DNA of 49,775 nt from Lachnospiraceae bacterium (GTDB lineage Bacteria > Bacillota > Clostridia > Lachnospirales > Lachnospiraceae): the NCBI GenBank assembly GCA_016290905.1, contig JAEEVO010000013.1, positions 1 through 49,775 on the forward strand, written 5' to 3'. Positions 1 to 49,775 of this stretch are shown one piece after another. Position 1 is the first letter of the stretch. Each line of letters starts with the position of its first letter. The position numbers and the translations under genes were made by a program. The notes beneath the pieces are model-generated. The model saw only the letters and a program-made list of their open reading frames with translations, searched no databases and had not been told where the DNA came from.

Positions 1-10
1 TGTGTTTGGT

Positions 11-164
11 CAAAGTCACCTCGAAAACGCTTTCAGCGTTTCCTCGGTAACAAAACGATGCTCCGCATCTCATTTCAGTCGGGGCTTGAACCCCGCCTGA
101 AAACGAAGATCTCCCCCCACCTTCGCTACGCTAAGAGGTGGGGGATATCTTCTGTTTTGTTATA
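11..164 (-). repeat. Structured repeat element, copy 1 (four predicted hairpins)
   Basis: Read on the minus strand, this stretch matches 30547-30701 on the plus strand almost base for base, so the window holds an inverted pair. Both copies start with TATA, then a CAAAAC stretch, and carry four hairpins in the same order: a C-rich/G-rich stem (CCCCCACC with GGTGGGGG); a GTTTTCAG/CTGAAA stem enclosing CGGGG-TTCAAG-CCCCG; a short GATGC-GGA-GCATC stem; and a GAAACGC/GCGTTTTC stem. They end at a shared GTTTTCGAGGTGAC. No protein is encoded. This copy lies just downstream of era on the same strand. It could be a non-autonomous mobile element, the end or guide-RNA part of an IS200/IS605-type element, or a repeated structured RNA. 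The repeat is directly visible, but its class is not known to me. Confidence 0.75.
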
Positions 165-191
165 CTGCACGTTACGAAGTAATTATCAAAG

Positions 192-217
192 TTCCTTCGC
201 TAACGCTCATGATGATA
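192..217. repeat. Half-copy of a dispersed palindromic repeat
   Basis: TTCCTTCGCTAACGCTCATG followed by ATGATA matches, with a few changes, one arm of the repeats at 9320-9396, 18892-18961 and 49578-49684. Only one arm is present. It ends next to the era stop codon. Confidence 0.5.
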
Positions 218-218
218 G

Positions 219-1229
219 CTACTCCTCTATGTCAAATCCATAATTTTTGAGCAGGAATGCGCTGTCGCGCCAGTCTTTCTTTACCTTCACAAAGAGGCTC
301 ATGTTTATCCTGCAGCCAAGCAGGGCTTCCGCCTCAAGCCTGGCGTCGGTACCGATCTTTTTTATCATGGCTCCCTGTTTGCCGATGATTATGCCCTTGT
401 GTGAATCACGCTCACATACTATGGAAGCTTCTATGTCGTAAAAAGGTATGTCAGAGTCTTTTTTCCGCGGGCGCTCTTTCATCTTTTCGATGGCAACCGC
501 AATCCCGTGGGGGATCTCGTCACTGAGATATCTCAGTGCTTTTTCCCTTATGAGTTCTGCTACTATCTGTCTTTCGGGCTGATCTGTCAGCTCGTCCTCA
601 TCATAGTACATGGGGCCTTCCGGCAGGAGCCTGAAGATGATATGCTTTAATTCTTCCTCATTGGTCCCTTTCAGCGCACTTATCGGGATTATCTCATCAA
701 AATCACAAAGATCCTTATACATGGTAATGAGCTGTGCCAGCTTTTCCTTTGAGACAGTATCTACCTTATTGATCACCAGGACCTTCGGGATATCGGCTAT
801 AGCCGCCGTTATGTCCTGTTTTCCTAAATAACCGGCATCCTGAACCGTATAACCGTCCGCGCCTACGTCACCTGTTCCTTTGGAGTCCTCTTTCATTCCG
901 AGCATTCTGGCAATGTGCCTGTCGCCGGTACCGATATAATCCGTGGGTTCGATCAGCCACAATATAAGGTCCGATTCCGCAACTGTCCTTTCCGCTGTAT
1001 TGATCATGAATTCCCCGAGCTTTGTCTTCGCCTTATGTATGCCGGGCGTATCCAGGAAGACAGCCTGTCCCTCATCCGTAGTCAGTATGGTCCTGATCCT
1101 TGTCCTTGTCGTCTGTGGTTTGTTTGAAGTGATCGCTATCTTCTGCCCTATGAGCCTGTTCATAAGAGTGGATTTCCCGACATTTGTCCTTCCTATAAGG
1201 GCTACAAAACCGGATTTAAATGACGGCAT
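219..1229 (-). CDS. era: GTPase Era
   Basis: Ras-like GTPase with a KH RNA-binding domain, which binds the 3' end of 16S rRNA and acts in 30S subunit maturation. Seen in the sequence: Walker A/G1 GRTNVGKST (residues 13-21), G3 DTPG (60-63), G4 NKVD (154-157), and a C-terminal KH domain with IIIGKQGAMIKKIG followed by the FVKVKKDWR signature. At 336 residues it is about 35 longer than usual. The excess is a Gly/Asp-rich insertion at about residues 111-141, between G3 and G4. The start is an ATG with AGGAGG eight bases upstream. It diverges from the cold-shock gene. Family assignment is secure. Confidence 0.97.
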   Translation of the reverse strand: MPSFKSGFVALIGRTNVGKSTLMNRLIGQKIAITSNKPQTTRTRIRTILTTDEGQAVFLDTPGIHKAKTKLGEFMINTAERTVAESDLILWLIEPTDYIGTGDRHIARMLGMKEDSKGTGDVGADGYTVQDAGYLGKQDITAAIADIPKVLVINKVDTVSKEKLAQLITMYKDLCDFDEIIPISALKGTNEEELKHIIFRLLPEGPMYYDEDELTDQPERQIVAELIREKALRYLSDEIPHGIAVAIEKMKERPRKKDSDIPFYDIEASIVCERDSHKGIIIGKQGAMIKKIGTDARLEAEALLGCRINMSLFVKVKKDWRDSAFLLKNYGFDIEE

Positions 1230-1292
1230 AAGAGAATCCTCCTTGTTTTCTTTTCTTTTTGTTAATATTTCTTAAAATTCTGTAAATTTACT

Positions 1293-1321
1293 TTGACTTT
1301 TTAATAGCTTTGTGATATAGT
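1293..1321 (+). promoter_or_regulatory. Promoter of the cold-shock gene
   Basis: TTGACT at 1293-1298 and TATAGT at 1316-1321 are separated by exactly 17 bases. The predicted 5' leader is about 45 nt, followed by a GGAGG ribosome binding site seven bases before the ATG. Confidence 0.75.
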
Positions 1322-1373
1322 AAACAAAGGTGTAGATTTACGCCTATATATTTATTCATTTGGAGGCAGTAAA

Positions 1374-1574
1374 ATGAAAAAGGGAACTGTTAAGTGGTTC
1401 AATTCCAAGAAGGGTTACGGATTCATCTCTGATGAGGAAGGAAATGACGTATTTGTTCATTTCTCAGCACTGAACATGGAAGGCTATAAGTCTCTTGACG
1501 AAGGCCAGGCTGTTACATTCGATGTAGTAGACGGCGAGAAGGGACCTCAGGCTGCAAACGTAACAAAGTGCTGA
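1374..1574 (+). CDS. Cold-shock protein, CspA family
   Basis: A 66-residue single cold-shock (OB-fold) domain that binds single-stranded RNA/DNA and acts as an RNA chaperone in the cytoplasm. Both nucleic-acid-binding motifs are present: RNP1-like KGYGFIS near residue 18 and RNP2-like VFVHFS near residue 30. Length and the KKGTVKWFN start are typical of the family. The gene is monocistronic, with its own promoter (1293-1321) and an intrinsic terminator (1670-1698). The family is certain. Which paralogue letter applies cannot be decided here. Confidence 0.97.
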
Positions 1575-1669
1575 TAGCACACTCTAAGGTTATGATCAAT
1601 AGTACTAATAGATTAGTTTATAATATATGTAATATATCATAAATAAGTATTAGAAACAGGTTGTAACAT

Positions 1670-1698
1670 AAAACCGTCCGGTTATCCGGACGGTTTTT
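1670..1698 (+). terminator. Intrinsic terminator after the cold-shock gene, possibly bidirectional
   Basis: A perfect 12-bp stem (AAAACCGTCCGG with CCGGACGGTTTT) around a TTAT loop, ending in a T-run. It lies between the cold-shock gene and the convergent PilZ gene. The minus-strand reading also ends in TTTTATGTT, so it may serve both. Confidence 0.9.
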
Positions 1699-1722
1699 CC
1701 TTTTATGTGTGCCAATCCCGGC

Positions 1723-2079
1723 CTATTCTTTGTCGATCTCGTTCTCGTACTCATCAAAAATATACTTGAAAACAGGTGCCATGCCTACAAGCTCGCATCC
1801 GTAGAATATGGAATCGTCCTGTCTGATCTCCCTGCGGATAATCTTGATGACGCAGTAAAGCTTTGCATCCTCCTTGCCAAGCTGAAGGCATGCATTAAAA
1901 TAATAACCCAGAGGAATATCCGTTTTGGATGTAAATCCGATGCCTCCACGGGAAATATTCTCTATCTTTATAGGCGCGTCAAGATTTTTGATCATTTCAT
2001 TATCCTGCTTAAATAACGAACTGATCTCCAGTGTCATTGAATATACAGGCATTCTCCTGTCACGTCGTTTTTCTTGCAT
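1723..2079 (-). CDS. PilZ domain protein (putative c-di-GMP effector)
   Basis: A 118-residue protein that is almost entirely one PilZ domain. The two c-di-GMP-binding signatures are visible: an arginine-rich RRDRR at residues 4-8 (RxxxR) and NISRGGIGF near residues 42-50 (D/N-x-S-x-x-G). There is no other domain, so it would act as a stand-alone adaptor that changes the behaviour of a partner when c-di-GMP binds. It is a single gene convergent with the cold-shock gene. The partner is not identifiable. Two HD-GYP-type genes lie about 43 kb away in the window. Start is an ATG with a G-rich site (GGGCGGGTG) upstream. Confidence 0.85.
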   Translation of the reverse strand: MQEKRRDRRMPVYSMTLEISSLFKQDNEMIKNLDAPIKIENISRGGIGFTSKTDIPLGYYFNACLQLGKEDAKLYCVIKIIRREIRQDDSIFYGCELVGMAPVFKYIFDEYENEIDKE

Positions 2080-2218
2080 ATAAGCACCCGCCCTTTCTAA
2101 AATCTTCCTTCTCTTTTTCTTATGATACGTTTACTTTTTAACATGATAAAATCAGGCAAATAATTACCCTGTTCTATTTTACTATAATTTAATGAATTTT
2201 GCAATATTTTATTTCAAT

Positions 2219-4381
2219 TTAATCTGATTTTGTATACGACGGCCTTTCTGTGACGACATTCGGTATATAATCCATCAGATATGAGTAGTAATTGTTTATC
2301 AATATGCTCTTTGAGATATTGAATTTGTTCTTTACTATCTCGTTTACAGCCTTTATATATCCGTCGGGAAGTTCTACATCCTTAAGCATGGTCACTTTTC
2401 CGTTTTTAACGTTGTACATGCAATAGTCCGTTATAAAGCTCTTGTCAGCCATGATGACCAGTGCGGGTGAATCCGAAAGGATATCCGTCCCCATAAGCAG
2501 ACGCGAATCGTATTCGAGTCCGAAGAGATTTGACAGGGTTGGCACCAGATCGAGGCTTGAGCATGGCTTGTCGATGACTACGGACTTTTTCATGGCCGAT
2601 GACCATATGACTCCGTAATTCTTATAAAGCTCAAATTCCGTCTCAACTTCATGTCCGGCAATCTCGTCTATGTACTGCTTTTCAAGTCCGTAAGGATAGT
2701 GATCTGCAGAGAACGATATTACTGTCTTGTCGGCTATGCCGGCTTTTTCCAGCTCCGATATCAGATACTCCAAAGCCTTGTCAAGCTCTATGTTGCATGC
2801 GATGTACGCCTTAGCGTTTGATGAATACGGAAGATCCTTTACGTAATCCCTGTTGCGCGTTGCCTGGGTGTTGCCACTGAAGGTATATTCCATATGTCCC
2901 GAAACGGTCATGTAATATACGTGGAAATGTTCGTCGTTTATATATTCAGGAAGCGAGTTCTGTATCATTTCAAGATCGGACTCGGGCCATACATCGGTGA
3001 TCTGAAGCCCGGCATTCTTTGCTTTGAACTCATAGCCAAGATTGGGATGGGTCTCGTTCCTTCCGTAGTAGGTTGCCGTATGTGCGTGATATGCCCTGCT
3101 GGTATAGCCTTCTTTAAGGAACTGCCAGCCGAAGCACATGGGAAGGCTGTTCCTCTTGGACCTTTTGAAGCTGTTCGAATTATACGGGATTAGGCCTTGA
3201 AGGGCAACATATTCACCGTCACTTGTACTTGTATACCATACGGGCGTATAGAAGTTGGTAAATACAAATCCCTCGTGAGTAAGCTTGTAAAGTGTCGGAG
3301 TTATGTTTTCATCAACGGCCCAGGGCGAAAAGCCTTCACATACCAGATAGATGAGATTATACCCCTTAAACAGACCGGTATATGCATTTTTCTTCGTGGG
3401 CTCAACATCAGCCATATACTGATGCAGTGCTTTTATCTCTGTATTGCTCTCCGTTTCCGCAAGAGCGGCAAAATCTATATCCAGGACATTGGGGGAAGTG
3501 TCTATCGGAGTCGGCGTCGGCTTCGGCGTTGGAGTGGGCGTCGGTATGCGGGTTGCTCCGTCATTTTCTTTAGCACCGTCATTTTCCGTAGGTGTAACTT
3601 CCGGTTCCTGTGTAGGCGACGGGATCACTTCTTCAAATATCTGCGGTATGTCTGTCGGCGTCGGGTTGTTCTCTATTATCCTGATATCCGTGAGATTCTT
3701 TGTGTCCTTGATCTCAAGCTCTTCCTTTTCTCCGAAGAAAAACCTGTGGATGTCCTTCCCGGTGCCGGTTATCATGCCCAGACGCTCTATACCGAGATCC
3801 AGCATGAAATCGTTATGATAAAGGTCATAGGCGCTGAAATCTTCTTTTCCGTATGCGGGGAGAACGATAAGGAGCAGCACGTAAAAAACGACTGCAAGAC
3901 CAAGATTTATGCCCTGATATGACAGTCTTTCCTTTAATTCTTTTACGCCGTTACATATGAATTGTTTTTTTAGGGAAATCGCAAGAGCCGTTATCGGTAT
4001 GACAAGTACCAAAATAAGTCCCGGCACACACTCCCAGATACCTTTAAGAGCCTGCTTCCAGAACTCTGTCGCGTCACCTGCATTTTCAACAACCGAATTG
4101 AGGGATATGAATTTTGTAAATATATGGCCGTATACCATCTGTAAACCGAAGAATACGGTGATCACAATCGTAAATACCCATGCGATCACCCGGTTTACCA
4201 CGGTATTTCCAAACCCTGTCAGTGCGGAGATCAAGAATCCCGCGCAGAGCGCCGACAGGGCGGATAACAAACAAAAGCCGTCGATCCTGCCAAAATAATA
4301 TATATGGAATGCCGTCTCCATAAACACAAGGAGCAGCGGAAAGAAGATCGCACGGATATTCTTTTTCAGGAATGTCAGCAT
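2219..4381 (-). CDS. LTA synthase-family membrane sulfatase-fold enzyme
   Basis: Membrane phosphoglycerol transferase of the LtaS/alkaline-phosphatase superfamily, acting outside the membrane on polyglycerolphosphate or related polymers. Several N-terminal membrane segments are followed by a Pro/Thr-rich linker (about residues 237-300) and the extracellular catalytic domain. Metal and active-site motifs are visible: VCEGFSPW (near 350), the nucleophile region WYTSTSDGEY (near 387), and SADHYPYG (near 559). The start is the ATG at 4381, two bases after the dapF stop, with GGGTGAG upstream. An upstream in-frame TTG at 4408 has no ribosome binding site. Last gene of the ahcY-amidase-dapF operon. 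The PT-rich linker is unusual for LtaS. The exact polymer made is not known. Confidence 0.85.
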   Translation of the reverse strand: MLTFLKKNIRAIFFPLLLVFMETAFHIYYFGRIDGFCLLSALSALCAGFLISALTGFGNTVVNRVIAWVFTIVITVFFGLQMVYGHIFTKFISLNSVVENAGDATEFWKQALKGIWECVPGLILVLVIPITALAISLKKQFICNGVKELKERLSYQGINLGLAVVFYVLLLIVLPAYGKEDFSAYDLYHNDFMLDLGIERLGMITGTGKDIHRFFFGEKEELEIKDTKNLTDIRIIENNPTPTDIPQIFEEVIPSPTQEPEVTPTENDGAKENDGATRIPTPTPTPKPTPTPIDTSPNVLDIDFAALAETESNTEIKALHQYMADVEPTKKNAYTGLFKGYNLIYLVCEGFSPWAVDENITPTLYKLTHEGFVFTNFYTPVWYTSTSDGEYVALQGLIPYNSNSFKRSKRNSLPMCFGWQFLKEGYTSRAYHAHTATYYGRNETHPNLGYEFKAKNAGLQITDVWPESDLEMIQNSLPEYINDEHFHVYYMTVSGHMEYTFSGNTQATRNRDYVKDLPYSSNAKAYIACNIELDKALEYLISELEKAGIADKTVISFSADHYPYGLEKQYIDEIAGHEVETEFELYKNYGVIWSSAMKKSVVIDKPCSSLDLVPTLSNLFGLEYDSRLLMGTDILSDSPALVIMADKSFITDYCMYNVKNGKVTMLKDVELPDGYIKAVNEIVKNKFNISKSILINNYYSYLMDYIPNVVTERPSYTKSD

Positions 4382-4382
4382 T

Positions 4383-5261
4383 TTAAATCTCACCCGAGAA
4401 TACTTCAACTGCGGGTCCGGTCATGAATACCCGGCCCGTTTCCTCCTCGTATCTGATATTCAGCTTGCCACCGAGGAGTTCAACCTCTGTTTCATTATCT
4501 GTATAACCGTTTTCGACACATGCGACAACTGCCGCACATGCTCCTGTTCCGCATGCAAAGGTCTCGCCGGAACCACGTTCCCATACACGCATTTTTATAT
4601 GTTTCCTGTCTACTATCTGAATGAACTCGATGTTTGCCTTTTCGGGGAAAAGCCTGTGTGTCTCGGCTTCGGGTCCGTATGAAACAATATCAAGTCCCGC
4701 AGTGTCGTCCACAAATGTAACGGCATGAGGATTTCCCATCGATACAAGGGTAAACTCAAATATTCTGCCGTTTACCGTTACCGGCAGCTTACGGATGCAA
4801 CCGGTCTTGCCGGTCTTAATGCCGCCGGCTTTTTCGGTCAGTTCCGCCAGCTCTTCGATATTTAAAGGGATCAGTTCAGGCGCAAATATTGCCTGTCCCA
4901 TATCTACCTTTACTTTTTCAACCTTTCCGTCTTCTCCTGTATAGAGTGAAAGCTTTTTGATGCCGGAAAGCGTCTCGACGTTTATCTCCTTTTCGGATAC
5001 AATCCCGTGATCATATGCATATTTTCCGACACATCTGATTCCGTTTCCGCACATTTTTCCGCGTGAACCGTCAAGATTGTACATATCCATCATGCAGTCG
5101 GCAACCTTTGAAGGACGTATGAATATCACGCCGTCGCCGCCGATGCCGAAATGACGGTCAGAGAGCTCTATTGCAAGTTTTTCGGGATCCTGCGGGTTTT
5201 CTTTAAAGCAGTCAATGTATACATAGTCGTTTCCGCAGCCCTGCATCTTAGTAAATTTCAT
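4383..5261 (-). CDS. dapF: Diaminopimelate epimerase
   Basis: Interconverts LL- and meso-diaminopimelate for lysine and peptidoglycan synthesis, using two cysteines without cofactor. Both are present: Cys71 in MCGNGIRC and a second in FACGTGACA near residue 230. The N-terminal MKFTKMQGCGNDY is canonical. ATG at 5261 is preceded by AAAAGGAAA at good spacing and gives a standard 292-residue protein. A TTG farther upstream (5285) is not needed. It sits 30 bases after the amidase gene and directly abuts the LTA-synthase-like gene, so these cell-envelope genes are probably co-transcribed. Confidence 0.97.
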   Translation of the reverse strand: MKFTKMQGCGNDYVYIDCFKENPQDPEKLAIELSDRHFGIGGDGVIFIRPSKVADCMMDMYNLDGSRGKMCGNGIRCVGKYAYDHGIVSEKEINVETLSGIKKLSLYTGEDGKVEKVKVDMGQAIFAPELIPLNIEELAELTEKAGGIKTGKTGCIRKLPVTVNGRIFEFTLVSMGNPHAVTFVDDTAGLDIVSYGPEAETHRLFPEKANIEFIQIVDRKHIKMRVWERGSGETFACGTGACAAVVACVENGYTDNETEVELLGGKLNIRYEEETGRVFMTGPAVEVFSGEI

Positions 5262-5291
5262 CGTTTTTTTCCTTTTTACAGTCAAAACTTT

Positions 5292-6878
5292 TTAATAGTT
5301 TTCAAAATATTTATCGATTCCGTTAGCCATACCCTGGACTATCTTATCCTGGTATTGGGAATCTGCCATTTTCTTGTCTTCATCGGCATTTGTCATATAG
5401 CCCATCTCAACTATGGTAACGGGTACCTTGGACCAGTTTATGCCGCTCATGGTGTCTGTTTCCCAGACATATCTCTTTTTCCCGCCGGTTGTAGCGACCA
5501 TACCGTCAAGAACGTAGTCGGACAAAGCCCTGCACTGCTTGTATATGCCTGATAAGTACGGATTGGATTTTGTGGGGCAAATGGTCTCTATCCCGTATAT
5601 GGACTTATCATCATTTCCGTTTGCATGAACCCTGATGAACACATCGGCGTTGTTTTCGTTTGCTATTTCCGCTCTTTCAATATTTGAAATGTCGACATCA
5701 TTTGTGGTACGCGTCATTATAACGGTATATCCGCGTGAAGTAAGTTCGTCCCTAAGCTTAAGTGCGACGATCAGATTAAGCTCATACTCATCAAGTCCGG
5801 ATACTATACCCGAAGTTCCCGAAGAAACCTTTGCCTTCTTTTCGGAAGATCCCGGTGCTACCGGTTCCGTATTGTAATTACCTTTGCTCTGATGTCCGGG
5901 ATCTATGCATACGATCTTGCTTGAGGAAGTATTCTTCCCTGTTCCGGTATTTTCAGTTTTGTTATTGTTATTCTGTTCACCGTTATTATTTCCCGGTCCT
6001 TCTGCCGGACCGTTCTGAGTATTACTGTCATCAGGACTGTTATATACTCCGGTGATCAGCCTTGTTGCGATATAACAGGTCTTTCCTTCATATTCAACCT
6101 TGGTCCACTCAGCGTTGTAGCCGACTCTCTTAAGTCTCTGACTCTTCGGGAGATTTGCCACAAGCGTGCTTTCCGTTGACGCTGCTTCCCTGAGGTTTAC
6201 GTCGTCCTTGGTGCTTACATAGTCTGATTTTTCCTCAAACTTAAAGCCCTTGTCATTATCCTGGGCAGTATTCTGTGTGTTATCCTGAGGATTGTTTGTC
6301 GCCATTTCGTTCTTTATCAGACGTGTGGCTATATAGCACTCCATGTCATTATAGATAACTCTTGTCCATTCAGCATTATATCCCGTACGCTCAAGTACCT
6401 TGCTCTGCTCAAGATAAGCAACTATCTTGATGCCGTCTTCCGATGACGGACGCTCTCTTAAGTTTACACCGGCCTTTGTCTCTACGAAGTCCTGCTTTTC
6501 GGTAAATACAATACCCATTTCAAGATCATCCTGTTTGTCGGGCTCTTTTGGTCCGTTGTCGTCGGGCTCCGTTGTATCGGGATCCTTCGTATCCGGGTCT
6601 TTTGTATCCGGATCATCCTTGATCTCAGTCGAAGACTGTCCGCTTTCAGAGGTATTGTTCTGAGAATCCTTCTTTCCGGATTCGTTTTTGTCCTTATCTT
6701 TGTTTACATTTCCCTTATCTGCTTCGGCAGTTTTCTCGGTCTTTGCTCCGCTTCCTGAGTTTTCTTCATTATTATTGTCTCTATTTTCAATGCTGCCTAT
6801 AATGATCAGACAGACAAGGATCACTATCAGACCTGCCAGAATAAACGGCATGATCCTCAATACCTTATTTAAGTTCAT
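5292..6878 (-). CDS. N-acetylmuramoyl-L-alanine amidase with two SH3 domains
   Basis: Secreted or membrane-anchored wall hydrolase that cleaves the MurNAc-L-Ala bond. Layout of the 528 residues: an N-terminal membrane anchor (about 9-28), a long Asp/Lys/Glu/Asn-rich linker with a [14 protein letters not shown] repeat, two bacterial SH3 domains (about 130-190 and 220-278, each with a VNLRE motif), an Asn-rich linker, and a C-terminal amidase_3 zinc domain (about 323-526). Zinc-site motifs are visible: DPGHQ, a Glu in the YELN segment, RVHANG, and IVEMGYMTN. Start has GGAGA upstream. It is 27 bases after ahcY and 30 before dapF. Confidence 0.93.
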
Positions 6879-6905
6879 GTCTTCTCCTTTCTCAAACCGT
6901 TCTCA

Positions 6906-8153
6906 TCATAAACCCTTATTCAAATAGTCTTCCTGTTCTTTTGTCAGTACATCAATATCTTTTCCGAGGCACTGCAGTTTTCTTAATGCCACAGCCCTGT
7001 CCACATCTGCCGGAACCTTAACCAGCTTCTCTTTTATCTTTCCGCGGTTTTCAACAAGATATTTTGCGGAAAGAGCCTGGATTGCAAAGCTCATGTCCAT
7101 GATTTCTGCGGGGTGTCCGTCACCGGCCGCAAGATTAACCAGCCTGCCCTCTGCAAGAATGTATACCCAGTTTCCGTTTTCAAGCTTGTAGCCCATGATG
7201 TTGTTTCTCATCTGAGCCGTCTCAACAGCCATCTCCTTAATGCCCGCAACGTCAACCTCGACATCGAAATGTCCTGCGTTGCAGCATATGGCTCCGTTCT
7301 TCATCCTTAAGAAGTCTTCTTTTCCTATTACCCTGCAGCATCCCGTAACGGTCACGAAGAAATCTCCCTTTGATGCTGCTTCTCTCATCGGCATGACTTC
7401 AAATCCGTCCATTACCGCTTCTATGGCACGTATCGGATCTATCTCGGTCACAATGACCTTGGCTCCCATGCCCTTTGCCCTCATGGCTACGCCCTTGCCG
7501 CACCATCCGTATCCTGCCACAACAACCGTTTTCCCGGCAACGATAAGATTAGTTGTACGGTTTATGCCGTCCCATACCGACTGTCCGGTACCGTAACGGT
7601 TATCAAAGAGATGCTTGCAGTCGGCGTCGTTTACCAGTACCATGGGGAACTCAAGCTCGCCTTTTTCAGCCATGGCTTTAAGCCTTATGATACCTGTTGT
7701 AGTTTCCTCACAGCCGCCGATCACGTAGCTCAGCCTGTCCTTCATATCTGTATGAAGCTTATGTACCAGGTCTCCGCCATCGTCTATAATGATGTTACAG
7801 TCGTTCTCCAGAACATGTGTCAGATGCTGTTCATATTCTTCTGCAGTGGTACCGTGCCATGCATGTACCTCGAGTCCTTCCGAAACCAGTGCGGCAGCCA
7901 CATCATCCTGCGTGGAAAGGGGGTTGCTTCCGGTTATGAACATCTCGGCTCCGCCGCTCTTCAATACTTCACAGAGATAAGCCGTCTTTGCCTCGAGATG
8001 TACGGAAAGCGCTATTTTTATGCCCTTAAAGGGCTGTGTACGTTCAAAATCCTTTTTTATATCGGTAAGAAGCGGGCAGTTTCTCCTGACCCACTCAATC
8101 TTACGCATACCGGATTCCGCCAAGGAAATGTCCCTTATTTCAGAATTATTCAT
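6906..8153 (-). CDS. ahcY: S-adenosylhomocysteinase
   Basis: Hydrolyses S-adenosylhomocysteine to homocysteine and adenosine, using tightly bound NAD. Seen: the SEIRDISLAESG start typical of the family, the NAD-binding loop GYGWCGKGVAMRA, the substrate-site DDGGD, and the NAGHFDVEVD segment. The ATG at 8153 (about 415 residues) fits. An in-frame ATG at 8195 overlaps the -10 hexamer of the predicted promoter, so it is unlikely to be in the mRNA. An ATG at 8165 sits with no spacing after GGAAAGG. First gene of the operon ahcY-amidase-dapF-LTA-synthase-like. Confidence 0.96.
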   Translation of the reverse strand: MNNSEIRDISLAESGMRKIEWVRRNCPLLTDIKKDFERTQPFKGIKIALSVHLEAKTAYLCEVLKSGGAEMFITGSNPLSTQDDVAAALVSEGLEVHAWHGTTAEEYEQHLTHVLENDCNIIIDDGGDLVHKLHTDMKDRLSYVIGGCEETTTGIIRLKAMAEKGELEFPMVLVNDADCKHLFDNRYGTGQSVWDGINRTTNLIVAGKTVVVAGYGWCGKGVAMRAKGMGAKVIVTEIDPIRAIEAVMDGFEVMPMREAASKGDFFVTVTGCCRVIGKEDFLRMKNGAICCNAGHFDVEVDVAGIKEMAVETAQMRNNIMGYKLENGNWVYILAEGRLVNLAAGDGHPAEIMDMSFAIQALSAKYLVENRGKIKEKLVKVPADVDRAVALRKLQCLGKDIDVLTKEQEDYLNKGL

Positions 8154-8193
8154 ATTTTTGCTCATCCTTTCCGAAAAAACACCGTTCAGATTC

Positions 8194-8222
8194 ATTATAG
8201 CCGATAATTATGACTAATTCAA
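8194..8222 (-). promoter_or_regulatory. Promoter of the ahcY operon
   Basis: On the minus strand, TTGAAT (8217-8222) and TATAAT (8194-8199) are separated by 17 bases. This places the transcript start near 8186 and explains why the upstream in-frame ATG is not the start of ahcY. Confidence 0.75.
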
Positions 8223-8313
8223 CCTAAAAATTATTTTAATTATTAACGAAAAATTCATAATTTTAATATACGCAGTTCATATTTACGTTTTATACTTACG
8301 TCAGTGAAAAGCA

Positions 8314-8387
8314 AACCCGCAAGGGTTAAAAATATTTTTTTCATAAACTTCAAGCTCAACAGTCTCCTCCCCCCCTCTGTTGGGCTT
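8314..8387. other. Hairpins between proB and ahcY, possible terminator or small RNA
   Basis: Two inverted repeats: a long stem AAGCTCAACAG/CTGTTGGGCTT (8352-8362 with 8377-8387) with a pyrimidine-rich loop containing CCTCCCCCC, and a short AACCC-GCAA-GGGTT hairpin (8314-8327). On the minus strand the latter is followed by TGCTTTTC and could end the proB transcript. On the plus strand the C-rich loop is followed by GGGGGTCTTTTTT at 8401-8413. No coding potential was seen. Confidence 0.4.
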
Positions 8388-8410
8388 CTCCTCATTTTTG
8401 GGGGTCTTTT

Positions 8411-9253
8411 TTATTTTGAGATATAATCTATAAGATGGAAATCGATATTCTTATGTGCTTTAAACAGCGTGCCGATATGCTTTCCTTCCATTATCTCTCC
8501 GAGCTTTGAGATATCCTCGGCGTTTGTTATGATCATATCGGCTCCGGAGTCGGTAGCGATACGTGCAGCCGAAATCTTGGTTGACATACCGCCCTTTCCT
8601 ACGCTTGAACCGGGTCCCTTTCCCATGGCAAGGATCTTTTCGTCAATGACCTCAACCGTGTCTATAAACTTTGCATCGGGATTCTGATCGGGGTTATCGG
8701 TATAGAGTCCGTCCTTATCCGAAAGAAGGATCAACAGATCCGCATGTACCAATGCCGCAACGATAGCGGAAAGGGTGTCGTTCTCGCCGAATGTCAGTTC
8801 GATCTCGTCCGTTGATACGGTATCGTTTTCGTTTACTATCGGTACTACGCCCATCTTGAACAGCTCGTCAAAGGTGCTTCTCGCATTATGACGGCTTTCC
8901 GGATCTATCATGGTGTTCTTGGTCATCAGAATCTGTGCCGCATTTCTGAGATACTCCGCAAAAAGCTTCTGATACACCATCATCAGCCTTGCCTGTCCGA
9001 CTGCAGCGCAAGCCTGCTTTCCCGCCTTGTCTTCAGGACGTTTCGTAAGGCCTAATGCTTTTACGCCCACCGCGATGGCGCCTGAGGTAACGAGGATCAC
9101 ATCCTTACCCTTATTGCACTGGTCGGTGATTATCCTTACAAGCTTTTCTATGCGCACAAGGTTTAGATTGCCTGTTTCCGGATGTACAAGCGATGAAGAA
9201 CCGATTTTGATAACTATCCTTTTTTTGTCCTTGATGTATTCACGATCTGTCAT
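8411..9253 (-). CDS. proB: Glutamate 5-kinase
   Basis: Phosphorylates glutamate, the first step of proline synthesis. It is an amino-acid-kinase fold: RIVIKIGSSSL near the N-terminus (phosphate binding), VTSGAIAVG, NENDTVSTDEI (substrate loop), LLSDKDGLYT, and GKGGMSTKISAA. The ATG at 9253 follows AAGGAAT and gives 280 residues. An upstream TTG has no ribosome binding site. The C-terminal PUA domain found in many ProB proteins is absent. The usual neighbour proA is not within the window. It follows recJ after a 186-base gap holding a palindromic repeat, so it may be transcribed separately. Confidence 0.95.
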   Translation of the reverse strand: MTDREYIKDKKRIVIKIGSSSLVHPETGNLNLVRIEKLVRIITDQCNKGKDVILVTSGAIAVGVKALGLTKRPEDKAGKQACAAVGQARLMMVYQKLFAEYLRNAAQILMTKNTMIDPESRHNARSTFDELFKMGVVPIVNENDTVSTDEIELTFGENDTLSAIVAALVHADLLILLSDKDGLYTDNPDQNPDAKFIDTVEVIDEKILAMGKGPGSSVGKGGMSTKISAARIATDSGADMIITNAEDISKLGEIMEGKHIGTLFKAHKNIDFHLIDYISK

Positions 9254-9319
9254 GTTTTTATTCCTTCTTTTTATATATATTTTTTTATTCCCACAAAGCT
9301 GCAATATTGTGGTTTAAAT

Positions 9320-9396
9320 GTCATCCCGAGGGCTTTGGCCCGAAGGATCTTGTTTGCCGTAAACGCTGAAAGATTCTTCGCTTCGCTCAGAATGAC
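9320..9396. repeat. Dispersed palindromic repeat (full copy)
   Basis: Arms GTCATCCCGAGGGC...GAAGGATCTT and AAGATTCTTCGCTTCGCTC...AATGAC are inverted relative to each other around a short centre. The same family occurs at 18892-18961 and 49578-49684, with a half-copy at 192-217. It is located between recJ and proB. Confidence 0.8.
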
Positions 9397-9417
9397 ATAT
9401 GGTAAATCTTGGGATTT

Positions 9418-9447
9418 AAATGTTTCAGAACAAAATGTTTCAGAACA
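9418..9447. repeat. Perfect 15-bp tandem duplication across the recJ stop
   Basis: AAATGTTTCAGAACA occurs twice in direct succession (9418-9432 and 9433-9447). The recJ stop codon (9440-9442) lies inside the second unit, so the copy farther from the gene is untranslated. Confidence 0.85.
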
Positions 9448-11221
9448 GGATTCCCTGTATCTTCATCTGGATACTTTTGACCCCGTTAAACTCGTTTATC
9501 TCCGGGACGTAGCTCAGTGCAAGACTGATGTCGTTGTCTCTGCCCTCAAAGGCCGCTTCAACGCTTTCCCTTCCAAACCTTCCGGTTAAGCTTTCCACTA
9601 TTTCGTCTGCATCCTTAAAGCATACGGCGTTATATCTTACGCCCTTGCTGTCCTCCATGGTAAAGCGCAGGAAATTGTTGTTTTTGCCAATGCGTCTCAT
9701 GCGTATGACGCGATTATTCCTGTCCGCGAAAAGAGGGGGTGGGTTATCGGTCCCGCACGGTGCAAAAAGTTTCATTTCTTCAACGCCGTTTTCATCAAAG
9801 CCGCTGAGCCAGGCTATCGCGTCAAGAAGTACCTTTTTCCTCAGATCCTCATCTGATAACGTACAGTTTTCGTTCATCCTCCTGCGGAATTCGGATACAT
9901 TTTCTTCAGGTATGCTGAGTCCGGCCGCCATCGGGTGTCCTCCGAATTTTGTGAACAGGTCCGAGCATTTCTGCATTTCCCCGAACATGTTGTAACCGGG
10001 AATGGATCTTCCGGAGCCTTTGACTCCTTCCTTGGCTTTGGTCAGTACAAAAACCGGTCTGTAGTACTTTTCCTTTATCCTGCCTGCGATAATTCCGGCA
10101 AGGCTTTCATGGCATTCGGGTAGTTCCACCACCAGCACCCTGTCAAGGTCTTCCTGTTCGTCAAGCATGGCAAAGGCTTTCTGTGTCTCCTCAACAGTCA
10201 TGTTTTTTCTTTCTTCATTATAATCCCTGCATATTTCGGCGGAAGACAGGGCTTCCTGCGGATCCTTTGCATTGAGCATGTCCATCGCCCTGCCGGCAAG
10301 ATCAAGCCTGCCCGTTGCATTGAGGCAAGGACCGATTATGAAGCCTATCGTATGTTCGTTGATCTCGTTTTTGATCTGGCAGAGATCTATCAGTGCCTTT
10401 AAGCCGATGTTTACCTCTCTGCCGTCCGGGTTCTCATTTTTCAGATAAATGCTGTTTAATATCTTAAGTCCCAGAGCGGCAATGGTCCTGTTCTCTCCCG
10501 TCAGCGGAACAACATCGCAAATGGTTGCAATGGCCATAAATTCAAGATACTTTAAACAGCCCCTGCCTGCCGGAGCAAGTCCCCTTCTTTCAAGCAGCTC
10601 CGCTCCAAGTTTTGCCGCAACCACAGCCCCGCAGATATCCCTGCATGGGTAGGTTTCATCAGGTCTTTTCGGATCGACAAGTATATTTGCATCCGGAAGA
10701 TCTTCCGGAAGTTCATGATGATCCGTCACAATAAGGGTTATGCCGCACTCCTTTGCAGCTTCCGCTGCGAGAACGGCAGCTATACCGTTATCACAGGTTA
10801 TGACCGTATCAATCCCGTCTTCGGCAGCTTTCCTGATCATTTCCCCGTTTATACCGTAACCGTCCTTAATACGATCAGGAATATAAAAATCAGCTTCCGC
10901 CCCCAGTTTTTTCAAAACATCGCTCAAAATATAGGTGGACATGATGCCGTCGGCATCATAGTCCCCTATTACCCTGAACCTTTTTCGGGACGAAAGCTTC
11001 TCTTCTATGATGTCGGCCGCCCCGCCAAGATCCTTCATAAGCTTCTGGGAATGCATCATCGTCTCATCCGGATAAAGGAACTCCCTTATATCCTTCTCCG
11101 ACGACAGCCCTCTGTTTATAAGCAATCTTGCAGTCGGGGCAGTGACACCGAAAGTATTGATAATGAAATTCAAATCTCCTGTTTTATTACAGACCGTCCA
11201 TTTCTCAATAGCGTTTTTCAT
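9440..11221 (-). CDS. recJ: Single-stranded-DNA exonuclease RecJ
   Basis: 5'-3' single-strand exonuclease of the DHH phosphoesterase superfamily, used in recombination and mismatch/base-excision repair. Motifs seen in order: IGDYDADGIMS (near residue 82), CDNG, VTDHHE (near 165), the DPKRPDE loop, and the DHHA1 motif GGHPMAAGLS (near 434), then an OB-like C-terminal region. The 593-residue length is normal. It starts three bases after the secDF stop with only a weak ribosome binding site (GATGAG), which suggests translational coupling to secDF. The 3' end carries a 15-bp tandem duplication. Confidence 0.96.
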   Translation of the reverse strand: MKNAIEKWTVCNKTGDLNFIINTFGVTAPTARLLINRGLSSEKDIREFLYPDETMMHSQKLMKDLGGAADIIEEKLSSRKRFRVIGDYDADGIMSTYILSDVLKKLGAEADFYIPDRIKDGYGINGEMIRKAAEDGIDTVITCDNGIAAVLAAEAAKECGITLIVTDHHELPEDLPDANILVDPKRPDETYPCRDICGAVVAAKLGAELLERRGLAPAGRGCLKYLEFMAIATICDVVPLTGENRTIAALGLKILNSIYLKNENPDGREVNIGLKALIDLCQIKNEINEHTIGFIIGPCLNATGRLDLAGRAMDMLNAKDPQEALSSAEICRDYNEERKNMTVEETQKAFAMLDEQEDLDRVLVVELPECHESLAGIIAGRIKEKYYRPVFVLTKAKEGVKGSGRSIPGYNMFGEMQKCSDLFTKFGGHPMAAGLSIPEENVSEFRRRMNENCTLSDEDLRKKVLLDAIAWLSGFDENGVEEMKLFAPCGTDNPPPLFADRNNRVIRMRRIGKNNNFLRFTMEDSKGVRYNAVCFKDADEIVESLTGRFGRESVEAAFEGRDNDISLALSYVPEINEFNGVKSIQMKIQGILF

Positions 11222-11224
11222 AAA

Positions 11225-13477
11225 TTAATTCTCATCTTTAACCTTGTTCTTCTTAGCGAAAAGATGCCATACACCGCCGGCTATACATACAGATGAGAAG
11301 CCGCCGGCGATTATGCCTGCCATAAGCGGGATAGCGAACTCTTTAACAGATGAAACTCCGAGTATTGCAAGCAGAACAACCATGACGAGAGTTGTCAGTG
11401 AAGTGTAGATACTTCTTGTGAATGTCTGCGAGATACTCTTGTTAACAACATCCGCAACGCTTTCCTTATCAAGCTTTTCAGCCATGTTTTCACGTACACG
11501 GTCAAAGATAACGATGGTTGCGTTGATCGAATATCCGACTATCGTAAGCAGACATGCGATAAAGGTATTGCCTACAGAGATAATATCCTTTGCGATGGCG
11601 TATACCGTGATAACTACGAGCACGTCATGAATAAGTGCTATTACCGAAGAGAAACCGAAGCTTAAGGTCTTGAATCTGAACCAGATGTATATGAGCATAC
11701 AGATGGTTGCCACTATAACAGCGATCAACGCATCCTTCTTCATCTCACCGCTGACCGTAGCTCCAACGGTTTCGGTAGTGATGTTCTCATCCTTTACGGA
11801 ATAACCCGAGGTGATAATGTTGGTAAGCTTTGCCCTGTCTTCGGTTGAAAGCTCTTTGGTTCTTACTGTAACCATTGAAGAATCCTTAACCGTTGAAATG
11901 ACTGCAGAGATACCGATCTCATTTCTTATCTTCTCGTCAAGCGTGGTATTAATGTCCGAAGGAACCTCTCCGTCCATTGTAAAGGTGGTAGCTGTACCGC
12001 CCGAGAAATCAAGTCCGTAATTGAAAGGTGCATCAATAGACGCAATGTTGATGATGATAGCTACGATACCTGCAAGGATCACTACGCCCGATATGGCTGC
12101 GAACTTCGGGAAGTTCTCGATGATCTTCATCTTCTTATAGCCCTTCTTCTCGCCGAAGCAGCCGACTTTATCGGCACCGAGTTTTACAAATGCGTTAAGT
12201 ATGAACTTTGTAACAAAGAGTGCCGTAATCATTGAAAGGATAATACCGATGGCAAGTGTCTGTGCAAAGCCCTTTACGGTACCCGAACCGAGCATGAACA
12301 GCACGATGGCTGCAATGATCGTAGTAACGTTACCGTCGACGATGGCTGAAAGAGCCTTGTTAAATCCGAGCTTGATACTTGAATTTACCGTCTTTCCGGA
12401 ACCAAGCTCTTCCTGTATACGTGTAAATATGATGACGTTCGCGTCAACCGCCATACCTATCGAAAGGATGATACCTGCTATACCGGGAAGCGTAAGGGTA
12501 ACTTCAAACAGGTTAAGGCAGATGATCATGGCGCCTACATAACATGCAAGAGCTATGGATGCGGCAACACCGGGTATACGATACATGATGATCATGAAAA
12601 GAATGATGATGCCGAGACCGATCGCACCTGCAACAAGGCTGGTGTCAAGTGCGTTTGCACCGAGCTGAGCGCCTTCTACGTAATATCTTAAAACCGAAAG
12701 TTCAAGAGGAAGTGCACCGATCCTTATCGTGGTAGCAAGCTCACTGCTCTCCTCAAAGGATGACTGACCCTCTATTACCGCTGAACCGGTACTTATAACA
12801 CTGTTAACTCCGGGTGCCGAAACGACTACGCCGTCATATACTATGGCTATGACATTTGCAATGTGCTCACTTGCGCCTACGGCATATGAGGTTGCCGTTG
12901 CAAATTTCTGAGAACCTTCCGAGTTAAAGGACAGGTCTACATAGTACACTGTACCCTTATACTGATCCTGTCTCATCTTTGCACTTGCGCTCTGGATATC
13001 CGAACCGTCTATTACGAGATCTCCTGCTGCGATGATCTCTTCCATGGTCCTTGACAGTCTGTATCCGCTTTCGGCATTGGGATCGGAAGTGATATTGGCC
13101 ACTCCGTCGGGACCCTTACCATATATAAAATAAATATTACCGGCGCTGCCGAGTTTCTGAAGAACCGAATCCGCATCGCTTACACCGGGGATCGCAACAG
13201 TGATCCTGTTGTCGCCTTCGGGATAAACCTCAGCTTCGGTACTGAAACCTTCAGCACGCTTCTGCATCTTATAAACCGTATCACTTAATTCATCGGCTGT
13301 AGGATCTTCCTTTACCGTCTGATAAGTTATACTTACACCGCCGGCCAGGTCAAGACCGAGCTTAACATCCTTCATGCTGCCTGATTTATTTTCACCGAAC
13401 CCGACGATCGAAACGAATCCGAGAGCGCCAACTATCAGCAAAACAATAAACAGCTGCAATAAACCTTTACCTTTCAT
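11225..13477 (-). CDS. secDF: Protein translocase subunit SecDF (fused)
   Basis: RND-type membrane protein that uses the proton gradient to help pull secreted proteins through SecYEG. SecD and SecF are fused in one chain of 750 residues. The SecD part shows GLDLAGG, a large extracytoplasmic P1 region, and a membrane block with GMAVDANVIIFTRIQEE. The SecF part starts near residue 455 with FNYGLDFSGG and ends with GYSINATIVIFDRVRE in its membrane block. The ATG at 13477 has GGAGG six bases upstream, which is better than a TTG at 13489. First gene of secDF-recJ, with its own promoter. Confidence 0.97.
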   Translation of the reverse strand: MKGKGLLQLFIVLLIVGALGFVSIVGFGENKSGSMKDVKLGLDLAGGVSITYQTVKEDPTADELSDTVYKMQKRAEGFSTEAEVYPEGDNRITVAIPGVSDADSVLQKLGSAGNIYFIYGKGPDGVANITSDPNAESGYRLSRTMEEIIAAGDLVIDGSDIQSASAKMRQDQYKGTVYYVDLSFNSEGSQKFATATSYAVGASEHIANVIAIVYDGVVVSAPGVNSVISTGSAVIEGQSSFEESSELATTIRIGALPLELSVLRYYVEGAQLGANALDTSLVAGAIGLGIIILFMIIMYRIPGVAASIALACYVGAMIICLNLFEVTLTLPGIAGIILSIGMAVDANVIIFTRIQEELGSGKTVNSSIKLGFNKALSAIVDGNVTTIIAAIVLFMLGSGTVKGFAQTLAIGIILSMITALFVTKFILNAFVKLGADKVGCFGEKKGYKKMKIIENFPKFAAISGVVILAGIVAIIINIASIDAPFNYGLDFSGGTATTFTMDGEVPSDINTTLDEKIRNEIGISAVISTVKDSSMVTVRTKELSTEDRAKLTNIITSGYSVKDENITTETVGATVSGEMKKDALIAVIVATICMLIYIWFRFKTLSFGFSSVIALIHDVLVVITVYAIAKDIISVGNTFIACLLTIVGYSINATIVIFDRVRENMAEKLDKESVADVVNKSISQTFTRSIYTSLTTLVMVVLLAILGVSSVKEFAIPLMAGIIAGGFSSVCIAGGVWHLFAKKNKVKDEN

Positions 13478-13524
13478 AACGTCCTCCAAAATATCCTTTA
13501 GACTGTATAGCCTACAACTAAACT

Positions 13525-13553
13525 ATACTAACACATATTTGTCGTAATGTCAA
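13525..13553 (-). promoter_or_regulatory. Promoter of secDF-recJ
   Basis: Minus-strand TTGACA (13548-13553) and TAGTAT (13525-13530) with a 17-base spacer, about 50 bases upstream of the secDF start. Confidence 0.75.
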
Positions 13554-13625
13554 AGAGCAATTTCAGATTTTATATAAAAAGTAATATTTTAGTAAAATTT
13601 TAGTAAATTTTTATAAATTTTAGTG

Positions 13626-13654
13626 TTGACGGGAAGCAAAGAATGTGCTACTAT
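13626..13654 (+). promoter_or_regulatory. Promoter of the degV gene
   Basis: TTGACG (13626-13631) and TACTAT (13649-13654) with a 17-base spacer, giving a leader of about 100 nt. The adjacent 13555-13625 stretch is A/T-rich with repeated TTTTAGTAAA-like segments. Confidence 0.6.
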
Positions 13655-13761
13655 GTATGTAGTTTTAAAAACCACGTCATTTAGATATGATTACACATTC
13701 ATTTATAATCAAATGCTATTTAATCTTTAGAAAGGAAACGCCAATAGCGTAGTGTAAAACC

Positions 13762-14643
13762 ATGTCAGTAAATAACAGACCATTCATCATCTCTACGGAC
13801 ACGACCTCCGATCTTCCGGAAGAGTTTGTCAAAGAGAACAACCTGGTCCTCCATCGCCTTCATTACATAGTTGACGGAGTAACCTACGGTGATGAGAAAA
13901 ATCTTGAAATCAAAGATTTTTTCGGTCGCATGCGTAACGGAGCTACAGTTTCAACATTTGCAACAAATCCCGATGTCTCGAAGGATATTTTCCGCAAACA
14001 GCTTTCGGAGGGCTACGATGTTTTACATATCGCCTTCTCATCAGGACTCAGCAGCGCTTACAGCAACAGCGTAACAGCCGCAAGAGAAGTACTTGCCGAT
14101 TTCCCCGACGGAAGGATCGAAGTTATCGATTCTCTGTGTGCCTCGGGCGGTGAAGGTCTCTATGTATGGTACGCATTAAAGCTCCAAAAGGACGGCTGGA
14201 CCATGGACGAGATAATCAGATGGCTCAAGGATAACAAGCTTAACCTCTGCCATTCATTTACCGTCGATGACCTCACCTATCTTCACAGGGGAGGCAGGAT
14301 CTCAAAGACCGTCAAAATATTCGGAACATTGTTAAATATCAAGCCCGTCCTTCACGTTGACAACGAAGGAAAGCTTGTTCCCTTAGAGAATGTCCGCGGC
14401 AGGAAAAAGTCTCTTAACTGTCTTGTGGACCAGATGGAAGCACATCTCGGAAATTACCGTGACAAAAACGATCTCATCATCATATCCCACGGTGATTGTC
14501 CCGAGGATGCTGAGTATGTCCGCGATCAGGTAAAGAAACGTCTCGGATATACCAATTTCATGATAAGCTACCTTTGTCCCACGATCGGATCCCATGCGGG
14601 TCCCGGAACCGTAGCACTCTTTTACTTAGGCAATTATCGTTAA
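13762..14643 (+). CDS. DegV family fatty-acid-binding protein
   Basis: DegV/FakB-type protein that binds a fatty acid in a deep pocket. In characterised relatives it presents the lipid to the FakA kinase. Seen: the STDTTSDLP N-terminal motif, STFATNP with the lipid-head-group Ser/Thr, FSSGLSSAY, the DSLCASGGEG segment, and the C-terminal TIGSHAGPGTVALFY. The 293-residue length is typical. A purine-rich AGAAAGGAAA lies more than 20 bases before the ATG, farther than normal, so start recognition is not fully explained. Single gene ending in a strong terminator (14664-14714). Confidence 0.93.
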   Translation: MSVNNRPFIISTDTTSDLPEEFVKENNLVLHRLHYIVDGVTYGDEKNLEIKDFFGRMRNGATVSTFATNPDVSKDIFRKQLSEGYDVLHIAFSSGLSSAYSNSVTAAREVLADFPDGRIEVIDSLCASGGEGLYVWYALKLQKDGWTMDEIIRWLKDNKLNLCHSFTVDDLTYLHRGGRISKTVKIFGTLLNIKPVLHVDNEGKLVPLENVRGRKKSLNCLVDQMEAHLGNYRDKNDLIIISHGDCPEDAEYVRDQVKKRLGYTNFMISYLCPTIGSHAGPGTVALFYLGNYR

Positions 14644-14663
14644 CCGGATAGTCTCCATTACTT

Positions 14664-14714
14664 CTGACATCCGCCGTCCGATCACAATTCGAAACGGCGG
14701 ATGTCAGTTTTTAT
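14664..14714 (+). terminator. Intrinsic terminator of the degV gene
   Basis: A 14-bp perfect stem (CTGACATCCGCCGT, 14664-14677, with ACGGCGGATGTCAG, 14694-14707) and a TTTTTATT tail. The stop codon of the opposing gene (14682-14684) is in the loop, and one arm encodes the last residues of that gene. Confidence 0.92.
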
Positions 14715-17345
14715 TCTCCTGATCATGTTTTCCTCACTGACATTGGTCGGCGGATCCGCAAATCCGGTAGCATTATCATAGGTAGAGCCGGGTACGCGTA
14801 CAAGTATGACCTCTCCTTCTTCAAGGGAATATCTCTGTCCGAAGCAGTCTTTTCTCTCCCACTTAAAGCCTTCCGTATCCCACATGTCACACATACCCAA
14901 AGCAGTGTTTCCTCTCGTGTTCGAATAAGTCATGATGAGCTTCCCGCTACGGTCGTACGCTTCTATTATCAGCTTCACGGCGACATATCCTTCTTTCAGG
15001 AAGAAGTCCTCCCGATAACTGCAGCCTCCGTATTTTCTAAGATATCCGTCCATATCGAAGCCCTTTGCCGTACAGTACCATACGTCCGGAAGCGAAAATG
15101 TAAATCTCCATTCCCTGATACCTTTTTGCGCATAAACAGCCGCAGACTCCGCTTCAAAGCTTCCCCTTAAATTTATGAAATAATCATTTGCACCACCCGT
15201 TCTGTCCGAATACCATATATCTGCTGCTTTTCTTTTTCCGTCCTTTGATATATGGGTAAGCTCCGGCCTGATGACGATCTTGGAGGCTGCATCCAGCATT
15301 CTGCTCCCGGATGTCTTAAGCGTAAAGCTCCAAGTATATCCGCTCTTCAGCATTCCCGTGTTTTCCGTTCTTGCTCCGGTTCCGTCAATGACAGGAAGTA
15401 TGTACTTGTCAAGCATGTACCTGTTTTTCCCGTCCTTTTTATTGAGGCCGAGCTCATTTTTCGTACCGGTACCGTAGCTGTAGATTTTTTCCTTATTAAA
15501 GCCCTCCTCAAAGATCCCGGGGGTAAATAGGTTCCGATTAATATACTTGTTCACTCCGTCATATCTAAAAACGTCCTTCCAGTCATAAGCTTCCGAGCTT
15601 ATGTCAAAAAGTTCCAGGCCGTATAATTTTCCCGACACCTCGATAAGCTTTTGGTCTTCAAATACAATTTCCCCGTCGTCATCAAACGAAGCCGCCCTTA
15701 TCACATAGCTGCCTTCGGGTACGTCCGCCGGTACATAATAGGACGGATACGGCTCGTTCCATGTCCCGCCCCTTATCCTTATTCCGTCGGAAGAATACAT
15801 ATCACACGAAAACATCACCATGACGGATTCGTCATAATTTTCTAATTCCAGGTAAAAATCGCAGGAATCCGTAAGATGTCCTTCGGTCCCGTAAGAATCG
15901 GACAATCCCGTTACCGCATGTGCGATACCAATCCCGGCACTTAGGCTCTGAACAAACTTCAGGTTATCATCACCGACCGATAATTTAGGAGTCGCGGTCG
16001 GTGTCGCAGTCGGTGTGATTTCGGATGTTTCGGTCGGTGTTGTAGTCAATATGATCTCGGATGTTTCGGTTGGCGTTGTAGTCAATGTGATCCCCGGAGT
16101 TACCGTGATAGGCGGCCCGGGAGTCGGCACCGGTGTCGCTGTAAGAGCCGGCGTAGGTCCAGGTATCGGCGTCAGCCGCGGTGACGGTGTTGTATCGGGA
16201 ACTTGCGTCGGGGTCGGCGTTGAGGTCGGTGTCGGGGACGGCTGCTTTACATTCTCTACAACAGGTATGTACAATATGACAGATACCGCATTTGAAGAAA
16301 GCAGCCTAAAATTGTAAGTGTTTTCCTTCTTATTTTTATATCCGCCGGGAAGCGCTTCACTGTCAGAGGCGCTTTTTGTACGGACGGTTGTCCCGTTTAC
16401 ACAGTTAAGGTCATATTGCATATTCCAACCGGGGAAAACATTTTTAAGTGCCTGATCCGTATTCCAGATATAAACAGCCTTCATGACATTCCCGTTAACG
16501 TCCTTCATGTTCCCGGATTCAACGCTCTTATATTCCTTCCCGTCACTGCCTGTAATTTTGTAGGGAACCTTCTTTTTCCATACATTCCTTATCTCAATGT
16601 TTTCATTTTCCTGCTTTATTATCTCACCCTTTTCATTATAATATGCCGTGCTTACATCACAGAACCTTGTAAACGGTACGGGTATATTGAGACAATCCCT
16701 CTGGGATGCCTGAGTCGCCGCGGTATTATTCCACCACAGCTTGAAAAGATCGGAATATCTGTAAAAAGGTGAATTGTTTGTCACGCGGTTATCCCTGTGC
16801 CATTCATCACTGTTACTTCCGCCGGTCACCGCAAAGACATGATGTATGTAGATGCTTCCCGTTTTTCCCGACAAGGCTGCTGAGTTCAGCAGGTTTATGA
16901 AAACCGAGCCGTCGATAACATAAGTGGTGGTAATATATCCGTCATCCGATACCTCACTGTCATACCAGTAGAAATCAAGACTCCTGTCCACATCATCCGC
17001 ATGGCTTGCACTTCCGTCAGTGCTTACGGTATACATTACCGAATAATCGCCGTTTCTTTCAAGGTTACTTAAGTCGTCGCTTTCTCCGGCCTCCCGAAGC
17101 GATATCACAAAGCTCTGTGTATAATACCTTATCCCGCTTCCGCTCGAAAAATGCTTTCTTGTATAGTATACCTTGTTTTCATTTTTCTTATAGGTGATCG
17201 TGGCATTGCTTCCAAGCACATAAGTTGGGTCGGTGTCATCGGCACGGACGTTTATGATCACAAACGCAAATATAAAAAGCATTACGGAAGAAATCAGGAA
17301 CAGCGGTGTCTTTGTACGTAAGATGCTTTTTTTATCTTCATCCAT
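14682..17345 (-). CDS. Large secreted protein with Pro/Thr-rich linker, Tad-like locus
   Basis: I do not recognise the family. Of 887 residues, the first 35 hold a hydrophobic segment ending near VRADD (signal peptide or anchor). An N-terminal extracellular region (about 36-370, rich in Tyr/Asn/Thr) is followed by a linker of about 90 residues dominated by PTPT and TETSEI repeats (370-460), then a C-terminal region with WxFTLKTSGS and EWRFTFSLPDVWY segments suggesting beta-rich folds. There is no LPxTG motif. It is the last gene of the Tad-like cluster, 13 bases after the preceding gene, with GGGAGA before the ATG. Surface adhesin or pilus-associated protein is an inference from context only. 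Confidence 0.7.
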   Translation of the reverse strand: MDEDKKSILRTKTPLFLISSVMLFIFAFVIINVRADDTDPTYVLGSNATITYKKNENKVYYTRKHFSSGSGIRYYTQSFVISLREAGESDDLSNLERNGDYSVMYTVSTDGSASHADDVDRSLDFYWYDSEVSDDGYITTTYVIDGSVFINLLNSAALSGKTGSIYIHHVFAVTGGSNSDEWHRDNRVTNNSPFYRYSDLFKLWWNNTAATQASQRDCLNIPVPFTRFCDVSTAYYNEKGEIIKQENENIEIRNVWKKKVPYKITGSDGKEYKSVESGNMKDVNGNVMKAVYIWNTDQALKNVFPGWNMQYDLNCVNGTTVRTKSASDSEALPGGYKNKKENTYNFRLLSSNAVSVILYIPVVENVKQPSPTPTSTPTPTQVPDTTPSPRLTPIPGPTPALTATPVPTPGPPITVTPGITLTTTPTETSEIILTTTPTETSEITPTATPTATPKLSVGDDNLKFVQSLSAGIGIAHAVTGLSDSYGTEGHLTDSCDFYLELENYDESVMVMFSCDMYSSDGIRIRGGTWNEPYPSYYVPADVPEGSYVIRAASFDDDGEIVFEDQKLIEVSGKLYGLELFDISSEAYDWKDVFRYDGVNKYINRNLFTPGIFEEGFNKEKIYSYGTGTKNELGLNKKDGKNRYMLDKYILPVIDGTGARTENTGMLKSGYTWSFTLKTSGSRMLDAASKIVIRPELTHISKDGKRKAADIWYSDRTGGANDYFINLRGSFEAESAAVYAQKGIREWRFTFSLPDVWYCTAKGFDMDGYLRKYGGCSYREDFFLKEGYVAVKLIIEAYDRSGKLIMTYSNTRGNTALGMCDMWDTEGFKWERKDCFGQRYSLEEGEVILVRVPGSTYDNATGFADPPTNVSEENMIRRIKTDIRRFEL
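16013..16092. repeat. Tandem 36-bp repeats in the PT-rich linker
   Basis: Two adjacent near-identical 36-bp units encode TTTPTETSEIIL-type 12-residue repeats, next to further PTPT codons. The copies differ at only a few bases, which suggests a recent duplication and possible length variation between strains. Confidence 0.7.
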
Positions 17346-17358
17346 CCGTATCTCCCTT

Positions 17359-18846
17359 CTAAAAAGGCAGCTTGTAAAGCCACGGCATAAGCCCCGTATA
17401 GTCTATCATGATGCCGCGGGAAGTATTGCTGCAGTTCAGGCACCCGTAGGAGTCCGAAAGCCCGTTGGAATTAAAGAAGAAATCGGTCCATTCTCCGAGC
17501 TTATAATCCATATACAGTTTTCCGAGTACACTCCTCGTAAAAAGCGTTCCCGACTCATATCCGCGTCTTACGGGATACAGATACCCGTAGGTATCCTGAT
17601 CGTCGCCGGATGTGAAGCCTTTTTCAAGCGGTATGTCGGATATCACTCTCAAATGTGCATAGACCTTGCAGTTATAATCCCCGGCATACCAGTATACACC
17701 CGAAACATCCGCACTCACATTATCGCATTCGATGATCGTCCTGTTTTCGATGCAGTGGACGATATAGTCTTCAAGCTCCTCTTCCGTCAGATATTTTTTC
17801 ATGACCTTCTGCCATTCCTTATCATTTTTTACCGTCCTGTAATCAACGTTCAGCGCATAGGTATAAAACTCTTCGGAGCTTAAGGCAAGAAGCTTAGGCG
17901 TTTCGTCATTTCTGTAGCAGTCAAGGAAAATATTGGAACGGTACGGGAAGGAGTCTCCCGGATATTTCAAAGCATTAAACTCCCCGATCTCACAAGGGTA
18001 TACAAAGGAAAAGTTTGTACGTTCCATTCTTTCCGAAAGCGTATCCGCCCCAATGCCTTTTCCTTTCTCAAAGAAGCTTTTCGTGATCCCGTTAAAGCCG
18101 GTATCATAGTATTCATTTCCGTAGGAGTCAAGGATATAAGGATAATACTCCGCGTTCCGGGGAAGGTTTCCCGTTCTTGTCACCTGATAGTCTTCTGACA
18201 GCTTAACTCTTTTTCCCCAGTTAAAAAGTCTTGTTACGATCAGGGCCGCTCTCTTTGCATCCAGTTTCTTTTTAGGTTCAAGGAGCCTTAAGTGTGAATA
18301 GGGTTTGGGCGATTTCCCTTCAAGGTATCCTCTGATATATGCCTTTGCGAGAGCGTTTTTCCCTGCAGCCGTTTTGACCTTCCCGATATCGGCAATCCTG
18401 TTTTCAATTACATATTTTACATCAGCGGCTTCTATTTCCCCGTAAAGCATTTCTTCCGCTTTGGAGATGATAACGGCCGCGTCGCCGACAGTCACAGCCT
18501 TCTTATACTTTTTTATGTCGGAAACAGCCATAAGCTTTAGTTTGACGGCAACCGCGCAGACCGCAGCTTCTTTTTTTGTCAGTTTGTATTTTGACGCATA
18601 TTTGGTAATTGTCCCGGATTTTATCTTTTTCCCGTTTACACTGACCGTTTTTTTTCCCGATATGATACTGATATTATTCTTTATCCCGATATCTGTCCTG
18701 CTGCCCGAAGCCTCAATCTCGTTTACCAGACTCTCCATGAATTTTAGTCCGGTCAGCTTTTCCTCCGCCCTTACGGGTATGCATGAAGGCGCACATACCG
18801 TTAATGCGAACACCAGTGCTATCACAATTATCCTTCTCTTTTTCAT
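17359..18846 (-). CDS. Secreted protein with degenerate SLH-like segments
   Basis: A 495-residue protein with a clear signal peptide (KKRRIIVIALVFALTVCA, then cleavage near VRAEE). The N-terminal half has three spaced segments resembling degenerate S-layer-homology repeats: KLTKKEAAVCAVAVKL, AVTVGDAAVIISKAEEM and KLDAKRAALIVTRLF. The C-terminal half is not recognised. It is Tyr/Asn-rich and ends in a cysteine-containing GCLNCSNTSRG segment. The start follows AAAGGAAA. It lies between the palindromic repeat at 18892-18961 and the terminal gene of the cluster. Association with the cell wall is inferred, not shown. Confidence 0.65.
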   Translation of the reverse strand: MKKRRIIVIALVFALTVCAPSCIPVRAEEKLTGLKFMESLVNEIEASGSRTDIGIKNNISIISGKKTVSVNGKKIKSGTITKYASKYKLTKKEAAVCAVAVKLKLMAVSDIKKYKKAVTVGDAAVIISKAEEMLYGEIEAADVKYVIENRIADIGKVKTAAGKNALAKAYIRGYLEGKSPKPYSHLRLLEPKKKLDAKRAALIVTRLFNWGKRVKLSEDYQVTRTGNLPRNAEYYPYILDSYGNEYYDTGFNGITKSFFEKGKGIGADTLSERMERTNFSFVYPCEIGEFNALKYPGDSFPYRSNIFLDCYRNDETPKLLALSSEEFYTYALNVDYRTVKNDKEWQKVMKKYLTEEELEDYIVHCIENRTIIECDNVSADVSGVYWYAGDYNCKVYAHLRVISDIPLEKGFTSGDDQDTYGYLYPVRRGYESGTLFTRSVLGKLYMDYKLGEWTDFFFNSNGLSDSYGCLNCSNTSRGIMIDYTGLMPWLYKLPF

Positions 18847-18891
18847 AGTGCTTTTCCTTTCATTCTCCGTTTGTTATCCCATTCGCTGTTT

Positions 18892-18961
18892 GTCATCCTG
18901 AGCGACAGCGAAGGATCTTATTTTGCATGCTTTAAAGGATTCTTCGCTTCGCTCAGAATGA
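18892..18961. repeat. Dispersed palindromic repeat overlapping a gene end
   Basis: Arms GTCATCCTGAGCGACAGCG...GGATC and GATTCTTCGCTTCGCTC...AATGA form an inverted repeat of the same family as 9320-9396. It overlaps the last codons and the TGA stop (18953-18955) of the gene to its right. Confidence 0.8.
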
Positions 18962-19477
18962 ACCTGTATCAAATAACCTCTCCTTTATAAAAGCTCCGGA
19001 AGCCCTGTATCCGTCGTAGGTTCCATATTCCATGGGATATCCGGAAAAGAATGCAGTAAATGAAATCTCTCCGTTTTCCCCGTCCGGGATGAACCCGGAT
19101 CTGTGATAGTTTTCATAGGGAGCACCTGTTTTTCCCGCTTCAAAAGTATAAACATAGTATCCTCCGTTAAGCCTGATCATCAGTACCGGTATGTACTGCT
19201 GCACCCCGGCTCTTTTGTCAGGATGACCGGTAATCCCGAGAGATGCATACAGCGAATAATAAAATGCATCGATTACTCTTTCTTCGGTCATACCATCAAA
19301 TACGGTACCCGACGCTCTTAACTCCCATGCGGCTGCATTTACGGCATCGTCTATGATGCTCTCCATCCTTAAACGTTCCTTTTCATAACGTCTGTTTTTG
19401 GAAATGCCGGCATCGGTGAGCACTATGACGCTTATCGCAAACACCGCGAAAAACATGGTAAAATGGTAAATCTTCAT
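18953..19477 (-). CDS. Small membrane-anchored protein, TadE/pilin-like
   Basis: A 174-residue protein with one N-terminal membrane helix (about residues 5-24) and an extracytoplasmic remainder. The segment after the helix is helical and charged (IIDDAVNAAAWELRASG), as in TadE/TadF-type minor pilins. The C-terminal part is Tyr/Gly-rich. No family was recognised by name. ATG follows AGGAG, nine bases after the preceding gene. The stop codon is supplied by a palindromic repeat, so the C-terminus may have been altered by repeat insertion. Confidence 0.65.
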   Translation of the reverse strand: MKIYHFTMFFAVFAISVIVLTDAGISKNRRYEKERLRMESIIDDAVNAAAWELRASGTVFDGMTEERVIDAFYYSLYASLGITGHPDKRAGVQQYIPVLMIRLNGGYYVYTFEAGKTGAPYENYHRSGFIPDGENGEISFTAFFSGYPMEYGTYDGYRASGAFIKERLFDTGSF

Positions 19478-19486
19478 GCGGCTCTC

Positions 19487-19855
19487 CTATTGTATACATC
19501 TTACGACAGAGCAGACGGCTCCCATATGATCCGATATCTTAAGGAAAACTGTGTCGTACGGATATAACTCAGGCTCCGCGTCCGGTTCAATCTGTATAAG
19601 CCGTCCCCCACCTTTTCTAATGACCGATATCTCAGCGCTGTATCCGCCTTCTCCTGTCAGATACCCGTTTAAAAGAGCCATATGCTTGTCTCCGATATAG
19701 CCGTCTTCGTCTATGCTTTCCATAAAATCTCCCGCAGCTTTCGCCAACCCGGTCTCACCGATATCCTTTGACAGAGAAAGTCCCCACAGGACAGGAAATA
19801 TAAAAAGAACGATTATCATGATGAAAACATCCGTCATCTTACCCAGCAGCTCCAC
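19487..19855 (-). CDS. Small membrane-anchored protein, pilin-like
   Basis: A 122-residue protein with a single N-terminal hydrophobic helix (DVFIMIIVLFIFPVLWGL) and an extracytoplasmic domain containing a short Gly-rich stretch. No family was recognised. It starts at GTG with GGAGG seven bases upstream, and the start overlaps the end of the protease gene by 17 bases, indicating coupled translation. Its position among similar one-helix proteins suggests a minor pilin or pseudopilin role (inference). Confidence 0.6.
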   Translation of the reverse strand: MELLGKMTDVFIMIIVLFIFPVLWGLSLSKDIGETGLAKAAGDFMESIDEDGYIGDKHMALLNGYLTGEGGYSAEISVIRKGGGRLIQIEPDAEPELYPYDTVFLKISDHMGAVCSVVRCIQ

Positions 19856-20654
19856 TATTTACCTCCGCATCGTTTTCTTTACTCTTTATCATACAGTAAC
19901 ATCTTGCCGCACATAAAAACTCACCGGCAAACATCTCCCCGGCAGACTGCCCGATGATATCCCGAAAAACCTGTTCACGGGCTTTACCGCTTTTGCCATC
20001 TTTCTTCAGCGCATTTTCGACAAGCTCCACGACCGGTTCTCCCGCCAAATTTCCGTCCCAGTTTTCCTCTCCATTTTCGAACTTATATCTGTATATATGC
20101 ATTTTCATCTCTTTTTCCGTACTCATCAGTGCATCCTTTGGTATAAAGCTTTCGGAAAACAGGTTTCCGGGCATATCACGGTAGGAGCTGCCCTTTCTTA
20201 AATATACGGCTATCCTTAGTATCCGGTTATACAGTATCCTCCGTTCCGGTTTTCTTTTTCCAAAGGCCAGTTCCCCAAATACCTTCCCGTCAGAAGTCTC
20301 TGAGCCCAGAAACATGTTTGTTAAAGCAACTGACAGATTTATGCTTCCTAAGACCAGCAGTATCAGCCTCACTATCAGGCCGTTCACTGCTGCTGCCATG
20401 GCAAAAGCCGCTATCCCGAATGCCAGGTTGAATATGAGCCCGCCGCACACTAGAAGAAGAGGGTTCTTTTTTTCATCCTCAGAGTACATCATGCACTGTC
20501 CGACAGCCGTGTTTTTATATTTTCTTATCCTCAAGGCACCCCCGATATGTTCAACCGAAAAACCCAGTATCTCAATATGGAGAAACCGGTAGCCTGTGAC
20601 CAGTCCGAACAGCAAGTGCCCCAGTTCATGGATCAGGATCGTCAGAATAAACAT
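19839..20654 (-). CDS. M50-like membrane zinc metalloprotease
   Basis: Polytopic membrane protein with the HExxH zinc motif in its first helix (ILIHELGHLLFG) and, farther on, NMFLGSETSDGKVF. The latter matches the N-x(n)-D-G second motif of site-2 proteases. Family knowledge: M50 enzymes cut membrane-spanning substrates. Start: the ATG at 20654 begins MFILTILIHELGH and overlaps the end of the 38-residue gene, with GGAGG just upstream. An earlier in-frame start at 20708 would lie wholly within that small gene. About 271 residues. Inside a Tad-like operon it could process pilins or a regulator. That role is inferred. Confidence 0.75.
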   Translation of the reverse strand: MFILTILIHELGHLLFGLVTGYRFLHIEILGFSVEHIGGALRIRKYKNTAVGQCMMYSEDEKKNPLLLVCGGLIFNLAFGIAAFAMAAAVNGLIVRLILLVLGSINLSVALTNMFLGSETSDGKVFGELAFGKRKPERRILYNRILRIAVYLRKGSSYRDMPGNLFSESFIPKDALMSTEKEMKMHIYRYKFENGEENWDGNLAGEPVVELVENALKKDGKSGKAREQVFRDIIGQSAGEMFAGEFLCAARCYCMIKSKENDAEVNSGAAG

Positions 20655-20758
20655 AAGCCTCCCGTAAGCCCCGCCACGATCATTAGAAATATTGCGACTG
20701 CCGTACAAAACATGACTGCCGCCACGGCTTTCTCTGCCATTTCCGTAAACTCATCCAT
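20642..20758 (-). CDS. 38-residue single-helix peptide, possible Flp-like pilin
   Basis: A very short gene: 38 codons from ATG (20758) to TGA (20642-20644), with GGAGG seven bases upstream. It overlaps the end of the preceding gene by 8 bases and the start of the protease gene by 13. The peptide begins MDEFTEMAEKAVAA and continues as one hydrophobic helix rich in Ala, Val, Ile and Phe to LCLF. An acidic head followed by a helix resembles the size and build of Flp pilins, but no prepilin cleavage motif (G-x4-E-[FY]) is evident. Its strong ribosome binding site and tight packing make it likely to be real. Confidence 0.65.
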   Translation of the reverse strand: MDEFTEMAEKAVAAVMFCTAVAIFLMIVAGLTGGLCLF

Positions 20759-21206
20759 AAATATATCCTCCGCTTACCTTTTCTCTTACAGGCACGTAAG
20801 AATCCCAGAACATATTGGCCAGGGCTTCTCCGAAGCTTGTTCTTAACGGATCCGCGGTAATGCTTACAAGGCAGTGCCTTACGTCGATGCTTCCTCCGCC
20901 CGTAAGTTCCGCCATGATCTCCTCCGTGTATCTGACGGTTATGACCTTTTCGCTTTTCCCGACGAGCACAGTTCCCACCTCGATCTCGATGTCATGGGGT
21001 ATGCCCGATATCGCAATCCCTGCCCTGAGTGCTTCAATGTGCTCCAAGGTTATCCGGCCGTCACTGCGTATTTTTGCAAATGTCTCGTCAAGTGCAGCCT
21101 GTACGGCATTTTCCTCACGTTCCGCAAGGCTCAGCCCCTTGTACTTTACCGGAAGCAGTACAAGCGAAACGACCGCGATAAGCCCTGCGACATATCTTCC
21201 GATCAA
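20751..21206 (-). CDS. Small membrane-anchored protein of the Tad-like locus
   Basis: A 151-residue protein with one N-terminal hydrophobic helix (YVAGLIAVVSLVLLPV) and an extracytoplasmic domain with alternating charged helix and strand pattern. No family recognised. It starts with TTG, supported by AGGAGG 6-8 bases upstream and a position 11 bases after the preceding gene. The N-terminal helix followed by AEREENAVQAALDETFAKIR resembles the helix of type IV pilin-like proteins. Minor pilin is a guess from architecture and context. Confidence 0.65.
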   Translation of the reverse strand: MIGRYVAGLIAVVSLVLLPVKYKGLSLAEREENAVQAALDETFAKIRSDGRITLEHIEALRAGIAISGIPHDIEIEVGTVLVGKSEKVITVRYTEEIMAELTGGGSIDVRHCLVSITADPLRTSFGEALANMFWDSYVPVREKVSGGYIYG

Positions 21207-21217
21207 GCCCTAACCTC

Positions 21218-21718
21218 CTAATGCTGGGTAAACTCTATGTTTACGACAAGACCGTTGCTGTTTTTGTATACCTTGCCTCTGTAGGACGCATTCTCATTGA
21301 TATGTGATTTGCTTGTCAGTATCGTTTCCTGAGTCGAACCCGCATACTGATTCCCGGACGGCGTTATGGTCTTGTTGTCAATTGTCGTCACCGCTGTTTT
21401 ATTGTTTGCATTGCTGTAATTGGTCCCCGAAGGATCCTCCTTGGTTATGACCGTTACCGAAACGTATTCCGTCTGGCACATTTCATTGATGACCGCTATA
21501 ACCTTAGAGCCCGATACGTCAAGCCCGTCATACATGGTGGCGCTTATCTCCGAATAATCGCTCATCAGTTGTGTGTACTGTGTGGTGCCTCCGTTGATCG
21601 TACTCTTTGAAGAGTTGGCCATATACAGTGCAAGTGCACTTAAGATGACTGAAATTATGACCGTAACCGCCAAAACAAGTCCTTTTACTCCTATTTCAAC
21701 ATTATTTCTCGATCTCAT
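21218..21718 (-). CDS. Pilin-like membrane protein, paralogue 2
   Basis: A 166-residue protein with one N-terminal membrane helix (LVLAVTVIISVILSALALYM) and an extracytoplasmic, Thr/Ser/Asn-rich domain. It is a divergent tandem paralogue of the gene at 21731-22246: both have the membrane helix, then a DGL-VSG-V motif (here YDGLDVSGSKV) and the same C-terminal ending (SNGLVVNIEFTQH here; KNGIITDVEFTKK there). ATG is preceded by AAAGGAAA. A role as a TadE-like minor pilin is inferred. Confidence 0.7.
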   Translation of the reverse strand: MRSRNNVEIGVKGLVLAVTVIISVILSALALYMANSSKSTINGGTTQYTQLMSDYSEISATMYDGLDVSGSKVIAVINEMCQTEYVSVTVITKEDPSGTNYSNANNKTAVTTIDNKTITPSGNQYAGSTQETILTSKSHINENASYRGKVYKNSNGLVVNIEFTQH

Positions 21719-21730
21719 AGCTTTTTCCTT

Positions 21731-22246
21731 TCATTTCTTTGTAAATTCCACGTCGGTTATTATCCCGTTTTTGTTACGTTTTACATGGCATATCCACTTT
21801 GTGACCGGATTAACGTACTCGCTGTTTTCCGGATCCCTTAGCTTTAATGCCGCTTCATAATTCTTGTAGGTCCTGCTGTTGCCTGACGTACCCTTCAGCA
21901 CGATCCTGATGTCGGCCTCTTCACCGGAATATGTGTTCTCCAGATTTTTGAGACAGAAATTTACCACGTCTGCTCCGGATACAGTAAGGCCGTCAAGCTT
22001 TACAATATCGGAATTCTTTATCTCCTCCGTCCTGTCACTGATATATTCCGAGGAGATATTTGCCATCTCCCTTGCCGATATGAACTGCGATATCATAAGG
22101 GAAACCAGCAGTACCGAAAGCAATACCGATACGGCAAGCAGGAGAGCCCGCGGCGCTATCTCTATCGCGCAGGACCGGTGCGTCATATTTGTCCCGCTAT
22201 TTTCTTTCGTGCCCGGTCTGTTTGTAATTTTAAAGTCTGTTTCCAC
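21731..22246 (-). CDS. Pilin-like membrane protein, paralogue 1
   Basis: A 171-residue protein with a charged N-terminal tail of about 33 residues, one membrane helix (ALLLAVSVLLSVLLVSLMI) and an extracytoplasmic domain. It shares the LDGLTVSGADV and NGIITDVEFT motifs with its neighbour at 21218-21718, so the pair arose by duplication. It starts at GTG with GGGGGATG upstream and lies 38 bases after the fused TadB-TadC gene. Likely pseudopilin or minor pilin (inference). Confidence 0.7.
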   Translation of the reverse strand: METDFKITNRPGTKENSGTNMTHRSCAIEIAPRALLLAVSVLLSVLLVSLMISQFISAREMANISSEYISDRTEEIKNSDIVKLDGLTVSGADVVNFCLKNLENTYSGEEADIRIVLKGTSGNSRTYKNYEAALKLRDPENSEYVNPVTKWICHVKRNKNGIITDVEFTKK

Positions 22247-22284
22247 CTGTATATCATCCCCCTTTCTTAACGGTCTCAGAAATT

Positions 22285-24225
22285 TCAGAGCTTTAGTCCG
22301 CCCTGGTATTCGTTAAATATCTGCATTGAGCGTACCATGAAAGGACAGAGCAGATATCCGAAGAGTATCAGACCGCCGGGCAGGACTGCGATGACCGCTC
22401 CGAGCATACCTTCGGTATCAAGAAGTATCCTTCGGTCAAGCTTCCTGTTTTCCTTAAAATTTTCTATTTCCGACGAAATCTCCTCAAACGCATCCTCTAT
22501 ACCGATCTCATCTGCCATCATGAAGCTGTCGGTCAGATTTCTCCATTCATGAGATTTATCCGCTTCGTACAGGCGCGAAAGCGCTTTTTCACCGGAGATG
22601 CTGTACTCGTCTATGCACTGTTTTATGGCCGGCCTGAATATTTCGGAAAATCTTTCCATTTCCTCCAGGATATAGAACGCAGAAACTCCGGGGACTTTTT
22701 TCAACATATGTATGATGCTCTGATACTGCATTATCTCATCCCTTATCCTGCCCTCGATAAGAGCTTTCCTGAAAAGCAGGGCAATGTCCGGAAAACTGAA
22801 AAGCACAAGTGCGGTAATAAGAGCCAGCACAATATCCACAGGTCCCATGTATTCTTTCCTGTACTTTTCGATTCTTTTAAGTATCTCCTCCGCGGCAGGA
22901 ACGGCTACCGTTTCCGTTTTAATATCCTTTTCCGCAAGAAGCCTTTCAGTCAGTTCCGCTTTATCAATATTAAGCCCCCTATCAAGGATATACGCCGTAT
23001 ATTCCGGTATAAGCTTTTCCATTGCACTCAGCTGTCTGGAATCTGCGACCGAGGTCAGCTGCGAGATGTCCGAGGTATCATATTTATAAATCCTCGCCGA
23101 TTCCGCATGACCCATGGAAAAAATAATCATTGCCGCGATAAAGCCGGCAAAAAGGTAGATCAGCTTTAAGCTGTAGAAGGTTTTTACTTTATAGGCCTGA
23201 CAAAGATGCTTCAGATCCTCCGCGATCCTGTCGAGCTTTTTTCCCGATAAAGCCATGACTGCGCTTACTATCCTTTCCCAGACAGCAAGCCCCGTCAGTC
23301 CCGCCGCGATCGCATGCTTCTTTTTCCCAAGCTTTTCACCGTCGCGTAATTCCAGAAGCGCACTGTAGCATATAAAGGATACAAAGATAAGAACCGTTTT
23401 CGCTATCGCGCCCACATATCCGTTGTAAAAAAGATTCAGCGAAGGTATTGTGGAAACTCCCCATAAGGCTACGAATGGCACCGCAAGTACCGGAAGCACC
23501 GCGGTATACATTAACCCCGAAAACCGATGCCTTTTTTCCGATATGAACCTTGCCTCCTCTTCTATGTCATATTTAAGATGCATGCAGGAGTTCAAGAATA
23601 CAGAACCGTTTTCATCCTCGATATCCCCGTTCTCCTCCACCAGCCTTGCAAGAGTCAGGAAAAGCTTCAGATGCTTATGATAACCGCCGTTTAAAAACGC
23701 ATTCACCTCAGATACGGGATCCGCCGCATTCAGACAAGCCGCCATAGCCCTTATATGTCCGCGCATTATCCGGTCGGAATCCGGCTCGGCCATGACAAGA
23801 GCATCCTTGATCGAACCTGTCTTGTAATAGTAATGACGTACGGTTCCGAGAAAAGAATCAAATCCCTTCAAAAACCTTATCTCAAGCTTTGTTACTGCCG
23901 ATGACAGGAACTCCATATAATAGAAATATGCCATGTAAATTGCCGAAATCAATGTAAACCATGACGGAGCCGTAAAAAATACGACACAGAACGTGACAGT
24001 CGACGCTATATAAATCTTTAGAACACACCCCGCAGCCTTTGCCGTACACTCCTTGAGATTCCCGTTAAGATATACCCTGTACCGCTTAAGCACGCTGTTT
24101 AATAAAGGAAGGCAGACCGGAAACCTTTCAAGGAAGTCATAAAGCCCGACAAGCATATCCTCAGTAGTTGTCTTCCTTTTTTCAAATACACCGATACTCC
24201 TGTCTCCGGATTTATGTTTCTTCAT
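22285..24225 (-). CDS. Fused TadB-TadC-like inner-membrane platform protein
   Basis: Integral membrane protein of the type II secretion F (T2SSF) superfamily, the platform on which the TadA motor acts. Six or so membrane segments in two groups suggest a TadB half (about residues 20-330) and a TadC half (about 340-646). The second half ends with the typical helical cytoplasmic region (ISGEKALSRLYEADKS) and a final pair of helices (GAVIAVLPGGLILFGYLL). The ATG at 24225 has GGAGG eight bases upstream and overlaps the tadA end by 14 bases. Tad loci usually encode TadB and TadC separately, so the fusion is notable. Confidence 0.78.
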   Translation of the reverse strand: MKKHKSGDRSIGVFEKRKTTTEDMLVGLYDFLERFPVCLPLLNSVLKRYRVYLNGNLKECTAKAAGCVLKIYIASTVTFCVVFFTAPSWFTLISAIYMAYFYYMEFLSSAVTKLEIRFLKGFDSFLGTVRHYYYKTGSIKDALVMAEPDSDRIMRGHIRAMAACLNAADPVSEVNAFLNGGYHKHLKLFLTLARLVEENGDIEDENGSVFLNSCMHLKYDIEEEARFISEKRHRFSGLMYTAVLPVLAVPFVALWGVSTIPSLNLFYNGYVGAIAKTVLIFVSFICYSALLELRDGEKLGKKKHAIAAGLTGLAVWERIVSAVMALSGKKLDRIAEDLKHLCQAYKVKTFYSLKLIYLFAGFIAAMIIFSMGHAESARIYKYDTSDISQLTSVADSRQLSAMEKLIPEYTAYILDRGLNIDKAELTERLLAEKDIKTETVAVPAAEEILKRIEKYRKEYMGPVDIVLALITALVLFSFPDIALLFRKALIEGRIRDEIMQYQSIIHMLKKVPGVSAFYILEEMERFSEIFRPAIKQCIDEYSISGEKALSRLYEADKSHEWRNLTDSFMMADEIGIEDAFEEISSEIENFKENRKLDRRILLDTEGMLGAVIAVLPGGLILFGYLLCPFMVRSMQIFNEYQGGLKL

Positions 24226-26077
24226 GATCATCACCTCCGGAAATCCCTTCGTCTGCCGCAGTTCTTTGCTTTTTTGCGTAAGCTTCCCATTTTTCAAGCT
24301 CCTGCTGCCCGACCTTTTCCGATATCCTTTTCTTTGTAATATCCGACAGATCTCCGGTAAGCCGGTATTCCGGTTTTTCCCTGTCAAACTCTATGATATT
24401 TGACGTTCTGTAAAGTCTTTTGTCGGTACTTCTTGAAAAGAATTCCCTGCAGGACTCGGTCAGACCCTCCGGATATTCCTTCCTCTCCTCCGGAATGATC
24501 TCGGTTATCCTTTCTATGTAAAACCTTCCTTCATGGTCATGTACCATATGGATATCAAAATTCAGGATATCAACCACCTGTTTTTCCGCAATCCCGACAT
24601 CCGCTATGCCGAACTCAGAGACGAGCGCATTTCTCAGATATTCTATAAGCTTATCCGTGGTCTCATGATGCAGCGTCGTCACCGCCATCCTTGAACCTGA
24701 CTGAGCAACCTGTATATATGCCCCGGCAATCTTTGGTTCATTCACTTCTCCTACTATCAGTATGTCCGTATCCATCTTCTTGGTTCCGGTAATGATGTCA
24801 TATATCGTGAAATCACCGCGTTCCTGCATCATATGTATGTTTCTTTCCGGATAGACATTGTTCAGGTTGAGTTCAAACGAGCTTTCGGCAACCCTTATCG
24901 TGTATCCGGGATTCATGAAGCCCACCAGTGATTTTAACAGAGTTGTCTTTCCGCCGCCCATGGGTCCCGATATGCAGAAATTGGTCTCTCCCTTCGTGAT
25001 CAGCCTTAAGAGCTCTATGACCATATCGTTGTTTTTATGGACAAGAAGCGTTTCTATGCGTCTTGCATTTGAAGACTTGAACTTCCTTACATAAAACGCC
25101 CATCCATCCGATACCGGGGGCCGCGCAGCGACTATACGCGAACCGTTTTTCAGAGTTCCGTGTATCACCGGATTCTTACGGCTTAAGGATTTCCTTATAT
25201 TGTACCTGTATATGTTTTTAACGACTCTCTCAAGGTTTTCCTCCCTTTTAAACGAAAGGAATTTAAGCCTTATGAGCTTTCCGTGAAGGACGCAGTAAAC
25301 CGTATCATAGTTCATGCTGAAGGACTCGTCTTCATGTTCCCTTAACAGCTCCTCCATGTAGTTGTACTCTATACGGCTCCTGCCTCCGACACCCGCAGAC
25401 ACTCCGTCTATCGATTCATCCATTATCAAAACGTCCGCACAGTCATGTCCGTAAAGCTTCTGATAGCATCTCTGTACAAGCATGTCCAGCCTGTCATCAA
25501 AGTTTCCTCCGGAATAATATTCTTCAAACGCCTTTTCCACATCCTCTTCATCGATATGGTACGGCGTCCCCTGAAATTCATCTGCCTTCGGCTCGCACCA
25601 TCCGAAATCCCGGGCCATTTCCGCAAAAACTCCTCCCCCGAGTTTTTTTAAGTATATGACATACATGTATTCGAATTTATCCTGGGCACTCATCCTCGAG
25701 GGTGAATTGAATGGTATGATCCTGTTTATGTTTTCTTCGTTTATCCCCGCCTTTTTGACCAGCAGCTCTTTTAAGTATTCCTTCAGGTATTCCCTGTCCC
25801 CGGCATCTCCCAGGCATGCTTCACGGATTGATTTTTTAAGCCTGATCTGCTGTTTTTCTCTTTTCAGCGTTTCGGCCCTGTTAAGATTCAGCTCGGAATA
25901 ATCACTGTTTAAGATATCATTTATCATGATCCTGCATTCTTCAAAAAGCCTGTCCTGGTTCCAGTCCCCTTCCTTAAGGGTAAGAACGGCGGTTCTGTTC
26001 TTTTTTGACCGGTCCGAAACCAGAAGCAGTATCATCGGGATCATTAGCAGTATAAGCCCCGCGGCTACTCCAAACAT
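24212..26077 (-). CDS. tadA: TadA/CpaF-type secretion ATPase
   Basis: Hexameric motor ATPase of the type II/IV secretion superfamily that powers pilus assembly. Seen: Walker A GPMGGGKTT (near residue 369), Walker B-like DTDILIVGEVNEP, and the His-box TTLHHETTDKL. Unusual: a hydrophobic N-terminal helix (VAAGLILLMIPMILLLV), so the motor may be tethered to the membrane. The ATG at 26077 follows GGGGGGAAGGA and overlaps the preceding gene. A GTG at 26125 has no comparable site. About 621 residues. Confidence 0.88.
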   Translation of the reverse strand: MFGVAAGLILLMIPMILLLVSDRSKKNRTAVLTLKEGDWNQDRLFEECRIMINDILNSDYSELNLNRAETLKREKQQIRLKKSIREACLGDAGDREYLKEYLKELLVKKAGINEENINRIIPFNSPSRMSAQDKFEYMYVIYLKKLGGGVFAEMARDFGWCEPKADEFQGTPYHIDEEDVEKAFEEYYSGGNFDDRLDMLVQRCYQKLYGHDCADVLIMDESIDGVSAGVGGRSRIEYNYMEELLREHEDESFSMNYDTVYCVLHGKLIRLKFLSFKREENLERVVKNIYRYNIRKSLSRKNPVIHGTLKNGSRIVAARPPVSDGWAFYVRKFKSSNARRIETLLVHKNNDMVIELLRLITKGETNFCISGPMGGGKTTLLKSLVGFMNPGYTIRVAESSFELNLNNVYPERNIHMMQERGDFTIYDIITGTKKMDTDILIVGEVNEPKIAGAYIQVAQSGSRMAVTTLHHETTDKLIEYLRNALVSEFGIADVGIAEKQVVDILNFDIHMVHDHEGRFYIERITEIIPEERKEYPEGLTESCREFFSRSTDKRLYRTSNIIEFDREKPEYRLTGDLSDITKKRISEKVGQQELEKWEAYAKKQRTAADEGISGGDDHEET

Positions 26078-26886
26078 TCCTTCCCCCCTGTCTTTTTTCC
26101 CGAAAGCTCCTCCGCGAACAGGCACAGCTTATCCACAGTCTGTTTCAGCGTCATAAAAAAGTAGTCGTTATATGCGGCGTTTTCATCAGTAAGATTAAGG
26201 CTTAAGTATTTCATCACCTTCTCATCGCATATGGCGTCTCCGTATTGCGGATCGTGCGGGATCTCTCCCGAATTATGCTTCTGTATCTTCTTATATATAT
26301 GTCGCAGGTTACTCAGGCTGTATTTGCTGTCCCTGTCATAATCGCCGAAGAGATAAAAAACCTTCTTGTTTTTGAATCTTTCGTTCTCAAAAAAGCTGTC
26401 TAGAAGATATCTGTCCTGTCTCAGCGTGACAATGACCATGTCGCACTCCTCGATCACCTTCATCGAGTACTCGTTGTCACCGGAATTTGTGTCGATAAGG
26501 ACTATGTCATAGTATTGCTCTATGATCGATATGATATGTACGATCATGCTTTTTACAAGACTGCTCTCATAGCCTGCCCTGCTGCTCGTCTTTGTGCCCG
26601 CGAGCAGAAAAAGATTGTCGCTTATCCTTATGGAACAGTCCGATATCTTTTCCCCGTCAACATTTCCGGATTTAAAATGCCGGAGCACCGCGTCTATCCC
26701 GGTATCCCTGAAAAAATCGCCGTTGTTTACATTCCCCAGCAGCGGTCTTTCAAGATTGTTCAGGTTGTAATGCGTGTGTGTAACCATGATCTTCTTTCTT
26801 TTAAGCTCCGATAATGTTATCGCTGTTGCCAGAAGGCTTGCCGTCGCTCCGGTGCCGTGCAGCGGGCTCCAGAAAGCTATTTTCAT
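26065..26886 (-). CDS. CpaE/ParA-like protein without the Walker A lysine
   Basis: A 273-residue ParA/MinD-type P-loop fold, similar in placement to CpaE, which positions Tad machines. The N-terminus reads FWSPLHGTGATASLLATA: the loop lacks the lysines of the deviant Walker A (KGGxGKT). A Walker B-like YDIVLIDTNSG is present and the C-terminal half continues the fold. It may bind nucleotide poorly or act as a scaffold. Its start overlaps the preceding gene by 4 bases. Relatives with this altered loop are common in clostridial Tad loci as far as I recall, so it is probably a subfamily trait rather than damage. Confidence 0.75.
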   Translation of the reverse strand: MKIAFWSPLHGTGATASLLATAITLSELKRKKIMVTHTHYNLNNLERPLLGNVNNGDFFRDTGIDAVLRHFKSGNVDGEKISDCSIRISDNLFLLAGTKTSSRAGYESSLVKSMIVHIISIIEQYYDIVLIDTNSGDNEYSMKVIEECDMVIVTLRQDRYLLDSFFENERFKNKKVFYLFGDYDRDSKYSLSNLRHIYKKIQKHNSGEIPHDPQYGDAICDEKVMKYLSLNLTDENAAYNDYFFMTLKQTVDKLCLFAEELSGKKTGGKECLE

Positions 26887-27542
26887 ACGATCCCTCCCTT
26901 TGATGCCCTTGCATAGGCTTTTTTTAGGGCTTTACCATCCGTTTCCGGATATATGAACAGAACTGTTTCACAGAGAAGCTTCTCCATTTCCCCCGACACG
27001 GAATCAAAACGGTAAATGTCGCTGTATTCCGTCCGCAAGGCGTTTCTACGATCTCTGATGTTATACGGAACGGCAAAGACCTTCCCGCAGTTAAACTTAT
27101 CCGCAATGAGCCCCGTCCGCTTCGCTGCGATCCCCGTATAATCCTTAATGATCAGCATGTTCTCTCCCTTTATGTCCATTGTATCCAGCAGATCGAGATT
27201 CCTTTTTGATTCATCGGTTATGAATATGCACGGTTCGTTTTCCGAGACATATCCGGAAATATCGTAGAGCTTTATGATACAATCCGAGCTTTCAAGCTCC
27301 GCGGATTTCCCCTGTCTGTCACCGTTTCCGAAGGTATAGCCTATCCCCCTGTAATCAAGCACGAAATCCGACGGCTCGATATCCTTCAGATGCGGGATAA
27401 GCGGATATATCCTGTGTCCGCAGGTATGGTCGCAGACGGTTGTCTTATATCCTAAGTTCTGGACGATCCTTATCAGATAAAGTACTATGTCCTCGAAATG
27501 CCCGCCCACTATGCTTATTTTTCGTTTTTCGCTTAATCCCAT
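26883..27542 (-). CDS. Conserved-looking cytoplasmic protein of the Tad-like locus, unknown function
   Basis: A 219-residue soluble protein without membrane segments. It starts with RKISIVGGHFEDIVLYLIR, a Rossmann-like beta-alpha start, and alternates strands and helices (CIFITDES, GENMLIIKDYTG). No catalytic motif is recognised. It sits between the CpaB-like and CpaE-like genes, overlapping both by a few bases, which argues for a fixed role with these partners, perhaps as a regulatory or receiver-like partner of the ParA-like protein (inference). Confidence 0.6.
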   Translation of the reverse strand: MGLSEKRKISIVGGHFEDIVLYLIRIVQNLGYKTTVCDHTCGHRIYPLIPHLKDIEPSDFVLDYRGIGYTFGNGDRQGKSAELESSDCIIKLYDISGYVSENEPCIFITDESKRNLDLLDTMDIKGENMLIIKDYTGIAAKRTGLIADKFNCGKVFAVPYNIRDRRNALRTEYSDIYRFDSVSGEMEKLLCETVLFIYPETDGKALKKAYARASKGGIV

Positions 27543-28408
27543 ACGGAACCTCCGTGTTCTATGCCTGATTCACCTTCTGTGCGCGTCCTGCTTTCATAGG
27601 CGGGTACATCCCCTGACAGATATGAAAACAGTGAGTCCTCGAGCCTGAGCCTTTCCTCTAAAGAAACCGTTCCCGTCATTATGTTTTCTATGTTGGGATT
27701 ATCCATGATGAGCTTTGAAAGCGGAACTGAAGGAATATAATTAACCTCGGACGCTGTAACCTTTTCGGGTGAAATGTATTTTGTAAGATAGATATGTGAA
27801 CCGCCGTACCTGTAAGTATCTGTGAGCGCGGAATCAAGGAAGAGCATCTCCTCCTCCGACATCTGCATGTAAACCTTTTTTCTCTGTTCATCAAGATGTA
27901 TGACCTTTTTCTTTGACGCAACGATATAGTCAGTTCCGTCCGGGAAGCGTAATCGTACATCGACATAGTCATGCTCGCCGATATTTGCCGGGATGATTAT
28001 GAAATCAAACTCCGCTTCCTTCAAGTTAACCAAAACGTTTTCCGTGGCAAGCAGGTTCTTTGTTATCTCCGTTCCGGGCTTTATATCCACGAGCACGCTT
28101 TTTCCCAGATCGGACTCTGCCGCGTATACCGGCATATTGCTTATGATCTCGTATTGTTCAAGCATCTCCGGTTTAAGCACGGTCCCCGCCGGTATGTACT
28201 CCTTTGCCCGGTATGCAGTTCCCGTATATGAGACAAGCCTGTCCCTAAGCTCGTTTATCGTTTCCCTGCTTGCTTCTTCGGCGTCGTCCCGGGCATTTTT
28301 AAACATATAAAAAGTAACTCCGAAGGAACACAAAAGAAGTATGATCGTAAGGACAAACAATACTCCCTTTATGTTCACTTTGGATATTTTCCTGACTCTT
28401 CTCCTCAT
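27533..28408 (-). CDS. cpaB: CpaB/RcpC-like SAF-domain protein
   Basis: Periplasm-facing assembly protein of Flp/Tad pili. One N-terminal membrane helix (NIKGVLFVLTIILLLCSF) is followed by a coiled segment and a SAF-type domain with the typical YRAKEYIPAGTVLKPEML start and VDIKPGTEITKNLL repeat. A C-terminal region of about 130 residues completes the 291 residues. The ATG at 28408 has GGGAGGAG nine bases upstream. It is the first gene of the Tad-like operon. Gram-positive bacteria lack the CpaC outer-membrane secretin that normally partners this family. Confidence 0.8.
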   Translation of the reverse strand: MRRRVRKISKVNIKGVLFVLTIILLLCSFGVTFYMFKNARDDAEEASRETINELRDRLVSYTGTAYRAKEYIPAGTVLKPEMLEQYEIISNMPVYAAESDLGKSVLVDIKPGTEITKNLLATENVLVNLKEAEFDFIIIPANIGEHDYVDVRLRFPDGTDYIVASKKKVIHLDEQRKKVYMQMSEEEMLFLDSALTDTYRYGGSHIYLTKYISPEKVTASEVNYIPSVPLSKLIMDNPNIENIMTGTVSLEERLRLEDSLFSYLSGDVPAYESRTRTEGESGIEHGGSVWD

Positions 28409-28453
28409 CAGGCAAACTCCTCCCGTGTGCAGACTGCGGGTATAATACCTAAA

Positions 28454-28493
28454 GCTTTTATTTTTCTCCGAAAAATGGCACGAAAATAAAAGC
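28454..28493. promoter_or_regulatory. Inverted repeat in the leader of the Tad-like operon
   Basis: A perfect 11-bp inverted repeat (GCTTTTATTTT at 28454-28464 with AAAATAAAAGC at 28483-28493, 18-base loop) about 45 bases before cpaB. It has no terminal T-run, so it is more likely a leader hairpin or operator than a terminator. Confidence 0.5.
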
Positions 28494-28533
28494 CTCACAG
28501 CCGTCTTAAGTTGTTAATTGGAATAATGCGACA

Positions 28534-28552
28534 GATAAGCGTAACGCTTATC
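28534..28552. promoter_or_regulatory. Perfect palindrome upstream of the Tad-like operon
   Basis: GATAAGCG-TAA-CGCTTATC, an 8-bp perfect inverted repeat with a 3-base spacer. Size and position (about 130 bases upstream of cpaB) fit a dimeric repressor or activator site. The regulator is unknown. Confidence 0.5.
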
Positions 28553-28594
28553 CAAAAAAAGAATAATATTGCTGAAAAAGTATTATATAGATAA

Positions 28595-28632
28595 ACAGAT
28601 GCATGGGTGTTACCAGCCACCCGTGCATCTGT
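28595..28632 (-). terminator. Terminator-like hairpin after asnA
   Basis: A 15-bp stem with one G-T wobble (ACAGATGCATGGGTG with CACCCGTGCATCTGT). Read on the minus strand after asnA it ends in TTTATCTATA, a weak T-run. Confidence 0.6.
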
Positions 28633-28678
28633 CATTATACATTATAATGTACTGTTTGTAAAGGATTATTTACTATTT

Positions 28679-29689
28679 TTACAATATTTGTATACCGTTG
28701 GCAAGTGCTTCCTTTTTCATGTCATCGGGCCATACTGAGGAATGAACCTCTCCGATATGTGCCTTTCTTAAGAAGTACATGCACATTCTCGACTGTCCGA
28801 TACCGCCGCCGACAGTATAAGGCAGTTCCTTATTTAAGATTGCTTTCTGGAACGGAAGCTCCGCACGCTCCTCGCAGCCTGCAAGCTTTAACTGGGAAGC
28901 AAGTGAAACCTCATCCACTCTTATACCCATTGAAGAAATCTCAAAGGCCGAATCAAGAACGGGATAATAAACAAGGATATCTCCGTTTAAATCCCAGTCA
29001 TCATAGTCGGGAGCACGTCCGTCATGCTTTTCGCCGCCCTTGAGCTCCTTGCCTATCTGCATAAGGAATACCGCTTTTTTAAGACGGCAGATGTTATTCT
29101 CTCTCTCCTTGGGAGTTGCGTCCGGCCACATGTTTTCAAGCTCCTGTGTGGTCACGAAGCTTATCTCCTCGGGAAGTATCTCTTCGATGTAAGGATATTT
29201 GTCCGCAATGTAATGCTCCGTATCCTTTAACGCCTGATAAATACGTCTTACAATAGACTTAAGTGTCTCCGTATTCCTCTCGTCCTTCAGTATGACCTTT
29301 TCCCAGTCCCACTGATCTACATATATCGAATGGTAATTGTCAAGTTCCTCGTCTCTCCTGATCGCGGTCATGTCGGTATAAAGTCCCTCGCCGTAGCCGA
29401 AACCGTAATCCTTAAGAGCCATCCTCTTCCACTTTGCAAGTGAATGAACAACCTCAACGCTTGCATTGTCAATATCCTTTATATTAAATGAAACGGGGCG
29501 TTCAACTCCGTTCAGGTTATCGTTAAGTCCGGATTCGGGTCTTACAAACAGGGGTGCGGATACTCTTGTGAGATTAAGCTGTTTTGCAAGCTGACGCTCA
29601 AAATGATCCTTTATATATTTGATTGCATGCTGAGTCTCTTTTATGCTCAGCTTCGAGGAATAATCCTCCGGTATGATAAGCTTTGACAT
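28679..29689 (-). CDS. asnA: Aspartate--ammonia ligase
   Basis: Ammonia-dependent asparagine synthetase with a class II aminoacyl-tRNA-synthetase-like fold. It forms asparagine from aspartate, ammonia and ATP. The N-terminal SKLIIPEDYSSKLSIKETQ is canonical, as are SVDQWDWEKV-like YVDQWDWEKV, DSAFEISSMGIRVD and GGGIGQSRMCM. The ATG at 29689 with GAAGGGA upstream gives 336 residues, the usual length. Farther in-frame TTG is not supported. It has its own promoter and a leader with a hairpin that covers the ribosome binding site. It is followed by a terminator-like hairpin, so it seems monocistronic. Confidence 0.96.
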   Translation of the reverse strand: MSKLIIPEDYSSKLSIKETQHAIKYIKDHFERQLAKQLNLTRVSAPLFVRPESGLNDNLNGVERPVSFNIKDIDNASVEVVHSLAKWKRMALKDYGFGYGEGLYTDMTAIRRDEELDNYHSIYVDQWDWEKVILKDERNTETLKSIVRRIYQALKDTEHYIADKYPYIEEILPEEISFVTTQELENMWPDATPKERENNICRLKKAVFLMQIGKELKGGEKHDGRAPDYDDWDLNGDILVYYPVLDSAFEISSMGIRVDEVSLASQLKLAGCEERAELPFQKAILNKELPYTVGGGIGQSRMCMYFLRKAHIGEVHSSVWPDDMKKEALANGIQIL

Positions 29690-29699
29690 ATGTTTTCGT

Positions 29700-29713
29700 C
29701 CCTTCGGGGACTT
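29700..29713 (-). promoter_or_regulatory. Hairpin over the asnA ribosome binding site
   Basis: GTCCC-CGAA-GGGAC is a perfect 5-bp stem with a tetraloop. Its 3' arm contains the GAAGGGA that serves as the ribosome binding site, so folding could limit initiation. Confidence 0.45.
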
Positions 29714-29772
29714 CCTTTCCTTATCCTTATAAAATACGGACAATATTCGAGGTGTTACAAAAACACTTTTTT

Positions 29773-29801
29773 ATTATGCCACTTTCTTTTTCAAATTTCA
29801 A
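29773..29801 (-). promoter_or_regulatory. Promoter of asnA
   Basis: Minus-strand TTGAAA (29796-29801) and CATAAT (29773-29778) with a 17-base spacer, about 85 bases before the asnA start. Confidence 0.65.
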
Positions 29802-29861
29802 GAACTTTTTTATATCATCATAAAACGTTATAATCCCACCGGCTGCTTCATTACAAGCAGC

Positions 29862-30362
29862 TCACTCATTACGGAAGCATTCGAGGTTTTCCTGCGTGGA
29901 AAGAAAACCGTTACTGTATCTCCTGTCCCGGGTCACTTCTATGTCAAACCAGTCGGGCTTTACGAATCTGCCGGCCGCCTCTACGCTTTCAAATTCAACC
30001 TCGGCGAATATAAGGCCTTCAAGCTTTCCGTGGAACACATCAAGCTCTATCCGGTACTCTTTTCCCATGGATTCATAGGGAATGATATATCTGGTCTTCG
30101 CTATGACATTCCCGTCGACCTTGGTCCTTAAATGCTCATACGCTTCCTGCGTCAGCGGTGCTTCAATCTCCTCGTTGCAGATCGGTGCGTCCTTTTCCTT
30201 CCGATTCTTCTTCAACTTGTAGGTGAAGATATAATCGTCATTGCTTTTTCTTATCCTCAGAACCGGGGAACGGTTCAGATAGCCCTGCTCTATCTCCTTC
30301 TTCTTATACCTGTCCAGATCCTCGGGCAGTCTTTTTATCAGATATTTGTGCTCTATCTCCAT
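29862..30362 (-). CDS. CYTH domain protein
   Basis: A 166-residue protein of the CYTH/triphosphate-tunnel superfamily, whose members hydrolyse or use inorganic triphosphate and organic triphosphates. The signature ExExK is MEIEHKYLI at the N-terminus. Further charged tunnel residues are seen in LRIRKSNDDYIFTYKLK and LIFAEVEFES. The ATG at 30362 follows AGGAGA at seven bases. Longer in-frame starts fall in the promoter region. A single gene, divergent from the damage-response cassette. Substrate not determinable from sequence. Confidence 0.88.
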   Translation of the reverse strand: MEIEHKYLIKRLPEDLDRYKKKEIEQGYLNRSPVLRIRKSNDDYIFTYKLKKNRKEKDAPICNEEIEAPLTQEAYEHLRTKVDGNVIAKTRYIIPYESMGKEYRIELDVFHGKLEGLIFAEVEFESVEAAGRFVKPDWFDIEVTRDRRYSNGFLSTQENLECFRNE

Positions 30363-30424
30363 GGTGGTCTCCTGAAATGTGTTTGTAGCCGCTGATGCTA
30401 ACGGATTGCTCCGCTGCAAACATT

Positions 30425-30453
30425 ATTATATAAAAAACTATCAAAAAAGTAAA
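30425..30453 (-). promoter_or_regulatory. Promoter of the CYTH gene
   Basis: Minus-strand TTTACT (30448-30453) and TATAAT (30425-30430) with a 17-base spacer. The first CACG box (30467-30476) is just upstream. Confidence 0.55.
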
Positions 30454-30466
30454 TAGAGGATATTTA

Positions 30467-30532
30467 CACGTTTGTGAATATATAATCCCGACATTTGACA
30501 CGTTCGTGAAATTTACTGTTGACACGTTCGTT
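30467..30532. promoter_or_regulatory. Three repeated operator-like boxes before the XRE cassette
   Basis: CACGTTTGTG (30467-30476), CACGTTCGTG (30499-30508) and CACGTTCGTT (30523-30532) are near-identical; the middle one is a CACG-TT-CGTG palindrome. They are preceded by TTTA or TTGA in each case. The third overlaps the -35 hexamer, so a bound protein would block transcription. The neighbouring XRE protein is the obvious candidate. They do not match the Firmicute LexA consensus GAAC-N4-GTTC. Confidence 0.7.
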
Positions 30533-30547
30533 CCTATGTGGTATACT
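30519..30547 (+). promoter_or_regulatory. Promoter of the XRE-IrrE-polymerase cassette
   Basis: TTGACA (30519-30524), a 17-base spacer and TATACT (30542-30547). Transcription would start near 30554 and give a leader of about 200 nt. The 391 bases from 30363 to 30753 contain no gene: they hold the CYTH promoter, three operator boxes, this promoter, and the structured repeat. Confidence 0.82.
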
Positions 30548-30701
30548 ATAGCAAAACGAAAATATCCCCCACCTCTTAGTGTAGCGAAGATGGGGAGATA
30601 TCTTTGTTTCAGGCGGGGTTCAAGCCTCGACTGAAACGAGATTCGGAGCATCATTTTTTATACCGAGGAAACACCGAAGGCGTTTTCGAGGTGACATTAA
30701 C
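30547..30701 (+). repeat. Structured repeat element, copy 2, in the leader of the cassette
   Basis: Inverted copy of 11-164 with the same four hairpins. It starts in the -10 region, so it forms most of the 5' leader. Differences from copy 1 mostly weaken stems (for example an A opposite a C in the last hairpin), although the GTTTCAG/CTGAAAC stem remains complete. The ending GTTTTCGAG can pair with CTCGAAAAC right after it (30702-30710). Confidence 0.72.
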
Positions 30702-30753
30702 TCGAAAACAGGTAGATTTTGAGAACATTCGTGTACTAAAAGGAGGTTTCAGC

Positions 30754-31290
30754 ATGGCAGCAACCATCAGAAAAGACGCACCCTACAAGGCTTTTGCCGA
30801 AAGGCTCACCGCGCTTCGCACAAACGCCGGCATGACACGCGCGGAGCTTGGCGATAAGGTGGGCGTGGCAGGCCGTTCCATAATAAATTACGAAAACGGT
30901 GAACGCATTCCCTACGGTGACGTTTGCGCAAAGATGGCAGAGGTATTCGGCATAACTACCGACGAGCTTCTGGGCATTGAGAACTCCGCTCTCGCCATGG
31001 CGCGTGAGGAGGCTATTGACCGCATGCGCGACATAAACGGGAAATCCGGCGCCGAGCGCCTGCAGCAGGTATATGCCGACGCAGCAAACCTTGCCGGAGG
31101 AGACTTAAGCGACGAACAGCTTCTTGAGTTTTCCCTCGAGATGAGCAAGATGGCCATGCTCGCCCAGCAGCGTTTAAGAGAACGGCACAGCGGTAAGAAA
31201 TATCAGTCCACAGTAACAGAAAAAGCCGAACAGACAAAGATTGCCGTAAAGGCCATTGACGACGCCATCATCGCCATGAATACACCCTGA
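30754..31290 (+). CDS. XRE-family transcriptional regulator
   Basis: A 178-residue DNA-binding protein with an N-terminal Cro/cI-type helix-turn-helix (about residues 11-68: FAERLTALRTNAGMTRAELG, VAGRSIINYENGERIPYG) and a mostly helical C-terminal part. It probably represses its own promoter through the CACG boxes (inference). ATG follows AAAGGAGG. A longer in-frame reading from 30604 would run through the structured leader and is unlikely. It is followed at 53 bases by an ImmA/IrrE-type protease, the usual partner that cleaves or inactivates such repressors. Confidence 0.9.
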   Translation: MAATIRKDAPYKAFAERLTALRTNAGMTRAELGDKVGVAGRSIINYENGERIPYGDVCAKMAEVFGITTDELLGIENSALAMAREEAIDRMRDINGKSGAERLQQVYADAANLAGGDLSDEQLLEFSLEMSKMAMLAQQRLRERHSGKKYQSTVTEKAEQTKIAVKAIDDAIIAMNTP

Positions 31291-31342
31291 TGGGACCGAC
31301 CGCTTTTAAATCCTTTAAACAATCCTTCACAGGAGGTTTACC

Positions 31343-32074
31343 TTGATAAGCAACAGTATTTTTTCAATCATAGAAGATAAAATAAAACAGGCCGGTTCTT
31401 CCGATCCACGTGAGGTTGCCGATCACTTCGGCATACTTGTGGTCGACCTTTTCGGTACCATTGCGGGATATGCCACACACTACTCTTTTCTCCCCGTAAT
31501 AGGACTTAACCGAAAGCTTGATGACATGTGGTACATGTTCGGCGGCTGGCATGAACTCACCCATATATTTGACGGGCACATCTATGAGAGCTCCTTTACC
31601 AACGGACATTACGACAACGGCTTCTTTTCACAGAGCGTCGACAGCCGTACCGTCTCCGTTCACGAGAAGACTGCCAATCTTGTCTCCGCAAACGTCACCA
31701 TATCCGACGAGGATGTTTTCAGGGTAACAGGCTATAACACCCCGTCCATGTGCTCATACCGTGAGCTTAAAGCCATACAGAAGGAGCTTACGCAGACCTT
31801 TAAGCAGCTGCAGTCTTCCGCAGATTCTCCCATCGTCAGGACGAAGCTACAGGAGCTTCGCAGGCAGCTTGAGAAGACCGGTTCCTCCATAGCCGATCTT
31901 GAATTTGATATAATGCTGTCCGATTCTTATAAGAGCTTTTCAGATATGGCTGAGGAGCTCGGCATATCCGAACGCATACTGCATTACAAACTTGAAGCGA
32001 TGCGGCTCCGCGGGATCGATATTGACCGTCAGGAGCTTGAGCACTATGATACGATGTTCGCCGGGGCTATATGA
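31343..32074 (+). CDS. ImmA/IrrE-family zinc metallopeptidase
   Basis: A 243-residue COG2856-type protease. The catalytic motif HELTH is in GGWHELTHIFDGHIYES, residues about 69-73. In known pairs (ImmA with ImmR, IrrE with DdrO) the protease cuts the XRE repressor after DNA damage. The C-terminal third contains a second helix-turn-helix-like stretch (MAEELGISERILHYKLEAM). The start is TTG, supported by AGGAGG six bases upstream. It is encoded directly after the XRE gene and 15 bases before the polymerase gene. Confidence 0.88.
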   Translation: MISNSIFSIIEDKIKQAGSSDPREVADHFGILVVDLFGTIAGYATHYSFLPVIGLNRKLDDMWYMFGGWHELTHIFDGHIYESSFTNGHYDNGFFSQSVDSRTVSVHEKTANLVSANVTISDEDVFRVTGYNTPSMCSYRELKAIQKELTQTFKQLQSSADSPIVRTKLQELRRQLEKTGSSIADLEFDIMLSDSYKSFSDMAEELGISERILHYKLEAMRLRGIDIDRQELEHYDTMFAGAI

Positions 32075-32089
32075 TCAGGAGACATTATT

Positions 32090-33499
32090 ATGGGATCACA
32101 TGAGGACCGGGCATATATCGCCATAGATATGAAGTCCTTCTATGCTTCCGTGGAGTGTGTCGCACGAGGCTACGATCCTCTCACGACCAATCTGCTGGTC
32201 GCAGACGACGGCAGGAGCGACAAGACTATCTGTCTGGCCGTTTCACCGAGCCTCAAGGCTATCGGAGTGCCGGGACGCCCGAGACTTTTTGAAGCCAAGA
32301 AGGCCATATCGGATTATGAGCGAAGGACCCATACCAAGGTAAAATATATTACGGCCATACCGCGTATGGCTCTTTACGAAAAAGTTTCCGCACAGATATT
32401 TTCGATCATCCTCCACTACGCCGCACCGGAGGATGTTCATGTATACAGCATTGATGAAAGCTTCATAGACGCCACTCCCTATCTCTACAGATATACGGAG
32501 GAGGCCGCCGCGCAGCAGCTTCATCCCGCGCACGTCATGGCTATGACCATAATCAGGGAAGTACTCCGCGCCACGGGGATCACCGCCACCGTCGGCATAG
32601 GTACAAACCTTTATCTGGCCAAGGTCGCCATGGACATAGTTGCAAAGAAAGCGAAACCCGACGCTGACGGAGTCCGTATCGCCGAGTTAAACGAAGACAG
32701 CTATAAATATCTTCTCTGGGATCACAGACCTCTCACCGATTTCTGGATGCTCGGTCCGGGTAAAGCCCGCAGGCTTGAGAACGCCGCAATGTATACCGTA
32801 GGCGATATAGCCGAGCGTTCGCAGTGGGATGAGGACTGGTTTTACAAGCATTTCGGCATCGACGCAGAAATACTCATATCACACGCCTGGGGTCACGATC
32901 CCGTGACCCTTCATGATATAAAAGACTATCGTTCCGATAACCACAGCCGCTCATCCGGTCAGGTACTCCCGCGCCCTTATAAGTTTGACGAAGCACGTAA
33001 CGTGTTCTCGGAGATGATAGACGGTCTATGTGCGGATCTGTTTTCCCGCTCTCTTATATCCCCGCGTTTTTCCTGGTGGGTTTCCTACGATTACAAATCA
33101 CTCGAAGCGGTACCCGACTATGACGGCGATATATGCATGGATTTTTACGGGAGGATGCACCCAAAGCACAGCAACGGAACCGTAAAGATGCCGTTTGAGA
33201 CCAACTCCGTCTCTACCGTTGCGCCCCTCCTGCTCTCCTCATTTGACAGCAGAACCGACCACCGCCTTCTATTCCGCCGTCTCGGCGTATGCGCGGATGA
33301 TGTCAGTGACAGCGGCGGATGTTACCAGTTAAGTTTTATCGTTGATTATAATGCTTTGCAGAAAGAACAGCAGCTTCAGCTTGCTCTCTCTGAAGTCAGG
33401 TCCAGATACGGCTCCAACAGTATTTTTAAAGGGAAAAACCTTTTGGAAGGAGCTACGCAGCTTGAAAGGAACTCACAGATAGGCGGTCACAGGGCATAG
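32090..33499 (+). CDS. Y-family DNA polymerase (UmuC/UvrX-type)
   Basis: Translesion DNA polymerase of 469 residues. Catalytic acidic motifs are both present: YIAIDMKSFYASVEC near the N-terminus and VYSIDESFID near residue 120. Thumb/helix-hairpin-helix and little-finger regions follow (KAKPDADGVRI, WMLGPGKARRLENAAMYTVGDIA). The arrangement with a YolD-like gene after it resembles B. subtilis uvrX-yolD-type pairs (family knowledge). ATG 15 bases after the protease gene with AGGAGA upstream. Error-prone bypass of lesions is expected. Confidence 0.93.
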   Translation: MGSHEDRAYIAIDMKSFYASVECVARGYDPLTTNLLVADDGRSDKTICLAVSPSLKAIGVPGRPRLFEAKKAISDYERRTHTKVKYITAIPRMALYEKVSAQIFSIILHYAAPEDVHVYSIDESFIDATPYLYRYTEEAAAQQLHPAHVMAMTIIREVLRATGITATVGIGTNLYLAKVAMDIVAKKAKPDADGVRIAELNEDSYKYLLWDHRPLTDFWMLGPGKARRLENAAMYTVGDIAERSQWDEDWFYKHFGIDAEILISHAWGHDPVTLHDIKDYRSDNHSRSSGQVLPRPYKFDEARNVFSEMIDGLCADLFSRSLISPRFSWWVSYDYKSLEAVPDYDGDICMDFYGRMHPKHSNGTVKMPFETNSVSTVAPLLLSSFDSRTDHRLLFRRLGVCADDVSDSGGCYQLSFIVDYNALQKEQQLQLALSEVRSRYGSNSIFKGKNLLEGATQLERNSQIGGHRA

Positions 33500-33515
33500 C
33501 GAAAGGATCATGCTT

Positions 33516-33749
33516 ATGGAAGAAAAAGCCAATACAGACAGGCTTGGATATATGAAAATGCCTGAAAACTTCAAATACCGTTCCGTTCTTTTAAAAGGCA
33601 GACCGAAGCATAACGGGCTTGACGACTTCTCCGCCAAGCATCCGCCCATGCCGGTCTCAAAATGGGCAAAAATCTTCTCTCCCTTTGACGCCCTGCGCGG
33701 TTTCGGGGATGAGATCAGACAGAAAGAAAAATCTTCGGAGGACGACTGA
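33516..33749 (+). CDS. YolD-like protein, probable Y-polymerase partner
   Basis: A 77-residue basic protein. The C-terminal segment KWAKIFSPFDALRGFGDEIRQ resembles the core of YolD-like proteins, which are encoded next to Y-family polymerases and are proposed functional replacements for UmuD. The ATG at 33516 is eight bases from AAAGGA. The in-frame ATG at 33510 is too close. It overlaps the next gene by one base (TGATG), so translation is coupled. Confidence 0.72.
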   Translation: MEEKANTDRLGYMKMPENFKYRSVLLKGRPKHNGLDDFSAKHPPMPVSKWAKIFSPFDALRGFGDEIRQKEKSSEDD

Positions 33750-34372
33750 TGTGCTGCAGATATTATATGGAAATGTCTCCCGAGCTGCGTCCGTATGTAC
33801 AAGCGGCAAATATGAGCAGGCTCGGCTTAAAGATGATAGCAAGACTCGGAAAACCTCTTGTGACCAAGGGGGAAGTCCGCCCCTGCGACATGGTTCCCGT
33901 CATCGCTCCCAACAGCAGCGGACAGAGATCCGTTTATCCCATGATATGGGGCTTTAACGTAACAGGGCTTGATAAGCCAGTGATAAATGCAAGAGTTGAG
34001 ACCGCCCACGAAAAAAAAGCCTTTAAGGAGGCCTGGACATCACACCGCTGCATAATACCCGCATCCTGGTATTTCGAATGGGCTCCGTCAAAGGACGGTA
34101 AATCAAAAGAAAAGGATAAGTATGCCCTTCAGCCGTCCGGTGCATCCGTTACATACCTTGCAGGTATATACCAGATGCAGCAGTACAGGGAGCTTACTTA
34201 TCCCGTATTTACAATACTCACCAGAGAGCCGTCCGAGGAGCTTCGAAAGATCCACGACCGCATGCCTCTTATACTTCCGTCATCCGCCATAGATGACTGG
34301 ATAAATCCAAAATCCGATGTTGACAATCTGCTAAAGCTTGCCGTTACCGACCTTGTCGCCGAAAAAGCTTAA
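33749..34372 (+). CDS. SOS response-associated peptidase (SRAP/HMCES-like)
   Basis: A 207-residue SRAP-domain protein. Cys2, exposed after Met removal, forms a stable covalent bond with abasic sites in single-stranded DNA, protecting them. Active-site residues are visible: MCCRYYM at the start, NARVETA (Asn), SWYFEWAP (Glu), and IHDRMPLIL (His). The usual MCGRY is MCCRY here. It is the last cassette gene. Its stop overlaps the stop of the convergent mutase gene by 4 bases, so there is no separate terminator between them. Confidence 0.93.
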   Translation: MCCRYYMEMSPELRPYVQAANMSRLGLKMIARLGKPLVTKGEVRPCDMVPVIAPNSSGQRSVYPMIWGFNVTGLDKPVINARVETAHEKKAFKEAWTSHRCIIPASWYFEWAPSKDGKSKEKDKYALQPSGASVTYLAGIYQMQQYRELTYPVFTILTREPSEELRKIHDRMPLILPSSAIDDWINPKSDVDNLLKLAVTDLVAEKA

Positions 34373-36102
34373 GCCAGCTTTTTGATAGCTGCACCAACCT
34401 CATCAAAGAGCTTGTCAGCGTCTTCCATGGATGTACCCTTGATACCGTAATAGAACTTTATCTTTGGTTCCGTACCTGAAGGTCTCACGCAGCACCATTG
34501 ATCGTTTTCAAGAACATAGTAAAGAACGTTCGACTCAGGAAGATCTGTCTTTCCTTCGGTTCCGTCAACCAGGTTCTTTACTGTATGAAGCTTATAGTCC
34601 CTAGCCTCCAGAACCTTAAATCCGCCGAGCTCGGTAATAGGATTTTTCCTTAAGTTATCAAGGATGCCGGCTATCTTTTCGGCACCGTCCGCACCCTTCA
34701 TGGTTACCGAAACGGCTCCCTCACGATAGTAGCCGTACTCCTCGTACATTTCTACCATTCTGTCCCAAAGGCTCTTTCCCTGAAGCTTGTTATAAGCTGC
34801 TGCCTCACAGAGTCCCATAACGGCCGCACATGCATCCTTATCCCTTGCATGCGTACCTATAAGACATCCATATGACTCCTCATATCCGAATACGTAATTA
34901 TAATCCTTTACGCCCTGTTCAAAAAGCTTTATCTGCTCTCCGATATACTTGAAACCGGTAAGGCACTCTATAAGCGTACATCCGAACTTACGTGCAACAA
35001 CATCGCACATATTTGTCGTAACAATGGTCTTTATAACAGCAGGATTTGCAGGAAGAAGCCCAAGCTCCTTACGTGCATTAAGCTGATAATCACAGAGCAG
35101 TGTTCCGCTCATGTTTCCGGTAAACGCCATGTACTCGCCGGTCTTGGAATCCTTTGCATAAACTCCGAGCCTGTCTGCGTCCGGGTCGGTTGCGAGAACC
35201 AGATCCGCATTTACCTTTTCCGCAAGCTCAAGCGCAAGCTTGAATGCGGCCTTGTCCTCGGGATTGGGATAGCCGACGGTCGGGAAATCCCCGTCCGGAA
35301 GCTCCTGCTCGGGGACAACATATACCTTCTTAAATCCAAGCTCCGAAAGCACTCTTCTTACCGGCAGGTTTCCCGTGCCGTGAAGAGGCGTATATACTAT
35401 AGTGATATCTTCCGCAACCTTCTTTATGACTTCAGGCCTTAATACGAGCTTCATGAGCTCCTCGTTGTACCTGTCGTCTATATCCTTACCTATTATATGG
35501 AAAAGACCTGCATTAACGGCATCCTCCTCGGACATGGTCTTTAAGGAAAGATAATCGGTTATCGCATTAACCTCGTTTATAATCCTGGTATCCCAAGGAG
35601 GAGTTATCTGTGCTCCGTCCTCCCAGTAAACCTTATATCCGTTATACTCCGAAGGATTGTGGCTGGCAGTGATGACTATGCCCGCGATACATCCCAGCTC
35701 CCTTACAGCAAACGAAAGCTCGGGAGTGGGTCTTAAAGAATCAAAAAGATAGGTCTTGATACCGTTAGCATTAAGGCAGAGCGCTGCTTCCCTGCTGAAC
35801 TCCACAGACATATGTCTTGAATCATAAGCTATGGCTACACCCTTGTCCTGTCCGCCTTCACGTAAGATGACATTGGCAAGACCCTGTGATGCTTTACGAA
35901 CGGTATAGATATTCATCCTGTTCGTTCCGGCACCGATCACACCGCGAAGCCCGGCAGTACCGAACTCGAGACTGCGGTAAAAACGGTCCTTGATCTCCTC
36001 TTCGTTGCCTGCAATTGATTCAAGCTCTTTTTTTGTTTTCTCATCAAATGCATCGGATGATATCCATAAACAATACTCTTCCATATAGTCTTTGTTTTCC
36101 AT
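34369..36102 (-). CDS. Phosphoglucomutase/phosphomannomutase (alpha-D-phosphohexomutase)
   Basis: Interconverts hexose 1- and 6-phosphates, feeding UDP-glucose or GDP-mannose and thus cell-envelope glycans. Seen: the catalytic serine loop TASHNPSEYNGYK, the metal loop DPDADRLG, the sugar-binding GYEESYG, and the phosphate-binding VRPSGTEPKIKFY near the C-terminus. The 577-residue length matches the PgcA/Pgm2 type. It lies 17 bases after the CheX-like gene, on the same strand. Substrate preference (glucose or mannose) is not decided by sequence. Confidence 0.94.
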   Translation of the reverse strand: MENKDYMEEYCLWISSDAFDEKTKKELESIAGNEEEIKDRFYRSLEFGTAGLRGVIGAGTNRMNIYTVRKASQGLANVILREGGQDKGVAIAYDSRHMSVEFSREAALCLNANGIKTYLFDSLRPTPELSFAVRELGCIAGIVITASHNPSEYNGYKVYWEDGAQITPPWDTRIINEVNAITDYLSLKTMSEEDAVNAGLFHIIGKDIDDRYNEELMKLVLRPEVIKKVAEDITIVYTPLHGTGNLPVRRVLSELGFKKVYVVPEQELPDGDFPTVGYPNPEDKAAFKLALELAEKVNADLVLATDPDADRLGVYAKDSKTGEYMAFTGNMSGTLLCDYQLNARKELGLLPANPAVIKTIVTTNMCDVVARKFGCTLIECLTGFKYIGEQIKLFEQGVKDYNYVFGYEESYGCLIGTHARDKDACAAVMGLCEAAAYNKLQGKSLWDRMVEMYEEYGYYREGAVSVTMKGADGAEKIAGILDNLRKNPITELGGFKVLEARDYKLHTVKNLVDGTEGKTDLPESNVLYYVLENDQWCCVRPSGTEPKIKFYYGIKGTSMEDADKLFDEVGAAIKKLA

Positions 36103-36119
36103 AACCTGCCTCCAGAAAA

Positions 36120-36602
36120 TTAAGCATCATCGCCGGCCTTAACACATACATAAACCCCGAGCATCTCCTCATCATTGATAAGGATCGGGATCTTTATGGC
36201 CGGTGTCTCCGCATTTATCTTAAGATCACTTCCGTACATGGACAGCGGAGGTGTAATATCAAATATGATGTTCATAGTAGAAAAGATAGTAGAAGTATTG
36301 CCCATTATCATATTTCCAAGCTCTCTTAACGCAGAACATGCCATCTCGTCGAACTCGTTGACGGGCATGCCCATCATCATGGTACTTGCAATATTCTTGG
36401 CCCTATCCTCGCTCATACCGAGAATGACCTGTCCTTTCATGCCGCCGACAACGCCGACCTGTATAAGAAATGACGGATCAACAAAATGCAGATCCGATAA
36501 AGACGGTTTTCCGAACTTTCCGCCTGCCATGCCAAGCATCTCAAGAACTGTCAATGTAGCCTTAACAAAGGGGTTAATGTATTTTATATCTACTGTTGCC
36601 AT
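36120..36602 (-). CDS. CheX-like chemotaxis phosphatase
   Basis: A 160-residue CheC/CheX-type protein. These dephosphorylate phospho-CheY or similar receivers. The catalytic ExxN motif is in SALRELGNMIMGN (Glu and Asn), near residues 89-97. The single such motif and size fit CheX rather than CheC (which has two). No other chemotaxis gene is nearby, so the receiver it serves is not known. ATG preceded by AGAGGATG. Upstream of the mutase gene and probably co-transcribed with it. Confidence 0.82.
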   Translation of the reverse strand: MATVDIKYINPFVKATLTVLEMLGMAGGKFGKPSLSDLHFVDPSFLIQVGVVGGMKGQVILGMSEDRAKNIASTMMMGMPVNEFDEMACSALRELGNMIMGNTSTIFSTMNIIFDITPPLSMYGSDLKINAETPAIKIPILINDEEMLGVYVCVKAGDDA

Positions 36603-36694
36603 ATCATCCTCTACTCTTTCGTAAAAATTTGCTATACCTGATGTTACAACGGACTATAAAAAACTTACGCCCAATATACAATCTTAACTACTAT

Positions 36695-36723
36695 ATTTTA
36701 GCATAATAATACTGAAAAGGCAA
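36695..36723 (-). promoter_or_regulatory. Promoter of the CheX-like gene and mutase
   Basis: Minus-strand TTGCCT (36718-36723) and TAAAAT (36695-36700) with a 17-base spacer. The leader is about 90 nt. Confidence 0.5.
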
Positions 36724-36733
36724 GGTTATTTTT

Positions 36734-38902
36734 TTAATAAAATATCAAAAACATAAGGGTACCGATAAGCCCCAGCATAAGCCAGATTATACTGTAGGAT
36801 ATGGTAGCTTCCACTATCCTCAATACCCTGTCGCCTGCGTCAAAACGAGTATAAAGCTTTTCGAGGACCGGATTCTTCTTATCCTCGACAAGTTCCTTAA
36901 AGAACAGCTTCTTTATGGAATATATCACAGACTCGCCAAAGCAGGATACTATAAATCCGAATACCTTTCCTATCTTTACCGTACCGTTCCAGATGAGCTC
37001 CGTCAGCCGGATCAGTGCCTTAAACAAAGCCGCAAATAAGTCGGGTACCTTCTTAAACAGCGATAACGGCTCTGTCATCTTAAGACGGGTGAACAGCCCC
37101 GCAAACAGTCCCGGAAGCAGTTTTAAAAGCACAGGACGGTATATAAGTTCTTCAAGGTCAAGCACCTTCGGCCAGCAATCCGCATATACCTTTCTTTCAT
37201 TTTCTTTTTTCATAAGAACCTTACGGATAAACAGGTATACCAGAAGACCGAGTGTAAGTGAGATCACAAAGCCCTTAAGGTTTTCAAGCGAGAAAATGCT
37301 TATATGCTCTATCTTGTGAGCATGTGTAATGTCGCTCATGAAAACGCTCAGCTTGTCTATATACAGCGAAGGAACGCATCCGCATACCACAATTATCACC
37401 GACGGAACGATAAGCGCCAGCGCAGATGTAAGCTTAAACCTCTTTCCAACCTTTTCGGTAACCGCTACATCCGACGGTTTTTCTACAAATATGGCAATAA
37501 AAAGCTTGATCATGTATCCTATGGTCATGCCGCCGCTTAACAGGAACAGTATCTCTACCGCTTTGATCGATACCATAGCCATACCGCCAAGCTCATGCAT
37601 GTACTCTACTATCCCCTCATGGATCAGCGTCTTGCTGATATATCCCGAGAACAGGGGAACGCCCATTATACCCAGCGCTCCTGCCGCGAAGCAGACCTTA
37701 AGCAGCGGATTCTTTCTGCCGCAGCCCCTTATCGCGTTAAGATCGAGCTTATGCAGCCTCATATATACAGCTCCGGCACACATAAAGAGCACCAGCTTGA
37801 ATATCGAATGGTTTACCATATAAAGAACCGTTCCGGCAGCCGCAAGACTGTTTTCTTCATTAAGGAATACAGAGGTTGCGCAGCCGGTCAGTATAAAGCC
37901 TATCTGCGACATTGAAGAACATGCAAGCGTTCTTTTTAAATCAACGGAGAATACCGCAAGCACCGCGCCTATGAACATAGTGAGGACTCCGAGGACAAGC
38001 ATGATGATGCCCCAGGTCTTTACTCCCCTGAATATTTCAAAGCAAAGTATGAGAACGCCGTAAACTCCGGACTTGGTCAGTATACCGGAAAGCAGTGCCG
38101 AAGCCGGCGCCGGCGCTACCGGATGAGCTTTCGGAAGCCATATGTGAAGAGGGAACATGCCGGCCTTTGCTCCGAAGCCGAAAAGAATGCATATGCCGGC
38201 GGCATAGATCATCCCCGGGCTTCCGCTGCCCCAGTTCCAATTATCAAGGATCATGTGACACGCCGGATACAGTTCGTCTATTTTCAGGGTTCCGGTGCAA
38301 TAGTATAAAAGCATCAGTCCCATGAGCATGACAAGACCGCCTATGACAGCTACCGCAAGATATGTGCCCGCAGCCTTCATTGCTCCCGGTTTCTCATCAT
38401 GTGCAACCCATGTATATGATGTAAATGACATTATCTCAAAGAAAATGAACGCCGTATACAGATCCTCCGACATGAATACGCCAAGTGTCGCACCCAGCGT
38501 CATAAGATAAAAGAAATAATACCTGTTCCTGTTTCTGTAATGCTCAAAATACTCCATCGAAAACAGAGCCGTCATCATCCACATGAGAAGCGCGACTCCT
38601 ACATATATTATCCTAAAGCCTTCAAACTTAAACCCTATGCCGAGTCCGCAGAAGCCGTCTATCCGAAGTCCGCTTCCAGCCTTAGAGGCCGAGATTATGC
38701 ACATACAATAAAGGACGCACTCAAGCACTATGGAGGCTATCACAAGATGATCCCTGAAATGCTTCCTGACACGCATCTCGGTCTCGCTTTCCGTGCTTCC
38801 TTCGCTTCCGTACGGTGTTTTCTTCCAGCCGGACAGATAACATATGACGGCACTCGCCATAGGCCATAATATTAAGTTTAACAATATAATATTGCCGTCC
38901 AT
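36734..38902 (-). CDS. NuoL/HyfB-like proton-conducting antiporter subunit, long form
   Basis: A 722-residue membrane protein with the NADH-quinone oxidoreductase/Mrp-D proton-pumping fold (about 14 helices). Conserved features: FFEIMSFTSYTWV (the helix-5 Glu), FGFGAKAGMFPLHIWLPKAHPVAPAPASALLSG (Lys in the broken helix), SMSQIG, and a lysine/histidine-rich loop. A C-terminal extension of about 200 residues holds an extra amphipathic/helical stretch and a final helix, as in NuoL/HyfB. Last gene of the seven-gene cluster. GGAGG precedes the ATG. Confidence 0.88.
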   Translation of the reverse strand: MDGNIILLNLILWPMASAVICYLSGWKKTPYGSEGSTESETEMRVRKHFRDHLVIASIVLECVLYCMCIISASKAGSGLRIDGFCGLGIGFKFEGFRIIYVGVALLMWMMTALFSMEYFEHYRNRNRYYFFYLMTLGATLGVFMSEDLYTAFIFFEIMSFTSYTWVAHDEKPGAMKAAGTYLAVAVIGGLVMLMGLMLLYYCTGTLKIDELYPACHMILDNWNWGSGSPGMIYAAGICILFGFGAKAGMFPLHIWLPKAHPVAPAPASALLSGILTKSGVYGVLILCFEIFRGVKTWGIIMLVLGVLTMFIGAVLAVFSVDLKRTLACSSMSQIGFILTGCATSVFLNEENSLAAAGTVLYMVNHSIFKLVLFMCAGAVYMRLHKLDLNAIRGCGRKNPLLKVCFAAGALGIMGVPLFSGYISKTLIHEGIVEYMHELGGMAMVSIKAVEILFLLSGGMTIGYMIKLFIAIFVEKPSDVAVTEKVGKRFKLTSALALIVPSVIIVVCGCVPSLYIDKLSVFMSDITHAHKIEHISIFSLENLKGFVISLTLGLLVYLFIRKVLMKKENERKVYADCWPKVLDLEELIYRPVLLKLLPGLFAGLFTRLKMTEPLSLFKKVPDLFAALFKALIRLTELIWNGTVKIGKVFGFIVSCFGESVIYSIKKLFFKELVEDKKNPVLEKLYTRFDAGDRVLRIVEATISYSIIWLMLGLIGTLMFLIFY

Positions 38903-38969
38903 GTCCTTCCTCCGGGTAATTTGTTCTTTAGTCGGTTTTAGTCAGTTTTGTTAAAATATCCTGCTGATC

Positions 38970-40454
38970 TTACAGGAACGAGACAAAATCAAGCACGGGC
39001 TGCCAGAATACGCCGAGTATCAGTATGCCGAGTGCAAAGCAGGCCACCGGCAGAAGCATCGGCAGGCAGTGTTCCTTTATCATTTCATCATCAATTTTCT
39101 TCGATCCGGGCTTTTCTGTATTGTCTTTTACTTCATCCTTTGCGGGGAAATATGCCTTAAGCACTATCTGAAGCATGTATATGCCGGTCAGCAGTGCGGA
39201 CAACAGTATTGCGCAAAGCCCCGTGATCGTAAGAGGCGAAGCATCCGAAACCGCCGCAATGCCGATCCTCCACTTGCTGAAGAAGCCGCAGAAAAGAGGT
39301 ATGCCTATCAGTGAAAGCGACGAGATCGTAAAGCATACAAAGGAAATCCTCATCTTCCGCCCCATACCGTCAAGCTCGGATACATATTCCTTTCCGGTCT
39401 GTTCCATTATTATGCCGCAGCAGAAGAATGAGCATATCTTAGTCAGCGAATGCATGAGCATATGGGCAAATGCCGCCGTTATGCCTAAAGGCGTCATTAT
39501 CACAGCCGCGAACAGTATATAAGAAAGGTTGCTTATCGTAGAATATGCGAGTCTCCTCTTAAAATGTCCTTCCTTTACAGCAAATGAAGACCCGTATACA
39601 ATGGTGATAACAGTAAGTGCCATTACCAGGAACTGAGCCCACGTGCCGTAAAGGATCTCGGTGCCGTAAACATAGTAAACAAGCCTTATGCATGCAAATG
39701 CACCGGCATTAACGACCGCAACCGCATGCAGGAGCGCCGTAACAGGCGTGGGGGCAACCGCTGCCTTTATCAGCCAGCCGGAGAACGGAGCCATAGCCGC
39801 CTTTACACTGAAGCCGCAGAACGAAAGCACAAACGCGGGAAGCAAAAATACCGACTCTCTCGCATCCGCCGGTATGCCGCCTCCGAAAACAAAATCCAGG
39901 CTTCCGAGGTGTATCATGAATATAAGGCCTATCAGGCCGAAAGCGGCTCCGCCCAGCGAATAAGCAAGATATGTCCTTGCCGCCTTTACCGCCTTCTTTG
40001 TCATGGGATGAAGCACCAGCGGGAATGTAACAAGCGTAAGCATCTCATAGAAAACATACATTGTCAGCAGGTTTGAAGAAAACGCGATACCAAGGACAAC
40101 ACCGTATGTCATCGTAAAGAATGCAAAGAATGCATTTTTCCGTTCATGATGAGCCATGTAGCCATAGGCGTACAGGCTGGCAAACGGCCACAAACCGGCA
40201 ACTATGGTGCCGAATATGTAAGCTGCCTTATCAATCCTGAACTCAAAGCCGTAATTCATGTATATCCTGACAAAGGTAATGCTTTTCCCGTTAAGCTTAT
40301 ACATTACAATAAATGCCAGAACGGAATTTATCAGCACAAATATAAAATTCGTTATATTCCGTGTCCTGTCGTTCCTTATGGGAAATATCAGCAGAAGTAC
40401 TCCCATGATAACCGGCAGGAACACCGGCAATAGAATATAGAATTCTGATGTCAC
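38970..40454 (-). CDS. MrpD/NuoN-like antiporter subunit
   Basis: A 494-residue polytopic membrane protein of the proton-conducting transporter family. Seen: YVFYEMLTLVTFPLVLHP (conserved Glu in helix 5), SVKAAMAPFSGWLIKAAVAPTPVTALLHAVAV (the KAA...PF motif with its Lys; the usual WLP-A-H-P stretch is altered to WLIKAAVAPTP), and YSTISNLSYILF. Starts at GTG with GGAGG at seven bases. The preceding and following genes are homologous subunits. The altered H-P motif sets it apart from the other three. Confidence 0.88.
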   Translation of the reverse strand: MTSEFYILLPVFLPVIMGVLLLIFPIRNDRTRNITNFIFVLINSVLAFIVMYKLNGKSITFVRIYMNYGFEFRIDKAAYIFGTIVAGLWPFASLYAYGYMAHHERKNAFFAFFTMTYGVVLGIAFSSNLLTMYVFYEMLTLVTFPLVLHPMTKKAVKAARTYLAYSLGGAAFGLIGLIFMIHLGSLDFVFGGGIPADARESVFLLPAFVLSFCGFSVKAAMAPFSGWLIKAAVAPTPVTALLHAVAVVNAGAFACIRLVYYVYGTEILYGTWAQFLVMALTVITIVYGSSFAVKEGHFKRRLAYSTISNLSYILFAAVIMTPLGITAAFAHMLMHSLTKICSFFCCGIIMEQTGKEYVSELDGMGRKMRISFVCFTISSLSLIGIPLFCGFFSKWRIGIAAVSDASPLTITGLCAILLSALLTGIYMLQIVLKAYFPAKDEVKDNTEKPGSKKIDDEMIKEHCLPMLLPVACFALGILILGVFWQPVLDFVSFL

Positions 40455-40471
40455 GGTAAAACCTCCATTAA

Positions 40472-41938
40472 CTACAGGATACCTCCCATAACGGCCTCGA
40501 TACCCGACTTGATGAAATCAGGGAAGATACCGAAAAGTACAGCGGCTATCGCCAGGATCACAAGCGGAACGATCATCAAAGGTGAAACCTTGCATTTCTT
40601 ACAGGTTGAGTAGTCAAAATCATTTCCGGGGAAGAACCCGTTTATCGTTATCGGAAGCAGGTACCCTGCGGTAAGCAGCGCGCTTATTAGCAGGATCGCA
40701 GGTCCCAGGAACCTGACAACCCCGAAGTCGCCCTCGATGGCACCCAGGCACAGGAACCATTTGCTTACAAAGCCGCTTGCGGGCGGTATGCCGACAAGTG
40801 CGAGCGCGAAGAAGGTATAGCACCAGATGACTGTCGGCATCCTCTTTGCTATGCCCTTTAATTCGTCAACATTCTTGATGCCGGTATATACGATAATGGC
40901 GCCTGCCACAAGGAACAGACCGTCCTTTATTACCGAATGGAATACAACATGTAGAAGTGCCCCGGTGAAGCCGTCGGCATTTAAGAGCGAAAGTCCGAAA
41001 AGAACATACGAAACCTGGCTGACTGTCGAATAGGCGAATCTCTTTTTCATGACCTTCTCGGTATAAGCCATCATGGAGCCTAAGAAAACGGTAAGAAGTG
41101 AAAGCCCCATCCATGCATACTGAACCCATGTTCCTCTTATGAAATCAGCTCCGATACTGAAGTAAATAAGTCTTATCAGCACAAATACGCCGGATTTTGT
41201 TATAAGACCGGAAAGAACCGCAGATGCGGGTGACGGAGCCACCGGATGCGCGGTAGGGAGCCAGTCCTGCAGAGGGAATAGTCCGGCCTTGCAGCCGAAA
41301 CCGATGATTGCAAGGAATATAAATATAAGAAGCATGCCCTTATCATCTTCCGGAATACTTCCGATGAATCCGCCTGCGGTAAAATCAGCAACCGTACACT
41401 TTGTATAGATATAAAATATGGATATCAAAGAAAGGAATGCGCCGCCCACCGAATAAAACAGGTATTTCTTCCCGGCGCTTATAGCTTCTTTTGTAAGCGA
41501 ATGGAGCACCAGAGGAAGGGACGTAAGTGTCATAAGCTCATAGAAAAGATACAGTGTGAGCAGGTTCGCAGACATGTAGATGCCTGAAAGGACACCCATG
41601 ACAATAAGATAAAATGCGAAAAATCTTGTCTCATGCTCTTCATGTTTCATATAATCAAATGCATAGACTCCGACTACGGTCCACATGATGCTCATAAGCA
41701 CGGCAAAGAAACGGGTAAGCCCGTCAGCCTTGAGCGTTATGGAAGCAGTATCCGTTATCTTCCAGAGTGTAAGCGAACCATCAACAGAAAAATCAACGGT
41801 AAGAGTCACTGCGGTACAGATTGCGAGAACCGCGGCTACATATATATTCCTTACCTTTCTGTTTTCAAAGCCTTTAAAACAAAACATGAGCAGTCCGCCT
41901 GCCACCGGCAGCAGGATGGGCAATAAAAGTACAGCCAT
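40472..41938 (-). CDS. MrpD/NuoM-like antiporter subunit
   Basis: A 488-residue membrane protein of the same family with canonical motifs: FYELMTLTSLPLVLHS (helix-5 Glu), GCKAGLFPLQDWLPTAHPVAPSPASAVLSG and YSTVSQVSYVLF. It probably forms part of the cation/proton channel. Eighteen bases separate it from the preceding subunit gene on each side, so these genes form one operon. Confidence 0.9.
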   Translation of the reverse strand: MAVLLLPILLPVAGGLLMFCFKGFENRKVRNIYVAAVLAICTAVTLTVDFSVDGSLTLWKITDTASITLKADGLTRFFAVLMSIMWTVVGVYAFDYMKHEEHETRFFAFYLIVMGVLSGIYMSANLLTLYLFYELMTLTSLPLVLHSLTKEAISAGKKYLFYSVGGAFLSLISIFYIYTKCTVADFTAGGFIGSIPEDDKGMLLIFIFLAIIGFGCKAGLFPLQDWLPTAHPVAPSPASAVLSGLITKSGVFVLIRLIYFSIGADFIRGTWVQYAWMGLSLLTVFLGSMMAYTEKVMKKRFAYSTVSQVSYVLFGLSLLNADGFTGALLHVVFHSVIKDGLFLVAGAIIVYTGIKNVDELKGIAKRMPTVIWCYTFFALALVGIPPASGFVSKWFLCLGAIEGDFGVVRFLGPAILLISALLTAGYLLPITINGFFPGNDFDYSTCKKCKVSPLMIVPLVILAIAAVLFGIFPDFIKSGIEAVMGGIL

Positions 41939-41956
41939 TTGTTCCTCCTTCGGGTA

Positions 41957-43459
41957 TCATGAAAAGAATTCAAGACCCTTGTTGATTATGTTTATCACAG
42001 GTCCGGAAGCCAGACCTACAAGGAAATTGACCAACACGAGAACGGTCACGCCGAAAGCATACGAGAAGCCCCTCATACTGCTGTAGGGCTTGGGTTCTTC
42101 AGCCTTTAACGGCTGTTCCGGCGGTATATACAGATATATTACCGTTCTTAAGAAATATATGGCGTTCAGGATCGTACTCACCGCAAGAGCAAGGAGCGCT
42201 ATCCACTGCATTAATCCCTGTCCTATGGCGGCTCCGCCCAAAAGCAGCTTGGAAACGAATCCCGACAGCAGCGGGAATCCGACTATGGAAAATGCACCGA
42301 CGCTGTAACAAAAGCTTGAGAATTTATGCTCATACGCCAGTCCCTTTATCTCATGAATGGACTTGGTATGCGAGCCTTCCGTAAATGCAGATGAAGAAAG
42401 GAACAGCAGGGATTTTGTTATACCGTGTGCAAATATGTGGAATACGGCAGCGACCAATCCTTCCTTTGTTCCAAGACCGATGCCCATGAAGATATATCCG
42501 ATCTGAGCAATCGAAGAATAAGCTATCATCCTTCTGAAGCTTTTCTCTCTTAAAGCTATCAGCGATCCGAATACCATGGCTACGACACCGAACACGAAGC
42601 ATATGTTGAACACTCCGCTCTTTTCTATGACATCAAAGCCTATCGTCCTGACATAGATTTTTATAAGCAGGAAAATATATCCCTTTGAAACCGTGCTTGA
42701 AAGCAGCGAGCTTGATACGACATTTGACTGTCCGTAGGCATCGGGTATCCAGAGGTGGAACGGGAACAGTCCCGATTTTACCGACAGACCGACAGTCATC
42801 AGTCCGATGACTATGGTAAGCTGTACCCTGTAATCGCCCGATTCAAACACAGGCAGGAGACTCTCCTTTATATTTGACATCAAAAGATGTCCCGTCAGCG
42901 AATACAGAAGGGTTACACCGATCAGGAATAACCCGGAGCCCAGCAGTGAGATTACCATGTATCTTATGGCTGTTACCACGGATTTTCCTATCTGCCTTAC
43001 CATGATGAGCCCGCAGCCTGCGATCGTATTTATCTCAATGAAAACATATCCCGTGAAAAGATCGTTTGTGTAGCACATGGCAAGCAGTGAGCTTACCATG
43101 AGACATACCAGGATATAAAACAGGTTTTCCTTCTTGTCCTCCACGTCGTATTCCACGGCCTTGCCGCCGGCAACAACGGAAAGGAATGCTACCGCGCTGA
43201 CAAACAGGGCAAATATCGCTTCCAGACAGCCCGCGCGGATCTCATTACCCCACGGTGCCGGGAAATGCCCCATATAATAAACAAAGCTTCCCCCGTTAAT
43301 ATACGTATATACAAGTAAAGCTGCCGAAAGCCCCACTACCGCAGCGAGCACAATCCTTGTCAGGTACTTTGCAGCCTTCCGGCCTAAACAAGAAGTGATT
43401 ATGGCACAGAACATGCAAAGCATTATGGAAAAGAACGGGAAATTCTTTATAAAATCCAT
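41957..43459 (-). CDS. MrpD-like antiporter subunit
   Basis: A 500-residue membrane protein of the proton-conducting transporter family, most like Mrp subunit D in placement directly after a MnhC/NuoK gene. Seen: VFIEINTIAGCGLIMV (Glu), SVKSGLFPFHLWIPDAYGQSNVVSSSLLS (Lys; the AHP motif is AYGQ here) and YSSIAQIGYIFMG. It is five bases after mnhC. First of four large subunits in the operon. Confidence 0.9.
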   Translation of the reverse strand: MDFIKNFPFFSIMLCMFCAIITSCLGRKAAKYLTRIVLAAVVGLSAALLVYTYINGGSFVYYMGHFPAPWGNEIRAGCLEAIFALFVSAVAFLSVVAGGKAVEYDVEDKKENLFYILVCLMVSSLLAMCYTNDLFTGYVFIEINTIAGCGLIMVRQIGKSVVTAIRYMVISLLGSGLFLIGVTLLYSLTGHLLMSNIKESLLPVFESGDYRVQLTIVIGLMTVGLSVKSGLFPFHLWIPDAYGQSNVVSSSLLSSTVSKGYIFLLIKIYVRTIGFDVIEKSGVFNICFVFGVVAMVFGSLIALREKSFRRMIAYSSIAQIGYIFMGIGLGTKEGLVAAVFHIFAHGITKSLLFLSSSAFTEGSHTKSIHEIKGLAYEHKFSSFCYSVGAFSIVGFPLLSGFVSKLLLGGAAIGQGLMQWIALLALAVSTILNAIYFLRTVIYLYIPPEQPLKAEEPKPYSSMRGFSYAFGVTVLVLVNFLVGLASGPVINIINKGLEFFS

Positions 43460-43463
43460 ATCT

Positions 43464-43835
43464 CTAACCCTCTCTCCTTGCCATCATCAAACAGTGATCA
43501 AGATCCAGCGAATGATATTTCTTATACATCCTTATGGTAAGCGAGAGCAGCAGTGCGGTTACGCTTACCGAAACAACTATGCCCGTAAGAACAAGTCCGC
43601 TCGGTATCGGATTTATGTAAGCGCTTGCCGACTCCACTCCGTCTACTATTATCGGCGCCTTACGTCCCGTTATGTAGCCCTGGGATGCAAGGAGCAGATA
43701 TATCGCCGTATCCATTATATTCAGTCCTATTATCTTCTTTATCATGTTCCTCTGGAACAACAGGTCGGCAAACCCTATTACAAACAGGGCTACCGCAACT
43801 ATATCATTTAAATGCCTCGTTATAAGACTCCACAT
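43464..43835 (-). CDS. MnhC/NuoK-like antiporter subunit C
   Basis: A 123-residue, three-helix subunit of Mrp antiporters (NuoK-like). It shows the family's helix-2/3 loop (MIKKIIGLNIMDTAIYLLLAS) and DGVESASAYINPIPSGLVLTGIVVSVSVTALLLSL, matching the MnhC signature NPIPQALVLTAIVIG. ATG after GAGGTGG. Located between the fused MnhB-like gene and the first MrpD-like gene, the standard Mrp order. Confidence 0.9.
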   Translation of the reverse strand: MWSLITRHLNDIVAVALFVIGFADLLFQRNMIKKIIGLNIMDTAIYLLLASQGYITGRKAPIIVDGVESASAYINPIPSGLVLTGIVVSVSVTALLLSLTIRMYKKYHSLDLDHCLMMARREG

Positions 43836-43889
43836 AATCCACCTCGTCAGCCGGCTTTGGCTGCTTAAACTGTCATCTGCTGCCGGTCA

Positions 43890-44738
43890 TCAAATCCTTC
43901 CGCGTCTCACAAGCGCGTAAAAGCTGTACATTGTACATGCAACAACCATACCGACGCATATGTTAAGCACAAGAATAAGCCCGCTGCTCAATATCGCTCC
44001 GGGCGTACCCAGAGGTATGCCGGATTCAATGTGATTTGCTCCCGTAAAGAAGGAATAGCTCTTGGCAATACAATATACCAGAAGTGCAACAAGCGTTATG
44101 ATCTTAACGGTTTTGGCGTTCATGAACCTCTCGGTTGCCGAGAACCCGAATGCGCTCAAATACAGGATGAAGCCTGCGCCGAGAACGGCTCCGCCCGAAA
44201 ATCCCCCGCCCGGAGAGATATGTCCGTTAAGTATCACATAAATACCGAATACAAGTATTATCGGTATCACTATCAACGAGCTGACCTTAAGAATGCTGTC
44301 ATTCTCGGGTTCATAGTATCTCGAGTCCAGCTTTTTAAAAGCCGACTCCCTGATACCGAAGGAAGTCTTGTCCTTCTTCTCCGCTTCCTTGTCATCCTCT
44401 TTGTTCTGGCCGTCAATCCTCAGCATTATCGTAACGCATATGGTTGCCACAAAAAGAACACAGGACTCTCCGAAAGTATCAAAAGCCCTGTAATCGAGTA
44501 TCATTCCCGATACGATATTAACCGCGCCGGTCTCTTCAACACCGTTTTCAATGTAACGGCGGGCAACCTCGTTGTTGTCGGGGTTATTCTTATTTCCTAT
44601 GGCGGGCATTCCGAGCATAGCTGCCGCAAGCACGAAAAAAAGCAGGACCACCAGAACCAGTGCAGTTATCTTGTATACCGATCTGAGTTTTCCTGAAAGC
44701 CTGCTTAATATCGGTTGTAAGTCATCGTCTTTTTTCAT
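43890..44738 (-). CDS. Fused MbhE-MnhB-like antiporter subunit
   Basis: A 282-residue membrane protein that combines two usually separate parts. The N-terminal half has a membrane helix and NIVSGMILDYRAFDTFGES, the signature of the MbhE / MrpA C-terminal segment. The C-terminal half (about 150-282) has the MnhB signature (VIPIILVFGIYVILNGHISP followed by GGGFSGGAVLG) and three further helices. Its start overlaps the preceding gene by four bases (ATGA). Confidence 0.88.
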   Translation of the reverse strand: MKKDDDLQPILSRLSGKLRSVYKITALVLVVLLFFVLAAAMLGMPAIGNKNNPDNNEVARRYIENGVEETGAVNIVSGMILDYRAFDTFGESCVLFVATICVTIMLRIDGQNKEDDKEAEKKDKTSFGIRESAFKKLDSRYYEPENDSILKVSSLIVIPIILVFGIYVILNGHISPGGGFSGGAVLGAGFILYLSAFGFSATERFMNAKTVKIITLVALLVYCIAKSYSFFTGANHIESGIPLGTPGAILSSGLILVLNICVGMVVACTMYSFYALVRRGRI

Positions 44739-45028
44739 TTCTTTCCCCTTGCCAGTTTCTTTGTGGCTGTACCGACTTTAGTATTGGCGTTAAGATCTAT
44801 CTGGTCTATACGCTTCAGTGTAGCGTAGAACAGTATGCCCGTAACTCCGGCTCCTACGGCGGCTTCGGTAATGGCAAGATCCGGAGACTCCATGATCATC
44901 CAGATGACTGCCATGGCAAGACTGTACGCACTGAAAACCACTATTGCGACAAGCGTATTCTTTACCAGGCTCGCCGCGATCGCACATACCAGCAGGAAAA
45001 GAAACAATATTGAAATAATACCATCCAT
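44735..45028 (-). CDS. MbhD-like antiporter/hydrogenase membrane subunit
   Basis: A 97-residue, three-helix protein matching the MbhD / MrpA-internal (DUF4040) type. Its signature SPDLAITEAAVGAGVTG is present. First gene of the antiporter operon; six bases separate it from the end of the HD-GYP gene, on the same strand. In canonical Mrp clusters this segment is part of the giant MrpA. Here it is separate, as in Mbh-type complexes of archaea. Confidence 0.88.
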   Translation of the reverse strand: MDGIISILFLFLLVCAIAASLVKNTLVAIVVFSAYSLAMAVIWMIMESPDLAITEAAVGAGVTGILFYATLKRIDQIDLNANTKVGTATKKLARGKK

Positions 45029-45033
45029 AATCT

Positions 45034-46143
45034 TCAGTTGCTGTGCTTAACAATCTCTCCTTCTTTAGAAACAAGTTCAACAATGGTTTTTGAAAGATAA
45101 TCCTTGTCTGTATAAAGATCTATAACCTTCATGGTAGAAAGATTAACTATAAGCGGTCTTAAGCTGTTCTTGGGGTTGCTCTCGAGTACCTGACATCCGC
45201 TTCCGTCCGAGAGACGTACCAGATCTCCCTTCTTGTAAGCAGGTATAGTCTTTAAGAACATGTCTATGGCTGCGGTATCAAACATTGTCGAATACCTTCC
45301 CATGACAAACTCCATAACATCGCCCGGAAGCAGTGAATCCTTATAACACCGCTTTGCGGTCATTGCCTCATAAACATCAACCACGTGGATTATACGGGCT
45401 TCCCACAATATCTGGTCGCCCTTCAGCCCCTTGGGATATCCCGATCCATCATTATTTTCATGATGCTGGAAAGCCATCAGTCGTACGTTCTGAGTCACGC
45501 CCTTATTATCGCAAAGCTTTTTGTAGCCCTCCTCGGCATGGGTCTTCATGATCGCATATTCGGCATCGGTAAGGCGTCCCTGTTTATTAAGTACCGCAGG
45601 ATCTATGAAGAGCTTACCTATGTCATGAAGCATGCCTCCCACAACAAGCTCTTCTATCGTTTCTTTCCTGAAGCCGTTGTCGATACCGATGGCTCCGGCA
45701 AGCACTGCGGTGTTCAGGCTGTGTGTTACCACGCCTTCCGTTCCGTACTTTAACTCTTCAAGCTCCTTTTTTATGGATCCGCTGGTAAGGAGCTTGTCGG
45801 TCATTGAAACCGCGACGTCATGCGCACCGTCCACATCCTTGTTCAAAAGGGCAGCCTTCCCCTGTTCAAACTCCTTCTTAAGGATAAAGTTCTCGCTGTA
45901 CTTATCTATATTATCCGAAGGCAGGTTCTTTTTTGCCGCTTCCGGATGCTCATCAACAAGCTCAACAGTCCCTGCCTCAACAAGAACCCTGGTAACACCC
46001 AGCGACTCAAGACGCTTAAGTGCGTCCTCGGTCATGATGTTGCCCTTTTTTAAGATAAGTGCTCCGTCCTTTGAAAATATATCGCATTGAACCTTTGAGC
46101 CTATTTTAATTTTCCTTACGGAAACAATCCTTATTTCTGCCAT
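45034..46143 (-). CDS. HD-GYP domain phosphodiesterase
   Basis: Predicted c-di-GMP phosphodiesterase of 369 residues. An N-terminal regulatory domain of about 120 residues (IKIGSKVQCDIFSKDG) is followed by the HD-GYP domain: GGMLHDIGKLFIDP, THAEEGY, FQHHENNDGSGYPKGL. All metal ligands and the GYP motif are intact. The ATG at 46143 is preceded by GGAGAAGG. It is six bases upstream of the antiporter operon, so the signalling gene may be co-transcribed with the antiporter. Confidence 0.9.
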   Translation of the reverse strand: MAEIRIVSVRKIKIGSKVQCDIFSKDGALILKKGNIMTEDALKRLESLGVTRVLVEAGTVELVDEHPEAAKKNLPSDNIDKYSENFILKKEFEQGKAALLNKDVDGAHDVAVSMTDKLLTSGSIKKELEELKYGTEGVVTHSLNTAVLAGAIGIDNGFRKETIEELVVGGMLHDIGKLFIDPAVLNKQGRLTDAEYAIMKTHAEEGYKKLCDNKGVTQNVRLMAFQHHENNDGSGYPKGLKGDQILWEARIIHVVDVYEAMTAKRCYKDSLLPGDVMEFVMGRYSTMFDTAAIDMFLKTIPAYKKGDLVRLSDGSGCQVLESNPKNSLRPLIVNLSTMKVIDLYTDKDYLSKTIVELVSKEGEIVKHSN

Positions 46144-46253
46144 ATAATTACCTTCTCCAAAAAAACAAGCTATTTCTCCCTTTTGAGGTATTATAATATT
46201 TTTTTCGGAATAAGTCAAACACTTCCAAAAGTTTTACCTGTGTTTTTTACTGA

Positions 46254-46282
46254 TTGACTAATGCCCTTGTAATTGGTATAAT
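46254..46282 (+). promoter_or_regulatory. Promoter of the HD-domain gene and metY
   Basis: TTGACT (46254-46259) and TATAAT (46277-46282) with a 17-base spacer. It lies 68 bases before the ATG at 46350, so a longer in-frame reading that begins at 46254 is excluded. Confidence 0.82.
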
Positions 46283-46349
46283 TGGGAATAGTTGCTATCC
46301 GCACAAAAAAGCGGACACGGAGCGTCCAAAACAGTCAAGGAGGAACGCC

Positions 46350-48284
46350 ATGAAGAAGGAAAGCCTGAATCCGGCACTGATAAGAGCTGTTTACAGTTCT
46401 TACAGGAATCAGCGCAGGATACTCAACGACCTTAATATAAAAATGAGTACCGCTTCTTCAGAAGACGAATGGATCTCAGTCTTTAAAGAGCGTTCTGACA
46501 CATTAAGGGTCGCATATGATGTAAATACCGAGACCGGCGCCCTTATCTCCAACGTGCTTTTTTCGGACAACAAGCTTACCTATGAATACGCCGAAGCTTT
46601 TTTCCACGAAGACTGCAAAAACGCCTCCGATTCCGAACGTGATGTCTTTATCAGCTGCAATACGCTCGAAAAGCTTGCGGTATTTTACCGTGAAAGGCAC
46701 GATCTGTTAAGGCTCATTCCGATCCTGAACGATCTTGGCAAGCTGTACTCGGCTACGGTAAAGATGTACTATGACGAAAACTATATAAAAGCCCTTAACT
46801 GCTTCAGGGAAGTCCTGGATTACAAAGGAAATTACAACATCATCCCGGAGATTTCCGTCAGAAAGCTGTTTTTCGAAGCCTACTATAATCTGTGCTGTGT
46901 TCTGCCCATCATGGAAACCAAATATACCATTACGGCTTCCGAGGCTCTTGACTATCTCCTTGAGGTGCTTTCTTTTTACAATTCGCCCTTAGTCCAAAGG
47001 ATAGACGGCGGGAACGAGGACATAAGGCTCAGCGTTGAGCTCATCAAGCAGAACTGGCTCTGGATAGAATACAGGATAGACAGCGCGGATCCCGAAACAA
47101 AATCCGCTTTCATCAAGGTCGCCCACAGCGTGTACGATGATTCCGTAAAGGCTTTTGATAATGATGTAACAAAGATCCCGGTATCCACCATCCTGTCCTA
47201 TCAGCACGCACTGATACTCGAAGGCTCAACCTCATATATCGACGCCGTCAACTACATGATGGATTTCTATTACAAAAGGAGAGCTGTCGAGCCCCCGCTG
47301 TCATCAGCTTCAAAGATGAACCTTGACGATTTCTACTTCGAAACCAAGATTCCCATAGCCATGATCAAGTGGCTTGATAAGATAGACATTCTCTCCGAAA
47401 TGTGCGGTTCCATGCGTAAAAAGCTTATGAACGAGCTTAATTCCTATTATATCACACTGTCGGAGCATGGGATATTCTCCCATCTTATCTATGAATCCGC
47501 ATGTGAATGGTGTTTCTTCGCCATCAATTACATAAGCGGTGCGCAGGAAAAAGAGGATTTTATCACGGAAATGCTCATAAACAGGCAGCCTCTGACCTTC
47601 TTTGACGCATATCTATCCTCAGACCTTGCCGCACTCATCACTGAAAGCCTTTATCTGCATCAGCCGATATTGCTGAACTCGGTTGAGAATTGTCTTAAGA
47701 ACTTTAAGCGGCCCGCAGGAAGACTCGACGTAATAAGATTTATCAGGAAATGCGCTCTCTTCCATGACGTCGGCCTTAACCGCCTGTGCAGCATAAAAGG
47801 CATTCAGTACAGGGCTCTTGACGAAACCGAGCGTTACGTCTTAAGGAAGCATACCGAGCTTGGTGCCGAGCTTTTTACCGGAGAACTTTCCATCTACAGG
47901 GAACCCGTACTCGGACATCACAAATATTATGACCAGACGGACGGATATCCCGAAAATGTCGATATGTCCAATTCACCGCTCCGTATCGTCTGCGACATAC
48001 TTGCCATATGCGACGCATTAAATGCCGGAACCGACAGTATCGGAAGATGCTATAAGGAACCGAAAGATTTTTCAATCGTGCTTTCGGAGCTTATCACATT
48101 CTCCGGAACACGTTATAACACAAACCTTGTAAACCTGTTCCTCGACGACATGGAGCTGTCCTGCAAGGTGGACAGTCTCATTTCAAACAACAGGTTAAAG
48201 ACTTATTACGATTACCATGTAAGGTATTATGAAAAGATTTCAAATATAAAACACCAGGAGGATCATTATGAATTCCACAGTTGA
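46350..48284 (+). CDS. HD-GYP-like domain protein with altered HD motif
   Basis: A 644-residue protein: a long helical N-terminal region (about residues 1-460, repeat-like and without membrane segments) and a C-terminal HD-GYP-like domain. The metal motif HDIGK is replaced by FHDVGLNRL (K lost), while the HH pair and GYP are kept (LGHHKYYDQTDGYPE), followed by ICDALNAGTD (expected D-x-x-D-A, partly kept). Either a divergent phosphodiesterase or a binding-only sensor. ATG with AAGGAGG. It overlaps metY by 17 bases, which suggests co-transcription. Divergent from the intact HD-GYP gene. Confidence 0.75.
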   Translation: MKKESLNPALIRAVYSSYRNQRRILNDLNIKMSTASSEDEWISVFKERSDTLRVAYDVNTETGALISNVLFSDNKLTYEYAEAFFHEDCKNASDSERDVFISCNTLEKLAVFYRERHDLLRLIPILNDLGKLYSATVKMYYDENYIKALNCFREVLDYKGNYNIIPEISVRKLFFEAYYNLCCVLPIMETKYTITASEALDYLLEVLSFYNSPLVQRIDGGNEDIRLSVELIKQNWLWIEYRIDSADPETKSAFIKVAHSVYDDSVKAFDNDVTKIPVSTILSYQHALILEGSTSYIDAVNYMMDFYYKRRAVEPPLSSASKMNLDDFYFETKIPIAMIKWLDKIDILSEMCGSMRKKLMNELNSYYITLSEHGIFSHLIYESACEWCFFAINYISGAQEKEDFITEMLINRQPLTFFDAYLSSDLAALITESLYLHQPILLNSVENCLKNFKRPAGRLDVIRFIRKCALFHDVGLNRLCSIKGIQYRALDETERYVLRKHTELGAELFTGELSIYREPVLGHHKYYDQTDGYPENVDMSNSPLRIVCDILAICDALNAGTDSIGRCYKEPKDFSIVLSELITFSGTRYNTNLVNLFLDDMELSCKVDSLISNNRLKTYYDYHVRYYEKISNIKHQEDHYEFHS

Positions 48285-49542
48285 CACAAAATGTGTACAG
48301 GCAGGCTATGTGCCTAAGCAGGGTGAACCCCGTCAGGTTCCCATTTACCAGAGTACCACTTTCAAGTATGATACCAGTGAACAGATGGGAAAGCTCTTTG
48401 ACTTAGAGGCTTCGGGATATTTTTACACCCGTCTCCAGAATCCGACAAACGACCTTGTCGCTTCCAAGATTGCCGCACTTGAGGGCGGTGTGGCTGCAAT
48501 GCTCACTTCTTCGGGACAGGCTGCCAATTTCTATGCGGTATTTAATATCTGCGAGACCGGAGATCATTTCATCTCCTCTTCTTCCATATACGGAGGAACC
48601 TACAACCTTTTCGGCGTAACCATGAAAAAGATGGGCATCGAATGTACATTTGTCGATAACGACATTTCCGAAGAGGAACTTGAGAAGCTTATCAGACCAA
48701 ATACAAAATGTATCTTCGGTGAGACTATAACCAATCCTACGGTAAATGTTTTTGATATAGAAAGATTTGCCAATGTAGCTCACAGGAACGGCATTCCGCT
48801 TATTATGGACAACACATTTGCAACTCCCGTTAACTGCCGTCCTTTCGAATGGGGCTGTGACATCGTTACCCATTCAACCACAAAGTACATGGACGGTCAG
48901 GCAGTTTCTGTCGGCGGCGCTATCGTTGACAGCGGAAACTTTGACTGGATGGCTCATGCCGAGAAATTCCCCGGACTCTGTACTCCCGATGAGAGCTATC
49001 ACGGCTTAACCTATGCCACCAAATTCGGAAAGGCAGCATATATCACAAAAGCAACCTCGCAGCTCATGCGCGACCTCGGCTCTATACAGTCACCCATGAA
49101 TGCATTCTATATCAATCTTGGTCTTGAGACCTTGCATGTACGTATGCAGAGACATTGCAGCAACGCTCTCGCTGTTGCTAAATTCCTTGAGAGCAATGAC
49201 AAAGTCAAGTGGGTTCATTATCCCGATCTTGAAAATGACAAGTGCCACGCACTTCAGCAGAAATATCTCCCGAAGGGATCGTGCGGAGTTATCGCCTTTG
49301 CGGTAAAGGGCGGCAGGGAAGCAGCAATTAAGTTCATGGATAACCTCAAGTTTGCATCGATCGTTACTCATGTAGCTGACGCAAAGACCTGTATCCTTCA
49401 TCCCGCAAGCCATACCCACCGTCAGTTAAGCGACGATCAGTTACGAGAGGCCGGAGTAGATCCCGATCTTATCCGTTTCTCGGTAGGTATCGAGGATGTA
49501 AATGATATAATCGCAGATATTGAGCAGGCATTAAATGCATAA
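48268..49542 (+). CDS. metY: O-acetylhomoserine sulfhydrylase (Cys/Met-metabolism PLP enzyme)
   Basis: PLP-dependent enzyme of 424 residues that makes homocysteine from O-acetylhomoserine and sulfide. Seen: the PLP lysine in HSTTKYMDGQ, the cofactor-binding TSSGQAANFYAV and MDNTFATP, and the C-terminal IRFSVGIED. The N-terminal TKCVQAGYVPKQGEPRQVP and length (about 425) favour MetY over cystathionine gamma-synthase types. GGAGG precedes the ATG, which lies inside the end of the preceding gene. Confidence 0.9.
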   Translation: MNSTVDTKCVQAGYVPKQGEPRQVPIYQSTTFKYDTSEQMGKLFDLEASGYFYTRLQNPTNDLVASKIAALEGGVAAMLTSSGQAANFYAVFNICETGDHFISSSSIYGGTYNLFGVTMKKMGIECTFVDNDISEEELEKLIRPNTKCIFGETITNPTVNVFDIERFANVAHRNGIPLIMDNTFATPVNCRPFEWGCDIVTHSTTKYMDGQAVSVGGAIVDSGNFDWMAHAEKFPGLCTPDESYHGLTYATKFGKAAYITKATSQLMRDLGSIQSPMNAFYINLGLETLHVRMQRHCSNALAVAKFLESNDKVKWVHYPDLENDKCHALQQKYLPKGSCGVIAFAVKGGREAAIKFMDNLKFASIVTHVADAKTCILHPASHTHRQLSDDQLREAGVDPDLIRFSVGIEDVNDIIADIEQALNA

Positions 49543-49577
49543 GAACCGGTAACATATGTCAATTTCATTAAGTTTGT

Positions 49578-49684
49578 GTCATTCTGAACGAAGTGAAGAA
49601 TCTTTGGACCTTATGTATTAAGATCCTTCGCTGACGCTCAGGATGACAGGCTGGGTAAGTTCCTTTGCTGACGCTCAGGATGAC
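49578..49684. repeat. Dispersed palindromic repeat, expanded copy
   Basis: One arm GTCATTCTGAACGAAGTGAAG (first 20 bases shown in 49578-49598) and two tandem opposite arms containing CTTCGCTGACGCTCAGGATG and CTTTGCTGACGCTCAGGATG (49625-49684). It follows metY and precedes the terminator. Confidence 0.8.
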
Positions 49685-49724
49685 AAACAGAGATTAACTT
49701 AATAACATTTGTAACATATTTATG

Positions 49725-49766
49725 CAGTAAAAAAGGAGACCGCCGCGGTCTCCTTTTTTTACTGCA
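49725..49766. terminator. Terminator after metY, bidirectional
   Basis: A long stem: GCAGT, an A-run and GGAGACC pair with GGTCTCC, a T-run and ACTGC, with a GCCGC loop and a one-base bulge. A-rich and T-rich flanks allow it to act in either direction. Confidence 0.9.
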
Positions 49767-49775
49767 ATCTTTTGG

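Follow-up and report, generated by a model that had tools for sequence, protein, structure and literature searches.

A putative ImmR/ImmA-like repressor-protease switch at the head of a translesion and abasic-site operon in a Lachnospiraceae bacterium

The 49,775-nucleotide stretch of Lachnospiraceae DNA that we analyzed (the window) contains five tightly spaced open reading frames on its plus strand (30754-34372), which encode, in order, an XRE repressor, an M78 protease, a UvrX-type polymerase, a YolD-like protein and an SRAP protein. The intergenic gaps are 52, 15 and 10 nt in gene order, and the YolD-like and SRAP frames overlap by one base. We consider it probable that this is a chromosomal translesion operon governed by a local two-protein switch that acts like ImmR/ImmA. 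Damage induction of the operon, cleavage of its XRE protein and its independence from LexA are the parts of this reading that we infer.

The identities claimed for these genes in a first-pass annotation (XRE, ImmA/IrrE-type protease, Y-family polymerase, YolD-like and SRAP) were upheld by Pfam, by relatives and by alignments. The polymerase (469 aa, 32090-33499, plus strand) matches Pfam IMS (3.1e-25), and its alignment displays the acidic motifs and a conserved C-terminal tail. Y-family catalytic motifs, this tail and a YolD-family partner in the operon place it with the UvrX/YqjW-type enzymes; its best NCBIfam match, PRK03103, falls under that model's cut-off. The partner (79 aa, 33510-33749, plus strand) reached no Pfam family, PF08863 included, and we call it YolD-like, N-terminal part only, because longer YolD-like proteins align with it over their N-terminal part, and some of them pass PF08863 (two of the six tested, those of loci L120 and L062; the one tested from L122 falls under the cut-off). 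The last gene (207 aa, 33749-34372, plus strand) encodes an SRAP protein of HMCES/YedK type (Pfam SRAP 1.5e-37) in which the invariant N-terminal catalytic Cys2 is conserved along with other motifs of the family. UvrX-type polymerases with a YolD-like arm protein carry out lesion bypass, and SRAP proteins trap abasic sites.

The two regulatory genes lie upstream on the same strand. The XRE-family repressor (178 aa, 30754-31290) matches Pfam HTH_3 (1.3e-11) and is 83% identical to its orthologue in L048; PADLOC matched it only at its HTH end and matched nothing in the other four proteins. The protease (243 aa, TTG start, 31343-32074) is 66% identical to that of L048 and gives a weak match to Peptidase_M78 (E 0.038, 14.2 bits against a cut-off of 22). 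We nevertheless assign it to the M78 (ImmA/IrrE-type) metallopeptidases because its relative in L117 (phmmer 3e-63) passes that cut-off with 25.6 bits, and because its zinc-binding HExxH motif (HELTH, aa 70-74, codons at 31550-31564) and its E..AN motif, in an HEKTAN stretch, align with those of ImmA-like M78 relatives. The motif takes the form HE[LI]GH in 12 of 16 M78-like proteins, a departure that, like the low Pfam score, counts against the proposed switch. A Pfam scan recognized no sensor domain in the window protease, and the GAF family gave no match up to E 1 in the two proteases scanned. Compared by profile with solved structures, the protease gave no meaningful match, and searches for it in viral contigs, plasmids and phages returned none. 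An AlphaFold2 model built on a two-row alignment was unusable, with a pLDDT of 55 that fell below 50 at residues 30-118, catalytic motif included, and confidence only in a helical stretch at residues ~121-190.

This gene order is not specific to the strain, as a search of other genomes showed: all five genes occur in order in four genomes from three genera and two families, namely the window, L048 (genome G215), L122 (G299) and L208 (G543, which belongs to another family). At L197 and L214 the XRE, M78 and polymerase genes are followed by the contig end, and an XRE-M78 pair also precedes a polymerase at L118, L120, L121 and in the gut contig MT836086. Among ten XRE matches of more than 110 model positions, counted by eye with the window left out, six adjoin a Y-family polymerase (in line at L118, L120, L121 and L122, divergently at L124 and L125). 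The other four (L117, L119, L123 and L127), likewise XRE-M78 pairs, had no Y-family polymerase in the stretch fetched, and two of these stretches end soon after at a contig edge. SRAP lies downstream of the polymerase at 21 of the 32 loci with downstream sequence (and at none of the six that are cut at the polymerase), and upstream of it at L196 and L203.

Ahead of the XRE gene, a sigma-70-like promoter (TTGACA-17-TATACT, 30519-30547, plus strand) agrees with the consensus at 11 of 12 positions, a consensus match only. Three operator-like boxes accompany it on the same strand: TTTACACGTTTGT at 30463-30475 (a member of repeat family D1 that agrees with the reference copy at 85%); TTGACACGTTCGT at 30495-30507, with a dyad-like CACGTTCGTG at 30499-30508; and a second TTGACACGTTCGT at 30519-30531, which holds the -35 hexamer and is the copy that both L048 and L117 retain. 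The box, TTGACACGTTYGTTCC, recurs at the corresponding place in the promoters of the orthologue L048 and of L117, a locus of another genus, and a box-promoter block, TTGACACGTTYGTTC, stays in register across the 400-nt promoter regions of all three. When the L117 region was base-shuffled 100 times, any 15-mer in common with the window (one mismatch allowed) arose in 1 trial. L117 shares the XRE-M78 subfamily of the window, but its next gene is different and is not a polymerase (the contig stops shortly beyond it); the box thus appears to travel with the XRE gene. Because it recurs both in the orthologue and at L117, where no polymerase is directly next, the box is most likely the XRE operator. 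The first-pass annotation had proposed a single promoter with repeated operator boxes; the promoter and the operator-like boxes stand in the window, but the repetition does not extend to L048, which has one copy (the window has three, and L117 two close copies). In a twelve-mer repeat test, as many copies arose in few of 100 dinucleotide shuffles for the window (1), L120 (2), L121 (2) and L214 (6). Five of the nine XRE-M78 promoters gave no significant result (L048, 98; L122, 57; L197, 71; L208, 89; L118, 51), and repeated boxes are therefore not a general rule. Most of the 5′ leader is a dispersed repeat of ~155 nt with strong hairpins (30547-30701, plus strand) that is absent from the orthologous leader in L048.

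How the same polymerase is regulated elsewhere is informative. The clade was sampled as 38 loci, which are the best polymerase matches from three samples and thus not randomly drawn, and comprised eight loci with XRE-M78, seven with an HTH-S24 repressor, which we liken to HdiR, one with XRE alone and 22 with no regulator seen, although regulators may have been missed at L190, L191 and L192, which have less than 500 nt upstream. LexA-like sites were sought as GAACN4GTTC, which we take to be the LexA-site consensus, because, in each of nine genomes, the strict CGAACN4GTTCG pattern failed to exceed its reversed control. Relative to a background rate taken from the same 38 loci, the 22 loci without a protein regulator were rich in such sites near the polymerase start, with exact copies in four (0.2 expected) and copies within one mismatch in 12 (2.4 expected). 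The XRE and M78 trees are concordant on their main groupings and both differ from the polymerase tree, so the XRE-M78 module seems to be exchangeable. We lean, if only somewhat, toward a broader proposition: that the translesion damage switch itself is exchangeable, with one polymerase(-YolD-SRAP) clade wired, depending on the lineage, to LexA boxes, to HTH-S24 repressors or to at least three XRE-M78 subfamilies, with the result that, in some bacteria, a signal read by a protease and distinct from LexA would govern mutagenesis along with abasic-site protection.

In the scheme that we propose for the window, the XRE protein would repress its own operon via CACGTTCGTG-like boxes, one of them over the -35 element, as box position and conservation suggest. 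DNA damage would trigger the M78 protease, possibly through single-stranded DNA or a RecA-linked signal, and the protease would then cleave the XRE protein, as ImmA does ImmR and IrrE does DdrO. The derepressed operon would supply the polymerase with its YolD-like arm protein, and SRAP, and once the signal was over repression would be expected to return because the XRE gene sits in the same operon. That the pair is a damage switch is plausible because in relatives the same polymerase sits behind LexA-like boxes or an HTH-S24 repressor of the self-cleaving type, and LexA boxes and S24 repressors answer DNA damage.

Could the operon instead be under SOS control, with LexA acting through a degenerate site or by an indirect route, and with the XRE-M78 pair only tuning its expression? 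LexA was not found in the window's own assembly, which is 81% complete, but among 23 other genomes from the genus it scored over the cut-off in 20, including G215, which carries the same operon. Moreover, exact GAACN4GTTC sites, three or four per promoter, stand at fixed spacing in the XRE promoters of L118, L120 and L121, and LexA-like sites within one mismatch lie near the polymerase start at six of the 16 loci with a protein regulator (exact at L214), so some versions of the operon may be under or beside LexA. For the window we judge this alternative unlikely. The earlier observation that this promoter has no LexA-like site held when 400 nt around it were searched within one mismatch, as it did at L048, L117, L122, L197, L208 and L214, and the conserved box is another sequence, tied to the XRE subfamily.

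We give still less weight to the idea that the pair is a toxin-antitoxin-like or mobile-element immunity system that serves its own stability and merely reads through into repair genes. The available text of PMC2701414 describes XRE-COG2856 pairs as frequent on mobile elements and classes them with toxin-antitoxin-like systems, and the discordance with the polymerase tree, as well as the nearest kin of the pair being at L117, would suit such an origin. However, different XRE-M78 subfamilies recurrently precede this polymerase in several genera, the gaps to the next genes are short, and for a Streptococcus mutans pair the available part of PMC10233336 reports no evidence of ImmA toxicity in E. 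coli. The same source notes that RapI-PhrI signaling can also activate ICEBs1, which, with the lack of a recognized sensor domain in the window protease, would allow the protease to sense something other than DNA damage (e.g., a nutrient, oxidative or cell-cell signal) in a stress-mutagenesis module. This we regard as very improbable given that in relatives LexA-like boxes or S24 repressors precede the cassette.

Proteases of the ImmA/IrrE type are already known to set off mobile elements and the Deinococcus response. If a chromosomal mutagenesis operon is indeed under such a pair, then Lachnospiraceae-like bacteria could run mutagenic repair separately from SOS. In sister species the same effectors follow LexA-like boxes or S24 repressors, so a comparison across them could test how the type of switch affects mutation and the ability to survive abasic-site damage.

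Among known systems, HTH-S24 repressors occupy the same slot ahead of the same polymerase clade, as one self-cleaving-type protein in contrast to the repressor and separate protease here. The ImmR/ImmA switches of ICEBs1 and TnSmu1, which are activated by DNA damage (PMC10233336, in part), have in common with our operon an XRE HTH repressor gene immediately next to that of an HExxH-bearing M78 protease and, as predicted here, a local target. They differ in that the pair here heads a chromosomal translesion/abasic-site operon rather than element-excision genes, and the window protease (243 aa) is longer than those of classical relatives (177-195 aa in L119, L123, L124 and L197). DdrO/IrrE (PprI) of Deinococcus likewise sets an XRE repressor and an M78 protease over DNA-repair genes, but PprI has a multi-gene regulon as opposed to the one local promoter here, and the GAF-like part at its C terminus, which activation by single-stranded DNA requires according to the available text of PMC10904395, has no match in the window protease. 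The ACACGTTYGT core of the box is not enriched genome-wide (nine matches, three of them here, versus 15 for the reversed control, in an assembly that is 81% complete). The original label of DdrO/IrrE-like is thus loose; with no GAF match, no genome-wide enrichment and the repressor and protease side by side, the pair appears to work more like ImmR/ImmA. Downstream, the UvrX-type polymerase and YolD-like partner resemble the putative UvrX/YqjW-YolD mutasome of Gram-positive bacteria, of which the N-terminal-only YolD-like partner is one of three variants described in the accessible part of PMC12926913, where a link of SRAP-like proteins to UmuC-like polymerases is also noted; the B. subtilis examples are predicted to be under LexA control (PMC6511836, in part). 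Published SRAP neighborhoods, as far as the available texts go, place SRAP beside UmuC- and DinB-type translesion genes, as here, and do not describe an XRE-M78-polymerase-YolD-SRAP operon.

The five genes of the operon, all on the forward strand, encode an XRE regulator (30754-31290), an M78 protease of the ImmA/IrrE type (31343-32074), a UvrX-type Y-family polymerase (32090-33499), a YolD-like protein (33510-33749) and an SRAP protein (33749-34372), and are flanked by reverse-strand ORFs at 29862-30419 and 34369-36102. The gaps between the first four genes are 52, 15 and 10 nt, and the YolD-like and SRAP genes overlap by one base. The first-pass annotation had proposed a single promoter with repeated boxes, and this was borne out: three TTKACACGTTYGT boxes start at 30463, 30495 and 30519, and the third includes the -35 of TTGACA-17-TATACT (30519-30547), by far the best promoter. 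Shuffled sequence has 4.2 promoter-like sites (6 observed) and 3.8 terminator-like ones (4 observed), so both kinds occur near chance frequency. That each gene is recognisable was correct for the XRE, polymerase and SRAP proteins, which pass Pfam, and less so for the protease, a weak Pfam match, and the YolD-like protein, for which a Pfam scan gave no match. The protease has the HExxH and E..AN motif common to classical relatives; HExxH is kept in all 16 M78-like proteins compared, and the protease of L117, a locus of another genus that has the closest subfamily found beyond the window's own genus, exceeds the Pfam M78 cut-off. The YolD-like protein aligns with the first part of longer relatives; PF08863 was passed by the proteins of loci L120 and L062, among six YolD-like relatives tested, and not by that of L122. 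The polymerase retains the acidic motifs of the Y family, and its C-terminal tail is invariant across five aligned members.

Directly after the -10 begins a copy (30547-30701, +) of a dispersed structured repeat of about 155 nt with sharp ends, which makes up most of the 5′ leader. A further copy lies at 9-163 (-), and the repeat has at least 35 matches in its own genome, occurs in 13 of the 24 genomes of the genus and gave no match in an Rfam search. Only 3 of 200 shuffled sequences fold as well as the leader (z -2.2). The orthologous leader of L048, the locus of G215 in the same genus, is short and free of the repeat.

Is the gene order confined to this strain? The complete order is found in the window, L048, L122 (another genus) and L208 (another family), so the conserved order that the annotation suggested searching for exists. 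Window and G215 have the same type of nearest upstream neighbour, the window has an extra ORF (28679-29743) before the next upstream ORF that they share, and their downstream genes differ. The protease subfamily is rare: counting its own genome each time, it matched in 2 of 24 genomes of the genus and in 4 of 200 of the family, the other three in the family weakly. The polymerase is common (matches in 75 of 99 genomes at E 1e-3). Among 38 loci of its clade (matches above 700 bits, together with the partial L059), an XRE-M78 pair precedes the polymerase co-directionally in six (window, L048, L122, L197, L208, L214) and is divergent from it in two (L204, L215); seven have an HTH-S24 regulator, one has XRE alone, and at 22 no protein regulator was seen. 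SRAP lies downstream in 21 of the 32 clade loci with downstream sequence; in L197 and L214 the contig ends after the polymerase.

Outside the clade, the polymerase is preceded by XRE, M78 and a small ORF in L118, L120 and L121, and in the last two of these YolD follows it; the order in gut contig MT836086 is XRE, M78, polymerase, YolD. XRE-M78 beside a polymerase was absent from nine other phage/plasmid stretches inspected, one of which (L263) has a weak S24 match. The small ORF encodes a conserved protein of about 90 aa (L120 5629-5901, -; L121 7063-7335, +; L118 5193-5492, -; also L258), placed between M78 and polymerase in XRE-M78 loci outside the main clade, and its L120 copy has no Pfam match. 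In L049 and L051 the HTH-S24 gene and the polymerase are separated by a short ORF (about 108 aa) that resembles a hydrolase on visual inspection. L124 and L125 have an XRE-ImmA pair oriented divergently to another kind of Y-family polymerase, one that scores about 60 bits against the polymerase model; this is a further link of this switch type to translesion genes; in L125 two ORFs resembling a transposase pair sit between XRE and M78.

We compared 400-nt promoter regions for common 15-mers, allowing one mismatch. Those common to the window and L117 all fall in the box, at the same register relative to the promoter, except for one that falls in the second L117 box; between the window and L048 this box-promoter block recurs, together with another box pair and an upstream block that we take to be part of the divergent gene. 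L117 keeps the box although the gene after its XRE-M78 pair does not encode a polymerase (the contig runs out within 0.8 kb, and a more distal polymerase may exist); the box, a putative operator, thus appears to go with the XRE subfamily. At L117 6139-8252 this pair, the closest relative of the window's pair beyond its genus, precedes ORFs without assigned function and the end of the contig. ACACGTTYGT is not enriched in the window's own genome (9 matches versus 15 for the reversed control) and none of five inspected by eye, of the six matches outside the locus, resembled the operon promoter; therefore the switch looks local.

Could LexA act here instead? In line with the annotation, which saw no LexA-like site, no GAACN4GTTC within one mismatch was found in 400 nt around the XRE promoter, and this applies to all six co-directional clade members. 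In the stretch from -250 to +60 relative to the polymerase ORF, exact sites occur in 4 of the 22 clade loci at which no protein regulator was seen (about 0.2 expected) and sites within one mismatch in 12 of them (about 2.4 expected); for the 16 loci with a regulator, the counts are 1 (L214; about 0.1 expected) and 6 (about 1.7 expected), several falling inside coding sequence. LexA was not found in the window's own assembly, which is 81% complete, but 20 of 23 other genomes of the genus have one above the cut-off, so absence of LexA control would concern the site seen rather than the whole cell. The promoters of L118, L120, L121 and L060 have four GAACN4GTTC-like sites with identical spacing (52, 14, 23 nt); in L060 the array stands in front of a near-identical polymerase beside which no XRE-M78 was seen, suggesting loss of the pair or original LexA control.

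How did the switch come to precede these polymerases? In quick trees, the window polymerase groups with L048 and L197 (97), joined by L193, L122 and L208 (96), while the M78 and XRE trees place window and L048 with L117 (90 and 92), L122 with L123 (88 and 97, L123 being long-branched in the XRE tree), and L197, L208 and L214 with L124 and L125 (87 and 89). The co-directional XRE-M78 label needs five changes on a polymerase tree of 46 rows, eight of them from outside the clade. Read most simply, the trees point to exchange of the switch module, and fast divergence of the XRE-M78 pair may be an alternative.

Our comparisons establish the genes, their spacing, the position and conservation of the boxes and the recurrent regulator slot. 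The XRE protein would bind the boxes, DNA damage would be the signal and the protease would cleave XRE; the products would act as predicted for their families. Among the papers listed in literature searches, judged by title and the opening of the abstract, none concerned an XRE-M78-polymerase-YolD-SRAP operon, which is weak evidence of absence. PprI cleaves DdrO on activation by ssDNA, and its GAF-like domain matters there (PMC10904395), whereas no GAF match was found in the window protease. For the predicted cleavage of XRE after damage, ImmR/ImmA is also an analogy: ImmA is described as cutting ImmR in response to damage, with a need for RecA (PMC10233336).
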